A stretch of 64,000 bases of DNA, taken from positions 2,046,001 to 2,110,000 of the forward strand of contig NZ_CP126161.1 in NCBI RefSeq assembly GCF_030127105.1, written 5' to 3'. The first letter of the stretch is position 1. Each line of letters begins with the position of its first letter. This DNA comes from Haloarcula pelagica. GTDB lineage: Archaea; Halobacteriota; Halobacteria; Halobacteriales; Haloarculaceae. Position numbers and translations under genes: made by a program. The notes under the pieces are model-generated. The model had not been told where the DNA came from and did not search any database. It saw nothing but the letters and a program-made list of their open reading frames with translations. This document shows, piece by piece, positions 1 through 64,000 of this stretch.

Positions 1-414
1 CACGCCGTCGTTGCCGTCCTCGTTTTTGACTGTCGTCGTCTCCTGGAGCAGTTCCTCGATCCGGTCGTCGTACTGGGCCTCGCTCTCGGGAGCGGGTTTG
101 TTGACGCTCTTTTCGAGCAGGCGGTTCCGAACTTTCCCGAAGACGACCTGCTCGTCCTCGTCCAGTTCCGGCTCGATGGCGTAGTACTTCATGTCCTGGC
201 CCACATCGCCGTAGATGTGACAGAAGATGGGGCCACCGACCGGGTAGAGGACGTTCGGCCGGTCGGACTCGTAGTCGCCGTCGGCCTCGTCGATGAGCAT
301 AGGGAACTCCCCGGTGATCTGCTTGAACTTCTTCAGGTGGTCCCGCAGGTGTGGTCGCCGTGCGGCCATCTGTCGCAGTTCGTCGGATGGTTTGGCGCGT
401 CCGTGGTCTGTCAT
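1..414 (-). CDS. arlI: Archaellum motor ATPase ArlI (FlaI), N-terminal part, cut by window edge
   Basis: The first 138 codons of a protein that runs off the left edge. It begins MTDHGRAKPSDEL at 414, two bases after the arlH stop codon, which is the position of ArlI in haloarchaeal arl operons. ArlI is the hexameric ATPase that powers archaellum assembly and rotation at the cytoplasmic membrane, working with ArlH and ArlJ. The visible part covers only the N-terminal region, with a conserved-looking stretch VLYPVGGPIFCHIYGDVG around residues 55-72; the Walker motifs lie outside the window. The identification rests on operon position and this N-terminal sequence; no catalytic motif can be inspected. 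Confidence 0.85.
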   Translation of the reverse strand, partial: MTDHGRAKPSDELRQMAARRPHLRDHLKKFKQITGEFPMLIDEADGDYESDRPNVLYPVGGPIFCHIYGDVGQDMKYYAIEPELDEDEQVVFGKVRNRLLEKSVNKPAPESEAQYDDRIEELLQETTTVKNEDGNDGV

Positions 415-416
415 TG

Positions 417-1181
417 TTAGGCAACACTCCTGGATTCGATGACGATGCCGGTTCCCGACCGGACCGAGAACCCGATCGTGTCACCGACCTGCTCGCCCAT
501 CCCCGCGAACCGGAGGACGTTGATCTGGCGGCGCACGTCGTTGCCGACCTCGATCATCTCCAACTCGATGAACACGTCGGCGATGGCCCGGAACGGGCCG
601 ATGGCCTCCTCGTCGAGCGTCGAAGGGTCGACGGTCAACATCACGCATTTCCCCTGCGAGATCACGTCCCGGAAGTACGAGATGACCTCCAGGGCGGCCT
701 GGCGCTCCTCGTTCTGTCGGACCAGCGCCTCGAACTTGGGGTCGTTGCGGAGGATGGCGTCGAACGTGTCGATGATGACCACGTCGCTGTTCCACATCAC
801 GTCCGCCTCCATCAGCCGCTTGAGCAGTTCCTTGCGGTCTTCCTGGTCCTCGTTGGTGCCGGTCAGGGCGTTGGACTCGCCGATGTCGGCGTGGAGGAAC
901 AGGACGTTCTCGTCGAGGATGTGATCGACCATGTCGTACGACAGCGAGTGCATCTGATCGAGGAAGCTCCCGACGGTCAACTCCGTCGAGAGGTAGGTCA
1001 CGTCGATCCCCTCCTCACAGAGGCCGTAGGCGAACCGCTGGCTCATCGCGGACTTCCCGGCCCCGTAATCCCCCTCGACGAGGATGATACTGCCCGGCGG
1101 GATGCCCCCGCCCAGTTCCTTGTTCAGTCGGTCGTGATCGTCCAGTCCCAGCGAGAACAGATCGTTGCTTGCGATACTCAT
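417..1181 (-). CDS. arlH: Archaellum ATPase-like protein ArlH (FlaH)
   Basis: A 254-residue RecA/KaiC-fold ATP-binding protein. Walker A is GDYGAGKSA near residues 37-45 and the Walker B strand is [12 protein letters not shown] near residue 130. In archaea ArlH binds ATP and docks on ArlI to form the cytoplasmic motor with the ArlCDE ring. The start ATG at 1181 overlaps the end of arlG (stop at 1178) by four bases and arlI follows two bases after its stop, so translation is probably coupled through arlG-arlH-arlI. Length and motifs are normal for the family. Confidence 0.93.
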
Positions 1182-1648
1182 GTGCGGAACTCGAACACCT
1201 CCTCGTCACCGTTGACGATGACCTTCACACGGTGGTCACCGCCTGGCTGCCAGTTCGCCAGCGCCCCCGTCGAGATCTCCAGACGGACCACGTCGCCCGG
1301 GTCCCAGGACAGCCCGCCGTCCGGCATCAATCGCACGCTGTACGCGGTCGCGAACTCGCCGTCGACGAACACGTCGAGTTCGCCGGGATCGGCTGCCAGC
1401 CCCTCCGAACCGGTGTTTTTGACGTGCAGCGTGATGTTCCCGTTCCCGCTGCTGTCGTAGATCGCGCTGGAGCCGCTGTCGGAGATGATCTCGATGTCGG
1501 TGCGAACGTCGCTGCTGACATCCAGCCCCTGCTCGGAGACGGCGCTGCTCAACTGCCCGACGGTGTCGGTAAACACGCCGGCGACGCTGGCGGCGATCAT
1601 CATGGAGGCGATGAAGATGATCAGATGCGACACCGAGACGCTCGCCAT
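1178..1648 (-). CDS. arlG: Archaellum stator protein ArlG (FlaG)
   Basis: A 156-residue protein with one N-terminal membrane segment (about residues 5-27, beginning [15 protein letters not shown]) and a beta-rich extracytoplasmic domain. ArlG and ArlF are pseudo-periplasmic stator components; ArlG forms a filament capped by ArlF that contacts the S-layer. The gene starts one base after the arlF stop and overlaps arlH by four bases. The identity comes from the membrane-segment pattern and the fixed order arlF-arlG-arlH-arlI; primary sequence is weakly conserved in this family. Confidence 0.88.
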
Positions 1649-1649
1649 C

Positions 1650-2093
1650 TCAGGGCACCCCCGTCGAGGTCGCCGTCGCCTCGATGCCCGGCCCGGTGAC
1701 GAGTTTGACCCGTCCCGGGTCGGTGGTGAGCCCGGTCGCGTTGATCGTCAGGGTCTCGCCGGGGAGCCAGAGGTCGGTGGTCGTCGACCCGTCGACGGCG
1801 GTTCGGTAGCCGCTCAGATACCGGTCGTTCGCCAGCACGTCGACGGCCTCGACCGACAGCTCCGTCGAGCCCGTGTTGTCGACGGTGACGTTCAGGGAGT
1901 CGGCGGTGCCGTTGTAGACGACGGTCCGCAGTTCGATAGCGGTGTTTTGCTGTTCGAGGGTCTGGTCGGCGCTGGCGTCCCGGGCGTCGTTGACGTTCTC
2001 GAAGCTGTTGGCCGACGCGGTGTAGAACATCCCGAAGCCGATGAACGCGGCCACGAAGATCAGGGCCGCCGAGCCGCTAACGCTGAAGCCCAT
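1650..2093 (-). CDS. arlF: Archaellum stator protein ArlF (FlaF)
   Basis: A 147-residue single-pass membrane protein with an extracytoplasmic beta-sandwich-type domain; ArlF binds the S-layer and acts as part of the archaellum stator. The start is taken at 2093 (MGFSVSGSAALIFVAAFIGF), because this puts the hydrophobic segment at the very N terminus as in other ArlF proteins; an upstream in-frame ATG at 2150 would add an Arg/Ser-rich tail unlike the family. With this start it overlaps the 3' end of arlCDE by 17 bases, consistent with one transcript. Confidence 0.86.
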   Translation of the reverse strand: MGFSVSGSAALIFVAAFIGFGMFYTASANSFENVNDARDASADQTLEQQNTAIELRTVVYNGTADSLNVTVDNTGSTELSVEAVDVLANDRYLSGYRTAVDGSTTTDLWLPGETLTINATGLTTDPGRVKLVTGPGIEATATSTGVP

Positions 2094-3645
2094 CGGAACC
2101 ACCTCCACGGACGAGCTTCGAGAGCGCGACGCCCTCGGCCCCGCTGTCACCGTCGAGTTGCGAGATGTAGGTCAGACTCTCGGTGTGGTGGTCGATCGTC
2201 AGCGCCTCGCCGCTGTCGGCCACGTCGTCGAACCCCTGGAGGTACGTCCGCAGGTCCGCCGCGACGGAGGCGTCGATCCAGTCGATCGTCTCGTAGTAGT
2301 CGATGGCCCTGGTCGCCTCGTGGTAGCCCGACTCGCTGACCAGAAACTCCAGCCACTCGACGACGATGAGCTCCGACCCGAAGCCGTCGGGTAGGGTCGA
2401 CAGGTACGGTTTGCCGCCGTCGTCGGCCGACTCGTCCTCGGTGTCGGGCTCCGCTTCGGTCTCGGCCGAAGCCGTCGGTTCGGGCTCCGGCTCGGGTTCC
2501 GATGCGGTCGTCTCCTCGACGGCGATCGTCTCGTCCGCGTCGTCCTCGACCGTCGCTGCGTCGTCTTCGACTGCCGTGTCGTCGCCGTCGTCCTCCTCGA
2601 TGACCTCGTCGAAGAGGTCGTCGTCTTCGAGCCCTCCGTCGTCCATGGCGTCGCCGTCGTCTTCGAGCATCCCGTCGTCCATGGCGTCGTCGCCGAGCAT
2701 CTCGTCGCCGGCGTCGTCGAAGAGGTCCTCGTCGTCCTCGGGTTCCTCGCCGTCGGCCCACTCGGCGTCGCCGGACTCGTACTCGTCTTTCAGTTCGGCG
2801 AAGGACTTGCCGCCGTCCCCGCCGTCGTCACTCTCGTCGTCCATCTCCATGCCGTCGTCCTCCAGCCCGTCGTCCATACTCATGTCGTCGTCGAACGCTT
2901 CGTCGAACGTCCCGTCGCCGCCTCCGAAGTCGTCCCCCTCGTCCTCCGGGAACATCTCGTCGACATCGCCGCCACCGCCCATCCCCATGTCGCCACCGTC
3001 GTCCTCGACGAGGTCCTCGTCGAAAAAGCCCTCCGCGTCGGCGTTGGCGATGTCGTCGTCCAGTTCCGCCTCGTCGTCTCCGCCCTCGTCGTCGTCGAAC
3101 AGGCCGAACGAGCCCCCGCCGTCCATCCCGCCGCCCATCCCGGCGTCCACATCGTCCGCGAAGGGGTTCACCCCGCGCGTGACCATCTCGTAGATGTCCA
3201 GGAGCTTCCGGACGTTCTCCTCGACTTCCTCGACCGATTCGGAGATGCTCTCGTTTTCGGTCCGGACGGTGTTGACCGTCGAGGAGAGGCTGCCGACCTC
3301 GTTTTCCAGTTCGTCGAGCCGGTGTTCCAGTTCGTCGGTGTCGGCGCCGGTGGCGTCCTCCATGTCGCCGAACTCGTCGTCGCCGAACCCGCCCATCTCG
3401 TCGTCGCCGTCGTCGAAGCCGCCTAACCCACCCAGGTCGTCGCCGTCACCGCCTCCCTCCTCGGCCATCAGCCCGCCGCCGTCGGCCATCCCGTCGCCGT
3501 CGTCGTCGTCCTCGCTCTCGCTGTCCGACAGGATCGAGTCGAACATGTTCTTGATGCTCATCCCGACGAGACCGCCCGAGAGGAGCACCACGAGCGCTGG
3601 CGCGGCCAGCTCCGCGAGCGCCGTGGCGAGAGCGGGACTGTTCAT
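2077..3645 (-). CDS. arlCDE: Archaellum switch-complex protein of the ArlC/D/E family (FlaCE/FlaD-like) with a very acidic linker
   Basis: A 522-residue protein. The N terminus is hydrophobic (residues about 9-33), followed by a coiled-coil-like segment near residues 105-150. A long Asp/Glu/Gly/Met-rich low-complexity region covers roughly residues 160-400. The C-terminal domain (about 420-510, KPYLSTLPDGF...VEWLEFLV...IDYYETIDWI) is the FlaD/E domain. In haloarchaea ArlCDE form the cytosolic ring that receives CheY signals through CheF and couples to ArlH/ArlI. Only one gene of this family is seen here, whereas many haloarchaea have separate flaCE and flaD; another copy may lie elsewhere. 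It heads the arl operon, preceded by a TATC-N6-GATA palindrome at 3693. Confidence 0.85.
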   Translation of the reverse strand: MNSPALATALAELAAPALVVLLSGGLVGMSIKNMFDSILSDSESEDDDDGDGMADGGGLMAEEGGGDGDDLGGLGGFDDGDDEMGGFGDDEFGDMEDATGADTDELEHRLDELENEVGSLSSTVNTVRTENESISESVEEVEENVRKLLDIYEMVTRGVNPFADDVDAGMGGGMDGGGSFGLFDDDEGGDDEAELDDDIANADAEGFFDEDLVEDDGGDMGMGGGGDVDEMFPEDEGDDFGGGDGTFDEAFDDDMSMDDGLEDDGMEMDDESDDGGDGGKSFAELKDEYESGDAEWADGEEPEDDEDLFDDAGDEMLGDDAMDDGMLEDDGDAMDDGGLEDDDLFDEVIEEDDGDDTAVEDDAATVEDDADETIAVEETTASEPEPEPEPTASAETEAEPDTEDESADDGGKPYLSTLPDGFGSELIVVEWLEFLVSESGYHEATRAIDYYETIDWIDASVAADLRTYLQGFDDVADSGEALTIDHHTESLTYISQLDGDSGAEGVALSKLVRGGGSDGLQR

Positions 3646-3900
3646 TCTCTCTGAAAGATGTCCTCAGATACCCTTCAATATTCCGTCTAGCGTATCACGA
3701 GTGATAACTCTGGAGTTACTAGCCGCGCCCGTGGCTAAATTCAACGCGCCCGACTCCGAATAAATTTTTCGACCGTCGTTTCCGCTGGAAATATCCGGCC
3801 AACAGCGGATTGCGGACGCGCTCCCGTCAGCCAACTGACTGCCGTCCGTCAGACACGGAGCCGCGAGGAGTGACCGGTTCTGTTCGTCAGTTTTCAGAAA
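3646..3900. other. Intergenic promoter region of the arl operon
   Basis: About 255 bases between the arlCDE start and the cheD stop. It contains an AT-rich TATA candidate (CAATATT, 3676-3682, read on the minus strand) about 34 bases before the arlCDE start and the palindrome TATCAC-GA-GTGATA at 3693-3706. No coding potential was recognised. The cheD stop codon lies at the far end, so the arl operon probably has its own promoter rather than depending only on read-through from cheY-cheC-cheD. Confidence 0.55.
3693..3706. promoter_or_regulatory. TATC-N6-GATA palindrome upstream of arlCDE
   Basis: TATCACGAGTGATA, a perfect 6-2-6 inverted repeat. Its centre is about 20 bases upstream of the putative TATA box of the arl operon. 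The same TATC-N6-GATA spacing occurs at six other exact sites in the motility island, so it is interpreted as a shared operator. Function is inferred only from position and repetition. Confidence 0.6.
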
Positions 3901-4422
3901 TCACAACGTCGTCGACTCGGTGTTGGCGCTCTTGACGACGAGGTCGCCGCTGTCGGCCCTCAACTGGATCGAGCGACCGTGGTCGCCGCCGACATCCTCG
4001 CCGACGATCGGGATGTCGTACTCGTCGAGGGTCGCCCGGACCTGTTTCGCGTTCCGGGAGCCAATCGAGGAGCCGCTCTCCGAGAAGTCGAGCATGTCGC
4101 TCCCGCCGGCGATCTTGGCCTGCATCGAAGCCGTGCTCGCGCCAGCGGTTTCGAGCGCGTCGACGAGGGCCTCGACGCCGGTGTCGGCGAACTTCGCGCG
4201 GTTCCCGCCTTCGACATCTTCCGCGGTCGGGAGCATGACGTGGACGAGTCCCGCCGCACCGGTGGTCTCGTCGTACAGCGCCACGCCGATACACGATCCG
4301 AGCCCGCTCGTGGTCAGTACCGCCGAATCTGTCGTCACCTTGTACTCCGCGATGCCGACTTTGATCCGCTCGGGCGTGCTCTCCTGCTGTCCGTTCGTCT
4401 GGCTCCCGTCGTAGACTTTCAT
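3901..4422 (-). CDS. cheD: Chemoreceptor glutamine deamidase CheD
   Basis: A 173-residue protein starting MKVYDGSQ at 4422. CheD deamidates glutamines of chemoreceptors and in archaea also interacts with CheC and CheF-type adaptors. The nucleophile motif LTTSGLGSCIGVALYD lies near residues 38-53, with the conserved His in GLVHVMLP about 17 residues later, as expected for a papain-like deamidase. An upstream open frame extends further, but the start is fixed by the TAATG overlap with the cheC stop (4422-4424) and the family length. It is the last gene of the cheY-cheC-cheD unit. Confidence 0.93.
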   Translation of the reverse strand: MKVYDGSQTNGQQESTPERIKVGIAEYKVTTDSAVLTTSGLGSCIGVALYDETTGAAGLVHVMLPTAEDVEGGNRAKFADTGVEALVDALETAGASTASMQAKIAGGSDMLDFSESGSSIGSRNAKQVRATLDEYDIPIVGEDVGGDHGRSIQLRADSGDLVVKSANTESTTL

Positions 4423-5639
4423 TATTCGAAGATCTGTTCCACGCTGGCGTCCGTTTCGTCGGCTCGCTCGACATCCAGGTCGTCTAGTGCCGCCCGGAGT
4501 TCCTTCTCGTTGGGGAGTGCGTGAATCTCCGCAGCGAAGTCGACATCGGGGGTGTGCATCTCCGAGTCGATGATGAAGGCGTGCTCCTGGTGTTGACCGA
4601 CCTGTGCCGCCAGCGGATCGACGATGGCTCGACCCATGTCGTGGACGAGCCGCGGCGGCGTGTGATCGACCGAGGTCTGGAGGACGTTGGCCCATCCGTC
4701 GACGAACCCGCTGGTCATGATGTTGCCCAGCTCCTCGATCGCGGCCTTGTGCTGGTCGGTCAACTCGTCGCTGTCAATCTCGACGGGCATCATCGCCTCG
4801 GCGACGGTGACCGCCGACTCCTCGTCGAACAGCACCAGCAGGTACCCGCTGGGGACGCCGGTGAACTCGACGACGGTCCCGACGTAGGTTTCGGTCCCGA
4901 TCTGCTTTGGCACGTCGGTGATCGGGGCGAAACTGATCTGGGTCACCTCCGCCTCGGTCTGGATGCCGGTCATCATCTCGACGTTGCTGGCGGCCTGTTC
5001 GGTCCCGCTCTCGGTCATCTCGTTGAACGTCTCCAGCTTGTCGATCGGGATGGCGTCGCCGTCGGTGTCGGCGTTCGACATCATCGTCTCCGTGAGCGAC
5101 TCGTACTCGGGGAGCATGTAGATGTAGAAGTTCACCGACTCGTTGACCCACTCGATCTCGGACTTGAAGACGAACACCTGATCGTGGGCGTCGTGTTCGG
5201 GTGCCTCGGGCAACACGTCGGCGCCCGACTTCTCGATGTATTCGGGCGGGGAGTGGTCGATCGTCGCACCCAGATAGTCGGCCCAGCCGTCGATGAAGCC
5301 GCTCATCATGATGTTGCCGATCTCCTCGACGCCGCTCTGTGCCATCGCCGCGTCGCTCGCACCGCCGGGGACCAGCGTCTCGACCATGGTGTCTGCCGAG
5401 TCGGCGTCGAAGACCAACACCGTCTCCCCGTCCATGACGCCCTCGAAGTCGAACTGGACGCCGACGAAGTCTCTCCCCTTCAGTTCCTCGCCCACGTCGG
5501 CCCGCGGGACGAGCGTGATCTTCGTCACGTCGACGCTGGCGTCGATCCCCGTCATCTGGGACATCGACGCCGTCGCCTGCTGTGCCCCCTCGTGTGCGAG
5601 TTGGTTGAACGTGCCGAGCGACTGGATCTCGACGTTCAT
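4422..5639 (-). CDS. cheC: Double-domain CheC-type CheY-P phosphatase
   Basis: A 405-residue protein made of two tandem CheC domains, each carrying the phosphatase helix: GVEEIGNIMMSGFIDGWADY in the first (about residues 100-120) and AIEELGNIMTSGFVDGWANV in the second (about 305-325). The E-x2-N pair in each is the signature for CheY-P dephosphorylation. Single-domain CheC is about 200 residues, so this is a tandem duplication within one gene. It lies between cheY and cheD with essentially no spacing, and CheD is a known CheC partner. Acidic composition is typical of haloarchaea. Confidence 0.92.
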   Translation of the reverse strand: MNVEIQSLGTFNQLAHEGAQQATASMSQMTGIDASVDVTKITLVPRADVGEELKGRDFVGVQFDFEGVMDGETVLVFDADSADTMVETLVPGGASDAAMAQSGVEEIGNIMMSGFIDGWADYLGATIDHSPPEYIEKSGADVLPEAPEHDAHDQVFVFKSEIEWVNESVNFYIYMLPEYESLTETMMSNADTDGDAIPIDKLETFNEMTESGTEQAASNVEMMTGIQTEAEVTQISFAPITDVPKQIGTETYVGTVVEFTGVPSGYLLVLFDEESAVTVAEAMMPVEIDSDELTDQHKAAIEELGNIMTSGFVDGWANVLQTSVDHTPPRLVHDMGRAIVDPLAAQVGQHQEHAFIIDSEMHTPDVDFAAEIHALPNEKELRAALDDLDVERADETDASVEQIFE

Positions 5640-5999
5640 CTATGAGGGCACAACGTCCTCGATCGCCTCCATCACGCTCGGTTTCTGGAACGGTTTGGTG
5701 ATGTAGCCGTCGGCGCCGGCCTTGACGGCCTCTTTCATCTTCTCTTCCTGGCCGACGCTCGTACACATGATCACGTTGGCCTCGGGGTTCGAGGTCTTGA
5801 TCTCGTCGGTGGCCTCGATGCCGTCCCGGATCGGCATGACGATGTCCATCATCACCAGGTCCGGTGTCTCCTCTTTGTACACTTCGACGGCTTCGACGCC
5901 GTTTTCGACCTCGCCAACGATGTTGTGGTCTTCCTCCAGAATCTCGCGCAGGAGGTTGCGCATAAATTCGGAGTCGTCGGCTATCAGTACGTCTGGCAT
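5640..5999 (-). CDS. cheY: Chemotaxis response regulator CheY
   Basis: A 119-residue single receiver domain. It shows the acidic pair DD at residues 8-9, phospho-acceptor D52 in LVMMDIVMP, the switch Thr/Ser region (CTSVG) and the conserved Lys in GYITKPF. CheY-P made by CheA binds CheF and the archaellum switch to reverse rotation. The gene starts at 5999, ends one base before cheC starts, and is the first gene of cheY-cheC-cheD. Its promoter has a clear TATA box (TAAATAAAG, 6030-6038, acting on the minus strand) and a TATC-N6-GATA palindrome at 6052. Confidence 0.96.
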   Translation of the reverse strand: MPDVLIADDSEFMRNLLREILEEDHNIVGEVENGVEAVEVYKEETPDLVMMDIVMPIRDGIEATDEIKTSNPEANVIMCTSVGQEEKMKEAVKAGADGYITKPFQKPSVMEAIEDVVPS

Positions 6000-6051
6000 G
6001 ACTTATCGAACCGAAATACCGGAATGAGCTAAATAAAGGTGTCCCGTAAAT

Positions 6052-6065
6052 TATCGCGTCTGATA
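6052..6065. promoter_or_regulatory. TATC-N6-GATA palindrome upstream of cheY
   Basis: TATCGCGTCTGATA, centred about 24 bases upstream of the cheY TATA box (TAAATAAAG at 6030-6038). Spacing and half-sites match the sites before the archaellin genes. It lies just outside the 3' end of the convergent-side membrane protein gene, in otherwise short intergenic DNA. Regulatory role is inferred. Confidence 0.6.
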
Positions 6066-6084
6066 CCGCACTACGTGAGGGGTT

Positions 6085-8040
6085 TCAGACCGTCGGCAGT
6101 CCGGCCGCGACGGCCCGGACGACAGGGAGCGCGTAGCGGCCGTACGGGAAGTATACGAACGCCGACACCACGACGTAGGAGATGCCGACGCCGACCGTCG
6201 CCGTCCCAGCGACGGCCACCAGTCGCCCGGACACCCGTTCCGGGGTGACGGTTCGAGCGATCACCGCGACCGCCCAACCGGCCGCAGACAGGAGCGCGAC
6301 GACCGCGTGCAGTTGTACCGCCTCCCCGACGGCGAGCGCCAGGGTCGTGATCGCACCGAGCATCCCGGCGCTGACCAGGCCGGTCCAGCCGACCGTGGCA
6401 ACCGCCAGGAACCGCCGGCCCCCGTCGAGTCCCGCCCGGACTGCCGGGAGCCGGACGGCCGCGTAAACGAGCAGCGGGAGTACCGGGTGGAGGTATCGGA
6501 CCGTGAGCTGGCTGAAAAGCGGGAGCCGCGAGAGGTAGACCACCGTCAACACTGCCGCCAGGGTACAGACGAGCAGGTCCGTCTGTCCGACGGGCGTGAG
6601 CGTCCACGGACGAGCGAGCGATCGAACCCGCTCGGCCCGACCGCGAACCCGACGAGCCGCAAGCAGCGGGAGCGCAGCGACGGCGCCGGCGACCGGCATC
6701 GCCTCCAGCAACGCCAGCTCTACGACCTCGTACCCGTTGATGTCGTAGCTGAGGCCGTCGATCCGCCCGCTCCGGAGGAAGATATCGACCAGTCGGTCGG
6801 GCTTGCCCAGGACGCCGAGCCCGTCGACGACCGACCGCCCGGCGAACTCGTAGACGAAGCCGACCAGTGTCGCCACTGCACCGATCGCACGTGTCGGGAC
6901 CGACGGGCCGGACTGCCCACCGCCCGGACGCGGTGTCGCCGGGGACGCGGCTCCGCCGTCGGCCTGGCCACCGCCCGACGCCCCCGACCCGCCCGTGTCA
7001 GTGGCCTCGGCGTTCGGTAACACCCTCGGGGGCTCGACCGGGTTCCCCGAGATGGCGTAGTTCGTCGCCAGCATCGGCGTCAGCGCCAGGAGGACGACGA
7101 GCCCGACGAGCAGGAGGTGACGCGGCCGCCGTGAGCCGCCGGTCAGGAGGTCGACACCGGTCAGGACGACGACGAGAAAGAACCCCTCGAAGGCGTGGGT
7201 CCAGGTGACCAGTCCAGCCAGCGCGTACGCGCCGGTTCGGGCACGCAGTGCTGTCCGCCCCTCGCTGTGGCAGCTGACTGCGAACGCGTAGACGACGCCG
7301 ACGGTCATCGCCGCGACGAGGGTGTGTCGCTTCGGGATCGTCGCCCAGAACCCCACCGGCGTGGCAAGCCCCGTCACCAGGGCCGCCGCCAGCCCCGCTC
7401 GTCTGTCGTGGACGAGCGAGACGAGCCGGTACAGCAGGAGACACAGCGTCGCGGCCGCCAGTAGCGTCGACAGTTGGTACCCGACCAGCGCGAGCCGAGT
7501 GGGGTCAAGGTCCGTCGCCGCCCGCAGCGACGCGACGAACAACGCGGCGACCGCCACCGACCCGACTGTGAGCGTCCGGTCGCGGTCGAACCACTCCAGC
7601 CCGGCTATCGTCCGAACGAACGCGAGCCCGCCCAGCGCCCACAACCCCGGGAGCAGTACCCCCGGATCGACGACCCCCGCGATCGCTTCGAGCCCCCAGA
7701 CGAACGGGAGAGCGAGCGCGAGCTGGCCGTAGTTACGGCCGTACAGCCGCCCGCCGACCTCGTGCATTCCCGGGAGCGGGCCCAGCGACAGCGAGTAGCG
7801 CACCTCCGTGACGTGGAGCTGGCCGTTCGAGAGCGCGACGAGCGTGTTCGCCGTCGTGTACGTATCCTGAATGAAAAACCCCACACGCCAGGTCAGCCCG
7901 AACGCCAGGGCGAGCCCAAGCCAGAGCGCCAGCCCGTAGCGGTCGCCGAACACCCACCGTCCGCCTCGGCGGAGCAGGCTGCGAAGGCGGTCGGTCGACA
8001 GGCGGCCGCCGGCCGGCCCCGCCCCGGGGACGCCTGTCAC
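6085..8040 (-). CDS. Polytopic membrane protein, possible GT-C-like glycosyltransferase (cassette A)
   Basis: A 651-residue protein with roughly 12 hydrophobic segments. It is clearly paralogous to the protein at 19215-21158. Shared motifs in order are FGDR before the first membrane segment, FF..D.Y..ANTLVA just after it, YGRNY, TPVGFWATIPKRH, NPVEPPR.LP and TVRYLHP. An invariant Asp in the first external loop with many membrane helices resembles GT-C glycosyltransferases, but I do not recognise a named family and this is inference. Its start overlaps the upstream exported-protein gene by four bases, so both are co-translated. Between residues about 340 and 390 there is a Gly/Ala/Pro-rich variable loop. 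Confidence 0.7.
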   Translation of the reverse strand: MTGVPGAGPAGGRLSTDRLRSLLRRGGRWVFGDRYGLALWLGLALAFGLTWRVGFFIQDTYTTANTLVALSNGQLHVTEVRYSLSLGPLPGMHEVGGRLYGRNYGQLALALPFVWGLEAIAGVVDPGVLLPGLWALGGLAFVRTIAGLEWFDRDRTLTVGSVAVAALFVASLRAATDLDPTRLALVGYQLSTLLAAATLCLLLYRLVSLVHDRRAGLAAALVTGLATPVGFWATIPKRHTLVAAMTVGVVYAFAVSCHSEGRTALRARTGAYALAGLVTWTHAFEGFFLVVVLTGVDLLTGGSRRPRHLLLVGLVVLLALTPMLATNYAISGNPVEPPRVLPNAEATDTGGSGASGGGQADGGAASPATPRPGGGQSGPSVPTRAIGAVATLVGFVYEFAGRSVVDGLGVLGKPDRLVDIFLRSGRIDGLSYDINGYEVVELALLEAMPVAGAVAALPLLAARRVRGRAERVRSLARPWTLTPVGQTDLLVCTLAAVLTVVYLSRLPLFSQLTVRYLHPVLPLLVYAAVRLPAVRAGLDGGRRFLAVATVGWTGLVSAGMLGAITTLALAVGEAVQLHAVVALLSAAGWAVAVIARTVTPERVSGRLVAVAGTATVGVGISYVVVSAFVYFPYGRYALPVVRAVAAGLPTV

Positions 8041-8513
8041 GCCTGCCCCTCCACGGTGATGTTCTGCTGAGTGATCGTCCGATCGACCGAGAAACTCTGG
8101 ACCCGGACCGTCACCGTCGCGGTGACCGGTCCCTGGACACTCCCGCGTTCCACGCCTTCGTCGCCCGGATCGAGCGTGTAGGTCCGGGACGGCTCGGTCA
8201 CCAGCGTCGTCGAGACCACCTCGATGTCAACCGCCGGGACGCGCACCAGATAGACCAGCCGCGGCCGCCCGGTGACCGATCCGACCGTCACGCTCGCTGT
8301 CGGCACCCGGAGGTAGGACACGTCGGTTCCGAAGCGACCGTCCGTCACTCGGAGCTCGCTGAACTCGACATCGACGGCCGTGACCGTCGCCGTTCCTTCG
8401 CCGAACGACTCCGGCGAGCCCTGGGTCACGTCGATCCCGACCAGCGGGCCGGTAGCGACGAGCGAGAGCACGACGAACGCGGCACACAGCGACGGGAGCG
8501 ACCGGGGGGTCAT
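8037..8513 (-). CDS. Exported protein of unknown function, partner of the membrane protein (cassette A)
   Basis: A 158-residue protein with an N-terminal signal or membrane segment (LCAAFVVLSLVATGPLVGI) and a beta-rich remainder. It is related to the product at 21155-21637: both have PLVG[IA]VD(V/L)T after the hydrophobic stretch, SVGSV.G.P near the middle and a C-terminal end R.ITVE-Q. The gene ends inside the start of the polytopic membrane protein gene (4-base overlap). The start MTPRSL at 8513 is preferred; an in-frame ATG at 8528 is an alternative. A TATA-like ATAAAT lies at 8544-8549. It may be an outer-face subunit of the membrane protein. Confidence 0.65.
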   Translation of the reverse strand: MTPRSLPSLCAAFVVLSLVATGPLVGIDVTQGSPESFGEGTATVTAVDVEFSELRVTDGRFGTDVSYLRVPTASVTVGSVTGRPRLVYLVRVPAVDIEVVSTTLVTEPSRTYTLDPGDEGVERGSVQGPVTATVTVRVQSFSVDRTITQQNITVEGQA

Positions 8514-8559
8514 CGCCTGCCGTGACAACTGTCGCCGCCGGGAATAAATCCCCCGGCGC

Positions 8560-9126
8560 TCAGAGCTCGATTCCCTCGTCGTCGACGGCCTCGATGAGGT
8601 CGGCGATCGTGTCGTCGGGCGAGAGCTGGGTCGAACGCAACAGCGTCTTGATACTCTCGGGTGGGTACCGGACCGGCACGTTCGACTCCGAGAGGAGGAT
8701 TCCCAGCACGTCCTCGACCGGCGTCGAACCGTCCATCTGCCGGCCGTACCACAGCATGAAGCTCTCGAAGACGGTGACGATATCGTTCGAGACGAGCTGT
8801 TGTTGATCCACTTCGCCGTCGAACTTCGCGGTCACGTCGAAGCCGTACCGGGCGTTGGAGTCGTCCATCTGCTCGGCCAGCCACTCGTGGACGTTCGCGT
8901 CGGTAAACTCCGGTGTCGGCTCCGGTTCGGGCTCCGGCGTCGGGTCGGGTTGGGGGTCAGGGGTGTTCGCGACGTTTCCGTGCCGCTCGTCGGTGCGGAC
9001 ATCCGACGAGACGACGTATCGCCCGTCGTCGATCTGCGTGACGTGTTCGTCCTCCGCGATGTCGAGCTCCTCGGGGGAGAGAATCTTCCCGTCTTCAGGG
9101 TTCGTGTCGTCTGACCCCTGTGCCAT
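8560..9126 (-). CDS. Conserved haloarchaeal protein of unknown function (DUF7500-like)
   Basis: A 188-residue acidic soluble protein. The N-terminal part (GKILSPEELDIAEDEHV...DDGRYVVSSD, residues about 13-42) resembles a haloarchaeal family I recall as DUF7500. A Pro-Glu repeat linker follows at about residues 55-72, and then a helical domain beginning FTDANVHEWLAEQMDD. No catalytic motif is visible. It has its own promoter: TATA box GTTATACC (9150-9157, minus strand) 24-31 bases before the ATG at 9126. Position between the archaellin genes and the membrane cassette suggests a motility- or surface-related role, but that is only context. Confidence 0.7.
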   Translation of the reverse strand: MAQGSDDTNPEDGKILSPEELDIAEDEHVTQIDDGRYVVSSDVRTDERHGNVANTPDPQPDPTPEPEPEPTPEFTDANVHEWLAEQMDDSNARYGFDVTAKFDGEVDQQQLVSNDIVTVFESFMLWYGRQMDGSTPVEDVLGILLSESNVPVRYPPESIKTLLRSTQLSPDDTIADLIEAVDDEGIEL

Positions 9127-9194
9127 ACACTACACTGTGTCAAGGAGCGGTATAACTCCGTCGGCGAGAGAAACGGAAAAGAGAACGACGCGGA

Positions 9195-9809
9195 TTACAG
9201 CGTGACCGCGGAGTTGCCAGACAGGGTTTCCGGTGCGACGAGTCGGACGGTACTGGTGCCGCCGGACTGGGTGTTCAGTTGGATCGTCGCGGTCTCACCC
9301 TCACCGATCCCGTCACCAGCTGCCGGGCTGGAACCACCACGGATGTTGTCCGCGCGGAAGACGAGCGTGGCACGGTCGGAGGGGTCGTTCAGCACCTGAC
9401 TGTCGGTGATCGAGTCGTCGTCGTCCTGGACTGTATTGATGGAGAAGCTACTGGCGTCCGCAGACGAGGCGTACGTGAGGTCGTAGGAGCCGCTGGTGTC
9501 GACCCACTGAGCGATGGTACTGCCCATGTCGATGTTGGCCGCACCGGGGGCTTTCTTGACCGTCACCTCGACCTGTTGGATCACTTTCTCGCCCTGGTCG
9601 ATGTCCTCACCGACGGTGTTGACGACTTCGAGGCGGTTGGTGACTTGATCGCTACTCTGCTGTCCGGTTTCCTCGGCACTGCTCTGGAGGAAGCCGGCCG
9701 TGTTGATGAGGACGCCAGCGGCGATAGCGGCGACAAGCACCATCGCGATGAACACGATGAGGGTGCCGATCCCGACCTGCCCGCGATCCTCGTCTGATTC
9801 CATGAACAT
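9195..9809 (-). CDS. Archaellin (archaellum filament protein), second copy
   Basis: A 204-residue type-IV-pilin-like filament subunit. The prepeptide [10 protein letters not shown] ends at the prearchaellin peptidase site G10|Q11, followed by [19 protein letters not shown], the hydrophobic polymerisation helix. It is nearly identical to the archaellin at 10051-10656; differences cluster near residues 67-76 ([12 protein letters not shown]) and about 154-168 ([15 protein letters not shown]). No N-x-S/T sequon is present anywhere in the protein. It has its own TATA box (9858-9865) and upstream palindrome, so it is transcribed separately. Symbol left empty because flaA/flaB naming of paralogues cannot be decided here. 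Confidence 0.95.
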
Positions 9810-9878
9810 TGGTTAATCCGGGTCTGTCTGACCCTACCGATTCGTTCCTTTCACGGGTAATAATACCTCCCCCGAAAA

Positions 9879-9892
9879 TATCTCTCCTGATA
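9879..9892. promoter_or_regulatory. TATC-N6-GATA palindrome upstream of the second archaellin
   Basis: TATCTCTCCTGATA, centred 24 bases upstream of the TATA box TATTATTA (9858-9865, minus strand) of the archaellin gene at 9195-9809. The sequence is identical in the promoter of the other archaellin. Confidence 0.62.
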
Positions 9893-10050
9893 ACGGCGGT
9901 TTGAGATGGGTGAAGTGGGGATATGACGAATTCTGGCTGATATAAAACGGACGAGACATGTTTGGACTTCTACTAGTGGATCGGCCAGCTTACCGCTCGC
10001 GGGTCGTGCACGCGAAGACGAGAGAATGAAGCGAAAAAACGCGAGACAGA

Positions 10051-10656
10051 TTACAGCGTGACCGCGGAGTTACCAGACAGAGTCTCCGGAGCGACGATTC
10101 GAACCGTCGAGGTCCCGCCGGACTGAGTGTTCAGCTGGATCGTCGCGGTCTCACCCTCGCCGATACCATCGTCACCATTCCCGCCCCGAATCGCCTGCGC
10201 GTCGAAGATAAGCGTGGCTCGGTCGGAGGGGTCGTTCAGCACTTGACTGTCGGTGATCGAGTCGTCGTCGTCCTGGACTGTATTGATGGAGAAGCTACTG
10301 GCGTCCGCAGACGAGGCGTACGTGAGGTCGTAGGAGCCGCTGGTGTCGACCCACTGAGCGATGGTACTGCCCATGTCGATGTTGGCCGCACCAGGTGCCT
10401 TCTTGACCGTCACCTCGACCGTGTGGATCACCTTGTCGTTCTGGTTGATGTTGTCGCCGACGGTGTTGACGACTTCGAGGCGGTTGGTGACTTGATCGCT
10501 ACTCTGCTGTCCGGTTTCCTCGGCACTGCTCTGGAGGAAGCCGGCCGTGTTGATGAGGACGCCAGCGGCGATAGCGGCGACAAGCACCATCGCGATGAAC
10601 ACGATGAGGGTGCCGATCCCGACCTGCCCGCGATCCTCGTCTGATTCCATGAACAT
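10051..10656 (-). CDS. Archaellin (archaellum filament protein), first copy
   Basis: A 201-residue archaellin starting [17 protein letters not shown] with the same peptidase cleavage site and hydrophobic helix as its neighbour. It differs in two patches: [12 protein letters not shown] around residues 67-78 and [13 protein letters not shown] near 154-166. It lacks any N-x-S/T glycosylation sequon. The gene is followed by about 240 bases of non-coding DNA before the second archaellin, each gene having its own TATA box; here it is TATAAT read at 10706-10711. Two filament subunits of this kind usually co-assemble or substitute for each other. Confidence 0.95.
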
Positions 10657-10725
10657 TGGTTAATCCGGGTCTGTCTGACCCTATCGACTTGTTTCTTTCA
10701 CGGGTTATAATACCTCTCCCGAAAA

Positions 10726-10739
10726 TATCTCTCCTGATA
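10726..10739. promoter_or_regulatory. TATC-N6-GATA palindrome upstream of the first archaellin
   Basis: TATCTCTCCTGATA, centred 24 bases upstream of the TATA box at 10706-10711 (minus strand) of the archaellin gene at 10051-10656. Confidence 0.62.
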
Positions 10740-10909
10740 ACGAGTGTCTGGGGACCTGAAACCGCTATTTTGTGGAGCGAACGGAATCTTGACACGTCCG
10801 TTTCGAGTGGAGGTCACGACCGGATATCGGGACGGATCGTGTCGGGATCGTCGGCCGATTCGAGGAGAGCGAACGGCGACCCTGGGGTCGCCTGCCGCGA
10901 GCGCAGGGA

Positions 10910-11191
10910 CTACTCGTAGGTGACAAGACTATACATCACGAAGAGATAGCCAAACGTCGTGAGGCCGCTGTTGACGAGCAGCAGCGACTTGACGCCCGTG
11001 AAGTCGTTGACGAACGCACTGATCATCGTCGCGGCGGCGCCAGCGACGGCGAGGGAAAACCCCACCGACAAGTGAAGCATCGCTCGCCGTGATGTCTGGA
11101 CGTAGGCCCGCATCGCCATCCCGACCATGGTGAGTCCAGCGACGACAAACACCAGCGTCGAGATCGTGTAGAGGAGCTCGATCATCGGCAT
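10910..11191 (-). CDS. Small three-helix membrane protein (DUF7521-like)
   Basis: A 93-residue membrane protein with three hydrophobic segments (about residues 3-22, 36-56 and 66-88). It is paralogous to the protein at 63669-63968: both have a first helix, a basic loop (RAYVQTSRRA / QAYRKRPSERL), then VGF.....G..I and a C-terminal helix ending MYSLV / LYVSLY. I recall such proteins as DUF7521, found beside winged-helix regulators. Start MPMIELLYTIS at 11191 is chosen because a TATA box (ATAAAT, 11218-11223) lies about 27 bases upstream, giving a leaderless mRNA; an upstream ATG at 11227 would fall before the TATA. Function unknown; perhaps it senses membrane state for its regulator partner. 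Confidence 0.72.
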   Translation of the reverse strand: MPMIELLYTISTLVFVVAGLTMVGMAMRAYVQTSRRAMLHLSVGFSLAVAGAAATMISAFVNDFTGVKSLLLVNSGLTTFGYLFVMYSLVTYE

Positions 11192-11236
11192 TACGATAGG
11201 GTAACACGGTCCGACGCATAAATCCACCCGCTAAAA

Positions 11237-11250
11237 TATCTCTGTTGATA
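11237..11250. promoter_or_regulatory. TATC-N6-GATA palindrome upstream of the small membrane protein gene
   Basis: TATCTCTGTTGATA, centred 23 bases upstream of the TATA box at 11218-11223 of the gene at 10910-11191. Half-sites and spacing match the archaellin operators. Confidence 0.6.
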
Positions 11251-11278
11251 ACGTCACAGTCCGCCGAAAACCGCCGGT

Positions 11279-11614
11279 TTACCCCTCCGAGAGGGTCCGC
11301 CACGCTTCGTCGAGTTTGTTCGTCACTTCCGACCGTTCCTCGACGTGGATCGTCAGTTCGTCCTCGAAGTCGACACGGAGCTCGTCGACGTTTCGGCGGT
11401 ACACTTTGATCCGTCGCCGGTCGTCCGAGAGGATGTTGTCGTGGAGTTCGAGAAGGTTGTGTTCGGTGAGTTCGTCGATCCGTCGGTAGCAGGTCGCGAT
11501 CGGGATCCCCAGTTCGTCACTCAGGTCCTGTGCCGACACGGGTTCGTCGGTGGCATCGAGAATTTCGGCGCTGTATTTGTTCCCCAGCGTCTGTAGGATC
11601 TCCGCCGAAGCCAT
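11279..11614 (-). CDS. Winged-helix transcriptional regulator of the motility island
   Basis: A 111-residue ArsR-like winged-helix protein. Helix-turn-helix residues are about 27-52 (VSAQDLSDELGIPIATCYRRIDEL), followed by a wing with basic residues (DDRRRIKVYRR). It is similar in plan to the regulator at 63261-63617 (PTVYRRIEML; KVYQSNFE), and each is followed by a three-helix membrane protein gene. Its ATG at 11614 is 27-34 bases from a TATA box (ATAAAG, 11643-11648, minus strand), so it is leaderless. A TATC-N6-GATA palindrome at 11650 abuts the TATA box and a partial one (CGTTATCAG) lies at the transcript start, suggesting autoregulation. It is the best candidate in the window for binding those sites. 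Confidence 0.8.
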   Translation of the reverse strand: MASAEILQTLGNKYSAEILDATDEPVSAQDLSDELGIPIATCYRRIDELTEHNLLELHDNILSDDRRRIKVYRRNVDELRVDFEDELTIHVEERSEVTNKLDEAWRTLSEG

Positions 11615-11649
11615 CGTTATCAGAAAATATATTCAGTCCTGCATAAAGC

Positions 11650-11663
11650 TATCGCCTGTGATA
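11650..11663. promoter_or_regulatory. TATC-N6-GATA palindrome at the winged-helix gene promoter
   Basis: TATCGCCTGTGATA. Unlike the other copies it lies directly against the TATA box (11643-11648; centres about 11 bases apart), over the BRE position. That placement would block rather than help transcription initiation, as in autorepression. Confidence 0.55.
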
Positions 11664-11770
11664 GTTCCTGAGTCGGGCGCACTCCTCCGGTCGGGGATGG
11701 GTGTCCGAGGATGACGGGAGAGGGCTGTTATCGGCCGTTCTCTCCAATAATAATCGGGTAATCGGTGCGT

Positions 11771-12496
11771 TCAGATCGGCGAATCCCCTTCGCTCATCAT
11801 CGAGAACGCGCTCGCGTTCTCGTGGACCTGAATCCCGCCCCACTCGATCTCCATCGGGTAGATGTCCGTCTCGATGTCCTGTTTGCGCATCTTCGCGACC
11901 CAGACGTAGCGGCTCACGCCGGAGTCGGTCGGCGTCTGGATGAGGTAGATGTTACCGTCGGTCAGGTAGTTCTCCAGTCCGATATCGGTGTCCGGGAACA
12001 CCGCTCCCTGCTCGTTGGTCAACAGTGTGGTGAGCCCGTTGCTCCGCAGGATGTCGGTGAACTTCAGGAGGTAGGTCCGTTTCTCGGCCTCGTCGTCGAA
12101 AAAGAGGTTGAACATCGCAAGCGAGTCCAGTACGAGCCGGTCGTACTCCTCGTCTTCGAGGTCGTCGAGCAGGAGATCCAGCGAGGACGAGAAGTCGTTC
12201 TCACGCAGGAGGACCTGCTTGTCGTACACCTTGATGTCGCCGTTCTCGACGAATTCGGGCCACTTGTCGAAGCCGATCGACTCGGCGGCCTCCCGTAGGT
12301 CGGCCTCGTTTTCCTCGAAGGAGAGGTAGATCCCTTTCTCGTCGAACTGTTCGACGCCGTTGTAGATGTACTGGAGACAGAGGATCGACTTCCCGGCGCC
12401 GGGATTTCCGCTTACCAACGTCGTCGAGTTAGTGACAATACCGCCGTTCAGAATGGAATCGAGGCCGTCGATGCCTGTTTTGGTTATCTCTATCAT
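11771..12496 (-). CDS. KaiC-like RecA-fold ATPase of the motility island
   Basis: A 241-residue KaiC-domain ATPase with Walker A SGNPGAGKSI near residues 28-37 and the Walker B strand DRLVLDSLAMFNL near 121-133. It resembles ArlH but is a separate branch of single-domain KaiC/RAD55-like proteins. In Haloferax a KaiC-like protein encoded near arl genes (CirA, from memory) influences motility, which fits this location. Start MIEITKTGIDG at 12496 aligns with the usual N terminus of KaiC domains; the frame also continues to an ATG at 12550. A poor TATA candidate (CCTAAC) lies about 27 bases upstream. Probably regulatory rather than a motor component. Confidence 0.82.
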   Translation of the reverse strand: MIEITKTGIDGLDSILNGGIVTNSTTLVSGNPGAGKSILCLQYIYNGVEQFDEKGIYLSFEENEADLREAAESIGFDKWPEFVENGDIKVYDKQVLLRENDFSSSLDLLLDDLEDEEYDRLVLDSLAMFNLFFDDEAEKRTYLLKFTDILRSNGLTTLLTNEQGAVFPDTDIGLENYLTDGNIYLIQTPTDSGVSRYVWVAKMRKQDIETDIYPMEIEWGGIQVHENASAFSMMSEGDSPI

Positions 12497-12580
12497 TTTT
12501 CGTGTTTTTGATACGGGGAAGTTAGGTAGTTCTGTGTGACGGGCGGGCAAAAGTCTTGTTCACGAATCATTTGCCGAGCG

Positions 12581-13015
12581 TCAGCCGGCCGCGTGGACGA
12601 CCGCCGGATCGACCCAGATGACGAACTCGTCGTCGCGTTTCACGACACCGCGGATCGAGCCGTTGTCGTTCGCGGGGGACTGGTCGACCTGCTCCGGCAA
12701 GATCTGGACGACCTGGTACACCTCGTCGACGAGCCACCCGGCCGCACTCTGGGTCTGGACGATCTCGGGGTCGTAGACGATGATCCGCTTTTCGGCACCG
12801 TCCTCGTCGATCCCGAACACCGCTTTCGGGTTCACGATCGAGGTCGTTCGCCCACGCAAGTCCATGACGCCCTCGACGTGTGGGGGCGCGTTCGGGACTT
12901 TCGTCAGCTCCCCAACGTCGACGATCTCCGTCACGTAGTCGATACTCACACAGTAGGTCTCGTCTCCAAGCTTGAACTCGAGCACTTGGCCGGTCGTGGC
13001 TGACTGGGCTGACAT
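12581..13015 (-). CDS. cheW: Chemotaxis coupling protein CheW
   Basis: A 144-residue CheW that links chemoreceptors to CheA. It has the family segments VLEFKLGDETYCVSIDYVTEI (residues about 11-31), PHVEGVMDLRGRTTSIVNP with the conserved NxRG-type loop replaced here by DLRG, and a C-terminal GSIRGVVKRDDEFVIWVDP. It is transcribed divergently from cheB. Its promoter has a TATA box ATAAAG (13058-13063, minus strand), with the near-palindrome TATC-N6-GATT at 13077 centred 23 bases upstream of it. Confidence 0.95.
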   Translation of the reverse strand: MSAQSATTGQVLEFKLGDETYCVSIDYVTEIVDVGELTKVPNAPPHVEGVMDLRGRTTSIVNPKAVFGIDEDGAEKRIIVYDPEIVQTQSAAGWLVDEVYQVVQILPEQVDQSPANDNGSIRGVVKRDDEFVIWVDPAVVHAAG

Positions 13016-13076
13016 AGCTGTTCCTGGGAGTGTCAGGAGATAGGGCGACAGCCCGGCATAAAGCTGCCTGCTGGGA

Positions 13077-13090
13077 TATCAACTTTGATT
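13077..13090. promoter_or_regulatory. TATC-N6-GATT site between cheW and cheB
   Basis: TATCAACTTTGATT matches the TATC-N6-GATA pattern at seven of eight defined bases. It is centred 23 bases from the cheW TATA box (13058-13063, minus strand) and about 23-24 bases from a TATA-like CTTTATT (13104-13110, plus strand) for cheB, so one site could serve both divergent promoters. Confidence 0.55.
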
Positions 13091-13186
13091 ACGCGGGCGG
13101 AGTCTTTATTTCGGGGCCGAACCCGATTTCGGGGTAGGTATGATGTGGCGCTCGCGAACTACCCGGACCCCGGGGTCGTCGTGACA

Positions 13187-14278
13187 ATGGCCGGCCGCGC
13201 GCCGCGTGCGGTGGTCGCCGACGACTCCCATTTCATGCGGAGTGTGATCTCCGATATCCTGGAGGAGGGGGGGATCGAGGTCGTCGCACAGGCACGAAAC
13301 GGCGTCGAAGCCGTCGAAGCCGTCGAAGAACACGGGCCGGATGTCGTGACGATGGACGTAGAGATGCCCGAGCTGAACGGGATCGACGCGACCGCGCGGA
13401 TCATGGACGTGCAGCCGACCCCGGTGTTGATGCTGTCGGCACACACCGACGAGAACGCCGATGTCACGTTCGAAGCCCTCGACAACGGTGCGGTCGACTT
13501 CTTCACCAAGCCGGGCGGCGAGGTGTCGATGGAGATGTCCCGGCTGAAAGACCAACTGGTCGAGATGGTGACCTCGGTCGCCGAGGTCGATGTCGCCGGG
13601 AACGGCCGCCGGTCGGCGACACAGTCCGGAACCGGTGGCACCCGTTCCGGCACGCAGCGCTCCGGCGGGCCGGCGGACGGCCGACGTTACGTCGACAACC
13701 CCACACTCGTCATCGGGTCCTCGACCGGCGGCCCGAAGATGGTCGAGAAGGTCCTCGGCGCGCTCCCGCTGGCCGCCGACCTCCGTGTGCTGGTGGTCCA
13801 GCACATGCCCGAGGGCTTTACCGGCCGGTTCGCCGAGCGCATCGACGCACGGAGCGACTACGAAGTCCGGGAGGCGACCGACGGCGGTCGGCTCGGCGGC
13901 GGCGAGGCGATGATCGCGGCCGGCGACCGGCACATGGTCGTCAAGAACTACCGGAACGGCCGACTCCGGGTGAAACTGAACCGGGATCCGCCGGTCAACA
14001 GCGTCCGCCCGGCGGTCGACGTGACCATGGAGTCGGCGGCGACGACGATCGACGACCCCCTCGTCGGCGCGATCCTCACCGGGATGGGCGAGGACGGTGC
14101 CGAGGGGATCAGGGCCATCAAGGCCGCGGGCGGGGACACGATCGCACAGGACGAGGCGACTTCGGCGGTGTACGGCATGCCCAAACGGGCCGTCGAGACG
14201 GGCTGTGTCGACGCCGTCCTCCCCATCGACGACATCGCGAGCGGTATTCTCGATACGATCACGACTGAGGTGACCTGA
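13187..14278 (+). CDS. cheB: Chemoreceptor methylesterase CheB
   Basis: A 363-residue CheB. The N-terminal receiver domain (residues 1-125) has DD at 10-11 and the acceptor Asp in VVTMDVEMPELNG. A variable linker (about 135-175, rich in Gly/Ser/Thr/Arg) leads to the methylesterase domain with the catalytic Ser in IGSSTGGP, His in VVQHMPEGF and Asp in LTGMGEDGAEG. The start MAGRAPRAVV at 13187 fits the receiver fold; the open frame upstream to 13085 spans the promoter and is rejected. GTG at 13181 is a possible alternative. It leads cheB-cheA-cheR-HEAT, with cheA starting two bases after its stop. Confidence 0.94.
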   Translation: MAGRAPRAVVADDSHFMRSVISDILEEGGIEVVAQARNGVEAVEAVEEHGPDVVTMDVEMPELNGIDATARIMDVQPTPVLMLSAHTDENADVTFEALDNGAVDFFTKPGGEVSMEMSRLKDQLVEMVTSVAEVDVAGNGRRSATQSGTGGTRSGTQRSGGPADGRRYVDNPTLVIGSSTGGPKMVEKVLGALPLAADLRVLVVQHMPEGFTGRFAERIDARSDYEVREATDGGRLGGGEAMIAAGDRHMVVKNYRNGRLRVKLNRDPPVNSVRPAVDVTMESAATTIDDPLVGAILTGMGEDGAEGIRAIKAAGGDTIAQDEATSAVYGMPKRAVETGCVDAVLPIDDIASGILDTITTEVT

Positions 14279-14280
14279 CA

Positions 14281-16236
14281 ATGGACGACCAGTATCTCGA
14301 CGCATTCATCCGCGAGAGCGAGGAGGCGATCACCGAACTGAACAACTCGCTGCTCGACCTGGAATCGGACCCCTCGGACACCGAGGCGATGGACTCGATC
14401 TTCCGGACCGCCCACACGCTGAAGGGGAACTTCGGCGCCATGGGCTTCGACGACGCGGCGAACCTGGCCCACGCCGTCGAGGACCTCCTCGACGAGATGC
14501 GCCAGGGCGAGATGGAGGTCACGCCAGAGGTGATGGATCTCGTCTTCGCCGGCGTCGACCAGATCGAGGTGATCGTCAACGAGATCGAGGCCGAGGGCGA
14601 ATCACAGACCGAGACCGACGAGATGGTCGCGGAGCTTCGGACCGTCCTCGAGGAAGGGGCCGAGGCCGCCGGCGGCGATCCGACGGCCGGGTCCGGCAGC
14701 GACACCGACGACGACAGCGACGACAGCGTCGCCGTCGACGCCGATCTGGACCCGGACGGGGCCGACGACCGGATCGTCCACGTCGAAGTCGATGTGGGCG
14801 AGTCGGACATGCTCGGTGTCGACTCCATGCTGGCGCTCGAAGCCGTCGAGGATGTCTTCGAGATCCTCTCGATGGAGCCCGACCGAGCCGCCATCGAGGA
14901 CGGCGAGTTCGAGGAGACGTTCGTGCTGTATCTGGACGCCTCCGACGCGGCGACCGTCGACGCCGAACTGGGGTCGGTCGGGAAGATCGACAGCTTCGAC
15001 GCGACCGACGTGACCGAGCGGTTGACCGCCGGCACGACGGACGCCCCGTCGATGACCGCCGGGGCGACGGAGACGGACGATTCGGAGGAACACAGCGTCG
15101 ACGAGATCAAATCGGTGCGGGTCGATGTCGACCAGCTCGACGACCTCCACGGCCTCGTCGAGCAGCTCGTGACGAGTCGGATCAAACTCCGCCGCTCGGT
15201 CGAACAGGACGACCTCGATTCCGCGGGCGAGACGCTGAACGAACTGGACAAGATCACCGCGAACCTCCAGAACACGGTGATGGACATGCGGCTCATCCCG
15301 CTGAAGAAAGTCGTCGGGAAGTTCCCGCGACTGGTCCGTGACCTCGCGCGCGAACTCGACAAGGACATCGAGTTCACCATCGAGGGCGAGGACATCGAAC
15401 TCGACCGGACGATCCTCACCGAGATCTCGGACCCCCTGATGCACATCCTGCGCAACTCCGTCGACCACGGGATCGAACCGCCCGAAGAGCGCGAACAGGC
15501 CGGCAAGCCCCGGACCGGTCACATCGAACTGCGGGCCTCCCGTGAACGGGACCACGTCATCATCACCGTCGAGGACGACGGCGCCGGCCTGGACGTACAG
15601 GGGATCAAACAGAAGGCCATCGAGAAAGGCGTCCGCTCGCCCGAGGAACTGGAGGCGATGGACGACTCCTCGATCTACGACCTGATCTTCCACCCCGGTT
15701 TCTCGACGGCCGACGAGGTCACGGACACCAGCGGCCGCGGGGTCGGGATGGACGTGGTCCACGACACGGTCACCCAACTGGACGGCTCCGTCAGCGTCGA
15801 GTCAGACCCGGGCGAGGGGACGACTGTCTCGCTTCGCCTGCCGGTGACGATGGCGATCGTGAAGGTGCTGTTCGTGGAGGTCGGCGACGAGGAGTACGGC
15901 GTCCCGATCAAGAACGTCGACGAGATCACCGCCACCGACGCGGTCAAGCAGGTCAACGGGACCGAGGTCATCAAACACAACGACGACATCTACCCGGTGA
16001 TCCACCTGGCCGACACGTTCGACGTGGACGGCGCCGCCACCAACGGCGACGGGATGCTCGTCCGAATCCGGGAGTCAGAGCGCCAGGTGGCGCTGTACTG
16101 CGATTCGGTCAACAGCCAGGAGGAGGTCGTGGTCAAACCCCTGGAAGGTATCCTCTCGGGGACCCCGGGGCTCTCGGGGACCGCCGTGCTGGGCGACGGC
16201 AACATCGTCCACATCCTCGACGTGGTGACGCTATGA
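14281..16236 (+). CDS. cheA: Chemotaxis histidine kinase CheA
   Basis: A 651-residue CheA with P1-P5 domains. P1 (residues 1-105) carries H45 in FRTAHTLKGNF. An acidic linker near 125-165 precedes a P2-like segment (about 160-255, HVEVDVGESDMLGV). P3 dimerisation begins at DQLDDLHGLVEQLVTSR. In P4 the N box is ILRNSVDHGIE, with EDDGAGLD and the G2 region TSGRGVGMDVV. P5 (CheW-like) starts around LPVTMAIVKVLFVEVGDEEYG and ends at the C terminus. It phosphorylates CheY and CheB in response to receptors. The stop codon overlaps the cheR start (ATGA), indicating coupled translation. Confidence 0.97.
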   Translation: MDDQYLDAFIRESEEAITELNNSLLDLESDPSDTEAMDSIFRTAHTLKGNFGAMGFDDAANLAHAVEDLLDEMRQGEMEVTPEVMDLVFAGVDQIEVIVNEIEAEGESQTETDEMVAELRTVLEEGAEAAGGDPTAGSGSDTDDDSDDSVAVDADLDPDGADDRIVHVEVDVGESDMLGVDSMLALEAVEDVFEILSMEPDRAAIEDGEFEETFVLYLDASDAATVDAELGSVGKIDSFDATDVTERLTAGTTDAPSMTAGATETDDSEEHSVDEIKSVRVDVDQLDDLHGLVEQLVTSRIKLRRSVEQDDLDSAGETLNELDKITANLQNTVMDMRLIPLKKVVGKFPRLVRDLARELDKDIEFTIEGEDIELDRTILTEISDPLMHILRNSVDHGIEPPEEREQAGKPRTGHIELRASRERDHVIITVEDDGAGLDVQGIKQKAIEKGVRSPEELEAMDDSSIYDLIFHPGFSTADEVTDTSGRGVGMDVVHDTVTQLDGSVSVESDPGEGTTVSLRLPVTMAIVKVLFVEVGDEEYGVPIKNVDEITATDAVKQVNGTEVIKHNDDIYPVIHLADTFDVDGAATNGDGMLVRIRESERQVALYCDSVNSQEEVVVKPLEGILSGTPGLSGTAVLGDGNIVHILDVVTL

Positions 16237-17042
16237 ACAAAGGCAGCGACAGACAGTTCTCCCAGCTACTGACGTTCATCGGCGACGAGATGGAGTTCGA
16301 ATCGGGCTTCTACAACGACGCGTACCTCGACCGGCGGATCACCGCCCGGATGCGCCGGACCGACACCGAGACCTACCGGGCCTACAAGCAACTGCTCCAG
16401 CGCGACGACGGCGAACGCGAGCACCTGCTCGACTCGCTGTCGATCAACGTCACCGGCTTCTTTCGCAACCCCGAGGCCTGGGAGGCGCTTCGCCCGGTCC
16501 TCCGGGATCTGACCCGGGAGAACCGCCGTGTCAGGCTGTGGTCGGCCCCCAGCGCCGACGGCCGGGAGCCGTACTCGGCGGCGATGCTGGCGCTGGACGA
16601 CCCCGAGATCGAGGCCAGGCGGGTCGAGATCACCGGGACCGACATCAACGCCGACATCCTCCGGGACGCCCGCCGGGCGACCTACGAGACCTCCCAGACG
16701 ACCGACATCGCGGAGGAACTGGAACCACTCGACGACTACTCCGAGTACATCGAACAGGACGGCAACACGTTCACGGTCCGGGACCGGGTCACCGACATGG
16801 TCACCTTCGAGCAACACGACCTGATCCGGGGCGAGCCCAAACGGGACTTCGATCTCGTGTTCTGCCGGAACCTCCTCATCTACATCGACTCCGAGTACAA
16901 GGTCCCGATCTTCGAGACGATCCGTGGCTCGCTGCGGGAGGGGGGGTACCTGATGATCGGGATGACCGAGACCCTCCCCACCGAGTGTCGGGACTCGTTC
17001 GAACCGGTCGACAAGCAACACCGGATCTACCGCCGCGTATGA
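16233..17042 (+). CDS. cheR: Chemoreceptor methyltransferase CheR
   Basis: A 269-residue SAM-dependent methyltransferase that methylates receptor glutamates, opposing CheB. The N-terminal helical domain contains YLDRRITARMRR. The methyltransferase domain includes LSINVTGFFRNPEAWE, the SAM-binding loop LWSAPSADGREPYSAAML, ITGTDINADIL and FDLVFCRNLLIYID. In the SAM loop the usual Gly-Cys of S-A-G-C-x-x-G-x-E-P-Y-S is Pro-Ser here, which is unusual but the downstream residues are intact. The start overlaps the cheA stop and its stop overlaps the next gene (ATGA). Confidence 0.94.
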   Translation: MNKGSDRQFSQLLTFIGDEMEFESGFYNDAYLDRRITARMRRTDTETYRAYKQLLQRDDGEREHLLDSLSINVTGFFRNPEAWEALRPVLRDLTRENRRVRLWSAPSADGREPYSAAMLALDDPEIEARRVEITGTDINADILRDARRATYETSQTTDIAEELEPLDDYSEYIEQDGNTFTVRDRVTDMVTFEQHDLIRGEPKRDFDLVFCRNLLIYIDSEYKVPIFETIRGSLREGGYLMIGMTETLPTECRDSFEPVDKQHRIYRRV

Positions 17043-18271
17043 GCCTCTACGAACTCGAACGGGACGGCGAGGTACAGGAACTCATCCGCGTCCTACGGGA
17101 GAGCGACAACGAGCGCGTCCAGACCCGGGCGGCCGAACTGCTGGGGAACTTCGCCGACCACGACGACCGCCGGGACGTGATCAACGCCCTGGTCACGGCC
17201 ACACAGCGGGACAGCGACGCCGTCACGGCACAGGCGATCGACTCGCTGGACGAACTGGGCGGGGACGCGATCGAACAGCTCATCGGCACGATGGCCGGCG
17301 TCGACCTCGGCGACGACTCGGCCGACTGGGTGAAAGCCAAGGCGTACACGCAGGCGCTCGACGCCGACGTGCCCGAACTGCGGATGGCCGCGGCCAACGC
17401 GCTGGGCGGGCTCGACCAGGCCGACGCCGTCCCGAACCTCGCACAGCGGTTCGACGATCCCGACCCGCGAGTCCGGGCGCGGGCGGCCCGGTCTGTCGGG
17501 AAGCTCGGCGACTCGCGGGCGACAGACTCCCTGGAGTCGCTGCTGACCGACTCCCAGTCGGCGGTCCGCCGCGAGGCCGCCCAGGCGCTGGGAAACATCG
17601 GCAATCGCCAGGCGCTGCGCTCGCTCCTTCCGCTGTACGAGGACGACCACGAGGCGGTCCGCCGCATCGCGGTCGACGCCTTCGGCAACTTCGACAACGA
17701 CCAGCCCGTCGACTACCTCACCGAGGCGCTCTCGGACGACTCGCCGGGGGTTCGCCGGACGGCGGTGTACTCGTTGATCGAACTCCTCTCGAACGTCCCG
17801 ACCGACCAGAGCCACGAGATCCGCGAGACCGTCGTCGAGAAACTGTCTAACACGGACGACCGCAGCGTCGTCGTCCCGCTGGTCGAGATCCTCGAAGAGA
17901 GCACCCAGGCCGCACAGCGGCGCAACACCGCCTGGCTGCTCGGTCGGGTGACCACTCAGGAGGAACGGGGGCGGGTCATCGACGCCCTCGTCGACGCGCT
18001 AGCGGACGACGGCCAGATGATCCGGCAGTTCGCCGCGACGAGTCTGGCGGAACTGGACGACGACGACAGCATGGTCGAGCGCCGCCTGCTTCCGATCGTC
18101 GAGGACACCGGCGTCGATCCGGCCGTCCGGGGCCAGGCGATATTCACGCTCGGGAAGGTCGGCGGCGAGCGCTCCCGGAAGGTGCTCGACAAGCTCATCG
18201 ACGAGACAGAGAACGAGACCGTCCGGAAGAAGGCCTTCTCCGCGATCTCGAAGCTGGGTGGGCGCGGATGA
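17039..18271 (+). CDS. HEAT-repeat protein of the chemotaxis operon (OE2401F-like)
   Basis: A 410-residue protein built of HEAT/PBS-lyase-type repeats, recognisable as recurring units like R..AA..LG....AV..L......D, e.g. PRVRARAARSVGKLGDSRA and SAVRREAAQALGNIGNRQAL. It begins MSLYELERDGEV at 17039, overlapping the cheR stop by ATGA. In Halobacterium a HEAT-like protein (OE2401F) encoded beside the cheF genes was found, with the CheF proteins, to connect CheY/CheC/CheD with the archaellum; this gene has the same neighbourhood, so the same adaptor role is inferred. No enzymatic residues for bilin lyase activity are evident, and pigment chemistry is unlikely. Confidence 0.85.
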   Translation: MSLYELERDGEVQELIRVLRESDNERVQTRAAELLGNFADHDDRRDVINALVTATQRDSDAVTAQAIDSLDELGGDAIEQLIGTMAGVDLGDDSADWVKAKAYTQALDADVPELRMAAANALGGLDQADAVPNLAQRFDDPDPRVRARAARSVGKLGDSRATDSLESLLTDSQSAVRREAAQALGNIGNRQALRSLLPLYEDDHEAVRRIAVDAFGNFDNDQPVDYLTEALSDDSPGVRRTAVYSLIELLSNVPTDQSHEIRETVVEKLSNTDDRSVVVPLVEILEESTQAAQRRNTAWLLGRVTTQEERGRVIDALVDALADDGQMIRQFAATSLAELDDDDSMVERRLLPIVEDTGVDPAVRGQAIFTLGKVGGERSRKVLDKLIDETENETVRKKAFSAISKLGGRG

Positions 18272-18350
18272 GTCGGCGCTCTTCGCGGCGCTCGCCGGCC
18301 GGTCGGCTCAAGTACCGCCCACCCGTAGCCGTGAGTGAGCGAACAGAGCG

Positions 18351-19214
18351 ATGAGCGACGGTGAGCGCAAACTCCTCGACACGCAGGGCAAGTTCGTCCA
18401 GGTCGTCAAGGACGGGCGAAAGCGCAACGACATCGAGTGGATTCCCGGACGGATCCTGCTGTCGAACAAGCGGCTCGTGCTGGCGACCAACGAGGGCAAA
18501 CGGACGATCCCGCTGTCCTCGCTGACCAGGGTCACCGCTAGCCAGATGAACCAGTCGCTGGCACAGGTCGACAGCTACGTGAAACTCAGATCGGGCGGCG
18601 ACGTGACCCTCGTCGCCCCGAAAGCCGACGAGGAGTTCGAGGAAATCCTCTACGGCGCCCTGCTCGATCAGATCGTCGTCCTGGCGAAACACCCCGCCGT
18701 CGAGGGTGGTGTCGTCCGGGACATCGGCTGGGAGAAAGCCCGCGTCAAACTCGACGGGGACTGTATCGACCTCGCGATCACGTCGGGGACGTTCGTCGAA
18801 CTCGACATCGACGACGTGGGGACCGTCGAAGCCAAGGACATGGAGATACGCGGCAGCGAGCGCCCGATGCTCTCGGTCGAACACACCGTCGAGGGGACCA
18901 GCGTCGAGACGCACATCTCCGGTGGCCCGCGCCACGTCTCGCTGCTGGAAGGACTGGTCCGCCAGGGCGAACAGCGAAACGTCGCCGACGACGTGGAGCT
19001 CTCGGACGAGGAGACACAGGTGCTGATGGCGCTGTACTCCGGAATCTCGCCGTTCAAGATCCCGGACTTCGTCGACATGGAGATCGACACCGTCGAGGAG
19101 GTGTACGACCGCCTGCTGGCGGCCGACATCCTGGAGCCGGTTCGGACCCGCCGAGAAGTCCAGCTCGAAGCCCGGGGTCGCTCGATCGCGAGCGAAGCGA
19201 TGTCCGACCAGTAG
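18351..19214 (+). CDS. cheF: Archaeal chemotaxis adaptor CheF
   Basis: A 287-residue protein of the DUF439/CheF family, which links phosphorylated CheY to the ArlCDE switch in archaea. Visible features are the opening ERKLLDTQGKFVQVVKDGRK, a beta-rich region with RILLSNKRLVL (PH-like), and a C-terminal winged-helix-like segment LSDEETQVLMALYSGIS...DRLLAADILEPV. It follows the HEAT gene by about 80 bases and ends right where the convergent membrane-protein gene ends (19215). Only one cheF was found here, whereas Halobacterium has two. Confidence 0.92.
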   Translation: MSDGERKLLDTQGKFVQVVKDGRKRNDIEWIPGRILLSNKRLVLATNEGKRTIPLSSLTRVTASQMNQSLAQVDSYVKLRSGGDVTLVAPKADEEFEEILYGALLDQIVVLAKHPAVEGGVVRDIGWEKARVKLDGDCIDLAITSGTFVELDIDDVGTVEAKDMEIRGSERPMLSVEHTVEGTSVETHISGGPRHVSLLEGLVRQGEQRNVADDVELSDEETQVLMALYSGISPFKIPDFVDMEIDTVEEVYDRLLAADILEPVRTRREVQLEARGRSIASEAMSDQ

Positions 19215-21158
19215 TCAGAACGGCGGCGAACTGCCGTACAGCCGAGTGTAGTGGACGGCGTCGACGAGGATCCGCGAGAGCGGGAGGACGAACTCGCCCG
19301 TGACGGGAAACAGCGAGAGGCCACCGACCAGCAGGTACGCCGCCATCGAGCCGGCGGCGACACCGAGGACGACTGCGCCCGCCCGATCGAACCCCGGGCG
19401 CACCGTCGCCAGCACCGCCCACGCGAGGACGGCGACGGCGACGGTCAGCGCCCACAGCGCGTACACCTGAACAGACTCCCCGAGGACGAGGTCGGCGGCG
19501 GCGATCACACCGAGGTACACACCCGCCCCGGCCAGTGCGGTCCCGGCCGTCGCGGCCGCGAGCGCCCGCCCCTGTGACTCGACGACGCGCCGGACCGCCG
19601 GCAGTCGGGCCAGCCAGTAGAGGCCGACGACGTACAGCGGGTGGAGGTACCGGACGGTGAACATGTGGTGGACCGGCAGCGAGCCCAGAGAGATGCCGAG
19701 CAGCAACACCACGTAACCGACCGAGAAGGCGTCGAGGACCCGGATCGGGGACCACTCACGCGGCGACTGGAGTGCGGGTAGCTGTCGCTTCGCGGCCAGG
19801 GCGGGCGCAGCGACGAGCGCACCCAACAGCGGCATCGACGCCAGCACGCTCAGGTTGATCGCCGCGTCCTCCGACGCGGTGAGCCCGTCGAGGTAGCCGG
19901 TCCGGGCGAAGACCGCGACGATTCGGCCGGGATCGGTGAGGAACAGTCCGTACGACCCGATCACGAGGCCCAGGAGCCGCTGGCCGATTCCCGCGAGCGC
20001 GGCCACGAGGCCGCCGATCGGGGTGTCTCCGGTCGACTCGCCGCCCGCGCCGCTGCCCGCCGGAGCGTCGCCCGTGGCCTGCTGTGTGCCCGTCCCCCCG
20101 TCGGTCGCCGCCGGACTGAGCACGTCGCCGTCGTAGCTCGGCAGGAGCCGTGGCGGTTCCACGGGATTGCCCGCGATCAGCCAGTTCGTCAGGAAGAAGG
20201 GGAGCAAGGAGGCGAACAGCGTCGCGCCGACGACAGCGAGGTCGCGCGGCCGGTTCGACCGCGCCGTCGGGAGGTCGACCGCCGCGACGGCGAGCAACAG
20301 GATCAGTCCCTCCGCGGCGTGGACCCAGGCCGCGGCCCCGACCCAGGCGTAGGTCAGCGCCCGGAACCGTCTCGCGTGGCGGTGGCTCGTCGCCGCCCGA
20401 CTCCGGTAGAGGGTGTACATCGCCAGGACGACCACCAGCGCGCTGACGCTGTGGCGTTTCGGGATCGTCGCCCAGAACCCGACCGGCGTCCCGACGGCGG
20501 CGACGACGCCCATGGCGACTCCGACCCGGCGCGTGGACACCGCCGTGCCGAGCCGGTAGGCGACGACGGCGACGGCGGCGGCGGCGAGCGCGGTCGTCGT
20601 CTGGAGGGCCAACATCGGGAGCCACCGTGCGGGGAGCGGCGTCGCGACCGCGAGGTTGCCGACGAACAGCGCCACGCCGAGGCCAGTCCCGAGGAGGACG
20701 CCCGCCCGCCTCCGGCCGAGGACGCTTCCCACCCCGTAGCTCAGGCCGGCGACCGCGAGCGACCACAGACCGACCAGGAGCACGCGGAGGTCGAGGAGGA
20801 CCGCGAGGAGTCGGTACAGGACGAGCCAGAGGGCGGAGACGACGACGATAGCGTAGTTCCGTCCGTAGACGCGCCCGTCGACCAGATAGGTCCCCGGTGT
20901 CGAGCCCGAGGGGGGACCGTAGACGGCCTCGGCGATGAAGAGGTGGCCGTCGAGGACGGCGACCAGGGTGTTCGCGAACGCGTACTGGTCGCTGGAGAAG
21001 AAGTTCAGCTCCCAGCTGAGTCCGAACCAGACCAGCGCCGCGAGGCCGATCAGCGCCCCCACCCGGTCACCGAAGACCCCCCGGAACACCGCCGTCCGGA
21101 GAGTCGCGACCGACACCCTCTCGCCGGCGAGCAACCGGTCTATGACCCCCTCGCTCAT
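19215..21158 (-). CDS. Polytopic membrane protein, possible GT-C-like glycosyltransferase (cassette B)
   Basis: A 647-residue paralogue of the protein at 6085-8040, with about 12 membrane segments. Shared motifs are FGDR, FFSSDQYAFANTLVA after helix 1, VYGRNY, TPVGFWATIPKRH, NPVEPPRLLP and FTVRYLHPLY. A Gly/Ser/Thr-rich insertion (about residues 345-385) occupies the same place as in the paralogue. The true start is 21158 (MSEGVIDRLL), overlapping the stop of the exported-protein gene; the frame upstream of it is spurious. The conserved external Asp suggests GT-C-type chemistry on lipid-linked sugars, but this is unproven. The gene converges on cheF with adjacent stop codons. Confidence 0.7.
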   Translation of the reverse strand: MSEGVIDRLLAGERVSVATLRTAVFRGVFGDRVGALIGLAALVWFGLSWELNFFSSDQYAFANTLVAVLDGHLFIAEAVYGPPSGSTPGTYLVDGRVYGRNYAIVVVSALWLVLYRLLAVLLDLRVLLVGLWSLAVAGLSYGVGSVLGRRRAGVLLGTGLGVALFVGNLAVATPLPARWLPMLALQTTTALAAAAVAVVAYRLGTAVSTRRVGVAMGVVAAVGTPVGFWATIPKRHSVSALVVVLAMYTLYRSRAATSHRHARRFRALTYAWVGAAAWVHAAEGLILLLAVAAVDLPTARSNRPRDLAVVGATLFASLLPFFLTNWLIAGNPVEPPRLLPSYDGDVLSPAATDGGTGTQQATGDAPAGSGAGGESTGDTPIGGLVAALAGIGQRLLGLVIGSYGLFLTDPGRIVAVFARTGYLDGLTASEDAAINLSVLASMPLLGALVAAPALAAKRQLPALQSPREWSPIRVLDAFSVGYVVLLLGISLGSLPVHHMFTVRYLHPLYVVGLYWLARLPAVRRVVESQGRALAAATAGTALAGAGVYLGVIAAADLVLGESVQVYALWALTVAVAVLAWAVLATVRPGFDRAGAVVLGVAAGSMAAYLLVGGLSLFPVTGEFVLPLSRILVDAVHYTRLYGSSPPF

Positions 21159-21637
21159 CGCTGGACCTCGACGGTGATGCGGCGCTGGATCAGGTCGCGC
21201 TCGCGGTCGCCGGTGCGGAGCCAGATCGCGACCGTCGCGTTGTACCGCGTTTGGTCGATCCGCTGTGGGCTGATCCCGACCGGGTTCGGCCGGAGCCCCA
21301 TCCGCTCGCCACTGCGGTCGGCCAGCTGATATCTGCTCGTCGCCGTCGTCCACAAGCCCGGGATGTCGATGGTGTACCGGACGACCGGGTTTCCGTCGAC
21401 GGACCCGACAGAGACGACCGCCGGCGGTGCGGACAGGTGGTACCGGCCGGCGCCAAAGCGGCTCCGTTCGAGGACGATCTGCCCGGCCGGCACGGAGTCC
21501 ACGGAGACGGTCGCGTCGCCGGCCCCAGCCGGGGGCGTCGCCCGCGTGAGATCGACGGCCCCGACCAGCGGCCCCGAGACGATCGCGAGTACCGCGACCG
21601 CCACGGCCAGGGCAGCGAGCGGACGGGGCGTCGGCAT
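21155..21637 (-). CDS. Exported protein of unknown function, partner of the membrane protein (cassette B)
   Basis: A 160-residue protein with an N-terminal hydrophobic stretch (LAALAVAVAVLAIVSGPLVG) then a beta-rich domain. It is related to the product at 8037-8513, sharing PLVGAVDLT, the SVGSVDGNP block and the C-terminal end R.ITVE-Q. The start MPTPRPLA at 21637 is supported by a TATA-like CATATG at 21662-21667 (minus strand) about 27 bases upstream, i.e. leaderless. Beyond the TATA lies the TATC-N6-GATA palindrome at 21684, shared with the divergent aldo/keto reductase. Translation is coupled to the membrane protein by a 4-base overlap. Confidence 0.68.
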   Translation of the reverse strand: MPTPRPLAALAVAVAVLAIVSGPLVGAVDLTRATPPAGAGDATVSVDSVPAGQIVLERSRFGAGRYHLSAPPAVVSVGSVDGNPVVRYTIDIPGLWTTATSRYQLADRSGERMGLRPNPVGISPQRIDQTRYNATVAIWLRTGDRERDLIQRRITVEVQR

Positions 21638-21683
21638 GATATCGGCCGTTGACCGTGGCCGCATATGACTCTACTGGGGCGAT

Positions 21684-21697
21684 TATCGCACCGGATA
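21684..21697. promoter_or_regulatory. TATC-N6-GATA palindrome between cassette B and the aldo/keto reductase
   Basis: TATCGCACCGGATA, centred about 26 bases from the TATA-like CATATG of the minus-strand gene (21662-21667) and 24 bases from the TATA-like CATTTACG (21711-21718) of the plus-strand gene. It ties these genes to the motility-island sites. Confidence 0.58.
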
Positions 21698-21741
21698 ACG
21701 ACGCCGACGACATTTACGTCTCGGCGGCGAAGGGGCCGTCG

Positions 21742-22581
21742 ATGGTCACGAACGAGAGCGACACCTTCGACATCGGCGGCGACCTGACAGTCAAGCGGCT
21801 GGGATTCGGTGCGATGCGGATCACCGGCGACGGTATCATCGGCGAGCCGGACGACATCGGAAACGCCCGCGCTGTCCTGCAGCGCGCGGTCGAACTCGGG
21901 GTCGACTTCATCGACACCGCGGACTCGTACGGCCCGGGCGTCTCCGAGCGGCTGATCGGTGAGACGCTCGACACCGAGCGCGAGGACCTCGTGATCGCGA
22001 CCAAGGGCGGCCTGCTGCGCAACACCGACGCCGACTGGCTCGCCCACGGCGACCCCGACTACCTCCGGAACGCACAGCTGTGTTCGCGCGACCGGCTGCG
22101 GATGGACCCGATCGACCTCTACCAGTTCCACCGCCCGGACCCGGACACCCCCTTCGAGGAGTCGGTCCACGTGCTCGCGGAGCTGAAAGACGAGGGGCTC
22201 GTCCGTCACGTCGGCCTCTCGAACGTCTCGGTCGACCAGCTCGACCGGGCGCGCGAGATCGTCGACATCGCGACGGTCCAGAACCAGTACAACGTCGCCA
22301 ACCGGGACGCCGAGGCCGTCCTGGAGGCCTGTGAAGACGCCGGGATCGGCTTCATCCCGTGGTACCCGCTCGCCGCCGGCGAGCTCGACGGCGTCGACGG
22401 GATCGAGGAGATCGCACGGCGCCACGACGCGACGCCCCACCAGATCGCACTGGCGTGGCTGCTCGGCCACTCGGACGTGACCCTGCCGATCCCCGGCACG
22501 TCGAGCATCGAACACCTCGAACAGAACGTCGCCGCCAGCGCGATCGAACTGACTGACGACGAACTGGCCCGACTCTCCTGA
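21742..22581 (+). CDS. Aldo/keto reductase
   Basis: A 279-residue AKR-superfamily oxidoreductase, probably NADPH-dependent. Catalytic tetrad candidates are D in DFIDTADSYG (Asp and Tyr), K in VIATKGGLL and H in LYQFHRPDP. Further family segments are GLSNVSVDQLDRA, QNQYNVANRD and PIPGTSSIEHLEQN. The start at 21742 is chosen because a TATA-like element sits about 27 bases upstream and the preceding codons look non-coding. Substrate is unknown. It is divergent from the exported-protein/membrane cassette and shares an operator-like palindrome with it. Confidence 0.92.
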   Translation: MVTNESDTFDIGGDLTVKRLGFGAMRITGDGIIGEPDDIGNARAVLQRAVELGVDFIDTADSYGPGVSERLIGETLDTEREDLVIATKGGLLRNTDADWLAHGDPDYLRNAQLCSRDRLRMDPIDLYQFHRPDPDTPFEESVHVLAELKDEGLVRHVGLSNVSVDQLDRAREIVDIATVQNQYNVANRDAEAVLEACEDAGIGFIPWYPLAAGELDGVDGIEEIARRHDATPHQIALAWLLGHSDVTLPIPGTSSIEHLEQNVAASAIELTDDELARLS

Positions 22582-22671
22582 GGCCAGGCATCGAGTGGCC
22601 GCCCGCGGCGCAGGCGGCTGTGGGCCGCCGACACCGGGGTGTTTTTCAGGGAATGCGATGTATCCGGAGCT

Positions 22672-23487
22672 ATGACGACAATCACGCTCGGCCCCTCCGG
22701 CACGTACTCCCACCGGGCCGCGCAGGCGGTCGCGGACGACGACATCACCTTCTCCGAGTCGGTCACTGCCATCGTCGAGGCCGTCGCCGACGGCGAGGCG
22801 GACCGCGGCGTCGTCCCGGTCGAGAACAGCATCGAAGGCTCGGTGACGGAGTCGCTCGACGCCTTCAGCACGTACGATGTCGCCGTCGTCAGGGAGATCA
22901 TCACGCCGATCCGACACGCGCTCCTGGCGCAGGGCGAGTCGTTCGACCTCGTCGCCAGCCACGCACAGGCCCTGGCGCAGTGTCGCGGCTGGCTCGACGA
23001 ACACTACCCCGGGATCGACGTTGAGGCGGTCACCTCGACGGCCCGCGGCGTCGAGCGGGCGCGCGAGGACCCGTCGGTGGCCGCGATCGGCCACCCCGCG
23101 AACGCCACCAACGGCACCGAACTCGAAGTGCTGGCCGAGGACATCCAGGACCGCTCCTCGAACGCCACCCGCTTTGTTGTCGTCGCGCCGGCCAGCGAGC
23201 GCAGCGACGCCGGCAGCAAGACCTCCTTCATCGTCTACCCGAACGCCGACTACCCCGGCCTCCTGCTGGAACTGCTCGAACCCTTCGCCGACCGGGACAT
23301 CAACCTCACCCGCGTCGAGTCCCGCCCCAGCGGCGAGCGACTGGGCGACTACGTCTTCCACATCGACATCGCCGCCGGCCTCTACGAGGAGCGCACCCAG
23401 GACGCGCTGGCGGACATCGAGGCCCTCGCCGAGAACGGCTGGGTCCGCCGGCTGGGGTCGTACGACTCCCAGACCGTCATCAACTGA
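22672..23487 (+). CDS. pheA: Prephenate dehydratase
   Basis: A 271-residue enzyme converting prephenate to phenylpyruvate in phenylalanine synthesis. The dehydratase domain has the start TLGPSGTYSHRAA, the VPVENSIEGSV loop with the conserved Glu-Asn and SNATRFVVVAP containing the catalytic T-R-F motif (residues about 168-170). The C-terminal ACT domain (about 182-262; GLLLELLEPFADRDINLTRVESRPS) binds phenylalanine for feedback control. The start MTTITLG at 22672 is the standard N terminus. Confidence 0.95.
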   Translation: MTTITLGPSGTYSHRAAQAVADDDITFSESVTAIVEAVADGEADRGVVPVENSIEGSVTESLDAFSTYDVAVVREIITPIRHALLAQGESFDLVASHAQALAQCRGWLDEHYPGIDVEAVTSTARGVERAREDPSVAAIGHPANATNGTELEVLAEDIQDRSSNATRFVVVAPASERSDAGSKTSFIVYPNADYPGLLLELLEPFADRDINLTRVESRPSGERLGDYVFHIDIAAGLYEERTQDALADIEALAENGWVRRLGSYDSQTVIN

Positions 23488-23550
23488 GCCGTCGGCACCG
23501 CGTCGACCTGTCGTCGGAAGATTAAGTTTGGGGGCCGCGTATGGCCAGGT

Positions 23551-23952
23551 ATGACCGACAGCGATCCGCTCGGCGAGATCGAGCGCGCGTTCGATGTCCT
23601 GTCCGACCAGTTCGGGGTCTCCCTCGGTGCGGTCCCGACCGATGTCGTCGAGACCGACGACGAGTTCGTCGTCCACATGGACCTCCCGGGCTTCGACAGC
23701 GCGGACATCGAAGTCAAACTCGTCGAGGATCGGACCCTCTCTGTCACCGCCGACCACGGCGAGTCCGACGAGTCCGTCGACGGGCAGTACATCACCCGGG
23801 AGCGTCGTCAGCAGTCGCTGAGCCGCAGCGTTCGGCTCCCGGCCGCCGTCGAGGACGACGCCACGGCCAGCTACGAGGACGGCGTCCTGACCGTCCACCT
23901 GCCGAAGGTCGTCGAGGACGCCGACGACGGGACCGACATCCCGGTGAACTGA
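23551..23952 (+). CDS. Hsp20/alpha-crystallin family small heat-shock protein
   Basis: A 133-residue small heat-shock protein. The alpha-crystallin domain runs from about residue 30 (VVETDDEFVVHMDLPGFDSADIEVKLVEDRTLSVTA is visible in parts) to the beta strand YEDGVLTVHLPK, followed by a short tail ending IPVN that could supply the I-x-V oligomerisation motif. It is an ATP-independent holdase in the cytoplasm. A TATA-like ATTAAG lies 25-30 bases upstream. bcp begins three bases after its stop, so both are likely co-transcribed as stress genes. Confidence 0.93.
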   Translation: MTDSDPLGEIERAFDVLSDQFGVSLGAVPTDVVETDDEFVVHMDLPGFDSADIEVKLVEDRTLSVTADHGESDESVDGQYITRERRQQSLSRSVRLPAAVEDDATASYEDGVLTVHLPKVVEDADDGTDIPVN

Positions 23953-23954
23953 CG

Positions 23955-24410
23955 ATGGTGCTCGAACCCGGCACGCGACCGCCGTCGATCACCGCGACCA
24001 ACCAGTGGGGCGACCGCGTCTCGCCGGACTTCGAGACGCCGACGGTGCTGTACTTCTACCCGCGTGACGACACGCCGGGCTGTACGACCGAGGCACAGGC
24101 GTTCAACGACCGCTACGAGGAGTATCACGAGGCCGGGGTCGAGGTGTACGGCGTCTCGACCGACGATGTCGACAGCCACTGTGACTTTGCCGAGAAACAC
24201 GACCTCTCCTTTGACCTGCTTGCCGACCCCGACGGGACCCTCGCGGAGGCCTTCGACGTTGAGATCCGCGAGCGCGATCGGGCCCGCCGGACGACCTACG
24301 TCCTCGCGAAGGGACAGATCGTCGGCGTCTACGAGGGCGTCAGGGCGGAGGGCCACGCCGCCGAAGTCCTGCGGGACCTGATGGAAGCGGGCCTGGTCCC
24401 GATGGAGTAG
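23955..24410 (+). CDS. bcp: Peroxiredoxin, Bcp/PrxQ type
   Basis: A 151-residue thiol peroxidase. The peroxidatic Cys is in FYPRDDTPGCTTEA (about residue 45) and the conserved Arg lies in the following segments; the resolving-Cys position of PrxQ (five residues on) is not Cys, so it is probably a 1-Cys type or uses the Cys in SHCDFAEKH (about residue 76). It directly follows the Hsp20 gene and converges with leuS, with stop codons abutting at 24410/24411. Confidence 0.93.
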   Translation: MVLEPGTRPPSITATNQWGDRVSPDFETPTVLYFYPRDDTPGCTTEAQAFNDRYEEYHEAGVEVYGVSTDDVDSHCDFAEKHDLSFDLLADPDGTLAEAFDVEIRERDRARRTTYVLAKGQIVGVYEGVRAEGHAAEVLRDLMEAGLVPME

Positions 24411-27092
24411 CTACTCGTCGATATCGATCGCCGGGCGACCGGGCTCGGCGTTGTCCAACAGACTGTCGTCGGCCTCTTCAGGTGCCTGGACGACGACCTC
24501 GGCGCCGAACTCGCGCTCGATCAGCCACGCCGCCCGCCGGAGGGCTTCGACTTCCCGTTCGGGTGCGAGCAGGTCCGGGAACGTCGCGCGGCCGGCCAGG
24601 TCCTTGGCGAAGTCCGCGGCGGCCTCGCCGTACTGCTGGAGCTCCTGGTTTTGCATCACTGCCGGGACCACGTTGTCGGCCTCGCGGGCGATGTCGACGA
24701 CCCGGTGTTTCCAGGCCGGCGCGATCGCCAGCGTGATCCGCTGGGGGTCCTCGATGCCGACGGTCTCGACGATATCCCGGACATCCTCGCGGGTGTCTTC
24801 GACCAGGCGCCGTTCGAGGTCGTACTCCGCGGGGGCCTCGCCGGCGGGCCAGTCGGCCTGGGCGAGCAGTCCTTCGTTGTCCAGTTCCTGCCAGATCTCC
24901 TCGGCGACGTGGGGCGCGACCGGCGCCAGCAGCTTCGTCACCGTCACCAGCCCGCGCTCGAAAGTCTCGGTGTCGGGGTCGGTCGCCTCCTCGTAGCGCC
25001 GGAGCAGGGAGACCAGTTCCCGAACTGCCTGCAGCGCGTGGTTGAAACGGAACTGCTCGTACTCGGTGGTCGCAGCCGCCGCCGTCGCGTCGATCTCGCG
25101 GGCGACGTACGCCGCGATGGCCGCGTCCTCGCTCCCGCTCTCGGCGGCCACGTCGCCGGCCACGTAGTCGGTCGTCAGTTCGTAGACGTTCTGGAGGAAG
25201 CTGTGCGCGGACTGGACGCCCTCGGCGCTCCAGGCGAACTCCTTCTCCGGCTGGGCGGCCTCCATGATGAACAGCCGGGCGGTGTCGGCGCCGTACTCCT
25301 CGATGATCCGCTGGGGCGAGACGCCGTTGCCCAGGCTCTTGGACATCTTGTTGCCGTCCGCGCCCAGGACCATCCCCTGGTTCGTCAGGTTCGTGAACGG
25401 TTCGCGCACGCCGCCGGAAAGCAGGTCGATGTCGTCGAGCACCTTCGTGAAGAACCGGGCGTACAGCAGGTGCATCACGGCGTGTTCGATGCCGCCGACG
25501 TACTGGTCGACGGGCATCCAGTCGGTCGCCCGCTCGGTGTCGAACGGGGCGTCGTCGAGGTCGGGCGAGGTGTAGCGCAGGAAGTACCACGAGGAGTCGA
25601 CGAAGGTGTCCATCGTGTCGGTCTCCCGCACCGCGTCGCCGCCACACTCCGGGCAGTCGACGTGTTTCCACTCCTCGGCCGCGTCGAGCGGGTTCCCGGT
25701 GGTGTGGACAAACTCCGGCAGTTCGACCGGGAGGTCCTCGTCGGGGACCGGGACGTAGCCACAGTCGTCACAGTCGATCATCGGGATCGGCGTCCCCCAG
25801 TAGCGCTGGCGGGAGATGCCCCAGTCCCGGAGGTTGTACTCCGTGCGGTGGTCGCCGTCGAACACCTCGACGAACTCCCCGCGGGCCTGTTCGCTGTGGA
25901 GCCCGTCGTACTCGCCGCTGTCGACGAGGACGCCGTCCTCGGTGTAGGCCTGTTCCTGCACGTCGATCTCGTCGGCGTCGACCGCGGCCTCGGGACCGGG
26001 TTCGACGACCTGCGTGATCGGGATGTCGTGGGCCTCAGCGAACTCGTGGTCGCGGTCGTCGTGGGCGGGCACGGCATACAGCGCGCCGGTCCCCACGTCG
26101 GTCAGGACGTAGTCGGCCACGTAGACGGGGATCTCCTCGCCCGTCGCGGGGTTCGTGGCGTACTCGCCGGTGAAGACACCGCTGGTCACGTCGAGGTCGT
26201 CCTCGTCGGCCCCCTCGGCAATCTCGATGTACTCCGCGACCTCGTCGTTGTCCTCGGCGATCTCCTGGGCGACCTCGTGGCCCGGCGCCAGCGAGAAGTA
26301 GGTCGCGCCGTAGATGGTGTCGAGTCGCGTCGTGAAGATGTCGACCGCGCCGTAGTCGCCGACCTCGAAGGCGACGCTTGCGCCCTCCTGCTTGCCGATC
26401 CAGTTGCGCTGCATCTCCCGGACGTTGTTGGGCCAGCCGTCCAGCCCGTCCAGCGCGTCCAGCAGTTCCTCGGCGTAGTCGGTGATCGTCAGGAACCACT
26501 GGTCCATCTCGCGGTGCTCGATGGGCGTGTCACACCGCCAGCACAGTTCGTCTTCGCCTTCGACCTGTTCGTCGGCCAGCACCGTCTCACAGGAGGGACA
26601 CCAGTTCAGCTCGGCGCCCTGGCGCTCGACCAGGCCAGCGTCGTCGAAGCGCTTGAACAGCCACTGGTTCCACTTGTAGTAGTCCGGCTCACAGGTGGCG
26701 ATCTCGCGCTCCCAGTCGTAGCCAAAGCCCATCTCCGTGAGCTGTTCTTTCATCGAGTCGATACACTTCAGCGTCCAGTCCCGTGGGTTGGTGTCCCGTT
26801 CCTCGGCGGCGTTCTCGGCCGGCAGGCCAAAGGAGTCCCACCCCATCGGGTGCAGGACGTGCTCGCCGCGCATCCGCTCGAAGCGGGCGAACGCGTCCGT
26901 GATGGTGTAGTTCCGGACGTGGCCCATGTGGAGGCTCCCGGAGGTGTAGGGGAACATCGCCAGGACGTACTCGGGGTCCGTGGCGTCGTCCTCGATGCGG
27001 AACACGTCCGCGTCGTCCCACGCCTCCTGCCAGTGGGGCTCGATGGCCGTGTGGTCGAACCCGCGCTCGCGTTCGTCACCGGTCGTGGTCAT
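24411..27092 (-). CDS. leuS: Leucyl-tRNA synthetase, bacterial type
   Basis: An 893-residue class I synthetase that charges tRNA-Leu. It has the HIGH motif as SGSLHMGHVRNYT (about residues 45-57), a zinc-finger-like pair CPSC...CWRC, the CP1 editing domain with TRLDTIYGATYFSLAP, the second Cys pair CDDCG/CPECGG, and KMSKS (GNKMSKSLGNGV). FPYTSGSLHMGHVRNY is the bacterial form, as known for haloarchaeal LeuRS. The start MTTTGDERERGFD at 27092 is supported by a TATA-like CTATAG about 30 bases upstream; upstream codons to 27302 overlap the neighbouring promoter. Confidence 0.97.
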   Translation of the reverse strand: MTTTGDERERGFDHTAIEPHWQEAWDDADVFRIEDDATDPEYVLAMFPYTSGSLHMGHVRNYTITDAFARFERMRGEHVLHPMGWDSFGLPAENAAEERDTNPRDWTLKCIDSMKEQLTEMGFGYDWEREIATCEPDYYKWNQWLFKRFDDAGLVERQGAELNWCPSCETVLADEQVEGEDELCWRCDTPIEHREMDQWFLTITDYAEELLDALDGLDGWPNNVREMQRNWIGKQEGASVAFEVGDYGAVDIFTTRLDTIYGATYFSLAPGHEVAQEIAEDNDEVAEYIEIAEGADEDDLDVTSGVFTGEYATNPATGEEIPVYVADYVLTDVGTGALYAVPAHDDRDHEFAEAHDIPITQVVEPGPEAAVDADEIDVQEQAYTEDGVLVDSGEYDGLHSEQARGEFVEVFDGDHRTEYNLRDWGISRQRYWGTPIPMIDCDDCGYVPVPDEDLPVELPEFVHTTGNPLDAAEEWKHVDCPECGGDAVRETDTMDTFVDSSWYFLRYTSPDLDDAPFDTERATDWMPVDQYVGGIEHAVMHLLYARFFTKVLDDIDLLSGGVREPFTNLTNQGMVLGADGNKMSKSLGNGVSPQRIIEEYGADTARLFIMEAAQPEKEFAWSAEGVQSAHSFLQNVYELTTDYVAGDVAAESGSEDAAIAAYVAREIDATAAAATTEYEQFRFNHALQAVRELVSLLRRYEEATDPDTETFERGLVTVTKLLAPVAPHVAEEIWQELDNEGLLAQADWPAGEAPAEYDLERRLVEDTREDVRDIVETVGIEDPQRITLAIAPAWKHRVVDIAREADNVVPAVMQNQELQQYGEAAADFAKDLAGRATFPDLLAPEREVEALRRAAWLIEREFGAEVVVQAPEEADDSLLDNAEPGRPAIDIDE

Positions 27093-27216
27093 AGATACCG
27101 GAACGTCGGACACCGACGTTGCTATAGCTTTCCCTTCACTGGGCCGTCCTGCCACGCTGGGCCTCGCGCCCCGCCCTCGGCATAGGCTTATTGTCACTTC
27201 CGACGAACTACTCGGT

Positions 27217-27438
27217 ATGGCAGACGACACACCGACTGACAGCGAGTCGACAGGCTCGCTCCTCCCCGAACCGCTCCGGACCGTGACGCCGCTGACCGGC
27301 AACCGCCCCGATCAGGAGATGGACATCTTCGGCTGGGGGATGTTCCTCACCATCGTGATCCTGCTGGTCCCCCTGCTCCCGTTTATCGTCATCGTCTGGC
27401 TGATCTCGAAGGTGACAGAGTCGCTGGCACCGAACTAG
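27217..27438 (+). CDS. Small single-pass membrane protein of unknown function (DUF7535-like)
   Basis: A 73-residue protein with a polar N-terminal half and one strong hydrophobic segment (FLTIVILLVPLLPFIVIVW, about residues 44-62). It is a typical haloarchaeal small membrane protein; I recall such a family as DUF7535 but am not certain. A TATA-like GGCTTATTG lies about 28 bases upstream (27185-27193), so a leaderless transcript is likely. It is divergent from leuS and converges on the ornithine-cyclodeaminase-like gene four bases away. Confidence 0.72.
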   Translation: MADDTPTDSESTGSLLPEPLRTVTPLTGNRPDQEMDIFGWGMFLTIVILLVPLLPFIVIVWLISKVTESLAPN

Positions 27439-27442
27439 CCAG

Positions 27443-28438
27443 TCAGGTCGTCTCGGTCCCGACGAGTTCGAAGTCGGTCCCGTCGCCGGCCGCTCGTGCC
27501 TTCGTGTACGCGACGTGAGCGGCGGCCACGTCCTGGATCGCGAGCCCCGTCGAGTCAAAGAGCGTGATGCCGTCGTCGCGCTCCCGGCCCGGGATGTCGC
27601 CGGCGACGACGGCGCCGAGTTCGCCGTAGATGTCGTCGTCGTCCAGCAGGCCGTCGCTCCAGGGGACGTTGATCTCGCCCGAGTGGGTACACTGCTCGTA
27701 GTCGTCGATGACGAGTTTGGCGTCCTGGAGCGTGCGGTCGTCGTGTTCGTGTTTCCCGGCGGCGTCGGCGCCGATGGCGTTGACGTGGGTGTGCTCGCCG
27801 ACCCACTCGCGGTCGACGATGGGCGACTCGACGGGCGTGATCGTCGAGAGCACGTCACAGCCCGCCGCGTCCGCGATACTCCCGGCGCGAACGTCGAACC
27901 GGTCCGCGAAGTGCTCGACGAACGCCCGCTGGCGCCGCTCGTTCCGGTCGGCGATGACGACTGTCTCGATGTCCCGGACCGTCGCGATCGCTTCCAGTTG
28001 CGTGTACGCCTGGGTCCCGGCGCCGACCAGGCCGAGCGAGCGGGCGTCGGGCACCGCGAGGTGATCGGTCGCTACCGCCGCGGCCCCACCGGTCCGAAGC
28101 CGGGTCAGGTTGGTCCCGTCCATCACGGCGAGAGGGAACGCCGTCTCGGGGTCCGAGTAGATCAGCGTCCCCAGCACCGTCGGCAGGTCGTGATCGGTCG
28201 GGTTGTCGGGGTGGACGTTGACCCACTTGACCGCCGCGGCGTCCCACTCACCCGCGTGGACGTAGGCCGGCATCGACCGGAAGTCGCCGTTGTACTCCGG
28301 GAGGTCGATGTAGGACTTGGCGGGCATGATCGTGTTCCCACGCGCGTCGGCGGCGAACGCGGCCGACACCGCGTCGACGACCGCGGGGAGGTCGGCGTGT
28401 CTCTCGACTGCGTCCGGACCGAGCAACAGGGTCTGCAT
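27443..28438 (-). CDS. Ornithine cyclodeaminase / archaeal alanine dehydrogenase family protein
   Basis: A 331-residue NAD(P)-dependent enzyme of the OCD/mu-crystallin family. Substrate-side residues are in GNTIMPAKSYIDLP and AVKWVNVHPDN; the Rossmann motif is LGLVGAGTQAYTQLEAI. These enzymes convert ornithine to proline or act as alanine dehydrogenase in archaea; the substrate cannot be decided from sequence alone. The start MQTLLLGPDAV at 28438 has a TATA box (TTATAT, 28464-28469, minus strand) 28 bases upstream, so it is leaderless. Confidence 0.9.
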   Translation of the reverse strand: MQTLLLGPDAVERHADLPAVVDAVSAAFAADARGNTIMPAKSYIDLPEYNGDFRSMPAYVHAGEWDAAAVKWVNVHPDNPTDHDLPTVLGTLIYSDPETAFPLAVMDGTNLTRLRTGGAAAVATDHLAVPDARSLGLVGAGTQAYTQLEAIATVRDIETVVIADRNERRQRAFVEHFADRFDVRAGSIADAAGCDVLSTITPVESPIVDREWVGEHTHVNAIGADAAGKHEHDDRTLQDAKLVIDDYEQCTHSGEINVPWSDGLLDDDDIYGELGAVVAGDIPGRERDDGITLFDSTGLAIQDVAAAHVAYTKARAAGDGTDFELVGTETT

Positions 28439-28540
28439 GTCCGATGGTGGCACCCGCTGGAACTTATATGCGGCCACAAGAACCTTCGACGGAGATATTC
28501 CCGGCCGAGCCGTTATGGCCCTCCGCGACCACGTTCGCGT

Positions 28541-29365
28541 ATGCACGGCGTGCTCCGAGTGACGGTCGTCGCGCTCTGTCTCGCGCTGGCCGGCTGTGGC
28601 GGGTTCGTCGGCGGGCCCGACCAGGCGACGCCCGTCACGCCGGCCCCCGTTCCGACGCCCGATCCGGGGACGGTCCGGGTCGCGCCGGGGCTCACCGAGG
28701 CGGGCGTCGACGACGCCGACGCGCTGACGCGGGCTCACGTCGCGGTGCTCTCGAACCGCTCGTACACCGTCGACCGTCGGCGGCTGGTCGAGACGGCCGA
28801 CGGGACCGTCCGGCTCCGCCAGGACACCCGGGTCGAGACCGCCGCGGGGTACGACGCCTACCGGGCGAGCAGCGCCGTCGCCGGCACCGCCGTCAGTAAC
28901 CGGACCGTCCGGACGCACTGGGAGGACGGCCGCGCGGTCCAGTGGACGACCGCGAACGGGACGACCGACCGACGAATCGCCGCCGACAGCCGCGGTATCG
29001 GCGGGCCGCCGCTCCCGCCACGGGACGCGCTGTCGTTCGATCCCACGTTCAACCAGCGTATCCGGACACTGTTCGGCGCCGTCAACGTCACCAACGTCTC
29101 GCTGACCAACGAGGAGATCATGCAGCTCAACCAGGCACCGCTGTATCGCGTCTCGACCGAGGGTGCGACCGACCGCACTCGGATTCCCGTCGTGACCGCG
29201 GACCGCGTCGGCGGTGTGAGCTTCACGGCGACGGTGACGCCAAACGGCGTCGTCCGCTCGTACGCGCTCCAGTACACCGTCGTCCGCGACGGGACGACCC
29301 TACGGGTGACCGAGTCCGTGCGGTACAGCGACGTGGGGACGACGACGGTGCCGGTCGAGAAATAG
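28541..29365 (+). CDS. Haloarchaeal lipoprotein of unknown function
   Basis: A 274-residue exported lipoprotein. The signal peptide MHGVLRVTVVALCLALAGC ends at a lipobox LAGC (Cys19), followed by a Pro/Thr/Val-rich spacer (about residues 28-45) and a beta-rich domain, N-Y-T-V-rich in places (SNRSYTVDRRRLVE). Several N-x-T/S sequons (SNRTV, NVTNVS) are compatible with N-glycosylation outside the cell. The family is common in haloarchaea and its function is unknown; it may be a cell-surface or LolA-like protein. No RR motif, so Sec export is more likely than Tat. Confidence 0.8.
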   Translation: MHGVLRVTVVALCLALAGCGGFVGGPDQATPVTPAPVPTPDPGTVRVAPGLTEAGVDDADALTRAHVAVLSNRSYTVDRRRLVETADGTVRLRQDTRVETAAGYDAYRASSAVAGTAVSNRTVRTHWEDGRAVQWTTANGTTDRRIAADSRGIGGPPLPPRDALSFDPTFNQRIRTLFGAVNVTNVSLTNEEIMQLNQAPLYRVSTEGATDRTRIPVVTADRVGGVSFTATVTPNGVVRSYALQYTVVRDGTTLRVTESVRYSDVGTTTVPVEK

Positions 29366-29497
29366 TTCCCTCGTGTGCGGTGATACCCGGAGAGCGTCGG
29401 GGCCGACGACACCGGACGCACGGCTCGTGTGACTGCGGACGGTTTCGAACGACAGGTCCCCGAATGGGATCGCCGGAGGCGACTCCGAGACGAAAAC

Positions 29498-30031
29498 TCA
29501 GGCGATCAGCAGCTCTTCGCCGCGTTCGACCTTGATCCGGCACGAGGGCGTGATCTTGTTGTAGGCACGGCGGAACGCCTCCTTGACGTGGGGGGCGTCC
29601 TCGACCTGGCAGTACGCGGTAAAGAGGCGCTCGCCGGACTGGACGCGGGCGGCGGTGCCGACGATCTTCCCGAACGCCTGGCGCATCCCGTCGGAGACAC
29701 GGTCGGCCCCGGCACCGGTCGCCTGCTTGTTCTCGCGCAGGACCTGGTGGGGGAACTTCCGCAGGGTCATCTTGTAGTCGCCGTCCTCGCCGAGTTCCTT
29801 GATGAGGTGGCGGTTGGCCGAGAGGCGGGAGGCCTCCAGCGAGCCGTGGCGAAGCTGGACCGACTCCTCGACGATGAGGCTGATCTGGACCGGGTAGTCG
29901 TCACGATCGGTCTGTTTCTGGCCCATCTCGTGCTGTGCGATCTTCGAACCCGGGATGCCCGTGATGTACTCGCGGCGCGTGTACGAGGGCTTGTCGATGT
30001 CCCGGTACATTGAGGCGGGTTTTTCCGACAT
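29498..30031 (-). CDS. rpl10e: Large ribosomal subunit protein L10e (uL16)
   Basis: A 177-residue protein, the archaeal uL16 that sits near the peptidyl transferase centre. Diagnostic segments are [25 protein letters not shown] at the N terminus, [41 protein letters not shown] in the middle and a C-terminal [16 protein letters not shown] (quoted in parts). The start [11 protein letters not shown] at 30031 is the conserved N terminus; the upstream ATG at 30085 is rejected. It is a single gene with no ribosomal neighbours in the window. Confidence 0.96.
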
Positions 30032-30196
30032 ACGTACTCTTGGCCGATACGTGGCCGAGCGGGGGGATAAGCGCTTCGAAGCCAACGCGACGGCGTGTCA
30101 TCCCCTGTCGATGGCGGTTTCCGACGGCACAGGAGGTGACACTGGTGTTACCCTGCTGGGGTGTTTATCCCCGTTCACGCCCTCCGATAGGATACC

Positions 30197-31195
30197 ATGA
30201 ACATGCTCGTCGACGGCGAATGGCGGACGGACGCGTACGAGACGACCAACGACGACGGGGAGTTCGACCGGCAGGAGACGGCGTTCCGCGATCGAATCGA
30301 GGACGACCCCGACGCGCGCTTCCAGCCCGAAGCGGGACGCTATCACCTCTACGTCTCGCTGGCCTGTCCGTGGGCTCACCGGACGCTGCTCGTCCGGCGG
30401 CTCAAGGGCCTCGAAGACGCCATCAGCGTCGACGTGGTCGACCCGTACCGTGACGACGACGGCTGGCAGTTCACGCCCGAGAAGGCGGGCTGTACCGAGG
30501 ACACGGTCAACGGTGCCGACTACCTCCGCGAGGTCTATCTCGCGGCGGACCCGGAGATGACCGGGCGGGTGACGGTACCGGTCCTGTGGGACACACAGGA
30601 AGCGACCATCGTCAACAACGAGTCCGAGGAGATCCTGCGCATGCTCGACACCGAGTTCGACGCGCTCGCCGAGCACGACGTGGACCTCTACCCCGAGGGC
30701 TACCAGGACGAGGTCGACCGGCTCATCGACGAGATCTACGAACCGATCAACAACGGCGTCTACCGGACCGGGTTCGCCGACACCCAGGACGCCTACGACG
30801 ACGCGGTCGCGGAGCTGTTCGACGCCCTGGACCACTGGGACGCGGTGCTCGAAGACCAGCGCTACCTCGCCGGCGACCGGCTGACCGAGGCGGACATCTG
30901 CATGTTCACGACGCTGGTCCGGTTCGACGAGGTGTACCACACCCACTTCATGTGTAACCACCGGCTCGTCCGCGAGTACGACAACCTCTGGCCGTATCTC
31001 CGCGACCTCTTCCAGACGCCGGGGGTCGCCGAGACGGTGAACATGGACCACATCAAAGAGCACTACTACACGACCCACCCGGACGTGAGTCCCAAGCGCA
31101 TCGTCCCGATGGGGCCCGACCCGGACTTCTCGGCCTCCCACGACCGTGACGACCTGCCCGGGGACCTCCCCGAGGACCTGCTGGCGACGGCCTGA
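30197..31195 (+). CDS. Glutathione S-transferase family protein, glutathionyl-hydroquinone-reductase-like
   Basis: A 332-residue protein of the Xi-class GST/GS-HQR (YqjG/PcpF) type. The thioredoxin-like N-terminal domain has the catalytic CPWAHRTLL (Cys at about residue 57), then VDPYRDDDGWQF, and the C-terminal helical domain has INNGVYRTGFA and TRFDEVYHTHF-like sequence (LVRFDEVYHTHFMCN). Bacterial members remove glutathione from glutathionyl hydroquinones. Haloarchaea make gamma-glutamylcysteine rather than glutathione, so the natural thiol here is probably different. A TATA-like TGTTTATCC lies about 30 bases before the ATG. Confidence 0.92.
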   Translation: MNMLVDGEWRTDAYETTNDDGEFDRQETAFRDRIEDDPDARFQPEAGRYHLYVSLACPWAHRTLLVRRLKGLEDAISVDVVDPYRDDDGWQFTPEKAGCTEDTVNGADYLREVYLAADPEMTGRVTVPVLWDTQEATIVNNESEEILRMLDTEFDALAEHDVDLYPEGYQDEVDRLIDEIYEPINNGVYRTGFADTQDAYDDAVAELFDALDHWDAVLEDQRYLAGDRLTEADICMFTTLVRFDEVYHTHFMCNHRLVREYDNLWPYLRDLFQTPGVAETVNMDHIKEHYYTTHPDVSPKRIVPMGPDPDFSASHDRDDLPGDLPEDLLATA

Positions 31196-31278
31196 CGCGG
31201 ATCACGGTTCGCCGGCCGCCGTATCGCGGACTGAGTGGACGGCAGCGTTTTTAAGCGATAGTCGCAGATACTGGTGCA

Positions 31279-31779
31279 ATGACCGATCTCGTCGGGAACG
31301 CGCGGGGGGTGAGCACCGTCATCGGCGTCGTGTTGATGATCGCGATCGTCGTCGTCCTGGCGGCGGTGGTCGGGTCGTTCGTCCTCGATCTCGGCCAGCA
31401 ACAGCCACGGAACGCGCCACAGGTCGCGATCGTCGCCGACTACAACAAGCAGACCGATCCCAGCGGGGAGTATCTGAACTTGAGCGTCGGAAGCGGTGAC
31501 ACGCTCCAGCGGGACGAACTCTCGATCGTCGTGAGCGGCGCCAGAGACTCCAGCGGGAACGATGTCTCGCTGACCGCCAGCCCCGTCCAGGCACAGGCGC
31601 CCACGGAGATCCGAGCGGGGACGGAGCTCACCATCAACGCCGACCACTTCAGCGGGGTCGGACCGGGCGAACACCTCGATCTGAGCGAGGCGACGCTCAG
31701 GCTCGTCTGGGAGCCGGACACGAGCGAGGAGACCGAGACGTACGTCGTCTACCGCTGGCCGGACCCGAGCACCCGTTAG
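31279..31779 (+). CDS. Type IV pilin-like protein (archaeal PilA-type)
   Basis: A 166-residue protein with a short prepeptide ending at the likely PibD site RG|VSTVIGVVLMIAIVVVLAAV, the hallmark of haloarchaeal type IV pilins (DUF1628/Pilin_N), then a beta-rich head. One sequon, NLS near residue 65, could be glycosylated. It would act in surface adhesion or as a minor pilin. A TATA-like TTTTTAAG (31248-31254) lies about 27 bases upstream of the ATG, giving a leaderless mRNA. Its stop overlaps the convergent TrmB-type regulator gene by four bases. Confidence 0.87.
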   Translation: MTDLVGNARGVSTVIGVVLMIAIVVVLAAVVGSFVLDLGQQQPRNAPQVAIVADYNKQTDPSGEYLNLSVGSGDTLQRDELSIVVSGARDSSGNDVSLTASPVQAQAPTEIRAGTELTINADHFSGVGPGEHLDLSEATLRLVWEPDTSEETETYVVYRWPDPSTR

Positions 31780-32819
31780 CTGAGGCGGGCCTCGCCGGCC
31801 TCGAAGTCTTCGAGGAACGAGCCCGGCCCGCCGATCGTCGCCGTCTCCTCGCCCAGTTCGATGACCAGCGTGTGTTCGATGGGATAGGCGTTGGTCTGTG
31901 GCTCGGCCATCCCCTGGCGCGTGTCGACGACCCGGCCCTCGATGTGTCGGGTGTCGCCGCCGGCCTGGACGGGGTAGACCTCGGCGGAGAAGGTCACGTC
32001 CTCGTCGGCCCGAAGCCGGAGTGTCGCCTGCAAGACGAGATGCCTGAAGCTCCGGTACGTCGCCGGGAGCGGGCGCGGCTCGGCGACGTGTAGTTCGGTC
32101 GCCATCGGCCAGTAGTTCCCCAGGAACGACCCGGAGAGGATCGGAACGATCTGTTTCTGGACGAACGCGATCGCCCGCTGGTCGGAGTTCGTCCGGAGGA
32201 CCATGTCCGCCGGCGCGACCAGTCCGTACTGGCCGTCGACCGTGAGCATGATCGGCATTCCCTGTTCCCAGGCGCGGGCGACGGAGGCCTTCCCGGCGAC
32301 ATCGGTCGCGTCGATCCGGTCTGTGCTGTTGACCACGAGCATGACGAGGACGCCGCGGTCGACCGCGGCGGCGAGTTCGTCGCCGATCTCCGGGAGGTGT
32401 TGCTGGGGGACCGAGAGCATGATCTCGCTCTCGGCGTTGGCGATGTACTCGCTGAGGCGCTTGACCACCGTCACGCGGGACTTGATGACATCGAACTGCT
32501 GGGGTTCCCGCTCCGTATCGGCGAACCGATCCGCGAGCGCCGTCTCCATCTCGGTCAACTGGTCGGTCAGGGAGGCGATGACCTCCTCGGGCGGACGGGC
32601 CCGGATCGTCGTCGGCACGACGTGATCGTTGACATCGACGAACCCGCGTTCTTCGAGCGATTCACTGATACTGTAGACGTAGCGCTTCGAGACGCCGGTG
32701 TCGTCGGCGATCTCGCTGGCCTTGGCCTCGCCGGTCCGGAGGATCGACAGGTACGTGTCGACCTCCTTCTCGGAGAGACCGAGTTGTTCGAGCCGCGCTG
32801 CGAGCGTTGAGTCGTCCAT
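31776..32819 (-). CDS. TrmB-family sugar-responsive transcriptional regulator
   Basis: A 347-residue protein. The N-terminal winged helix (residues about 10-70; LGLSEKEVDTYLSILRTGEAKASEIADDTGVSKRYVYSI, quoted in part) is the TrmB DNA-binding domain, followed by a short coiled coil (EEVIASLTDQLTEMETALADR) and a C-terminal sugar-sensing domain starting about residue 115. TrmB proteins repress or activate sugar-metabolism genes according to sugar binding. It lies divergent from the GH15 gene at 32959 with 139 bases between, at the left end of the alpha-glucan locus, so that locus is the likely target. Confidence 0.92.
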   Translation of the reverse strand: MDDSTLAARLEQLGLSEKEVDTYLSILRTGEAKASEIADDTGVSKRYVYSISESLEERGFVDVNDHVVPTTIRARPPEEVIASLTDQLTEMETALADRFADTEREPQQFDVIKSRVTVVKRLSEYIANAESEIMLSVPQQHLPEIGDELAAAVDRGVLVMLVVNSTDRIDATDVAGKASVARAWEQGMPIMLTVDGQYGLVAPADMVLRTNSDQRAIAFVQKQIVPILSGSFLGNYWPMATELHVAEPRPLPATYRSFRHLVLQATLRLRADEDVTFSAEVYPVQAGGDTRHIEGRVVDTRQGMAEPQTNAYPIEHTLVIELGEETATIGGPGSFLEDFEAGEARLS

Positions 32820-32958
32820 CTGTTGTCACAATCTCCGTAGTCGCAAGTAACTGTGTTTCGGTCGTGCGCGAGCCGCTGTCGACCGATCCGCCAGTTTCGT
32901 TGTAATAGTTCAATACATTTCGAGAAAACATTAAGGTACTGGTCGTTCAGGTGGGGGT

Positions 32959-35526
32959 ATGCCATCGAACGACCCGCGAGTCGAGCCGACGACCCACTGG
33001 ACCGTCGGCGAGAAGTACGGCTTCGGGACGGTCTGTGACCACGAGTCGACCGATCCCTCCCGCGTCTGGTACACCCTGACCGAAGGCGCTGTCACCGAGG
33101 TCCGGTTCCCTCGGATCGACGTGATGAACGTCCGGACGGTGGATTTCCTGGTCACCGACGGCGACGGCTACGCCGTTCGGACCTTCCGCGAGCGACGCGA
33201 CAGGGAGGCAGCCGTCGACCGGACGACGACAGCAGCGAGCGACGATGCGCTGCTCTTTCGACAGACCGCTGAGCCGACCGACGACCGCGACTGGGAACTG
33301 ACCGTCGACCACGTCGCCCACCCCGAGGCGGACGCGCTCGTCGTGGACATCGAGTTCGAGGGCGACGGCTACGACTGCTACGTCGTCGTCGACCCGGTGC
33401 TGTCCTGTCACGCGAACCACGACATCGCGCGAGCGACCGGCGACGGACTCCTGGCCCGCCACGAACCGCCAGCGGCGTCGTCGGCGTTCGAGAGTGACGA
33501 CGGCGACGGCGTCAACGTCGGTCTCGACATCGCCCGGGAGGGTCCGGCGACGAACGCCGAGGCCGATGTCGAGACCACCGTCCTCGAACGGTCGACCGCC
33601 GAGGACGGCCGCCAGTACAGCCTGGTCGCCCACCACGACGAGGGCGAACCAGAGCGGGTGTTCCGCGACGACGACGGCCGCCCGATCGACGTGGGACTGG
33701 GCGTCGCCAGCGCCGACGGCTTCGACTGGACGACGGTCGACCACCGCGAGGGCAGCGTCGAGACGGCGCTGCTGGGCGAGGGCGACGCGAGCCAGCGCCG
33801 CGAGCGGGCCGCGGGCAACGTCGTCATGGCCGGCCGGCTGGCGAGCGGCGACGCGACGGTCGCGCTCGGCTTCGCCGAGGGCGCCGACGACGAGGCGGCC
33901 CTGGCGACCGCCCAGCGCGCACTGGAGACACCGGTCGAGGACATCCGGACGGCCTACGTCGACTCCTGGCGGTCGTATCTCGACGGAGTGGCCGTCCCCG
34001 ACAGTGTCGCCGACGACGACGACCTGCTGGCCCAGTACCGGACGGCGGTGATGGTGATGAAAGCCGCCGACTCCAAACGCTACCCCGGCGCCGGTATCGC
34101 GAGCCCGTCGGTGCCGTGGGGGGACGCCGTCGAAGCCAACGAGCCGGCCGACTACGGCTACAACTACGTCTGGGGGCGTGACCTCTATCACACCTTCACG
34201 GGGTTCGAGGCCGTCGGTGACATCGAGAGCGCCATCGACGCCACCGAGTACATCTACGCTCGCCAGCAGCGCGCGGACGGCTTCCTCCCGCAGAACACCT
34301 TCCTCGACGGCCGGACCCGCTGGGGCGGCGAGCAGCTAGACGAGATCGCCGTCCCGCAGGTGATGGCCCAGCAACTCTGGGAGCGCCACGACTACGGGTT
34401 CGAGGAAGCCGGCTACGACTACGAGCACGTCCGGCGCTCCTCGGCGTACATCGTCCACAACGGCCCGGACAGCCAGCAGGAGCGCTGGGAGGAAGAAGCC
34501 GGCTACTCCCCGTCGACGACGGCGGCACAGATCGCTGGACTCGTCTGTGCGGCGGATCTCGCACTGGCGGCCGGCGAGCGCGCCGACGCGATCACGTATC
34601 TCGGGGTCGCGGACCACTGGGCCGATCGACTCGAAGACTGGCACGCGACCGAGACTGGCACCGACCGGCACGAGCACACGCCGTACTACGTCCGCGTGAC
34701 CGACGAGGCCAACCCCGACGACGGGGAACTCCGGACCCACACGAACGGCGGTGGGACCCTCGACGAGCGGGACATCATCGACGGCGGCTTCCTCGAACTC
34801 GTCCGGCTGGGCATCCGACCGGCAGACGACGAGACGATCCGCAACAGCGTCGCCGAGTACGACGACGACATCATGGTCGAGACGCCCCACGGGCCGGCGT
34901 GGTACCGGTACACCGGCGACGGCTACGGCGAGAAGCCCTTCCGGGCGGGCGCCCCCTGGCAGCCCGACATGACCGGACGAGGGCGGCTGTGGGCGTTCCT
35001 CTCGGGCGAACGCGGGGAGTACGAACTCCGCCGCGACGACCCGACCTTCGAGCCGACCGCCCTCCTTGAGACGATGGCCGGCTTCGGCAACGACGGCCGG
35101 ATGCTCCCCGAGCAGGTGTGGGACCACGACGAGGGCAACGCCTTCGACTGGGCGTTCGGCGAGGGGACCTCCAGCGCGACGCCGCTGTCGTGGACCAACG
35201 CCCAGTTCGTCCGGCTGGCCTGGAGTATCGACGCCGGCGAACCGGTCGAGACGCCCGCCGTCGTCGCCGACCGGTATCTCGACGGCGACCGACCCGTCGG
35301 TCCCGACCTCGACGTGACCATCGAGCGGACCGGGGAGACGGTCACAGTCACCGGCGAGAGCGACGGCGAGGACGTGGTCGTCACGACCGAACACGAGACG
35401 GTCCACGTCGAGGGCGGCGGCCTCGACCTGACCGTCGCGGCGCCGGCAGACAGCCGCGTCACCGTCGTCGCCGCGACGGGCAACCTTCCCGACGTGGCGA
35501 CGACGACCCGGCAAGAGTCGGTCTGA
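32959..35526 (+). CDS. GH15 glucoamylase/glucodextranase-like enzyme, cytoplasmic
   Basis: An 855-residue GH15 protein without signal peptide. The N-terminal glucodextranase-type beta domain (about residues 10-330, with EGAVTEVRFPRIDVMNVRT) is followed by the catalytic (alpha/alpha)6 barrel. The candidate acid is in ERWEEEAGYSPSTTAA and the base in LPEQVWDHDEGN, and substrate-site segments include YNYVWGRDLYHTF. It probably releases glucose from imported maltodextrins. It is closely related to the exported enzyme at 42185-44740. A TATA-like CATTAAGG lies about 27 bases before the ATG, divergent from the TrmB-type gene. Confidence 0.92.
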   Translation: MPSNDPRVEPTTHWTVGEKYGFGTVCDHESTDPSRVWYTLTEGAVTEVRFPRIDVMNVRTVDFLVTDGDGYAVRTFRERRDREAAVDRTTTAASDDALLFRQTAEPTDDRDWELTVDHVAHPEADALVVDIEFEGDGYDCYVVVDPVLSCHANHDIARATGDGLLARHEPPAASSAFESDDGDGVNVGLDIAREGPATNAEADVETTVLERSTAEDGRQYSLVAHHDEGEPERVFRDDDGRPIDVGLGVASADGFDWTTVDHREGSVETALLGEGDASQRRERAAGNVVMAGRLASGDATVALGFAEGADDEAALATAQRALETPVEDIRTAYVDSWRSYLDGVAVPDSVADDDDLLAQYRTAVMVMKAADSKRYPGAGIASPSVPWGDAVEANEPADYGYNYVWGRDLYHTFTGFEAVGDIESAIDATEYIYARQQRADGFLPQNTFLDGRTRWGGEQLDEIAVPQVMAQQLWERHDYGFEEAGYDYEHVRRSSAYIVHNGPDSQQERWEEEAGYSPSTTAAQIAGLVCAADLALAAGERADAITYLGVADHWADRLEDWHATETGTDRHEHTPYYVRVTDEANPDDGELRTHTNGGGTLDERDIIDGGFLELVRLGIRPADDETIRNSVAEYDDDIMVETPHGPAWYRYTGDGYGEKPFRAGAPWQPDMTGRGRLWAFLSGERGEYELRRDDPTFEPTALLETMAGFGNDGRMLPEQVWDHDEGNAFDWAFGEGTSSATPLSWTNAQFVRLAWSIDAGEPVETPAVVADRYLDGDRPVGPDLDVTIERTGETVTVTGESDGEDVVVTTEHETVHVEGGGLDLTVAAPADSRVTVVAATGNLPDVATTTRQESV

Positions 35527-35600
35527 GAAGTCCCGCAGATTCGAACTACGAAAAAGTATTACACCATCATTTATGGTGGCGGACGTGATGAACAGTGACA

Positions 35601-37625
35601 ATGACGCTCCGGACATCGTTGAACGACTTCAAACGGAACCGGGACCACGACCGGCACTTCCCGGGCGAGTTGCGTTCTACCGACGGGATGTTCTCGGGCT
35701 TCGACGACCGGCTCGTCCACGTCGACGCCGACGGGTCGCTGCGTGATTACTCGTATCCGCTCTGTGGCCTCTCCGGGATCGACCAGTCCCGTTTCGGCGT
35801 CGAGACCGACGAGACGACGTGGTTCGACGCCGACGCGGAGCAGCGCTACCGCGGGGCGACCGGCGTCGTCGAGACCGTCCACGAGCGGTCGGGCTGGTCG
35901 GTCGTCCAGTCCGACTGCACCATCGGCTGTGCACACGTCACACGGTTCGAACTCCGCGGGGACGCCCCGGCGGACCCGACGCTACAGGCGTTCGTCGGCT
36001 TCGCTCCAGACGGCCGTGAGGGTCGGACGAGCCTGCTCGTCCACGACGACGCCGTCGAGGCGTACCACCGCGACGAACACGACTACCTCGGCGTCTCGAC
36101 CGGCATCGAGACCGTCCACGGACAGATCCCCGAGCGGTTCGACGAACTGGTCGCGGACGGCCCGGTCGAGTTCCCCAGGGAGACGACACAGGAACGCTAC
36201 GAGGACGCGGTCCTGACCGGCGGTGCCGTCGTGAGTGCCTCCTTCGAGGACGGCGCCGTCACGCTCGTGACGCTGCTGACCGACATCGACGAGACGGACC
36301 GGGCCGACGCCCTCTCCGAGGTGGCCGACCTCGCCGCCACACACGACAGCGTCGACACGCTCGCCCGGGCGAGCGACGAGCGCCGATCCTGGTCGGTCCC
36401 CGAGTCGACGCCCTCCCGGGAGACAGTCGTCGACGATCTGCGGGTCGTCTCCCTGCTGTCGGCGGACAACGGCGCCCGCATGGCCGGGCCGGACTTCGAT
36501 CCGTTCTTCGTCACCTCCGGCGGCTACGGCTACACCTGGTTCCGTGACGACGCCGAGATCGCCGGCTTCCTGCTCGGGGGCGATCAGTACCTCGGTCTCG
36601 GGCTGGCCGACTGGCACGAGCGCTCGGCCGCCTTCTACTGTCGGACCCAACTCCCCGACGGGAGCTGGCCCCACCGCGTCTGGCCCGGTGACGAGACGCT
36701 GGCGCCGGGCTGGGCCAACGCCCGCATCGAGAGCGGCGACGATACCGACTACCAGGCCGACCAGACCGGCAGCGTGCTGGGCTTTCTCGCGACCTATCTC
36801 CGGACCGGCTCTCCCGACGACCCCGACCGGATCGAGTCGGCGATCGAACGGGGAGTCGAGAGCCTCGACGACACGCTCCTCGATGACGGCCTCCCGATCG
36901 ACTGCCAGAACGCCTGGGAGAACATGCAGGGCCGCTTTACGCACACCGCCGCGACCTTCCTCCACGCCTACGCCGCCGTCGCACGCGCACCGGTCGACGA
37001 GGCGCTGCGGGACCACGCCCGCCAGCAGGCCCGCGCCGTCCACGACGGCCTCGATCGGCTCTGGACCGGCGACTCCTACGCGCTCCGGAGTCGGGACGGC
37101 GAACTCGACGAGCGGCTCGACTCCGGCACGCTCGCGCTGGCCGGGGCCGTCCGGGAGTACGGCGAGGTGGTCGAACTCCCCCAGGCGACGCTCGACCGCC
37201 TCGACACCCACATCCGAGCGACGCTCGACGGCCTGGAACGCGAGACCGACGCGATCCGCGGGCTCGTCCGCTTCGAGGGCGACGAGTGGCGACAGAACGG
37301 CCAGGCCGACGAGAAGGTCTGGACGGTCTCGACGGCCTGGGGGGCCAACGCGGCGGCACAGCTCGGCTCGCTGCTTTCCGACCACGGCGAGGGCGTCCGC
37401 GCGGCGACCGCCTACGCCCGCTCGCGTGACCTGCTGGGCGAACTCCTCCCAGGCGGGTCGCTCGTCCAGCCGAACGGCTACCTCTCCGAGCAGTTGTACG
37501 ACGACGGGACACCGGACTGTGCGACCCCGCTGGGGTGGCCCCACGCGCTGCGGCTGGCGACGGTCGCACACCTCGACGCGACCGGCGAGCTACGGACAGA
37601 AGAGGCGGCCGGGCCGGCTGAGTAG
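35601..37625 (+). CDS. GH15 glucan 1,4-alpha-glucosidase-like enzyme, second type
   Basis: A 674-residue GH15 protein from a branch distinct from the other two in this locus. A beta-rich N-terminal domain (about 1-260) carries SYPLCGLSGID-like sequence; the barrel has GYGYTWFRDDAEIAGF, candidate acid in NAWENMQGRFTHTAAT and base in NGYLSEQLYDDGTPDCATPL. There is no signal peptide, so it acts in the cytoplasm, perhaps on short oligosaccharides or trehalose-like substrates. The ATG at 35601 has a TATA box CATTTATGG about 29 bases upstream; GTG at 35595 is also in frame. Confidence 0.9.
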   Translation: MTLRTSLNDFKRNRDHDRHFPGELRSTDGMFSGFDDRLVHVDADGSLRDYSYPLCGLSGIDQSRFGVETDETTWFDADAEQRYRGATGVVETVHERSGWSVVQSDCTIGCAHVTRFELRGDAPADPTLQAFVGFAPDGREGRTSLLVHDDAVEAYHRDEHDYLGVSTGIETVHGQIPERFDELVADGPVEFPRETTQERYEDAVLTGGAVVSASFEDGAVTLVTLLTDIDETDRADALSEVADLAATHDSVDTLARASDERRSWSVPESTPSRETVVDDLRVVSLLSADNGARMAGPDFDPFFVTSGGYGYTWFRDDAEIAGFLLGGDQYLGLGLADWHERSAAFYCRTQLPDGSWPHRVWPGDETLAPGWANARIESGDDTDYQADQTGSVLGFLATYLRTGSPDDPDRIESAIERGVESLDDTLLDDGLPIDCQNAWENMQGRFTHTAATFLHAYAAVARAPVDEALRDHARQQARAVHDGLDRLWTGDSYALRSRDGELDERLDSGTLALAGAVREYGEVVELPQATLDRLDTHIRATLDGLERETDAIRGLVRFEGDEWRQNGQADEKVWTVSTAWGANAAAQLGSLLSDHGEGVRAATAYARSRDLLGELLPGGSLVQPNGYLSEQLYDDGTPDCATPLGWPHALRLATVAHLDATGELRTEEAAGPAE

Positions 37626-37658
37626 GCGCCCGTCGAACAGAGACAGCAGTGGCCGCGC

Positions 37659-38726
37659 TCAGTCTCCGTCGGTCCCGCCGGAGGCGATACTCCCCATCTC
37701 GGGCGTCTCGCGCTCGCCACGGGCGGACTGTACTTTCCCCAGTGCGACGGCACAGACGTAGATCCCCACGGCGATGAGGACGATGACCCCGCCGGCCGTG
37801 ACGCCGCCGTAGTAGGCGGCCCCGATCCCCAGCAAGACGGCCAGTTCCGCGAGGACGACCGAGACCACGAGCGACTCGGAGAAGCTCCGGGACACCTGCG
37901 TCGCGCCCGCGACCGGCACGACGAGCATCGCCGCGACCAGGATGACGCCCATAATCTGCATCGCGCCGACGACGACCATCGCCGTCAGCATCACCATCAC
38001 GCGGTTGTACCAGTTGACCGAGATCCCCGAGACGGCGGCCGCGGTCTCGTCGAAGGTCACGTACAGGAGCTGGTTGCGCGTCAGCGCGACTGTCCCGACG
38101 ATGACGGCGAAAAGTACCAGGAGGATGGCCGCGCTCTGTGGCGACACCGTCGAGAGGTTCCCGAAGAGGAACTGGTTGACGCCGACCGCGAGCCCGCCCG
38201 CGTTGAGGCTGATCAGCGTCGTCCCCAGAGCGAATCCGGTCGACAGGACGATGGCCATCGAGACATCGTTGTACGCGTCGGTGACCTCGGAGATGAGTTC
38301 GATGAACAAGGCGGCGATCATCGCGACGACGACGGCGGTGAGATACGGCGACACCCCAAGGTCGATGACGGCGTTCAGGAACAGCCCGACGGCCACCCCG
38401 GCGAACCCGGTGTGGGCCAGCGCGTCCCCGATGAGCGCGAGCTGTCGGTGGACGAGGAAGGTCCCGATCAGCGGGGCCATCACGCCGACACAGAGGCCGA
38501 CGAGTATCGCCCGGTGCATGAACCGATATCGCGGGTTCAGCATCTCCAGGCCGGTCAGGTAGTACGCCCAGTCCATCAGCCAGTACCACTGTTCGAGGAC
38601 CCACAGGAGGACGCCGAAGAGCAGGTCGCCGACCGCACCCAGCCCGGCCTGCAACGGCAGGGCGAGCGACGGATCGACGGCGGCGAGGACGCCCGCGACG
38701 AACGTGGCCACGAGGTCCGCGCTCAC
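37659..38726 (-). CDS. Metal ABC transporter permease, ZnuB/MntB type
   Basis: A 355-residue integral membrane protein with about nine segments, of the ABC-3 family that imports zinc or manganese. Typical segments are ILVGLCVGVMAPLIGTFLVHRQLALIGDALAHTGFAG (quoted in part: LVHRQLALIGDALAHTGFAG) and LVVPVAGATQVSRSF. Compared with most family members it has about 60 extra residues at the N terminus, containing two aromatic-rich hydrophobic stretches. It overlaps the ATPase gene by four bases and is the last gene of the znuA-znuC-znuB-like operon. Confidence 0.92.
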   Translation of the reverse strand: MSADLVATFVAGVLAAVDPSLALPLQAGLGAVGDLLFGVLLWVLEQWYWLMDWAYYLTGLEMLNPRYRFMHRAILVGLCVGVMAPLIGTFLVHRQLALIGDALAHTGFAGVAVGLFLNAVIDLGVSPYLTAVVVAMIAALFIELISEVTDAYNDVSMAIVLSTGFALGTTLISLNAGGLAVGVNQFLFGNLSTVSPQSAAILLVLFAVIVGTVALTRNQLLYVTFDETAAAVSGISVNWYNRVMVMLTAMVVVGAMQIMGVILVAAMLVVPVAGATQVSRSFSESLVVSVVLAELAVLLGIGAAYYGGVTAGGVIVLIAVGIYVCAVALGKVQSARGERETPEMGSIASGGTDGD

Positions 38727-39520
38727 TCTTGGACCCCCGTGAGCACCCGCGCCTCCGTGCCGAACGCCCGGGCCAGCGCGTCGCTGTCGACGAACTCGTC
38801 GGTCGGCCCGTCGAAGTAGACGGTGCGGTTCAGACAGACGACCCGGTCGGCGTGTTCGACGACCGCCCCGAGGTCGTGCTCGATGAGGAGGACGGTGATC
38901 CCTTCGGCGTTGAGCGTCGCCAGGAGGTCGTAGAAGGCGTCGACCGACTCGGCGTCGACGCCCACGGTCGGCTCGTCCAGCACGAGGAGGTCGGCTTCGC
39001 TCGCCAGCGCCCGGGCGATGAACGCGCGCTGGCGCTGGCCGCCCGAGAGCTGCGTGATCCGTCGGTCGGCGAACGACTCCATCCCGACGGTCCTGAGCGC
39101 GTCACCGACGAGCCGCCAGTCCGCTTCGGAGAGGCGACCGAAGCCGACGTGGGGGAACCGACCCATCTTCACGACCTCGCGGACGGTGATGGGCATCTCC
39201 TTCGCGGCGCTTGCGTGCTGTGCGACGTAGCCGAGCCGCTCGCCGTCGTCGAACTGGTCGGCGCGCTCGCCGAACAGACGAGCAGTCCCCGAATCGGGGC
39301 GTCGAAGTCCCAGTACCAACTGCAACAGCGTCGACTTCCCCGAGCCGTTCGGTCCCACGACGGCGACGTACTCGCCCGACTCGATCGTCAGCGAGATGTC
39401 TTCGACGACCGGCGTGGCCGTGTAGCCGAAGGTGACCGCCGAGAGGTCGACGACCGGTTCGGTCACCCCCTCTCGCTCGTGTGTGCCGGCTCCGTGATCG
39501 GGCCGTTCTCGCGTCGTCAT
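38723..39520 (-). CDS. Metal ABC transporter ATP-binding protein, ZnuC type
   Basis: A 265-residue ABC ATPase: Walker A GPNGSGKSTL (about residues 56-65), Q loop YVAQHAS, signature LSGGQRQR, Walker B LLVLDEPTVGVD and the switch His in LLIEHDLG. It energises the permease at 37659. The start MTTRERPDHG at 39520 is set by its overlap with the binding-protein stop at 39517; the frame upstream is the reverse frame of znuA. Specificity for Zn or Mn is not certain. Confidence 0.94.
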   Translation of the reverse strand: MTTRERPDHGAGTHEREGVTEPVVDLSAVTFGYTATPVVEDISLTIESGEYVAVVGPNGSGKSTLLQLVLGLRRPDSGTARLFGERADQFDDGERLGYVAQHASAAKEMPITVREVVKMGRFPHVGFGRLSEADWRLVGDALRTVGMESFADRRITQLSGGQRQRAFIARALASEADLLVLDEPTVGVDAESVDAFYDLLATLNAEGITVLLIEHDLGAVVEHADRVVCLNRTVYFDGPTDEFVDSDALARAFGTEARVLTGVQE

Positions 39521-40599
39521 ACCGGTTCGAAGTTCCGCCACTGTTCGAGCCACGCCGCCGACGGGGCCGCCTCCTCGGGCGTCTTGTTGCCCAGTACGAT
39601 CTCGAAGGTCGGCCTGTTGATGTTGTCGGCGATCTCCTCGTACCCCCAGTTCTGTTCGACCCACTCCTCGCGGACACCGGCGTACGGCGTCGCCGGGAAG
39701 TACGCCTCGACACCCGTCTCGCGGACGAGTTGCTGGGCCGGGCGCTGGGACTCGAAGACCCCGTTGGCGATGTACCGGATGTCGTTCTCGCGGATGACCC
39801 GCGCGGCCTCGCGGATGTCGGCGGGTTTGACATCGCCGCTCGCGGCGAGACTCGTCACCAGCGGTCGCATCCGCACGCCGTAGCGCACCCCGATGTACTG
39901 GAAGGCGTTGTGTGCGGCCAACTGGACCACGTCGCGTTCGGCCTGTTCGAAGACGGCCTCGTAGTCCGAATCGATCCGGTCGAGTACCTCGGCGTTGTAG
40001 CGCTCGGCGTTCTCACGGAACGTGTCGGCGTGTTCGGGGACCACGTCGGCGAACCCCTCGGCGATGTTGCCGACGGACTGTTTCGCGCGTCGGGGGTCGA
40101 GCCAGAAGTGTGGGTCCTTCCCGCGCTGGGCGCCGACGCCCTCTTCCTCGCGGTCGAGAGAGGCCGCCAGGTCCACCAGTTCGATCCCCTCGCGGGCGTT
40201 GATCAACGCCGTGTCCACGTCGTCGGCTTCGATCGTCTCGATCGCTCGGTCGGCCCAGGGCTGGAAGTCCGTACCGACGTGGACGAACGCGTCGGCCTCG
40301 ATGATGCGCTGTGTGATACTGGCGTTTGGCTCCCAGCCGTGGCCGTGTAACCCCGTCGGGACGAGGTTCTCTACGGTCAGTGGTGTCCCCTCGGCGATCT
40401 GCCTGCCGAAGTCGAAGAAACTGAAGAACGAGGCCACGGCGACTGGCTCGCCGCCCCCGTCGTCGCTGTCACCGCCGGTCTGTGCCGGCGCGTCCGGCAG
40501 TGCTGTACACCCGGCCAGTCCCATCAGCGCCGCCGCACCGCCGGCGCGCAGTGCGTCGCGTCTCGTCACCGCTCTGTCGGAATCCGTACTACGTGACAT
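39517..40599 (-). CDS. Metal ABC transporter substrate-binding lipoprotein, ZnuA type
   Basis: A 360-residue Tat-exported lipoprotein: VTRRDALRAGGAAALMGLAGC has the twin Arg and lipobox (Cys at about residue 31). Metal-ligand His residues appear in PTGLHGHGWEP, KDPHFWLDP and LAAHNAFQY, as in cluster A-I zinc/manganese binding proteins. It is the first gene of the importer operon. The 280-base upstream region contains the inverted repeat TTAG-N6-CTAA at 40622, of the type bound by DtxR/SirR metal regulators. The His-rich loop of classical ZnuA is absent. Confidence 0.93.
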   Translation of the reverse strand: MSRSTDSDRAVTRRDALRAGGAAALMGLAGCTALPDAPAQTGGDSDDGGGEPVAVASFFSFFDFGRQIAEGTPLTVENLVPTGLHGHGWEPNASITQRIIEADAFVHVGTDFQPWADRAIETIEADDVDTALINAREGIELVDLAASLDREEEGVGAQRGKDPHFWLDPRRAKQSVGNIAEGFADVVPEHADTFRENAERYNAEVLDRIDSDYEAVFEQAERDVVQLAAHNAFQYIGVRYGVRMRPLVTSLAASGDVKPADIREAARVIRENDIRYIANGVFESQRPAQQLVRETGVEAYFPATPYAGVREEWVEQNWGYEEIADNINRPTFEIVLGNKTPEEAAPSAAWLEQWRNFEPV

Positions 40600-40881
40600 A
40601 GTTGGAAAGTAACGCTATGAATTAGCTCCGTCTAAACTTTCTTTTACCGTAGCCACACATATACATTTCGAGTCAGGGAATACTATCGGGGAACCGGCTG
40701 CCGGGGGACTACAGGGGTTCCATACAGTCGCCGGCCGAAGACGGAGGGGGTCTCATCTCACTGGACTGTTCGCACGCCGATCGCTGCGCTGTCCGATGGT
40801 CTGCGTGTGAGTCAGGAGTGAGCGGAAAACCGGGAGCCACGAAAAATGGTCGGCGCCGGTTCGCGGGTTAGCGGGACTGGA
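40600..40881. other. Intergenic region with znu promoter
   Basis: About 282 bases between the znuA-like start and the stop of the MalK-like gene. The first 90 bases are AT-rich and hold the metal-repressor-like inverted repeat (40622-40635) and the 12-mer ATACATTTCGAG (40661-40672), which also occurs upstream of the GH15 gene at 32913-32924. The remaining 190 bases show no gene or repeat that I can recognise. Confidence 0.5.
40622..40635. promoter_or_regulatory. TTAG-N6-CTAA inverted repeat, candidate DtxR/SirR-type operator
   Basis: TTAGCTCCGTCTAA lies 23-36 bases upstream of the znuA-like start codon (40599), i.e. at the TATA/BRE position. DtxR-family metalloregulators bind TTAGG...CCTAA-type repeats, so metal-dependent repression of this importer is plausible. 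The core has only four-base arms; the assignment is tentative. Confidence 0.4.
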
Positions 40882-42045
40882 TCACTTCGCCGGAACGGGC
40901 TCTTCCTCGACAGCGGTGACCGCCTCGCCGGTCTCGTCGTCGAAGAGGTGGACCGACGACTCCTCGAAGGAGACGTGGATCGTGTCGCCGACCTCGGGTT
41001 CGATGTCGGCGGCGACCCGCGCGATGAAGTCCGGTGCGTCCTCGGTGTCGAACTCCCGGGAGTCGGTCCCCAGATCGAGGTACAGGTAGTTGTCGCTCCC
41101 GACGGGTTCGACGACATCGACGACCGCCGGCACGGCCGACTGGGCACCCTCGTTGCCCACCGAGACGTGTTCCGGGCGGATACCCAGGACGTACGTCCCG
41201 CCGCCGATGTCGCCGAAGGCGTCGGCCCGCCCGCTGGTCAGGTCGTAGGTGAACGCGCCGTCGGCCCCGGTCAGCCGGACGCCGCCGTCGAGCGGTTCGG
41301 CGGCCACGTCGACGAAGTTCATCGACGGGGAGCCGACGAACCCGCCGACGAACTGGTTGGCGGGGTTGTTGTAGACGTGTGTCGGGGCGCCGGTCTGCTG
41401 GAGTTTCCCGTCGTTGAGGATGACGATGCGGTCGCCCATCGTCATCGCCTCCTCCTGGTCGTGGGTGACGTAGACGGCCGTGATCCCCAGTTCCTCCTGG
41501 AGGCGCTGGATCTCGGTCCGCATCGTCGTCCGCAGTTTCGCGTCGAGGTTACTGAGTGGCTCGTCGAACAGGAACACTTCGGGTTCGCGCACGATGGCAC
41601 GGCCCAGGGCGACGCGCTGTTTCTGCCCGCCGGAGAGTTCGTCGGGCGTGTCGTCCAGCAGGTCCTCGATGCCCATCATCTCGGCGGCCTCGTAGACGCG
41701 CTTCTCGCGTTCCTCGGCGGACATGTCCGTGCTCATCCGCAGGCCGAACGCCATGTTCTGCTCGATGGTCTTGTGTGGATACAGCGCGTAGTTCTGGAAC
41801 ACCATCGCCACGTCCCGGTGGCGCGCGTGCACATCGGTGATATCGGTGCCGCCGAGGCGGATCTGTCCACCCGAGGGCCGTTCGAGCCCGGCGATCATCC
41901 GCAGTGTTGTCGACTTCCCGCAACCCGACGGCCCGACGACGGTGACGAACTCCCCGTCGTCGATCGAGAGGTCCAGGTCGTTGACAGCCACGATGGACCC
42001 GCCGTCGAACTCCTTCCGAAGCGTTTCAAGTTCCAGACTCGCCAT
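40882..42045 (-). CDS. Carbohydrate ABC transporter ATPase, MalK/UgpC type
   Basis: A 387-residue ABC ATPase: Walker A GPSGCGKST (about residues 40-48), Q loop MVFQNYALYPHKT, signature ELSGGQKQRVA, Walker B VFLFDEPLSNLDAK and switch His VTHDQEEAM. A C-terminal TOBE-type domain (about 235-387, GIRPEHVSV) is typical of sugar importers. It is most likely the energiser of the importer at 48210-51574, as there is no other sugar ATPase here. ATG at 42045 with TATA box ATAAAT (42072-42077, minus strand) about 29 bases upstream. The GH15 gene at 42185 is divergent. Confidence 0.92.
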   Translation of the reverse strand: MASLELETLRKEFDGGSIVAVNDLDLSIDDGEFVTVVGPSGCGKSTTLRMIAGLERPSGGQIRLGGTDITDVHARHRDVAMVFQNYALYPHKTIEQNMAFGLRMSTDMSAEEREKRVYEAAEMMGIEDLLDDTPDELSGGQKQRVALGRAIVREPEVFLFDEPLSNLDAKLRTTMRTEIQRLQEELGITAVYVTHDQEEAMTMGDRIVILNDGKLQQTGAPTHVYNNPANQFVGGFVGSPSMNFVDVAAEPLDGGVRLTGADGAFTYDLTSGRADAFGDIGGGTYVLGIRPEHVSVGNEGAQSAVPAVVDVVEPVGSDNYLYLDLGTDSREFDTEDAPDFIARVAADIEPEVGDTIHVSFEESSVHLFDDETGEAVTAVEEEPVPAK

Positions 42046-42184
42046 TACCACCGTTGTACATTTCCTGCATGATAAATGTTCCCCAAGATCTCCAATTTGC
42101 GAGGGGAAATTTCGTAGTATATTTACCGGACGATCCCGGCCGGTCGACAGTGATTCACGGCCGGGGGCCAAACGGGGCGAGCAG

Positions 42185-44740
42185 ATGACGCGACGACGGG
42201 AGTTCGTGCGGCTCGCGAGCGGGGCCGGGCTGGCCGGCCTCGCAGGATGTCCGGGGCGGTTCGGTGGGGGAGAACGGAACAGTGGTACCGAGACAGGGAC
42301 CGACGGGACGGCGACCGAGACATCCATCGAGGCCCCGCCGCCGACCTGGACGACCGGACGGAAGTTCGGCGTGGCGACGGTCCCCGACCACGGGAGCGAC
42401 GACCCCTCGCGGGTGTGGGCGACGTTCACTCGGGGTGCCGTCACCGAGGTCCGGTTCCCACGCGTGGACCTGCTGAACCTCCGGACGCTGGAGTTCGTCG
42501 TCGTCGACACCGAAGCGGGGACCGCCTGGCGGACTCACGAGCCCGATCGGACGACCCCCGACGGCGTCGACCGCTCGACGACGCTCGCCACCGACCGCGC
42601 GCTGGTGTACGAACAGGCGTTCTCCCCGGCCGAGCGCGACGGCTGGGAACTCACCGCCGAGTGGGTGACAGACCCCGAGCGGGACGCGTTGCTCGGCCGG
42701 ATCGACTTCGACGGGGCCGCTCGCCACGAGGTGTACGCGCTTGCCCGCACCGCCTGCTCGCAGAGCGCCGGCGCCGACTTCGGCCGGCGGGTCCCGACCG
42801 CCGCCGGCTACGAACTCGCCGCCTGGGACACCGACGCAAACGACAGCCAGCACGTCGTCCGGGAGGACGGCGACAGCTACGAGGTGGCGCTGGGGCTGGT
42901 CGCCGACAGCGGGTTCAGCCGTGCCAGTGCGCTCGCACCCGACGACGGCCAGGCGCTCGCCGAGGCCGGCGAGTGGACGAACAGCGCCTCCGTGGAGGGC
43001 GTCGTCGACCTCGCCGGCCGACTGGTGACCGGCAGCGGCCGGGCCCACCTCGCGCTCGGATTCGCGACCGGCCGCGACCAGGAGACCGCCCGCGGGACGG
43101 CCAGGGCGGCGCTGGACGCCGGCTACGACAGCGCCCGCGAGGCCTACGTCTCGGGCTGGAAGTCGTATCTCGGCGAGGTGACCGTCCCCGACAGCGTCGC
43201 CGACGAACCGGACCTGACGACCCAGTATCGGGCCGCGGCGATGGTCCTTGCCGCCGTCGAGGACAAGACCTCCCTCGGCGGGGGCATCGCCAGCCCGTCG
43301 GTCCCCTGGGGCTCTGCCGTCGGCGCCGTGACGCCCAGCGACTACGGGTACAACTTCGTCCGGGCGCTGGACCGCTACCAGTCGTTTACCGCCCTGCGAG
43401 CGATGGGCGACATCGAGGGCGCCCGCCGGGCCGTCGAGTACGTCTTCGAGTCCCAGCAGCGCGACGACGGCTCCATCCCGCAGAACACCTTCGTCGACGG
43501 TCGGCCCCGCTTGCGTGGCGAGCAACTGGACGGGGCGGCGCTCCCGCTGGTGATGGCCTATCAGCTGGCCGACCGTCACGGGCTGGGACTCGATTCGGTC
43601 GACTACAGCTACGCTCAGCTCGGAGCCGTCGCCGACTACGTGGTCGACAGCGGCCCGGCGACGGGCCAGGAACGCTGGGGGGAGGAGAGCGGCTACTCGC
43701 CGTCGACCATCGCCGCCGAGATCGCCGGGCTGACCTGCGCGGCTGTGCTGGCCGCCGACGCGGGCGAGCGAAGCGACGCGCTGGTGTGGCTCGCCACGGC
43801 AGACGAGTGGGCCCGCTCGGTCGAGGACTGGTGTGTGACGACGACGGGCGCCGACGGCCACGAGCCGCCCTACTACATGCGGATCAACGACGACACCGAC
43901 CCGGACGACGGGGCCGATCTGGCCCTCGCCAACGGCGGGCCGACTCTCGACGAACGTGCGGTCGTCGACGCCGGCTTCCTCGAACTCGTCCGCCTGGGGA
44001 TCCGCCCGGCCGACGACCCTATCATCAGAAACTCCGTCTCGGTCGTCGACGAGACCATCCGCCGGGACACCCCGAACGGCCCGGCCTGGTACCGCTACAC
44101 CGGCGACGGCTACGGGGAGCAGGCCGACGGCTCGCCCTGGCGGAGTTCGGGCCAGGGGCGGCTCTGGCCGCTCCTCACCGGCGAACGCGGCGAGTACGAA
44201 CTCCGCCGCGGCACCGACTCGGGCGAACTGACCCCCCGGACCCTCCTGTCGACGATGGCCGCCTTCGCCAACGAGGGATGGATGCTCCCCGAGCAGGTCT
44301 GGGACCGCGAGGAACCCACCGAGTACGACTGGATGTTCGGCGAGGGCACCGGTTCGGCGACGCCGCTGTCGTGGTCGATGGCCCAGTACGTCCGCCTGGC
44401 CCACGCCGTCGACGCTGGCGAACCGGTCGAGACGCCCGCCGTCGTCGCCGAGCGGTTCGGGACCGAACGGGACCGGCCCTCGCTGACCGTCGGCGAGTTC
44501 CCGACGACGACCGAGGACTCGCCGCTCCCGGTGGAGGTGATCACCGACGCCGCCGAACTGCTCGTCCGGAGCAAAGACGAGACCCGGCGCTTCGAGCCCG
44601 ACGGCGAGCGTCTGACCGTCGAGGTCCCCCTCTCGGGCAGCCACAACACCGTCACCTTCGTCGCCGCCGACGACGCCGGGGAGATCGTCGACGCTGCGGT
44701 GGCGATCGAACGGCGGACCGTCACCGACCGCGGGGAGTAG
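42185..44740 (+). CDS. GH15 glucoamylase/glucodextranase-like enzyme, Tat-exported lipoprotein
   Basis: An 851-residue paralogue of the enzyme at 32959-35526 with an export signal: MTRRREFVRLASGAGLAGLAGC has the twin-arginine stretch and lipobox (Cys22), followed by a Gly/Thr-rich tether. The N-terminal beta domain (TRGAVTEVRFPRVDLLNLRT) and catalytic barrel match the paralogue: acid in ERWGEESGYSPST, base in MLPEQVWDREEP. It would digest extracellular dextrin or starch at the cell surface to products taken up by the importer. A TATA-like TATATTTA lies at 42118-42125, about 60 bases upstream, so it has a leader. Confidence 0.92.
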   Translation: MTRRREFVRLASGAGLAGLAGCPGRFGGGERNSGTETGTDGTATETSIEAPPPTWTTGRKFGVATVPDHGSDDPSRVWATFTRGAVTEVRFPRVDLLNLRTLEFVVVDTEAGTAWRTHEPDRTTPDGVDRSTTLATDRALVYEQAFSPAERDGWELTAEWVTDPERDALLGRIDFDGAARHEVYALARTACSQSAGADFGRRVPTAAGYELAAWDTDANDSQHVVREDGDSYEVALGLVADSGFSRASALAPDDGQALAEAGEWTNSASVEGVVDLAGRLVTGSGRAHLALGFATGRDQETARGTARAALDAGYDSAREAYVSGWKSYLGEVTVPDSVADEPDLTTQYRAAAMVLAAVEDKTSLGGGIASPSVPWGSAVGAVTPSDYGYNFVRALDRYQSFTALRAMGDIEGARRAVEYVFESQQRDDGSIPQNTFVDGRPRLRGEQLDGAALPLVMAYQLADRHGLGLDSVDYSYAQLGAVADYVVDSGPATGQERWGEESGYSPSTIAAEIAGLTCAAVLAADAGERSDALVWLATADEWARSVEDWCVTTTGADGHEPPYYMRINDDTDPDDGADLALANGGPTLDERAVVDAGFLELVRLGIRPADDPIIRNSVSVVDETIRRDTPNGPAWYRYTGDGYGEQADGSPWRSSGQGRLWPLLTGERGEYELRRGTDSGELTPRTLLSTMAAFANEGWMLPEQVWDREEPTEYDWMFGEGTGSATPLSWSMAQYVRLAHAVDAGEPVETPAVVAERFGTERDRPSLTVGEFPTTTEDSPLPVEVITDAAELLVRSKDETRRFEPDGERLTVEVPLSGSHNTVTFVAADDAGEIVDAAVAIERRTVTDRGE

Positions 44741-44809
44741 GGACAGGACGAGGCTCTCTGGCTGTCAGCGTCGGGTCACAGAGCTGTCTCCGAAAGCGCG
44801 TCGACCCTG

Positions 44810-45823
44810 TTAGAGCCGCCAGCCGCGCAGGAAGGCCACTGCCACGCCGCCCACCGAGAGTGCGAAGGGGATCGAGAGCGCCCGGACAACGAGCACGGGC
44901 GCGGCCGTCGCGGCCGCCGGAACGCCGACCACGATCGCGAGTCCGCCGCTCAACAACACGTCGTACGCGCCCAGACTCGCCGGGATCGGGACGGCGCTCG
45001 CGGCCTGCGGGAGCGGCACCAGCGCCACGATGGGCAGGAGTGGGACCACCGTCCCGGTGCCCGACAGCGCCAGCCAGATCGCCGCGGCGGTCAGGAACTG
45101 TTCGAGGACGCCGCCGGCCGCGATCAGCGCGAGCAGCCCCGGTCGGTCACGGAAGCGGACGATCCGGGTCCAGAACCGGTCGAGGGCGGCCGCGACGGCC
45201 GAGCGGTCGTGTGGGTCCTCGCGGTACCGCGCCGAGACGAACCCGACGACCGGGGCAAGCAGTGCCACGAGCGCCCGCGAGAGCCGGTCGCGGCTCCACA
45301 GCAGGGCCGCACCGACAGCCAGCAGGCCGACGAGCGCCGCACCAAGGACGGTGACGACGACGCGGGCGTCCGGCGTCCCGACGAGCAACAGGAGCGCGAG
45401 GGTCGTCGAGACGAGCAACTGCGTCCCGGACTTGACGTACTTGGCGACGCCCCGGACCCCCAGCGCCTCGCTGTAGCTGGTGTCGGTGGTGACGCCGATA
45501 AAGCGCGCCATGATCGGCTCGGAGCTGACCGGCCCGGCGGGACTGAGCGTGTCGAAGAAGTCCCCGGCGAGCGCGAACTGGACGCTCTGGCCGCCCGAGA
45601 GCCCGTCACCGAGCGGGCGGATCGACGCCCAGACGCCGACGGCGTCGGCCAGGCCCTCGGCGACGACCAGGGCCGCGACGGCGGCGACCGCCCAGGGAGC
45701 GATGGCACTCGCACGGGCGAGGACGGCATCGGAGCCGACGACGGCGAGATAGCCGGCGAGTGCGACGGACCCCAGCGTCGCGCCGAGGACGAACCGCACG
45801 ACGGGGCGGCGGGGAGCAGTCAT
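44810..45823 (-). CDS. Lysylphosphatidylglycerol synthase transmembrane family protein (UPF0104-like)
   Basis: A 337-residue integral membrane protein with about eight hydrophobic segments, resembling the membrane half of bacterial LPG synthases (PF03706-type). Segments such as GGQSVQFALAGDFFDTLSPAGPVSSEP and IPASLGAYDVLLSGG match the conserved parts. Archaeal members lack the transferase domain and their function is unknown; a flippase-like role in lipid or glycolipid handling is suggested for some. The start MTAPRRP at 45823 is used; MSVPGM at 45838 is possible. It sits between GH15 and GH13 genes with no clear link to sugars. Confidence 0.85.
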   Translation of the reverse strand: MTAPRRPVVRFVLGATLGSVALAGYLAVVGSDAVLARASAIAPWAVAAVAALVVAEGLADAVGVWASIRPLGDGLSGGQSVQFALAGDFFDTLSPAGPVSSEPIMARFIGVTTDTSYSEALGVRGVAKYVKSGTQLLVSTTLALLLLVGTPDARVVVTVLGAALVGLLAVGAALLWSRDRLSRALVALLAPVVGFVSARYREDPHDRSAVAAALDRFWTRIVRFRDRPGLLALIAAGGVLEQFLTAAAIWLALSGTGTVVPLLPIVALVPLPQAASAVPIPASLGAYDVLLSGGLAIVVGVPAAATAAPVLVVRALSIPFALSVGGVAVAFLRGWRL

Positions 45824-45911
45824 ACCCGGCACACTCACCTACGTACCGTTGACGGTTTCTATGATCGATCGGTGTGTCTACGTTCGACACAGTAGCCGGG
45901 GGAGCGGCCGG

Positions 45912-47966
45912 TCACTCGACTGGCGTGACAACGATGTCCTCGACCCCGAGGCTGTCGTCGGTCGTCACGTCGGTCTCGGCCAGCAGATCCCGGCCGGTCA
46001 CGTCGGCGGCCAGCGAGACGGTCGCCGGGTCGGCCCCGAAGTTCAGGACCACGACGAGGGTCTCTTCGCCGTCCGAGCGGCGGTAGGCGACCACGCTCTC
46101 GGGGTCGCCCTCGTCGACGGTGACCTCGACCGGGTCGACGCCGGGCGCGCGCAGAGCCGGGTGGTCCTGACGGAGCGCGACCAGACGGCGGTGGAAGTCG
46201 GTGAGGTCGCTGTCGCCGTCGTGCCAGCGCATCGTCCCGCGCTGGTCCTCGACGCCGCGTTCCTGGCCGTAGTAGATCATCGGCGCGCCCGGTACCGTGA
46301 ACGTCGCTCCAACGGCGGCCCGGAGCGGGGCGACGCCACACTGGTCGCGGTAGCGGTCCTCGTCGTGGTTCTCGACGTAGCGCATGTGGACTGCCCGATC
46401 CGGGTACCCACGGACTTCGGACAGTTCGAGCGCGTCGAAGACGGCGGTGGCGGGCTCCTCGCCGCGACCGATCGAAAGCAGCGTCTCGTAGAAGTCGGTG
46501 TCGTAGTGTACGTCGAACTCGTTCTCCCGGAAGTCGGCCTCCCGGGGGACCGTCTCGTCCAAGAGGAGGAAGTCGCTGTCCTGGGCTTTCACGCGCTCTC
46601 GGACCTCCTTCCAGAAGCCGTGGGGAACGCCCCAGGCCACGTCACAGCGGAAGCCGTCGACGACACCGGCCCACTCGTCGACCACGTCGAGCATCCACTC
46701 GCGGACGGCCAGGGAGTCGTAGTTGACGTTGGGGATGCGCGTCCAGTTGAAGTACAGCCCCGGGGCGTCGTCGCCGGCCCAGTCGATGTCGGAGGTGTCG
46801 GCCTCGGCCGGGACTCGTTCGTAGTGGTCCTCGTAGCCGGGCACGCCCGAGCGGTGGAACTGGAAGGCGGGGTGGTCCCGGGAGGTGTGGTTGATGACCA
46901 GATCGAACACCACCGAGATCCCGGCCTCGTGGAGCCGGTCGACCAGCGACTCGAACTCCGCGCGGGTCCCCAGGTCGCCCGCGGTGTCGAACAGGTCCGT
47001 GATGTGGTAGCCGTGGCGGGTCGGGCTCTGTGCGACCGGCGTGAACCAGACGGCGTCGACGCCCAGCGACTCGATGTACGGGACCCGCCGCTCGATCTCG
47101 GCGAAGGAGGTCTCGGCGATGTCGCCGACGAACTCCCGGACGAAGATCTCGTAGATCGTCGCGTCGCCGGCCCAGTCGGGAGCGTCGGCCGGCCGGTGGA
47201 CCGTCCCGTCGCCGCCGAGTTCGAGCGTGTCGGCGACGCTGTGGTGTTCGGCGGCGGCGACCGCGTGGACGCGTGCGCCGTCCGGAAGGGCGGCGAGGGG
47301 CGCGCGGAGTTCGTCATCGTCGACGATCACGTCCGCCTCCGTGAGCGCGTCTCGGTCGTCCAGGTGGAACTCGACGACGGGGTCGCTGCCGTCGGGCGCC
47401 GCCTTGGAGTCGGCACTGACGACCAGCTCGTCGCCCGCGACGCGGGCGTCGAGTTCGATCCGTGGCCGACCGGGCCCTTCGACCGTCACCTCGTCGGTGG
47501 CGTAGGGATCGAACTCCCCGTCGAACGCGAAGATCACGCCGTGGGTCCCCGGCGGGAGTTCCGTCTCGAAGACCCACTCGTCGCCGTCCCGCTCGGCCCA
47601 GTGTTCGCCCATCGTGAAGTCGTTGAACTTCCCGATGACGACGGCCTCCTCGACAGCTGCGAGGTCGGCCTCCTCCCCCTCGATCTCGGCGTCGGTGACG
47701 CTGAAGCGGACCCGTTCGGTGTACCGCGCCGGGAACGCTCGTACCGTCTGGGAGTGGGTCCCGTCGGGCGCGGTCAGTTCGGCGCGGTAGGTGCCAGGGT
47801 GGTCCGGTTCGAGGTGGACGACAGGTCCCTCGTCGATCGTGACGGCGCTGTCTTCGGGTGTCTCGGTGAGCGTCCAGCGGTAGGTGGCGTCGGGGTCCGG
47901 CGCGCGCGGCGCGAGTTCGACGGACTCGCCGACGTGACAGAACCGGGGCGGACCAGGATGGTGCAT
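45912..47966 (-). CDS. GH13 alpha-amylase family enzyme (cyclomaltodextrinase/neopullulanase-like)
   Basis: A 684-residue GH13 enzyme without signal peptide. The N-terminal part has a beta-sandwich starting about residue 10 and a CBM48-like module (GKFNDFTMGEHW, about 116-170). The catalytic barrel has region I DLVINHTS, region II GFRCDVAWGVP (nucleophile Asp), region III FLLLDETVP (acid Glu) and region IV RYVENHDEDR. Such enzymes open cyclodextrins or cut maltodextrins in the cytoplasm. The ATG at 47966 is leaderless, with a TATA-like GTAATTG (47988-47994) 25 bases upstream, and it is divergent from the binding-protein gene at 48210. Confidence 0.93.
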   Translation of the reverse strand: MHHPGPPRFCHVGESVELAPRAPDPDATYRWTLTETPEDSAVTIDEGPVVHLEPDHPGTYRAELTAPDGTHSQTVRAFPARYTERVRFSVTDAEIEGEEADLAAVEEAVVIGKFNDFTMGEHWAERDGDEWVFETELPPGTHGVIFAFDGEFDPYATDEVTVEGPGRPRIELDARVAGDELVVSADSKAAPDGSDPVVEFHLDDRDALTEADVIVDDDELRAPLAALPDGARVHAVAAAEHHSVADTLELGGDGTVHRPADAPDWAGDATIYEIFVREFVGDIAETSFAEIERRVPYIESLGVDAVWFTPVAQSPTRHGYHITDLFDTAGDLGTRAEFESLVDRLHEAGISVVFDLVINHTSRDHPAFQFHRSGVPGYEDHYERVPAEADTSDIDWAGDDAPGLYFNWTRIPNVNYDSLAVREWMLDVVDEWAGVVDGFRCDVAWGVPHGFWKEVRERVKAQDSDFLLLDETVPREADFRENEFDVHYDTDFYETLLSIGRGEEPATAVFDALELSEVRGYPDRAVHMRYVENHDEDRYRDQCGVAPLRAAVGATFTVPGAPMIYYGQERGVEDQRGTMRWHDGDSDLTDFHRRLVALRQDHPALRAPGVDPVEVTVDEGDPESVVAYRRSDGEETLVVVLNFGADPATVSLAADVTGRDLLAETDVTTDDSLGVEDIVVTPVE

Positions 47967-48033
47967 ATGCCCACCGTACACAGTCGGGTAATTGGGTCTT
48001 TCGCCGGATGGCTCGAAGTTGAAAAGTGAGAGG

Positions 48034-48045
48034 TACGATTTCGTA
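48034..48045. promoter_or_regulatory. Palindrome TACGATTTCGTA in the GH13/binding-protein divergent promoter
   Basis: TACGA-TT-TCGTA is a perfect 12-base inverted repeat between the two divergent transcription units of the sugar importer locus. The half-site TTTCGTA/TACGAAA recurs at 42110-42116 (malK-like promoter) and 35547-35553 (second GH15 promoter). It is a candidate operator for the TrmB-type or another sugar regulator. Confidence 0.4.
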
Positions 48046-48209
48046 GAACTTTTGTACTCGACCGTCGTTTCGTCGTCAGAGGCCGTTGCCGGCCAGCGGC
48101 GAGACGACGTGTTCTCCCGGAGCCACTGGTGTACCGCGGTATATCATAAACGTACCTTACCCATCGAATGATTTAAGTTGTGAAAGACTATTTCATCCAT
48201 TATCGATCC

Positions 48210-49520
48210 ATGACAATGGACCGCAGAACAATCCTCAAGCAGCTCGGTGGCGTCAGCGTGGCAGCGACTCTGGCTGGGTGTAGCGTGCAACAACAGGACG
48301 GCGGCTCCGGTGACGGTGGGTCCGGAAGCAGTTCCGACGGGAGTGACGGGTCCAGCGACGGGTCCAGTGACGGTGGGTCCTCGACAGACAGTCAGGGACC
48401 GGCCGGCACCGCGACCGCCTGGTGGTCGCTGAGTGACAGCGAGAAGGCGATCCGGGAGGGCGCCGTCAGCACGTTCAACGAACAGAGCCAGCACACGATC
48501 GAAGGGTCCGACATCTCGGACCTCCAGAAGAAGACCTCCAGTGCTATCCCGGCCGGTCAGGGCCCTCACATCTTCGACTGGGCACACGACTGGGCCGGCA
48601 ACACCTACGAACAGGGCTTCACCGTCGACCAGAGCGACCAGGTGTCGATCAGCCTCGATCAGTTCACGACGACGGCACAGAACGCCGTCCAGTACGAGGG
48701 CAACCTCGTCGGCCTGCCGTTCGGTGCCGAGACGGTCACGCCGATCGCGAACATGGACATCGTCGACTCCGTGCCCGAGAGCATGGACGAGATGATCTCG
48801 ATCATGGACGACTACCACGACCCCGACAACGGTCAGTACGGGCTCTCGTACCCGTTCGACCCGTACTTCTCCAGCGGGTTCCTGCAGGCTTTCGGCGGGC
48901 ACTACTACGACCCCCAGGCCGACGAGCCCCTGGGTGTCAACTCCGACGAGGTCGTCCGAGGGCTGGAGTACGCCCTGGAGAACCTCCGTCCGTACATGCC
49001 GAACGACCCAAGCTACGAGCCACAGGCCGCGGCGTTCAACGAGGGCAACGCCGCCTTCGCCATCAACGGGCCGTGGTCGCTGGCGACGTTCAGCGACAAC
49101 GACATCGACTACGAAGTGTTCAGCTTCCCCGAGATGGAAGAGGGGACACAGAGCCCCTACACGGGCATCTCGGTGTGGTACTTCGCCAAGCCGATGGAGG
49201 AAGGCGGCGCCGACGCCACGGCGGCGCGGGACTTCGTCGAGTGGTACGTCACCAACGAGGACCACCTCAGCATGCTCGCCCAGGAGCAGGGCGCGATCCC
49301 GGTGCTTGACAGCCTCGTCGGCAGTTCGGACCTCCCGGCGGAAGTGCAGGCCTACTCCGAGTCGGCCGGTCAGGGGACTCCGATGCCCAGCGCACCGCGC
49401 ATGGACGATGTCTGGGACCCGGTCGGCAACGCACTGACCAAGGCGTTCAACGGCGACGCCAGCGCCCAACAGGCACTGGACACGGCCGCCTCGGAGATCC
49501 GCAGCAACTGGGAAGGCTAG
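48210..49520 (+). CDS. Carbohydrate ABC transporter substrate-binding lipoprotein, MalE-like
   Basis: A 436-residue extracellular binding protein. The signal MDRRTILKQLGGVSVAATLAGC has twin Arg and lipobox LAGC, then a Gly/Ser/Asp-rich tether (about residues 28-65). The mature part resembles maltodextrin-binding proteins: ATAWWSLSDSEK, GPHIFDWAHDWAGNTYE, NAVQYEGNLVGLPFGAETV and AFAINGPWSLATF. Two in-frame ATGs exist at 48210 (MTM) and 48216 (MDRR). A TATA-like TTTAAG is at 48172-48177. It heads an operon with the two permeases and probably presents malto-oligosaccharides. Confidence 0.92.
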   Translation: MTMDRRTILKQLGGVSVAATLAGCSVQQQDGGSGDGGSGSSSDGSDGSSDGSSDGGSSTDSQGPAGTATAWWSLSDSEKAIREGAVSTFNEQSQHTIEGSDISDLQKKTSSAIPAGQGPHIFDWAHDWAGNTYEQGFTVDQSDQVSISLDQFTTTAQNAVQYEGNLVGLPFGAETVTPIANMDIVDSVPESMDEMISIMDDYHDPDNGQYGLSYPFDPYFSSGFLQAFGGHYYDPQADEPLGVNSDEVVRGLEYALENLRPYMPNDPSYEPQAAAFNEGNAAFAINGPWSLATFSDNDIDYEVFSFPEMEEGTQSPYTGISVWYFAKPMEEGGADATAARDFVEWYVTNEDHLSMLAQEQGAIPVLDSLVGSSDLPAEVQAYSESAGQGTPMPSAPRMDDVWDPVGNALTKAFNGDASAQQALDTAASEIRSNWEG

Positions 49521-49529
49521 AGGACACTC

Positions 49530-50492
49530 ATGAGTACAGTTTCACGCGTCGCACGCCGCGTTGAGAACGTTCCCTTCCTCGATCGGGAAGACACGTCGCT
49601 GTTGCTCGTCTTGCCAGGGCTGTTTATCTTCTCGGCGTTCATGCTGTTCCCGGTCGTCTATCTGGTCGGCATCTCCTTTACGAACGCAGAGCCGGCGAAC
49701 CTCTTCGCCGGCGAGGGAGCGTTCGCGGTTCTGACGTTCGGCGAGGCGACGTTCGTCGGTCTGGAGAACTACGCGAACGTGTTGACAGACCCCGAGTTCT
49801 GGAACTCCTTCGGGGTGACCTGGCTGTTCGTCGCGACGAGTGTCGTCCTCAAGATCGTCACGAGCCTCTCGATCGCGCTCGTGGTCACGAGCGACCTCGT
49901 TCGTGGGAAGCGCTTGCTGCGGTCGTTCATCATCTTCCCGATGGGCCTGCCGCCGATCTTCGTCATCACGGTGTGGCGCGGCATCTTCAGTTCGGCCCAG
50001 TTCGGCCTGATGAACCAGCTGTTGACCAGTTTCGGGTTCAGCGCCGTCTCCTGGCTGTCGGGCCGGTGGACCGCGTTCATGGCCTACAACGTCACGGAGG
50101 CGTGGCTGGCCTACCCGTTCATGGTCATCATCACCGTCAGTGCGCTCCAGGACGTGTCCGAGGAACTCCACGAGGCCGCCGTCGTCGACGGCGCCGGCTT
50201 CGTCTCCCGGTTCGTCCACGTCACGCTGCCGTCGATCAAACGGCCCGTGCTGTTCGCGACGATCCTCACGTCGGCGGCGTCGTTCCAGCAGTTCCTCATC
50301 CCTTACGTGTTCAACGACGGGGGACCCGCCCGGGCGAACGAACTCATCGTCGTCTACGGTTACCGCGAGGCGCTGCAGTTCCAGGAGTACGGGCGCGGTG
50401 CCGCGATCAGTATCGTCGCGCTCGCCTTTATCGGCGCGTTCATGTGGCTGAACGTCAAGAAAGGCCGGCTGGCTGACGGGGTGAACGACTGA
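49530..50492 (+). CDS. Carbohydrate ABC transporter permease, MalF-like
   Basis: A 320-residue inner-membrane permease with about six hydrophobic segments and the EAA loop LHEAAVVDGAGFVSRFVHVT (about residues 212-231) that contacts the ATPase. It follows the binding protein by nine bases and its stop overlaps the next permease start (TGATG). It pairs with the MalG-like product to form the translocation channel. Confidence 0.93.
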   Translation: MSTVSRVARRVENVPFLDREDTSLLLVLPGLFIFSAFMLFPVVYLVGISFTNAEPANLFAGEGAFAVLTFGEATFVGLENYANVLTDPEFWNSFGVTWLFVATSVVLKIVTSLSIALVVTSDLVRGKRLLRSFIIFPMGLPPIFVITVWRGIFSSAQFGLMNQLLTSFGFSAVSWLSGRWTAFMAYNVTEAWLAYPFMVIITVSALQDVSEELHEAAVVDGAGFVSRFVHVTLPSIKRPVLFATILTSAASFQQFLIPYVFNDGGPARANELIVVYGYREALQFQEYGRGAAISIVALAFIGAFMWLNVKKGRLADGVND

Positions 50493-51574
50493 TGGGGCTG
50501 TTCTCGAACATCACGCGCAAACTCACCGAGGACGCGCTGAACATCGCCCGCACGCCGGTCGAGACACTCCGGCAGTGGAAGTACACGGTCGAGGCGGTCC
50601 AGCGCGGCGAGGTGCCCGCCTCGGAGGTGCTGCGCGTCATCGTCTCGACGATCGCCGCGACGGCGATGGTCCTGGCGCTTTTGTTCCCGATCTACTGGAT
50701 CTTCACCGCGGCGATCTCCGGGTCGGGTGCGTCGCTGTACACGTCCGACAGCATCACGCTGATCCCGCCGAACCCGACGGTGAAACCCTTCATCTGGGTG
50801 GTCGGCGATGTCGGCATCCCGTCGCTGGCGATCACCGTCGCCATTCCGCTGACGGATCTGGCCTTCGTCTTCGAGACGCCCGGCATCAGCTTCCTCGACG
50901 CCTCCGCGTTCGGCGTCGACCGCCCGTCGAGCTTCAAGCGGTTCCTCTGGAACAGCGTCACGGTCGCGATCCCGACGGTGTTGATCGCGATGGGGTTGGT
51001 CATCCCCGCGGCGTACGCGCTCTCGCGCCGCGAGTTCCTCTTCCGGCGGAAGATCCTGTTCCTGTACGTGTTGATGACCCAGGTCGGCGGCGGACTCGGC
51101 GTCGCCCTGCTGATCGGGATGTACGCGATCTACGTCCAGTTCGGCATCAACGACAACAAACTGGCGCTCGCGGTCTACTACGCCGCGACGGCGGTGCCGT
51201 TCAACACGTGGCTGTTGAAGACCTACATGGACGGGATTCCGGTCTCCTACGAGGAGGCCGCCGTCGTCGACGGCGCGCCGCCGTGGCGCGTGGTCTGGGA
51301 GGTCATCCTCCCGATGTCCGCGGCCGGGCTCGCGACGGTGTTCATCTTCACCTTCCTGACCGGCTGGACCGAGTTCGTCGTCGCCCAGACGCTGCTGGGG
51401 ACGGAGAACTACACCCTGCCGGTCGGGCTCTACTCGCTGGTCGACGAGTACTCGATCCCGTGGGCGCGTTTCTCCGCGTTCGCGCTCACGTTCGCGACAC
51501 CGATCATGCTCGTCTATCTGTTCGCCCAGCGCTACATCGAGGGTGGACTCTCCTTCAGCGGCGTCGAAGGCTGA
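50492..51574 (+). CDS. Carbohydrate ABC transporter permease, MalG-like
   Basis: A 360-residue permease with six membrane segments and the EAA motif SYEEAAVVDGAPPWRVVWEV (about residues 250-269). Between the first and second segments there is a long external region (about 75-145), as in MalG of haloarchaea. It completes the binding protein/permease operon; no ATPase gene follows, so the MalK-like gene at 40882 is presumed to serve it. Confidence 0.93.
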   Translation: MGLFSNITRKLTEDALNIARTPVETLRQWKYTVEAVQRGEVPASEVLRVIVSTIAATAMVLALLFPIYWIFTAAISGSGASLYTSDSITLIPPNPTVKPFIWVVGDVGIPSLAITVAIPLTDLAFVFETPGISFLDASAFGVDRPSSFKRFLWNSVTVAIPTVLIAMGLVIPAAYALSRREFLFRRKILFLYVLMTQVGGGLGVALLIGMYAIYVQFGINDNKLALAVYYAATAVPFNTWLLKTYMDGIPVSYEEAAVVDGAPPWRVVWEVILPMSAAGLATVFIFTFLTGWTEFVVAQTLLGTENYTLPVGLYSLVDEYSIPWARFSAFALTFATPIMLVYLFAQRYIEGGLSFSGVEG

Positions 51575-51594
51575 CGCCGCCCGCTTCTCTCCGC

Positions 51595-52296
51595 TCACCC
51601 GAGCCGTTCGGTGACGCGCTCGATATCCGCGGTGTCGTTGACGTTGTGACACCAGCCGTCGAGTTCGACCGTCTCGACGCGGTGGCCCGCTTTGACGAGG
51701 AGATCGACCGCGTCGGTGAGTTCGTACTCGCCCCGATCCGACGGTGTGAGCAGGCGACAGGCCGGCTCGACGGTCGGCTCGACCACCTGGAAGCCCCGGA
51801 CGACGAGCGTCGACGGCGGGTCGTCCGGCTTCTCGACGAGCCCCGTGACCCGGCCGTCGTCGGTCACGACCACGCCGGTCTCGCGGGCCCGCTCGCGCGT
51901 GACCGACTCCACCAGCAGCGTCGCGGCGGCGTCGGTCGCCCGGTGGCGGTCGACGACCCTATCGAGGTCGGCCCGGCAGACGTTGTCCCCGTTCAGGACG
52001 ACCGTGGTCCCGCCGAGCGGGAACGCCCGCCGGAGCGCGTGGCCGGTCCCGAGTTGCTCGTCTTGGTGGACGTACTCGACGGGGACGCCCCGATAGCCGT
52101 CGCCGTAGTGGTCGATGATATCGCCGGCTCGGTAGCCCACGACGACGGTGAGCCGTTCGACACCGACCGACAGCGCGGTGTCGAACACGTGCGAGAGCAG
52201 CGGTCGCCCGGCGACCCGAACGAGTCCCTTCGGCGTGTCGGCTGTTAGGGGCCGAAGCCGTGTTCCCGACCCGGCCGCGAGTACGATGCCGTCCAT
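51595..52296 (-). CDS. Sugar nucleotidyltransferase (NDP-glucose pyrophosphorylase-like)
   Basis: A 233-residue nucleotidyltransferase with the signature LAAGSGTRLRPLTADTPKGLV (quoted here in its 20-residue core LAAGSGTRLRPLTADTPKGL), the VVLNGDNVCRADL metal-binding Asp segment and GLVEKPDDPP. It makes a nucleotide sugar from a sugar 1-phosphate and NTP, possibly glucose-1-phosphate. The left-handed beta-helix domain found in larger family members is missing, so it is the short form. It converges with the permease operon 20 bases away. The start MDGIVLAAG at 52296 is normal for the family. Confidence 0.9.
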   Translation of the reverse strand: MDGIVLAAGSGTRLRPLTADTPKGLVRVAGRPLLSHVFDTALSVGVERLTVVVGYRAGDIIDHYGDGYRGVPVEYVHQDEQLGTGHALRRAFPLGGTTVVLNGDNVCRADLDRVVDRHRATDAAATLLVESVTRERARETGVVVTDDGRVTGLVEKPDDPPSTLVVRGFQVVEPTVEPACRLLTPSDRGEYELTDAVDLLVKAGHRVETVELDGWCHNVNDTADIERVTERLG

Positions 52297-52694
52297 AGCA
52301 GACAGTGGTACCGGTACCGACAAAAACGCCGTGCCCACCGTCGTTCCGGCCCGTCTGCGCGGCGACATATCGTCGACGATCACGGGCGAACGGAGGCGAC
52401 CGGCCTGGAACGTCCGGATATGTACGTGACAGTTCCGGTATGGTTCTGTGGGTCGAGACGAATGATTAAGTAGTACCACGAAGTATAGATGGGTGGTGTT
52501 GGGGAGAGAGTACTCGGACCGTGCCTCTGACAGCCCTCGTCCGGGAGCCCTCCGACACCGCTTTCGACCGTCGGGCGGGTGGCGATGCTCGCTCGGCACG
52601 GCAGACGCGACCCTGTCACGCGCCGACGGGGAGTTCTTTCACGCTCTGAAACCACTGAGCGCCTGTTAAGGGGGAACCGGGCGTATCGGCGTGT
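52297..52694. other. Non-coding stretch
   Basis: About 400 bases between the nucleotidyltransferase start and the HalOD1 gene. An AT-rich patch (52460-52495) and a TATA-like TGTTAAGG (52670-52677) for the next gene are visible. I see no gene, RNA or repeat here beyond those promoter elements. Confidence 0.45.
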
Positions 52695-52955
52695 ATGAGC
52701 ACCGACAACGGCACAGTGTACCTGCTGCAGGACGACGCCGACGGGTGGGCGAGCCCGGGGCCTGCAGACGAAGTCATCACCGACGCGGTGCTGGCGGCGA
52801 CGGACCTCACTGTCGAGGAGATCGGCGACATCGACGGCTACGTCGACGAGACGGCGCTGCGACGCGTCGTCTCCGACGGCGGTGAGCCCGAGACGTTCGC
52901 CGTCGAGGGACACACCGTCACCGTCTCGGCCGACGGCCTGGTCGACGTTGCGTAG
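52695..52955 (+). CDS. Stand-alone HalOD1 domain protein
   Basis: An 86-residue acidic protein whose C-terminal two thirds (about residues 26-85) fit the HalOD1 output-domain pattern: an opening helix VITDAVLAATDLTVEEI, a central DIDGYVDETALRRVV and a beta hairpin FAVEGHTVTVSADGLVDV. HalOD1 usually occurs at the ends of haloarchaeal sensors or alone and its role is not established. A TATA-like element lies about 22 bases upstream of the ATG. Confidence 0.72.
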   Translation: MSTDNGTVYLLQDDADGWASPGPADEVITDAVLAATDLTVEEIGDIDGYVDETALRRVVSDGGEPETFAVEGHTVTVSADGLVDVA

Positions 52956-53063
52956 GGCTGGCCCGAGTAGCAGTTCGTCTCGGTCGCGCACGCGAGAAGA
53001 TGCGAAACGTGCAGCCACAGCGGGACCCCACCAGCTTTCATCCCGGCCCGCGATGCGTGAGCT

Positions 53064-53447
53064 ATGACACGCGTCGCACTCATCGCTCACGACGACGAGA
53101 AACCCGAGATGATCGACCTCGTCCGGAGCTACGAGTCGCTGCTCTCGGAGTTCGACCTCGTCGGGACCGGCACGACGGGCCAGCGGATCATGGACGAGAC
53201 CGACCTGGAGATCGAGCGCAAACAGAGCGGACCGCTGGGCGGGGACATGCAGATCGGCGGCGAGGTCGCACAGGACGAGATGGACGCTATCGTCTTCCTC
53301 CGGGACCCCCACACCGCACAGCCACACGAGCCGGACATCACGGCGCTGTTGCGCATCTGTGACGTACACGACGTACCGCTGGCGACGACGCGGACCTCGG
53401 CGGAGTACATCCTGGACGGACTCGCCGCGGACCGGGCCGACGACTGA
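53064..53447 (+). CDS. mgsA: Methylglyoxal synthase
   Basis: A 127-residue enzyme converting dihydroxyacetone phosphate to methylglyoxal and phosphate. Family blocks are ALIAHDDEKPEMI, GTGTTGQRIM, SGPLGGDMQIGGEVA with the catalytic Asp and FLRDPHTAQPHEPDITALLR. Length and motif order are normal. Methylglyoxal formation is an overflow bypass in haloarchaeal glycolytic/glycerol metabolism, which fits the sugar-utilising neighbourhood, but there is no operon link. Confidence 0.95.
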   Translation: MTRVALIAHDDEKPEMIDLVRSYESLLSEFDLVGTGTTGQRIMDETDLEIERKQSGPLGGDMQIGGEVAQDEMDAIVFLRDPHTAQPHEPDITALLRICDVHDVPLATTRTSAEYILDGLAADRADD

Positions 53448-53464
53448 GCGGGTCGCTCGCCCGG

Positions 53465-54175
53465 TCAGGTGTGGTCGGGCCGGCTCTCGTAGGGGATCGG
53501 GTCACGCTCGCCCAGTCGCTGGAACGCCGCCAGTCGGAAGGCACAGGCGTCACAGGTGCCACAGGCGGGTTCGTCGCTGCGGTAACAGCTCCAGGTGTCC
53601 GCGTAGGGGACCCCGAGGTCGAGGCCGCGCTCGGCGATGTCGGTCTTCGACCACTCGACGAACGGGGCCTCCAGTGCGATCTCCGTCTCGGGTCTGGTCC
53701 CCACGTCGACGACCGACTGGAACGCCTCGAAGAAGGCCGGCCGACAGTCCGGGTACCCCGAGAAGTCCTCGCTGTGGGCGCCGATGAACACGGCGCTCGC
53801 GCCGCTGGCTTCGGCGTAGGAGACGGCCATCGACAGCAGGTTCGCGTTCCGGAACGGAACGTACGAACTGGGGATCTCCTCGCTGTCGGTGTCGGCGTCG
53901 GCGACGGCCAGCCCGTCGTCGGTCAGCGAGGAGCCGCCGATCTGCTGGAGGTGGCCCGTCTCGACGTGGAGGAAGTCGGCGGCGTCGACGTGGCCGGCGA
54001 GCGCTCTCGCACACTCGTGTTCGCGCTGTTCGGTGTTCTGGCCGTAGCTCGTGTGCAGCAGGTACAGGTCGTCGTACCCGCGAGTCTGTGCCTCGTAAGC
54101 GGCCGTGGCGCTGTCCATACCGCCGGAGGCCAGCACCACGGCGCGGTCGTCGTGGGTCGTGTGGTTGTGTGACAT
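53465..54175 (-). CDS. queC: 7-cyano-7-deazaguanine synthase QueC
   Basis: A 236-residue ATP-dependent enzyme that turns 7-carboxy-7-deazaguanine into preQ0, the precursor of archaeosine in tRNA. N-type ATP pyrophosphatase motif VVLASGGMDSATAAYE (about residues 13-28), LHTSYGQNTEQREHECA, and the C-terminal zinc site with Cys in SCYRSDEPACGTCDAC. It is third in queD-queE-queC, 17 bases after queE. Confidence 0.95.
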   Translation of the reverse strand: MSHNHTTHDDRAVVLASGGMDSATAAYEAQTRGYDDLYLLHTSYGQNTEQREHECARALAGHVDAADFLHVETGHLQQIGGSSLTDDGLAVADADTDSEEIPSSYVPFRNANLLSMAVSYAEASGASAVFIGAHSEDFSGYPDCRPAFFEAFQSVVDVGTRPETEIALEAPFVEWSKTDIAERGLDLGVPYADTWSCYRSDEPACGTCDACAFRLAAFQRLGERDPIPYESRPDHT

Positions 54176-54192
54176 TCGTATCGGGTCGGGAA

Positions 54193-54975
54193 TCAGGTGC
54201 CCGGCGCGTCGTTCCAGAGCGTGACGTGGAGCCGGGGCGTGTACCGGTAGCCGTGTTCCAGCGCCAGGTCGGCGACGACGGGGCGGGTCTCGTCGAGTCG
54301 GTCCCGGGTCCGTCCTTCCGGCATCAACAGGACGCTGTCGTCGGGGACCGGGTCGTCAGCGGCAGCGCGGACCCGCTCCAGCAGCGCCTCGATCTCGCTC
54401 ATGTCCTCGGGGCCGGTGACGACGAACTTCAGTTGCGTCTCGTATCGTTCGACCAGCGCCGCGAGCGCGTCCACGTCGAGGCGCCGGTTCTCGTGACGCC
54501 GTGCCCACTCGCCCTCTCCCTTCGGGTCGCGGTCGGGCGTCGGTGTACTGGAGGCCAGTTTCGGGCTGACGCTGGCTAGATCGATCGGGGCGTCCGGGAC
54601 GATCGTCCCGTTGGTCTCGACGGTGGTGTGATACCCCCGGTCGGCCAGTCGGTCGAGCAGGTCCGCGCTGGCGTCGTGGACGAGCGGTTCGCCGCCGGTG
54701 AGGACGACGTGGTCGGCGTCGTACCCCGCGACGGCGTCGAGGAGGTCCTCGATCGCGTACCAGTCGCCGGTGGGCTCCCAGGAGGTGTGATACGAGTCAC
54801 AGAACCAACACCGGAGGTTACAGCCGCTGGTCCGGACGAACACCGACGGGGTGCCGGCCAGCCGACCCTCGCCCTGGAGCGAGCAAAACAGCTCGTTGAT
54901 CGGGAGGGCGTCGGCCGTCTCCGCGGACGCGGTCGCCACGCCCTCCAGCGCGTCGGCGTCACTCGCGACGGGCAT
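54193..54975 (-). CDS. queE: 7-carboxy-7-deazaguanine synthase QueE
   Basis: A 260-residue radical-SAM enzyme. The cluster motif is CNLRCWFC (about residues 52-59; C-x3-C-x2-C), followed by HVVLTGGEPLVH and VETNGTIVP. It rearranges the queD product to 7-carboxy-7-deazaguanine. The start at 54975 overlaps the queD stop (ATGA), so the longer open frame upstream, which runs inside queD, is a shadow. About 20 residues precede the core fold. Confidence 0.95.
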   Translation of the reverse strand: MPVASDADALEGVATASAETADALPINELFCSLQGEGRLAGTPSVFVRTSGCNLRCWFCDSYHTSWEPTGDWYAIEDLLDAVAGYDADHVVLTGGEPLVHDASADLLDRLADRGYHTTVETNGTIVPDAPIDLASVSPKLASSTPTPDRDPKGEGEWARRHENRRLDVDALAALVERYETQLKFVVTGPEDMSEIEALLERVRAAADDPVPDDSVLLMPEGRTRDRLDETRPVVADLALEHGYRYTPRLHVTLWNDAPGT

Positions 54976-55421
54976 CAGCGGGTACAGAGCTCGCCGGTCT
55001 CCCGGACCGTCACGGCGATCTCGGAGACGGTGTCGGGCAGCCGATCGGCCAGTCGCCGTTCGAGGACCGTCGCCATGACCTCCGCCGTCGGCGGCCGTTC
55101 CAGCACGACGACCGCGTCGCCGTCCCCGCTTTCCTCGAAGGCGTCGATCAACGGATCGCCCGCCTCCAGCAGGAACCGGTGGTCCCAGGCGTCGATCGCG
55201 TCGGTGACTTCCCCCTTGTCGACGACCCAGCCCTCGTCGGTCAGATGGCCGGTGAGCCGGACCGTCAGTTCGTAGTTGTGCCCGTGCGGGCGCGAACACT
55301 TCCCGTCGTGGTGCATGAGGCGGTGGCCCGCCGAGATTCTGATGGGGCGGTCACCGCCGACGACGAGAGTCCGCTCGCCCGCGTCGGCGATCGGATCGGA
55401 ACGCGATACTCGCTGGGTCAT
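54975..55421 (-). CDS. queD: 6-carboxytetrahydropterin synthase QueD
   Basis: A 148-residue member of the PTPS/QueD family. Zinc and active-site residues are in SAGHRLMHHDG and KCSRPHGHNYELTV (Cys, His), with the C-terminal Glu in VTVRETGELC. It catalyses the first committed step toward preQ0. It is the first gene of the operon. A symmetrical TATA-like element GATAAAT/ATTTATC (55444-55450) lies 23-29 bases upstream and may also serve the divergent gene at 55477. Confidence 0.93.
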   Translation of the reverse strand: MTQRVSRSDPIADAGERTLVVGGDRPIRISAGHRLMHHDGKCSRPHGHNYELTVRLTGHLTDEGWVVDKGEVTDAIDAWDHRFLLEAGDPLIDAFEESGDGDAVVVLERPPTAEVMATVLERRLADRLPDTVSEIAVTVRETGELCTR

Positions 55422-55443
55422 ACCACAGGATTATCCGAGGCGG

Positions 55444-55450
55444 GGATAAA
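55444..55450. promoter_or_regulatory. Shared TATA-like element between queD and the divergent gene
   Basis: GATAAAT on the plus strand is ATTTATC on the minus strand. It is about 25-30 bases from both the queD start (55421) and the plus-strand GTG start (55477), so one AT-rich element could direct leaderless transcription in both directions. Confidence 0.45.
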
Positions 55451-55476
55451 TCGATCGGACCGGCGTAAGGGATAGG

Positions 55477-56193
55477 GTGGTGGAGCCCGGAGAGAGTAGT
55501 GTGACAAGACGTGCCGTGGAAGACGGGTTCGAGCGGTATCTCTCGGACCTCGTCGACGAGACCTACGCGGCGTTCGACGTGGCAGCCGTCCTCCGCGGGT
55601 CCCGCGGTGGCGGGAGCAAAGCCGTGAGCAAGCTGTTGAAGAACAGCCGCCCCCTGGAGCGCCACGTCGTCCGCCCGAAACTCAGAGAGTATCAACGCGA
55701 GATCATGGCTCAGTTCGAGCCGGTGCTCGACTACGCCGCCGACTCCGAGGCGACCTTCGAGGCACACGCCGACGAGGTGCTGGCTCGGGACATCTACTGG
55801 AACTCGCTGGCCGACAGCATCAGAGGCGACCGGCGCGAACAGATCCGCGAGACGCTGCTGGCCCGCCAGCGGACCTTCGGCGACGACATCGCACCGCTGA
55901 TCGCGGCCGACAGCGACGAGTTCTGGCCCGCCGTCGCGGAGGTGTACGACTACGAGGCGGCCATCGACATCGTCGAACGCCACTTCGAGTACAGCACGCC
56001 CCTGCGCGAGCATCGGGACGCGTTCGTCTTCGAACTGGAGATCGATCCGGGCGAGGTGCTGGGCGGGCTCGCCAGAGCGCTCCCGTCGCTCCAGGTCGAG
56101 TTCACCGACGAGGCGCTGCGCTCGATGCGGCGGGCCGAACAGCGGGTCATCCCGGAGGCTAAATCCGACGTTGAACACGTCTTCGAGGAGTGA
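55477..56193 (+). CDS. Conserved haloarchaeal protein of unknown function
   Basis: A 238-residue acidic, mostly helical soluble protein; I do not recognise a family. Notable segments are VLRGSRGGGSKAVSKLLKNSRPLERHV near the N terminus (quoted in part), a helical central region and a C-terminal DIVERHFEYSTPLREHRDAFVFELEIDPGEVLGG-like part. It begins at GTG 55477, about 27 bases from a TATA element; GTG 55501 (VTRRAVEDGF) with a GGAGAG sequence just upstream is an alternative. It is divergent from queD; a role in RNA or nucleotide metabolism is only a guess from context. Confidence 0.7.
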   Translation: MVEPGESSVTRRAVEDGFERYLSDLVDETYAAFDVAAVLRGSRGGGSKAVSKLLKNSRPLERHVVRPKLREYQREIMAQFEPVLDYAADSEATFEAHADEVLARDIYWNSLADSIRGDRREQIRETLLARQRTFGDDIAPLIAADSDEFWPAVAEVYDYEAAIDIVERHFEYSTPLREHRDAFVFELEIDPGEVLGGLARALPSLQVEFTDEALRSMRRAEQRVIPEAKSDVEHVFEE

Positions 56194-56594
56194 GCGACCG
56201 CCCCGGCGCGGCTGTCCGGCGCCGCTGGCGAGCGTGTCGAATGGGGGGATGGTACACGCCGACAGCGGCGTGCACCGACGGACAAGGCAATCGGTGGTAT
56301 TGGTGGACGAGGCACCGCTCTGGCACGGAGTGTGCCTCGTGGCTGACTGACGACGGCAGGGACGGTCTGGGTACAGTGGTATCGAGCCCCGCGTGTGGGG
56401 CAAGTCGTCGGGGGACAGGTGTCCGACGATGGGATACGAGTCACAGCCCGTTCGCCTGCCATCCGACTCGACTGGCCGAGACAGTAAATAACCTACGAAA
56501 TATGTTATTTTCAGACCGAGTAAATAGTTCCGGTCACGGGCCACCGGCTCGGTCCGAGCGGGGGAGTATTGAACGCGGCCGGCCAAGCGACCGT
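56194..56594. other. Non-coding stretch upstream of uspA
   Basis: About 400 bases. An open frame crosses it in line with uspA, but its composition (Trp/Cys/Gly-rich) and the lack of a start near the promoter argue against coding. An AT-rich patch lies at 56485-56535 and a TATA-like TATTGAA at 56567-56573, 22-28 bases before the uspA ATG. Confidence 0.5.
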
Positions 56595-57026
56595 ATGGCA
56601 CCCGAGCACGTCCTCGTCCCCCTGGACGGGTCGCCGCTGGCCGACGCGGCGCTGACACACGCACTGGAGACGTTCGACTGTCGCGTCACCGTCCTGAACG
56701 TCGTGACACCGCTCGACGACGGGATGAGCGAGGGCGGCGTCGTCGGCGCCGGCGAGCGCCGCCAGCGGCAGGCCCACGACCGTGCCCGGACGCTCGTCGA
56801 TCGGGCCAGGACGGCGGCCAGCGCGGCCGATCGAGACGTGGAGACGGCCGTCGAGACCGGCGACCCGGCCGAGACGATCCTCGCGTTCGTCGACGGAAAC
56901 GCCGTCGATCACGTCGTCATGGGCGGGCACGGACGGACCGATCCGTCCCTCGTCGACCGACTCCTCGGGACCGTCGCGACGGCCGTCGTCAGCGAGGCGC
57001 CGGTGACCGTCACCGTCGTCAGGTAA
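56595..57026 (+). CDS. Universal stress protein UspA family
   Basis: A 143-residue single UspA domain. It opens with HVLVPLDGSPLADAAL, and the ATP-binding signature is the C-terminal GGHGRTDPSLVDRLLGTVAT (G-x2-G-x9-G-type), so it is probably of the ATP-binding subgroup. The ATG at 56595 is set by the TATA-like element upstream; the longer frame is rejected. Its last eight bases overlap the end of the convergent Pit transporter gene, a common pairing of Usp domains with transporters in haloarchaea. Confidence 0.92.
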   Translation: MAPEHVLVPLDGSPLADAALTHALETFDCRVTVLNVVTPLDDGMSEGGVVGAGERRQRQAHDRARTLVDRARTAASAADRDVETAVETGDPAETILAFVDGNAVDHVVMGGHGRTDPSLVDRLLGTVATAVVSEAPVTVTVVR

Positions 57027-58230
57027 CGCCCAGCGCGGTCGCGAGCACGCGATAGAGGCCGAAGCCGATGCCGACCGACGTGCCGAGCGTCAGCACCCAG
57101 AACGTCAGCGTCACGCCGATCTTCCGCCGGGAGACGCCGGTCGATCCCGCCGCGAGTCCGCCGCCGATGACCCCGGAGATGATGATGTTGTTGAACGAGA
57201 TCGGGATTCCCAGCGCGATCGCCACCTGTGCGATGACGAACCCGGGGACCAGCGCCGCGATCGATCGACGGATTCCCAGCTGTGCGTACTCCCGCGAGGT
57301 CGCCTGGAGGAGCCGCGGCGCGCCCATCCACGCGCCCGCGAGGATCCCGCTCGCACCGATCGCCAGCAGCGCGACCCCCGGCAGCCCCAGTTCGACCCGG
57401 TAGAGGTTCTCCAGGGGCCCGGTGGCCAGTCCCACCTGACTCCCGCCACTGGAGAACGCGACGACGCTCCCCAGTGCGACCAGGAACGTCTTCACGCCGC
57501 GGTCGATCGAGTCGAGCGTCCGGCGGCGGATGAACGCGAACCCGCCGAGTGCGGCGAGCAGCGTCGCCGCGAGCACGTCCAGTTCGAGGCCGGCGACCGC
57601 CGGCGTCGTCACGAACCGTCCGAGAAAGCCCGCCAGCGACGCCTGTGTCTCCCCCGGCGCTGCGGGGATGACACTCAACTGGACGTTGGCGACGATCCCG
57701 CTGACCACTGCCGCCAGTGCCGGGACGCTGACAGTTTCGGGGATATCGTCCCGACGCAACAGCGTCGCCGTCAGGTACGCCAGCCCGCCCGAGACCGGCG
57801 GGACCAGGACCCAAAACAGGAGGATCTCCCGGTACGTGTCGTACACCGGCGCCCCGCCCAGTGAGAGACCGACGCCGACCATCGCCCCGGTCGTCGCGAA
57901 GGCCGCCGGGACTGGATAGCCCGAGTACACCCCGAAGGCCATGAACGCCGTCGCGGTCAGCAGGCCCGCCGTCGCGGCAAGCGAGGTGATCGGCTCTCCC
58001 GCGATCAGTCCCGACCCGACCGTCTCCGAGATGCTTCCCCCCTGGGTGAGCGCGCCCAGCGCGGCCAGGATTCCGATGAGAAACGCCGCCCGCATCGTCG
58101 AGATGGCGTTGGCGCCGATCGCCGGGGCAAAAGGCGGCGAGTTGCTGTTGGCACCCAGTGCCCAGGCGGTTCCCAGCCCCGTCAGCGTCGCCAGGCCGAC
58201 CAACACCCAAAAGCCCAGCGTCGCCATCAC
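57019..58230 (-). CDS. Inorganic phosphate transporter, Pit family
   Basis: A 403-residue integral membrane protein with about ten segments. The Pit signature GANSNSPPFAPAIGANAIST follows the first helix (about residues 27-46) and the matching second-half signature is ISFNNIIISGVIGGGLAAG. It is a low-affinity phosphate symporter, or possibly sulfate in some branches. Starts at ATG 58230 and 58227 are both possible (MM). The 3' end overlaps uspA by eight bases. Confidence 0.92.
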   Translation of the reverse strand: MMATLGFWVLVGLATLTGLGTAWALGANSNSPPFAPAIGANAISTMRAAFLIGILAALGALTQGGSISETVGSGLIAGEPITSLAATAGLLTATAFMAFGVYSGYPVPAAFATTGAMVGVGLSLGGAPVYDTYREILLFWVLVPPVSGGLAYLTATLLRRDDIPETVSVPALAAVVSGIVANVQLSVIPAAPGETQASLAGFLGRFVTTPAVAGLELDVLAATLLAALGGFAFIRRRTLDSIDRGVKTFLVALGSVVAFSSGGSQVGLATGPLENLYRVELGLPGVALLAIGASGILAGAWMGAPRLLQATSREYAQLGIRRSIAALVPGFVIAQVAIALGIPISFNNIIISGVIGGGLAAGSTGVSRRKIGVTLTFWVLTLGTSVGIGFGLYRVLATALGVT

Positions 58231-58363
58231 GGACCCACCCTGGTGACGCAGTCGAACCTGTGTTCCATTGGCGTGCTATTCGGCCGCCGGGCGAAAAGCG
58301 TTCGTGCCGTGAGGCCCCATCCCGATAGGCTAAAGGGCGACACCACAGAACGCACGTACACAG

Positions 58364-58467
58364 GGGCCCTTAGCTTAGTCTGGTTAAAGCGATCGGCTCA
58401 TATCGTCGGCGGGCCTCCGCTGGCGTGGGAAACCGATTGAGCGCTGGTTCAAATCCGGCAGGGCCCA
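58364..58467 (+). tRNA. tRNA with anticodon CAU (probably elongator tRNA-Met) containing a 29-nt intron
   Basis: Acceptor GGGCCCT (58364-58370) pairs with AGGGCCC (58460-58466), discriminator A58467. D stem GCTT/AAGC; anticodon stem ATCGG (58392-58396) with CCGAT (58433-58437); loop CT-CAT-A; T stem GCTGG/CCGGC with TTCAAAT loop. The intron is 58403-58431, between positions 37 and 38. It folds as a perfect bulge-helix-bulge: bulge TA|T, four-base-pair helix C97-A100 with T126-G129, bulge AA|A, then a nine-base-pair hairpin (last three digits of positions). Archaeal elongator tRNA-Met is the usual intron carrier with CAU in haloarchaea; tRNA-Ile2(CAU) cannot be excluded. Not an initiator, since the anticodon stem lacks GGG/CCC. 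TATA-like GGCTAAAGG lies about 30 bases upstream. Confidence 0.95.
58403..58431 (+). other. tRNA intron with canonical bulge-helix-bulge
   Basis: A 29-nt intron at position 37/38. A hairpin of nine base pairs (58404-58412 with 58417-58425, loop GCCT) forms its body. The cleavage positions within the two three-base bulges fit the archaeal splicing endonuclease. The intron is short compared with the 75-nt intron I recall in Haloferax elongator tRNA-Met. Confidence 0.88.
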
Positions 58468-58504
58468 TCGAACACCCCGAGCGAAGCGAGCGTGTGTGAG
58501 AGAA

Positions 58505-58520
58505 CTGCCGGATTTGAACC
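58505..58520 (-). repeat. Inverted copy of the tRNA T-arm
   Basis: CTGCCGGATTTGAACC is the exact reverse complement of 58446-58461 (16 of 16 bases), which is the T arm and start of the acceptor 3' strand. It lies 38 bases after the tRNA and is followed by a hairpin CAGAC...GTCTG (58525-58545). It appears to be a displaced tRNA fragment. Confidence 0.75.
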
Positions 58521-58550
58521 CCGGCAGACGAACGCAGTGAGTCTGCAGAC

Positions 58551-58575
58551 GGTTCACAGTCCGGCAGGGCCCATC
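58551..58575 (+). repeat. Direct partial copy of the tRNA 3' end
   Basis: GGTTCACAGTCCGGCAGGGCCCATC repeats the tRNA 3' end 58446-58469 with one extra base and two changes; the last 16 bases, including four beyond the mature end, are identical to 58454-58469. Duplicated tRNA 3' ends are typical attachment-site remnants of integrative elements. No integrase gene is present nearby, so this would be a scar. Confidence 0.6.
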
Positions 58576-58740
58576 CAGTTCCGCCGTCACGACGAGACGC
58601 TCACCCTGACAGGTGACAACCTCACCGTTCTGGACCACGATCGAGAGTGAGCACCGATCACGGCGTCGCAGCACAGGGAACTCGGGATGTGGTGACTCCC
58701 GGACGAGCCATCGTTCGAACACGGACTGCCTGGTGCTCGG

Positions 58741-58751
58741 ATCGGATTTAT
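58741..58751 (+). repeat. 11-base direct repeat, left copy
   Basis: ATCGGATTTAT, repeated at 58953-58963. The pair brackets the most AT-rich part of the island. Confidence 0.5.
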
Positions 58752-58938
58752 GGAGATAAGTAGGACAAATATAAAAACATATTCGAAGATTTATCCAAAT
58801 ATGTGGTTGTAATCGGGGTTATAGTATCGTATATGCGTTCGAAAGAAAGAAAAGCCGTGGTATGTGTCCCTATATACAAGATTGAAATATAAAACTCGAA
58901 AATTGGCTATCGATCTCTCACGAGGTCCGACTACTGAG

Positions 58939-58955
58939 GATTTCGTGACGAAATC
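58939..58955. repeat. Inverted repeat GATTTCG-TGA-CGAAATC
   Basis: Perfect seven-base arms around TGA; a candidate protein-binding site or small hairpin upstream of the sph3-like gene. Confidence 0.45.
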
Positions 58956-58963
58956 GGATTTAT
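58953..58963 (+). repeat. 11-base direct repeat, right copy
   Basis: ATCGGATTTAT, identical to 58741-58751. Confidence 0.5.
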
Positions 58964-59104
58964 TCGGATCCGAGTTAGCGTTCGCTCGTAGCTATTCCAA
59001 ATAAATAACGGAAGTACGTGTGTTATCCATATCGGTCTGTGCGGATCTGTTGGCGGGCGATGGAATGGTTTTTTATTGTCGGGCCCAAGGACGGAGGTAT
59101 GGGC

Positions 59105-61057
59105 ATGTCTCAACAGTCCACTGATGTCGCACACTTTCAGGTCGAGAACATCGGTGGAATCGGCGAGACCAGCGTCGACATCCCGCCGGGTGTGACGGTT
59201 CTCACGGGCAAGAACGCGACGAACCGTACCTCGTTTCTCCAGTCGATCATGGCGGCGATGGGGAGCGACCAGGCGACACTGAAAGGCGACGCCGACACGG
59301 GCAGTGTCGAACTGTCGATCGGCGGCGAGTCGTACGAACGGCGGCTGAAACGGACCGGCGGCACCGTCCAGTTCGAGGGCGAGAGCTACCTCGACGATCC
59401 GGCGGTCGCGGACGTGTTCGCGTTCCTCCTGGAGACCAACGAGGCACGCCGGTCGGTCGCGCGCGGCGACGACCTGCGCGAGATCATCATGCGACCGGTG
59501 GATATCGACGAAATAAAGCGAGATATCCGGCAGCTCGAAGAACAAAAAGGCGAAATAAACGACGAAATAGCCAAGATAGAGTCGAGAAAGCGGGACCTTC
59601 CCGACCTCGAACAGCGACGGGGCGATATTAGAGACAGTATCTCCGAGAAGCGAGATCAGCTAGCCGAAAAAGAAGACGAAATCGACTCGAACAGTCGCGA
59701 TATCGAGGAGAGTCGGAAAGAACAGGAAGAGCTTGAAGCGAAGCTCGACGAACTCCGGTCGACACGGTCGGATCTGGAGTCGGTTCGTCGCCAGATCGAG
59801 ACCCAGGAGGAGAGCATCTCCTCGCTACAGCAGGAACGCCAGGAGCTCGACTCGGAGCTCGCGGAGCTGCCCGAGACGCCGATGGGCGAACACCAGCATC
59901 TCGACGACGAGATCGGCCGCCTGCGCGAGCAACGCCAGTCGCTCAACACCGAGATCTCCGACCTGCAGAGTCTCATCCAGTACAACGAGGAGCGCCTCGA
60001 AGAGGGGGACTACGGCGTCGTCCAGTCGCTCGACGACGAGCAGGAGGCGACGGCCGACGCCGTCACCGACCAACTGCTGGCCGACGACGAGGAGTCGGTC
60101 GTCTGCTGGACGTGTGGCTCGACGGTCGAACGGGAACAGATCGAGGAGACGGTCACCCGGTTGCAGGACCTGCGCCGGGAGAAAGTCGAGGCGCTCAACG
60201 AGCTCAAGTCCGAACTGGACGACCTCAAGAGCCAACAGCGCGAGGCCGAACAGCAACAGCGGCGCCGTGACGACGTTCAAGGACAGATCGAGGACATCGA
60301 GACCGAGCTAGAACGGCGCGAGGAACAGATCGAGTCGCTGAAAGAGCGCCGCGAGTCGCTCACCGACGAGGTCGAGTCCCTAGAGACCGAAGTCGACAAC
60401 CTCGAATCCGAGGACTTCGACGACATCCTCTCCCTGCACAAGGAGGCCAACCAACTGGAGTTCGAGATCGACAGTCTGGAGTCGGACCTCGATTCGGTCA
60501 CCGACGAGATCGAGGAGATCGAGGCGATGCTGGACCGGGCCGACGACCTCCGGGCCGAGCGTGACGAACTGGTCGACCAGCTCACCGACAAGCGGACGAA
60601 GATCGACCAGATCGAGGCCGGCGCCGTCGAGGAGTTCAACGAGCACATGGACGCGATCCTCGACATCATGGAGTACGAGAACCTCGAACGGATCTGGATC
60701 GAGCGGGTCGAACGGACCGTCCGTGAGGGGCGCCAGAAGGTCGACAAGACGGCCTTCGAGCTCCACATCGTCCGGACGACCGAGAACGGGGCGGCCTACG
60801 AGGACACCATCGAACACCTGAGCGAGAGCGAACGGGAGGTGACCGGACTCATCTTCGCGCTGGCGGGGTATCTCGTCCACGACCTCCACGAGATCGTGCC
60901 GTTCATGCTGCTCGACTCGCTGGAGGCGATCGACTCGAACCGGATCGCCGAACTGGTCGAGTACTTCTCGGACTACGCACAGTACCTCGTCGTGGCGCTG
61001 CTGCCCGAGGACGCACAGGCGCTGGACGAGGAGTTCCACCGCATCACGTCGATCTGA
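59105..61057 (+). CDS. Archaea-specific SMC-related protein (Sph3-like)
   Basis: A 650-residue SMC/Rad50-like protein. The N-terminal ATPase half (VENIGGIGETSVDIPPG) has a degenerate Walker A GKNATNRTSF (about residues 36-45). A long coiled coil runs from about 135 to 540 with a central CWTC motif (about residue 334) like a Rad50 zinc hook. The C-terminal half has the signature-like LSESEREVTG and Walker-B-like FMLLDSLEAID. In Haloferax the sph3-rdfA pair affects rod/disk shape (from memory). A GGAGGT sequence seven bases before ATG 59105 supports this start; ATG 59099 is also possible because of a TATA box (59068-59077). Confidence 0.88.
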   Translation: MSQQSTDVAHFQVENIGGIGETSVDIPPGVTVLTGKNATNRTSFLQSIMAAMGSDQATLKGDADTGSVELSIGGESYERRLKRTGGTVQFEGESYLDDPAVADVFAFLLETNEARRSVARGDDLREIIMRPVDIDEIKRDIRQLEEQKGEINDEIAKIESRKRDLPDLEQRRGDIRDSISEKRDQLAEKEDEIDSNSRDIEESRKEQEELEAKLDELRSTRSDLESVRRQIETQEESISSLQQERQELDSELAELPETPMGEHQHLDDEIGRLREQRQSLNTEISDLQSLIQYNEERLEEGDYGVVQSLDDEQEATADAVTDQLLADDEESVVCWTCGSTVEREQIEETVTRLQDLRREKVEALNELKSELDDLKSQQREAEQQQRRRDDVQGQIEDIETELERREEQIESLKERRESLTDEVESLETEVDNLESEDFDDILSLHKEANQLEFEIDSLESDLDSVTDEIEEIEAMLDRADDLRAERDELVDQLTDKRTKIDQIEAGAVEEFNEHMDAILDIMEYENLERIWIERVERTVREGRQKVDKTAFELHIVRTTENGAAYEDTIEHLSESEREVTGLIFALAGYLVHDLHEIVPFMLLDSLEAIDSNRIAELVEYFSDYAQYLVVALLPEDAQALDEEFHRITSI

Positions 61058-61098
61058 CTCAGTAGCCTTTTGGCGCTATTCTCGTAAGGGAACCTACG

Positions 61099-61716
61099 AT
61101 GGCAGACACACCGGACGATCGGCCAGCGAGCAAGGTCGCACGCCTCATCGACGAGTACGGACTGGAGGGACTCGGGGCCGACCTGGAAGCACGCTGGACG
61201 GGCGAGGGCGTCGAGCGGATGAGCCTCCGTGACCTCGCGGAGTTTTTCAACAAGCGGCTGCTCGAACAGGCGTTGCTCGACGCCGGGTTGAGCGCCCTCG
61301 AAAGCGATGTCCGGACGACGTACGAGAACCTCACCGGCGACGATGTCAGTACCGGTGTCAGGACCGACGCCCGGACCCGCCTCGAACGGAACGGGATCGA
61401 TGTCGACGACCTGGAACGGGACTTCGTCACCTATCAGGCGATCAGATCGTACCTCAAGGAGTGGCGCGGCGCGGAGTACGAGGGGCTGAGCGATCAGGAG
61501 AAAATCGAGAAAGACCTAGAGAGCATCCAGCGGCTGATGACCCGGACGCTCTCGGTCACGGAGGAGCGGATCGAGAAGCTCCGGGACACGGACCGGATCG
61601 ACATCGACGAGTTCGAGGTGTTCCTCGACGCGCAAGTCCTGTGCCAGCAGTGCGGGACACAGTACTCGGTCGCCGAGTTCCTCGAACAGGGCGGCTGTCC
61701 CTGCCAACAGGCGTAA
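61099..61716 (+). CDS. rdfA: Rod-determining factor RdfA
   Basis: A 205-residue protein matching the haloarchaeal RdfA family: ASKVARLIDEYGLEGLGADLEARWTG at the N terminus (partly quoted), MSLRDLAEFFNKRLL, a helical middle, and a C-terminal Cys-rich end CQQCGTQYSVAEFLEQGGCPC that looks like a zinc ribbon. RdfA is needed for rod shape in Haloferax volcanii. It follows the sph3-like gene by about 40 bases, the arrangement known from Haloferax. Confidence 0.9.
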   Translation: MADTPDDRPASKVARLIDEYGLEGLGADLEARWTGEGVERMSLRDLAEFFNKRLLEQALLDAGLSALESDVRTTYENLTGDDVSTGVRTDARTRLERNGIDVDDLERDFVTYQAIRSYLKEWRGAEYEGLSDQEKIEKDLESIQRLMTRTLSVTEERIEKLRDTDRIDIDEFEVFLDAQVLCQQCGTQYSVAEFLEQGGCPCQQA

Positions 61717-61845
61717 CCCGCCGTGATCGGTCGCCGCCGCGGTTGTCCCTATTCCGGGTGGATCGAGGTACGTATTCGGCAGACACGTCAACCGATCGTG
61801 GACCGATGGTAATTGTTTTGGTGTCGTGGACTCATACCGGGAACA

Positions 61846-62178
61846 ATGAGCGAGAACCAGGACGTAGACGAGAAAGAAGTGTCCGTCTCGATGGAACTCA
61901 GCGGCGACTACGAGGAAGTCATGTCGAAGCTCCACTCCGGTGACGGTGGGCGAACGGATCTCAACCCGCTGTTGGGGGACCTCGAACAACTGCTGGAGAC
62001 TGTCGTCCGGATCAACGGCGGGACCCGGAGCGCGATCGCCCAGCAGCTCCCGGACGACATGACGGTGTCGTTCGACGCCCAGGCCGTCGTCGACACGCTA
62101 CAGGTGCTGGAACGGTACGATCTGGTCGTCCTGGAGGGCAACACCTGGAAGCCGGGCCCGGCGTTACAGGAGAGCTAG
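61846..62178 (+). CDS. Small winged-helix-like protein downstream of rdfA
   Basis: A 110-residue acidic protein. The C-terminal part (about residues 45-105) resembles a winged helix: VVRINGGTRSAIAQQLPDDMTVSFDAQAVVDTLQVLERYDLVVLEGNTWKPG (recognition-like helices then a hairpin, quoted loosely in segments such as QAVVDTLQVLERYDLV). No family is recognised. The start MSENQDVDEKE at 61846 is chosen; an upstream ATG at 61813 would add an unlikely tail. It may regulate or accompany the cell-shape genes. Confidence 0.65.
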   Translation: MSENQDVDEKEVSVSMELSGDYEEVMSKLHSGDGGRTDLNPLLGDLEQLLETVVRINGGTRSAIAQQLPDDMTVSFDAQAVVDTLQVLERYDLVVLEGNTWKPGPALQES

Positions 62179-62331
62179 CTGTCGAGCGGCCGCACGGTCC
62201 TGTTTTGAGCCCGACGTAGACACCCATAGACGAGTCTTCTCGCTGTCGAAACGGTCGTGGAGCGACCGGCGTCGGCAAATGTTTCCGAGTATCGGTAGAC
62301 CTATATGCTGGTGTGGTATAGCATATCACGT

Positions 62332-62511
62332 ATGGCGTCCGCACCGAGCAGTGACGATATGTTCGACCAGTTCCTCTCCCAGCGGGGCCACGAAGTCGAG
62401 GTGGCCGAGTGGGAGGAGAGCTACAACAAGAAGCAGTGTCCCGACTGCGGCGGTCTCCACGAAACTGCGGCGACAGAGTGCTCGGTGTGTGGGTGGACAC
62501 CCGTAAACTGA
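62332..62511 (+). CDS. Zinc-finger micro-protein (HVO_0416-like)
   Basis: A 59-residue protein with two Cys pairs, CPDCGG and CSVCGW (about residues 36-39 and 50-53), forming one zinc finger after an N-terminal helix DMFDQFLSQRGHEVEVAEWEESYNKK (quoted in part). It closely resembles the haloarchaeal family I know as HVO_0416. Such micro-proteins affect growth, biofilm or swarming in Haloferax mutants. TATA-like CCTATATGC lies about 28 bases upstream of the ATG at 62332, so it is leaderless. Confidence 0.85.
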   Translation: MASAPSSDDMFDQFLSQRGHEVEVAEWEESYNKKQCPDCGGLHETAATECSVCGWTPVN

Positions 62512-62648
62512 CGGTTTCGCCCCACTGATCGCGGCTTTTCCGTCGACTGCTGGCTACCAGCGACAGCACTCGATCGGTTCCGAGAGAACGTGGGTCGAGC
62601 CCGGCAGCCGGGGTCAGGGGCCGCCGGATCGACCTCGGGGAGAGAGCG

Positions 62649-63134
62649 TTAGACCGCGTCCAGTGACGCGTGGAGGAACAGTCCGATCGCGAGATGGTGA
62701 CACATCGCTTCCTCGATCATCGACTCGGCGGCTGCCGTGTCGTCGATCGAGTACTGTTTGGTCTGCACGAGTTCGTGCATCCGGAGTCGGTCCTCGGCTT
62801 CGAGGTCGTGCAGACGCGGGTACACCGTCCCCGGACTCAGGTCCGCATCGAAGAGCCGCGAGAGTTCCTCCATGAGCCCGGTGCCGTGTGTCTCGTCGTC
62901 GGCCAGCGCGATCAGCGCGAGCAGGATCTCGTCCAGGCTCTGGGTCACGAGGCCGTCGTCGACGGTGAGTTCACCGTCGGCGACATCGTCGACGACCGAA
63001 GCCAACAGCAGCTCCGGAATGGCGCCGCTGTCGAGTCCCGGACGGTCCGTCCCGCCGAGAGGGGTCAGTTGCTCGTCGGGTGTCTCGCCCAAGGTCTTGT
63101 CCGTCGTCATGCGACGGAGGTTTTCTCCGGACAT
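62649..63134 (-). CDS. PadR-like transcriptional regulator
   Basis: A 161-residue protein with a winged-helix domain about residues 66-130 (SLDEILLALIALADDETHGTGL...LSPGTVYPRLHDLEAEDRL), as in haloarchaeal PadR-type regulators, and a His-containing C-terminal helix. The first 60 residues are acidic and disordered. The start at 63134 has an AGGTGA sequence four bases upstream and a TATA-like GTATATATG at 63183-63192, about 50 bases away; ATG 63110 is an alternative. In Haloferax a PadR-like protein (DdfA, from memory) is encoded near rdfA and sph3; this gene could be its equivalent, but that is unverified. Confidence 0.78.
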   Translation of the reverse strand: MSGENLRRMTTDKTLGETPDEQLTPLGGTDRPGLDSGAIPELLLASVVDDVADGELTVDDGLVTQSLDEILLALIALADDETHGTGLMEELSRLFDADLSPGTVYPRLHDLEAEDRLRMHELVQTKQYSIDDTAAAESMIEEAMCHHLAIGLFLHASLDAV

Positions 63135-63260
63135 CGTCTCACCTGAACGTGATCCACGCCCAGAGCTTCCGTTGCCAGTCGCATATATACGCGGTAGTGT
63201 TTTCTGAACCTGAAAGGACCTCGGCGCTCGGAAACCCTTTTACTGTCCCGGGAGAATTGC

Positions 63261-63617
63261 ATGATAGTGCCGGACGACAAGAGCATCGAAGAGATTCTCG
63301 ACACGATCGGCGACCAGCACGCACGGCGCGTGCTGGCCGCTATCAGTCGGGAGCCCCAGTCGGCCAAGGAACTCGCCGAGGAGTGTGACCTCTCCCTCCC
63401 GACGGTGTACCGCCGCATCGAGATGCTTGACGAGTACGACCTGATCAAAGACCAGACGCTCGTCGCCGAGGACGGCAACCACTACAAGGTGTATCAATCC
63501 AACTTCGAGTCGACGGTCATCTCCCTGGAAGATCAGGAGTACAAGGTCCGGATCTATCGCGAGGAGAACCTCCCCGACCGGTTCAGCCAGCTCTGGGACG
63601 AACTCAACCCCGAGTGA
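63261..63617 (+). CDS. Winged-helix transcriptional regulator, second copy of the module
   Basis: A 118-residue winged-helix protein paralogous in plan to the one at 11279-11614: HARRVLAAISREPQSAKELAEECDLSLPTVYRRIEMLDEYDL (quoted in part) is the DNA-binding region, then a wing with HYKVYQSNFESTV. The following gene encodes a three-helix membrane protein, as at the other locus. A TATA-like CTTTTACT (63236-63243) lies about 22 bases upstream, so the ATG at 63261 is probably leaderless. No TATC-N6-GATA site was seen here. Confidence 0.82.
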   Translation: MIVPDDKSIEEILDTIGDQHARRVLAAISREPQSAKELAEECDLSLPTVYRRIEMLDEYDLIKDQTLVAEDGNHYKVYQSNFESTVISLEDQEYKVRIYREENLPDRFSQLWDELNPE

Positions 63618-63668
63618 CGGCGATGACGCGAACGTTTACCACCCCGGTCGGCAAACAGAGGTGACAAG

Positions 63669-63968
63669 ATGGCCGAGGGTGTCGCAATCGCGCGCGGTGT
63701 GCTCGTTTTGATGCGGATGGTGGTGTTCGGACTGACGCTCGGGATCACGCTCATCAGCTTCCAGGCGTACCGCAAACGCCCCTCGGAACGACTGCAGTAC
63801 GCCTTCGTCGGGTTCGCCTTCATCAGTATGGGTGTCGCCATCTCCAGTGTCATCACCCAACTGGGTGCGGGCAACGTCGGCGCCCTGGTGCGGGTGTTCT
63901 TCCAGATGGCCGAGACCGTCCCCTTCATCATCGGGTTCTCGATGCTGTACGTCTCGCTGTACCGGTGA
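63669..63968 (+). CDS. Small three-helix membrane protein (DUF7521-like), second copy of the module
   Basis: A 99-residue membrane protein with hydrophobic segments about residues 12-32, 45-65 and 75-95, related to the one at 10910-11191 (QAYRKRPSERLQYAFVGFAF versus RAYVQTSRRAMLHLSVGFSL). It starts about 50 bases after the winged-helix gene, in the same direction, so the two are probably one transcript. Function unknown. Confidence 0.75.
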   Translation: MAEGVAIARGVLVLMRMVVFGLTLGITLISFQAYRKRPSERLQYAFVGFAFISMGVAISSVITQLGAGNVGALVRVFFQMAETVPFIIGFSMLYVSLYR

Positions 63969-64000
63969 GGGTCGCTCGGGAAAGCACGCCGTTTATCCGT

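What the first reader, a model, noticed from the sequence alone, without database searches (positions are those of the whole stretch)
58446..58575. Scrambled copies of the tRNA 3' end just downstream of the gene
A 16-base exact inverted copy (58505-58520) and a 25-base near-exact direct copy (58551-58575) of the T arm/acceptor lie within 110 bases. Direct copies of tRNA 3' ends are what integrative elements leave; the inverted copy is harder to explain and points to repeated rearrangements at this site.
Basis: partly seen in the sequence, partly recalled or inferred. Interest (0 to 1): 0.5.

Follow-up and report, generated by a model that had tools for sequence, protein, structure and literature searches.

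The report
Hairpin cassettes behind haloarchaeal tRNA genes
The odd repeats after this tRNA gene are one copy of a hairpin-bearing repeat unit, present in most of the salt-loving archaea examined, that sits right behind many kinds of tRNA gene, carries an inverted and a direct copy of that tRNA's own tail, can form rows of several units, and differs in presence between related species.

Summary
The repeats are real, but they are not scrambled debris of one locus. Window 58468-58573 is one unit of an order-wide haloarchaeal repeat class: tRNA 3' end - small hairpin (H1) - inverted T-arm copy - imperfect hairpin (H2) - direct copy of the tRNA 3' end. In the window's genome 17 of 43 tRNA genes have a direct and/or inverted copy within 300 nt downstream (8 have both), none upstream. 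The H2 pattern occurs in 149 of 195 order genomes but 1 of 163 others in the phylum; 104 of 106 judgeable hits in a named-genome scan lie just behind a tRNA gene. The inverted copy matches its own tRNA (236 of 265; shuffled maximum 190). Polarity is fixed (98 same, 0 opposite), and the tRNA-sense strand folds better than the antisense. An empty site, tandem arrays and chimeric units point to gain, loss and recombination. I favour small non-coding cassettes using the short tRNA-tail core of haloarchaeal integrases. The enzyme, any movement and transcription are not shown; an RNA role in the pre-tRNA trailer is a serious rival. My paper searches found no description.

The parts
58364..58467 (+). 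tRNA gene with anticodon CAU (probably tRNA-Ile2; isotype not tested); intron of 29 nt by length comparison with 75-nt intronless orthologues
   Evidence: RF00005 57.6 bits; orthologues of 75 nt without and 104-106 nt with the intron
58446..58467 (+). source sequence: end of T-stem 5' strand, T loop, T-stem 3' strand, acceptor 3' strand, discriminator
58468..58504 (+). H1 segment (small hairpin between the tRNA end and the inverted copy)
   Evidence: fold; same place in other units
58505..58520 (-). inverted copy of the T arm, 16 of 16 nt
58521..58550 (+). H2 hairpin; GCAGAC/GTCTGC stem, two pairs changed on both sides in the orthologue of G001 (L005)
58551..58573 (+). direct copy of the tRNA 3' end; 58551-58559 altered T loop, 58560-58573 exact (16 nt exact to 58575)

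Best explanation
The feature is one unit of a haloarchaeal class of small non-coding cassettes anchored to tRNA 3' ends. Shown: unit layout, own-tRNA matching of both copies, fixed polarity, near-confinement to the place behind tRNA genes, order-wide spread, tandem arrays, an empty site and recombinant units. Inferred: cassettes were inserted at the T-stem/acceptor core (about 13-15 nt, plus T loop), probably by a tRNA-targeting tyrosine recombinase supplied in trans, with the inverted and right-hand T arms folding on one strand as part of the attachment site; each insertion restores the tRNA and leaves its old 3' end downstream, and arrays then grow, shrink and exchange modules by recombination between repeated parts.
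For: Copies picked by the last 13 nt match their tRNA up to the discriminator and fall to near background beyond it and before the T loop (291 copies). A core of about 13-15 nt (T-stem 3' strand plus acceptor, by eye) also ends the integrase-bearing elements in L127 and L183 and the larger insertions in L035 and L046. Units lie behind tRNA genes in 39 of 40 pattern-picked loci and in 104 of 106 judgeable loci of a named-genome scan. Empty site in G017 against its relative G004, chimeric units in G021 and G006 (by eye); tandem duplications. Fixed orientation 98 to 0. Precedent: in L217 (Bifidobacterium phasiani) and viral contig L146 a palindrome of inverted plus direct tRNA 3' half lies about 60 nt from a PF00589 integrase gene.
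Against: No recombinase is tied to the units: homologues of one haloarchaeal integrase (the only query used) lie in 3 of 230 loci, next to a unit with no tRNA directly before it, and those elements do not end in H2 (by eye). This unit has no blastn match in phage or plasmid records; pattern scans of viral contigs gave none or six contigs of the bifidobacterial kind. Where the right copy has changed, the inverted copy is nearer to the tRNA than to its neighbour (27 to 6, 2 ties), which an attachment-site hairpin alone does not predict. Recombination between repeats can explain much of the array change without any recombinase. Better folding of the sense strand also fits RNA.
Confidence: 0.5

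Rival explanations
1. RNA element of the pre-tRNA trailer: the unit is transcribed with the tRNA; the inverted copy can pair with the tRNA's own T arm or with the downstream copy, a three-part switch acting on folding, processing or termination.
For: tRNA-sense strand folds better than antisense (H2 mean -3.62 kcal/mol, 199 to 51; shuffled -0.61, 144 to 106); wobble-keeping changes exceed the mirror changes in the inverted copy (35 of 838 sites against 18 of 1547, first nine positions); the inverted copy follows the tRNA rather than the right copy; 3 of 26 pairs changed on both sides among 3 orthologues; one hairpin from a coding region stopped 59% of transcripts in a Haloferax volcanii reporter test (PMC7237163, passages).
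Against: Does not by itself explain copies of the acceptor 3' strand, tandem arrays, patchy presence and the empty site; 26 of 43 and 22 of 44 tRNA genes have no copy at all; no transcript data were available.
Confidence: 0.27
2. Remnants of larger integrative elements: attL/attR ends left after the interior was lost.
For: Direct copies at tRNA 3' ends; larger elements sit at such tRNA genes.
Against: Units are regular in order, spacing and polarity at many isotypes; in pattern-picked hits nearly all H2 modules lie close behind the tRNA; the few large elements seen do not end in H2 (by eye).
Confidence: 0.12
3. Mutational by-product: template switching at the tRNA hairpin makes inverted and direct copies locally, and repeated copies then recombine.
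For: Explains why both copies match the local tRNA; arrays show tandem duplication and fusion.
Against: H2 sequence families recur at many isotypes and in several families of the order (by eye); near-absence elsewhere in the phylum; fixed polarity and sense-strand folding.
Confidence: 0.09

Closest known systems
attachment sites of tRNA-targeting tyrosine integrases of haloarchaea (SNJ2 family and relatives)
   Same: use of the tRNA 3' end as core; a core of 13-14 nt is described for SNJ2 (PMC8371274, section 17 read), close to the part shared by unit copies and integrated elements here
   Different: units are mostly about 70-170 nt long, code for nothing obvious, carry an inverted T arm and H2, and stand in tandem at many tRNA isotypes
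integron cassette arrays with folded attC sites
   Same: row of units at one anchor, each closed by an imperfect hairpin of fixed polarity with inverted outer arms and a variable tip (comparison from recall)
   Different: no integron integrase sought, no cassette genes seen, anchor is the tRNA itself, the sense strand rather than the attC bottom strand (recalled) is the better folder
REP/BIME, MITE and PATE type palindromic repeats
   Same: short, non-coding, palindromic, dispersed; PATEs are described in Haloquadratum (PMC3119063, passages)
   Different: sit behind tRNA genes and carry tRNA-specific copies
palindromic attP-like site beside a bifidobacterial integrase gene
   Same: inverted plus direct tRNA 3' sequence around a hairpin
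   Different: single palindrome about 60 nt from an integrase gene, arms reach toward the anticodon stem; no array behind a tRNA gene seen there

Membership tests
integrase attachment site / integrated element at a tRNA | direct copy of the tRNA 3' end that restores the gene | tested here: met
   copies picked by the last 13 nt match up to the discriminator and not beyond (291 copies)
integrase attachment site / integrated element at a tRNA | integrase gene on the element, or a parent element with the same ends | tested here: not met
   one integrase query: homologues in 3 of 230 loci, elements without H2 ends; other integrase kinds not searched
integrase attachment site / integrated element at a tRNA | presence/absence with intact empty site | tested here: met
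   tRNA-Gln locus, G017 against G004
integrase attachment site / integrated element at a tRNA | excision or circular form | not testable with these tools
   needs DNA from cells
integron cassette array | integron integrase gene with attI | not tested
   no search for IntI was made; anchor is a tRNA
integron cassette array | hairpin sites of fixed orientation with inverted arms | tested here: met
   98 same, 0 opposite, 9 without tRNA; fold
integron cassette array | cassettes carry genes | tested here: not met
   first H2 module starts 32-106 nt behind the tRNA in 38 of 39 loci with a tRNA, +196 in the other; itself looked only at bodies up to 200 nt
structured RNA family | base pairs kept by double changes | tested here: inconclusive
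   3 of 26 pairs changed on both sides in 3 orthologues, 4 pairs broken in one of them; inverted arm follows the T loop
structured RNA family | known Rfam family | tested here: not met
   only tRNA found in window 57000-60000 and in 5 array loci
structured RNA family | transcribed | not testable with these tools
   no RNA data

The most novel reading that the evidence does not exclude
A gene-less, integron-like cassette system of archaea: tRNA T arms act as the anchor site, each cassette ends in a folded single-strand site whose arms are tuned to the host tRNA, and an unknown haloarchaeal recombinase inserts and shuffles them, with the tRNA restored each time. Two woesearchaeal tRNA-Ser genes with the same layout would make it wider than haloarchaea.
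Probability: 0.18. Interest if true: 0.85.

Novelty: new variant of a known kind. Interest (0 to 1): 0.6.

Why it matters
It turns a local oddity into a repeat class that marks 17 of 43 and 22 of 44 tRNA genes in the two haloarchaeal genomes surveyed fully and occurs across the order, bears on how integrating viruses and plasmids meet tRNA genes, and can be tested: Haloferax species carry units. If the cassettes move, an unknown recombination system is to be found; if they act in RNA, a large class of tRNA-linked regulators is.

Tried and rejected
Rejected: chance. Rejected: purely local rearrangement. Weakened: correction of the inverted copy by its right neighbour (one search was an earlier version biased toward the tRNA). 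Looked for and not found: this unit's DNA in phage and plasmid records (blastn), the window's H2 type in viral contigs, an Rfam family, a description in print (searches; listings with titles and starts of abstracts, plus passages of PMC3119063, PMC8371274 and PMC7230728; subscription papers are mostly not in that library; the 2018 SNJ2 integrase paper was not held). Searches (bifidobacterial attP; integrons in archaea) were read as listings only. A casposon-like target duplication was considered (PMC4046053, passages: casposon targets overlap 4-7 nt of tRNA 3' ends) and not pursued.

Weak points of my counts: searches use loci fetched mostly because they hold units or tRNA genes, so their totals are not frequencies; unbiased frequencies are those (two genomes). 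At the cut-offs only 8 of 43 and 8 of 44 tRNA genes have both copies. Rows are related by descent and some loci overlap between calls, so p-values are only guides. Units were defined by a direct copy with few mismatches and, a body of 20-200 nt. Shuffled sequences also lean slightly to the sense strand (-0.61 and -0.66 kcal/mol, p 0.01 and 2e-4). anchors on the last 13 nt, so identity there is by choice; specificity inside the T loop rests mainly on one position (0.86 against 0.68). One search used narrow expressions (one family matched nothing) and did not leave out the 8 non-haloarchaeal loci. In one search, 19 of 30 loci gave a tRNA-Gln; 11 did not (other gene, or tRNA outside the expression). 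One search was replaced, because two family-specific positions dominated it. One search used a single integrase query. One locus without a tRNA behind its unit (L292) was not followed up.

Full report
What is there. A tRNA(CAU) gene with a 29-nt intron lies at 58364-58467. Behind it come a small hairpin, an exact 16-nt inverted copy of its T arm (58505-58520), a second hairpin and a direct copy of its 3' end, exact over 58560-58575. The stretch folds better than all 200 shuffles (z -4.05).

It is a class, not an accident. A search of 60 relatives with this stretch returned many partial hits to the downstream part. Of 20 such places that I fetched, 17 lie within 300 nt behind a tRNA gene on the same strand, of many isotypes; in L035 and L046 other DNA of 7.1 and 2.3 kb stands between, and in L033 no tRNA was found before it. 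All tRNA genes of two genomes were then examined, 300 nt on each side. A copy of the last 13 nt (at most 1 mismatch) and/or an 11-nt inverted T arm (at most 1 mismatch) lies downstream of 17 of 43 tRNA genes in G000 (both: 8) and 22 of 44 in G012 (both: 8); upstream 0 of 43 and 1 of 44, the one being a tandem tRNA-Asp duplicate. With 16 nt and up to 4 mismatches the inverted copy lies downstream of 11 of 43 and 13 of 44, upstream of 0 and 1, and in none of the shuffled flanks.

Spread. The pattern GGATTTGAA-N25-60-TTCAAATCC occurs in 149 of 195 genomes of the order (55 of 66 genera); its reversed control occurs in none. In a draw over the phylum 28 of 196 match: 27 of the 33 from the order and 1 of the 163 others (my count of its rows). 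The pattern only sees one T-loop type and so undercounts. Of 40 loci picked from the printed rows of those calls without regard to tRNA genes, 39 lie behind a tRNA gene on the same strand; the first H2 module found starts 32-106 nt from it in 38 and at 196 nt in one, and one array shows five modules. Of the 112, 104 are within 700 nt of a tRNA gene, 6 lie too near the end of the stretch to judge, 2 (L267, L292) have none. Some of these loci are the same places as. Both Woesearchaeota hits lie behind a predicted tRNA-Ser with the same layout.

Anatomy. From fetched loci (enriched for units) 294 units were found behind 203 tRNA genes out of 330 tRNA genes scanned; 272 have an inverted copy (class I). 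A second form has only the T-stem 3' strand and acceptor as direct copy, behind a plain hairpin (by eye). Copies picked only by their last 13 nt match their tRNA up to the discriminator and drop to near background right after it and before the T loop (291 copies). The inverted copy repeats the four variable T-loop bases of its own tRNA in 236 of 265 units (shuffled mean 176, maximum 190); for tRNA genes with an uncommon T loop 33 of 43 are exact and 2 show the common type instead. Where the right copy has changed, the inverted copy is nearer to the tRNA in 27, to the right copy in 6, equal in 2 of 35 units. H2 modules fall into sequence families found at many isotypes, in one orientation: 98 with the tRNA, 0 against, 9 without a tRNA within 700 nt.

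Dynamics. The tRNA-Gln locus, seen in 19 of 30 fetched loci, has 0 to 2 units with a well-kept direct copy, plus decayed ones; in G017 the tRNA is followed directly by the sequence that in G004 (91% identical over the shared downstream part) follows the last copy; different H2 modules stand on the same H1; G021 and one unit of G006 join the left arm of one H2 family to the right arm of another (by eye). Other arrays show tandem duplication of multi-unit blocks (L182, L158).

Which strand. RNA folding energy of the tRNA-sense strand is lower than that of the antisense strand for H2 (252 distinct, mean difference -3.62 kcal/mol, 199 to 51) and H1 (267, -1.53, 196 to 70); shuffled sequences lean the same way but little (-0.61 and -0.66). 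In the first nine positions of the inverted copy A-to-G and C-to-T changes, which keep G-U pairs with the T arm, exceed the mirror changes (35 of 838 against 18 of 1547 sites). So the sense strand, as RNA or as single-strand DNA, is the better folder. At the window's own locus two H2 stem pairs changed on both sides between G000 and G001; of 26 predicted pairs in three orthologues 3 have such a change and 4 are broken in one sequence.

Link to integrases. With one integrase as query (L267: PF00589 and PF02899), homologues were found in 3 of 230 loci: L267 itself, L183 (two) and L127. In each an integrase gene stands next to a tRNA-end copy followed by a unit, with no tRNA gene directly before it, as if an element had inserted between tRNA and unit; the element ends show no H2 (by eye). 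The tRNA-end copy is about 13-15 nt in L183 and L127 and takes in the T arm in L267. In Bifidobacterium phasiani (L217) and viral contig L146 a palindrome made of an inverted plus a direct tRNA 3' half lies about 60 nt from a PF00589 integrase gene, so such a site can serve, or at least accompany, an integrase.

Judgement. That the finding is one member of this class is close to certain. How units arise is open. Cassettes using the integrase core explain direct copies, the empty site and arrays best; the RNA reading explains the inverted copy's loyalty to the tRNA and the sense-strand folding best; both may be true. I found no description in print in the searches named under Tried and rejected.

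Noticed in passing
window 58399-58434 and L003-L032: The intron of this tRNA(CAU) gene is polymorphic in the genus: genes of 104-106 nt with intron in G000, G014, G007, G002, G008, G010, G011, genes of 75 nt without it in the other genus members printed; intron borders not determined.
   Followed up: partly
window 59099-61057: Archaea-specific SMC-related protein (NCBIfam NF045487, 693.8 bits) starts about 0.5 kb behind the unit; the following 205-aa frame (61099-61716) had no NCBIfam match.
   Followed up: no
L035 (G010), about 590-7700: An insertion of about 7.1 kb between tRNA(CAU) and its unit with frames resembling a two-gene AbiE-like pair and a helicase (recalled resemblance, no family scan); I recognised no integrase among the frames of at least 120 aa.
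   Followed up: no
L143-L148, L213, L214, L217: Six viral contigs, two named Bifidobacterium genomes and one Verrucomicrobia contig carry a near-perfect palindrome of a tRNA 3' half; a PF00589 integrase gene lies about 60 nt away in the two examined, L146 and L217.
   Followed up: partly
L201, L235: Woesearchaeota: the same tRNA - inverted T arm - hairpin - direct copy layout behind predicted tRNA-Ser genes.
   Followed up: partly
right-hand copies in many units: The T loop of the right copy is altered in recurring ways (TTCACAAT; TTC to TGA) that by eye go with certain H2 families.
   Followed up: no
H2 families: One H2 family seems to keep a tandem G-A mismatch inside its stem, others a T-T mismatch, suggesting recognition of a folded strand (read by eye).
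   Followed up: no
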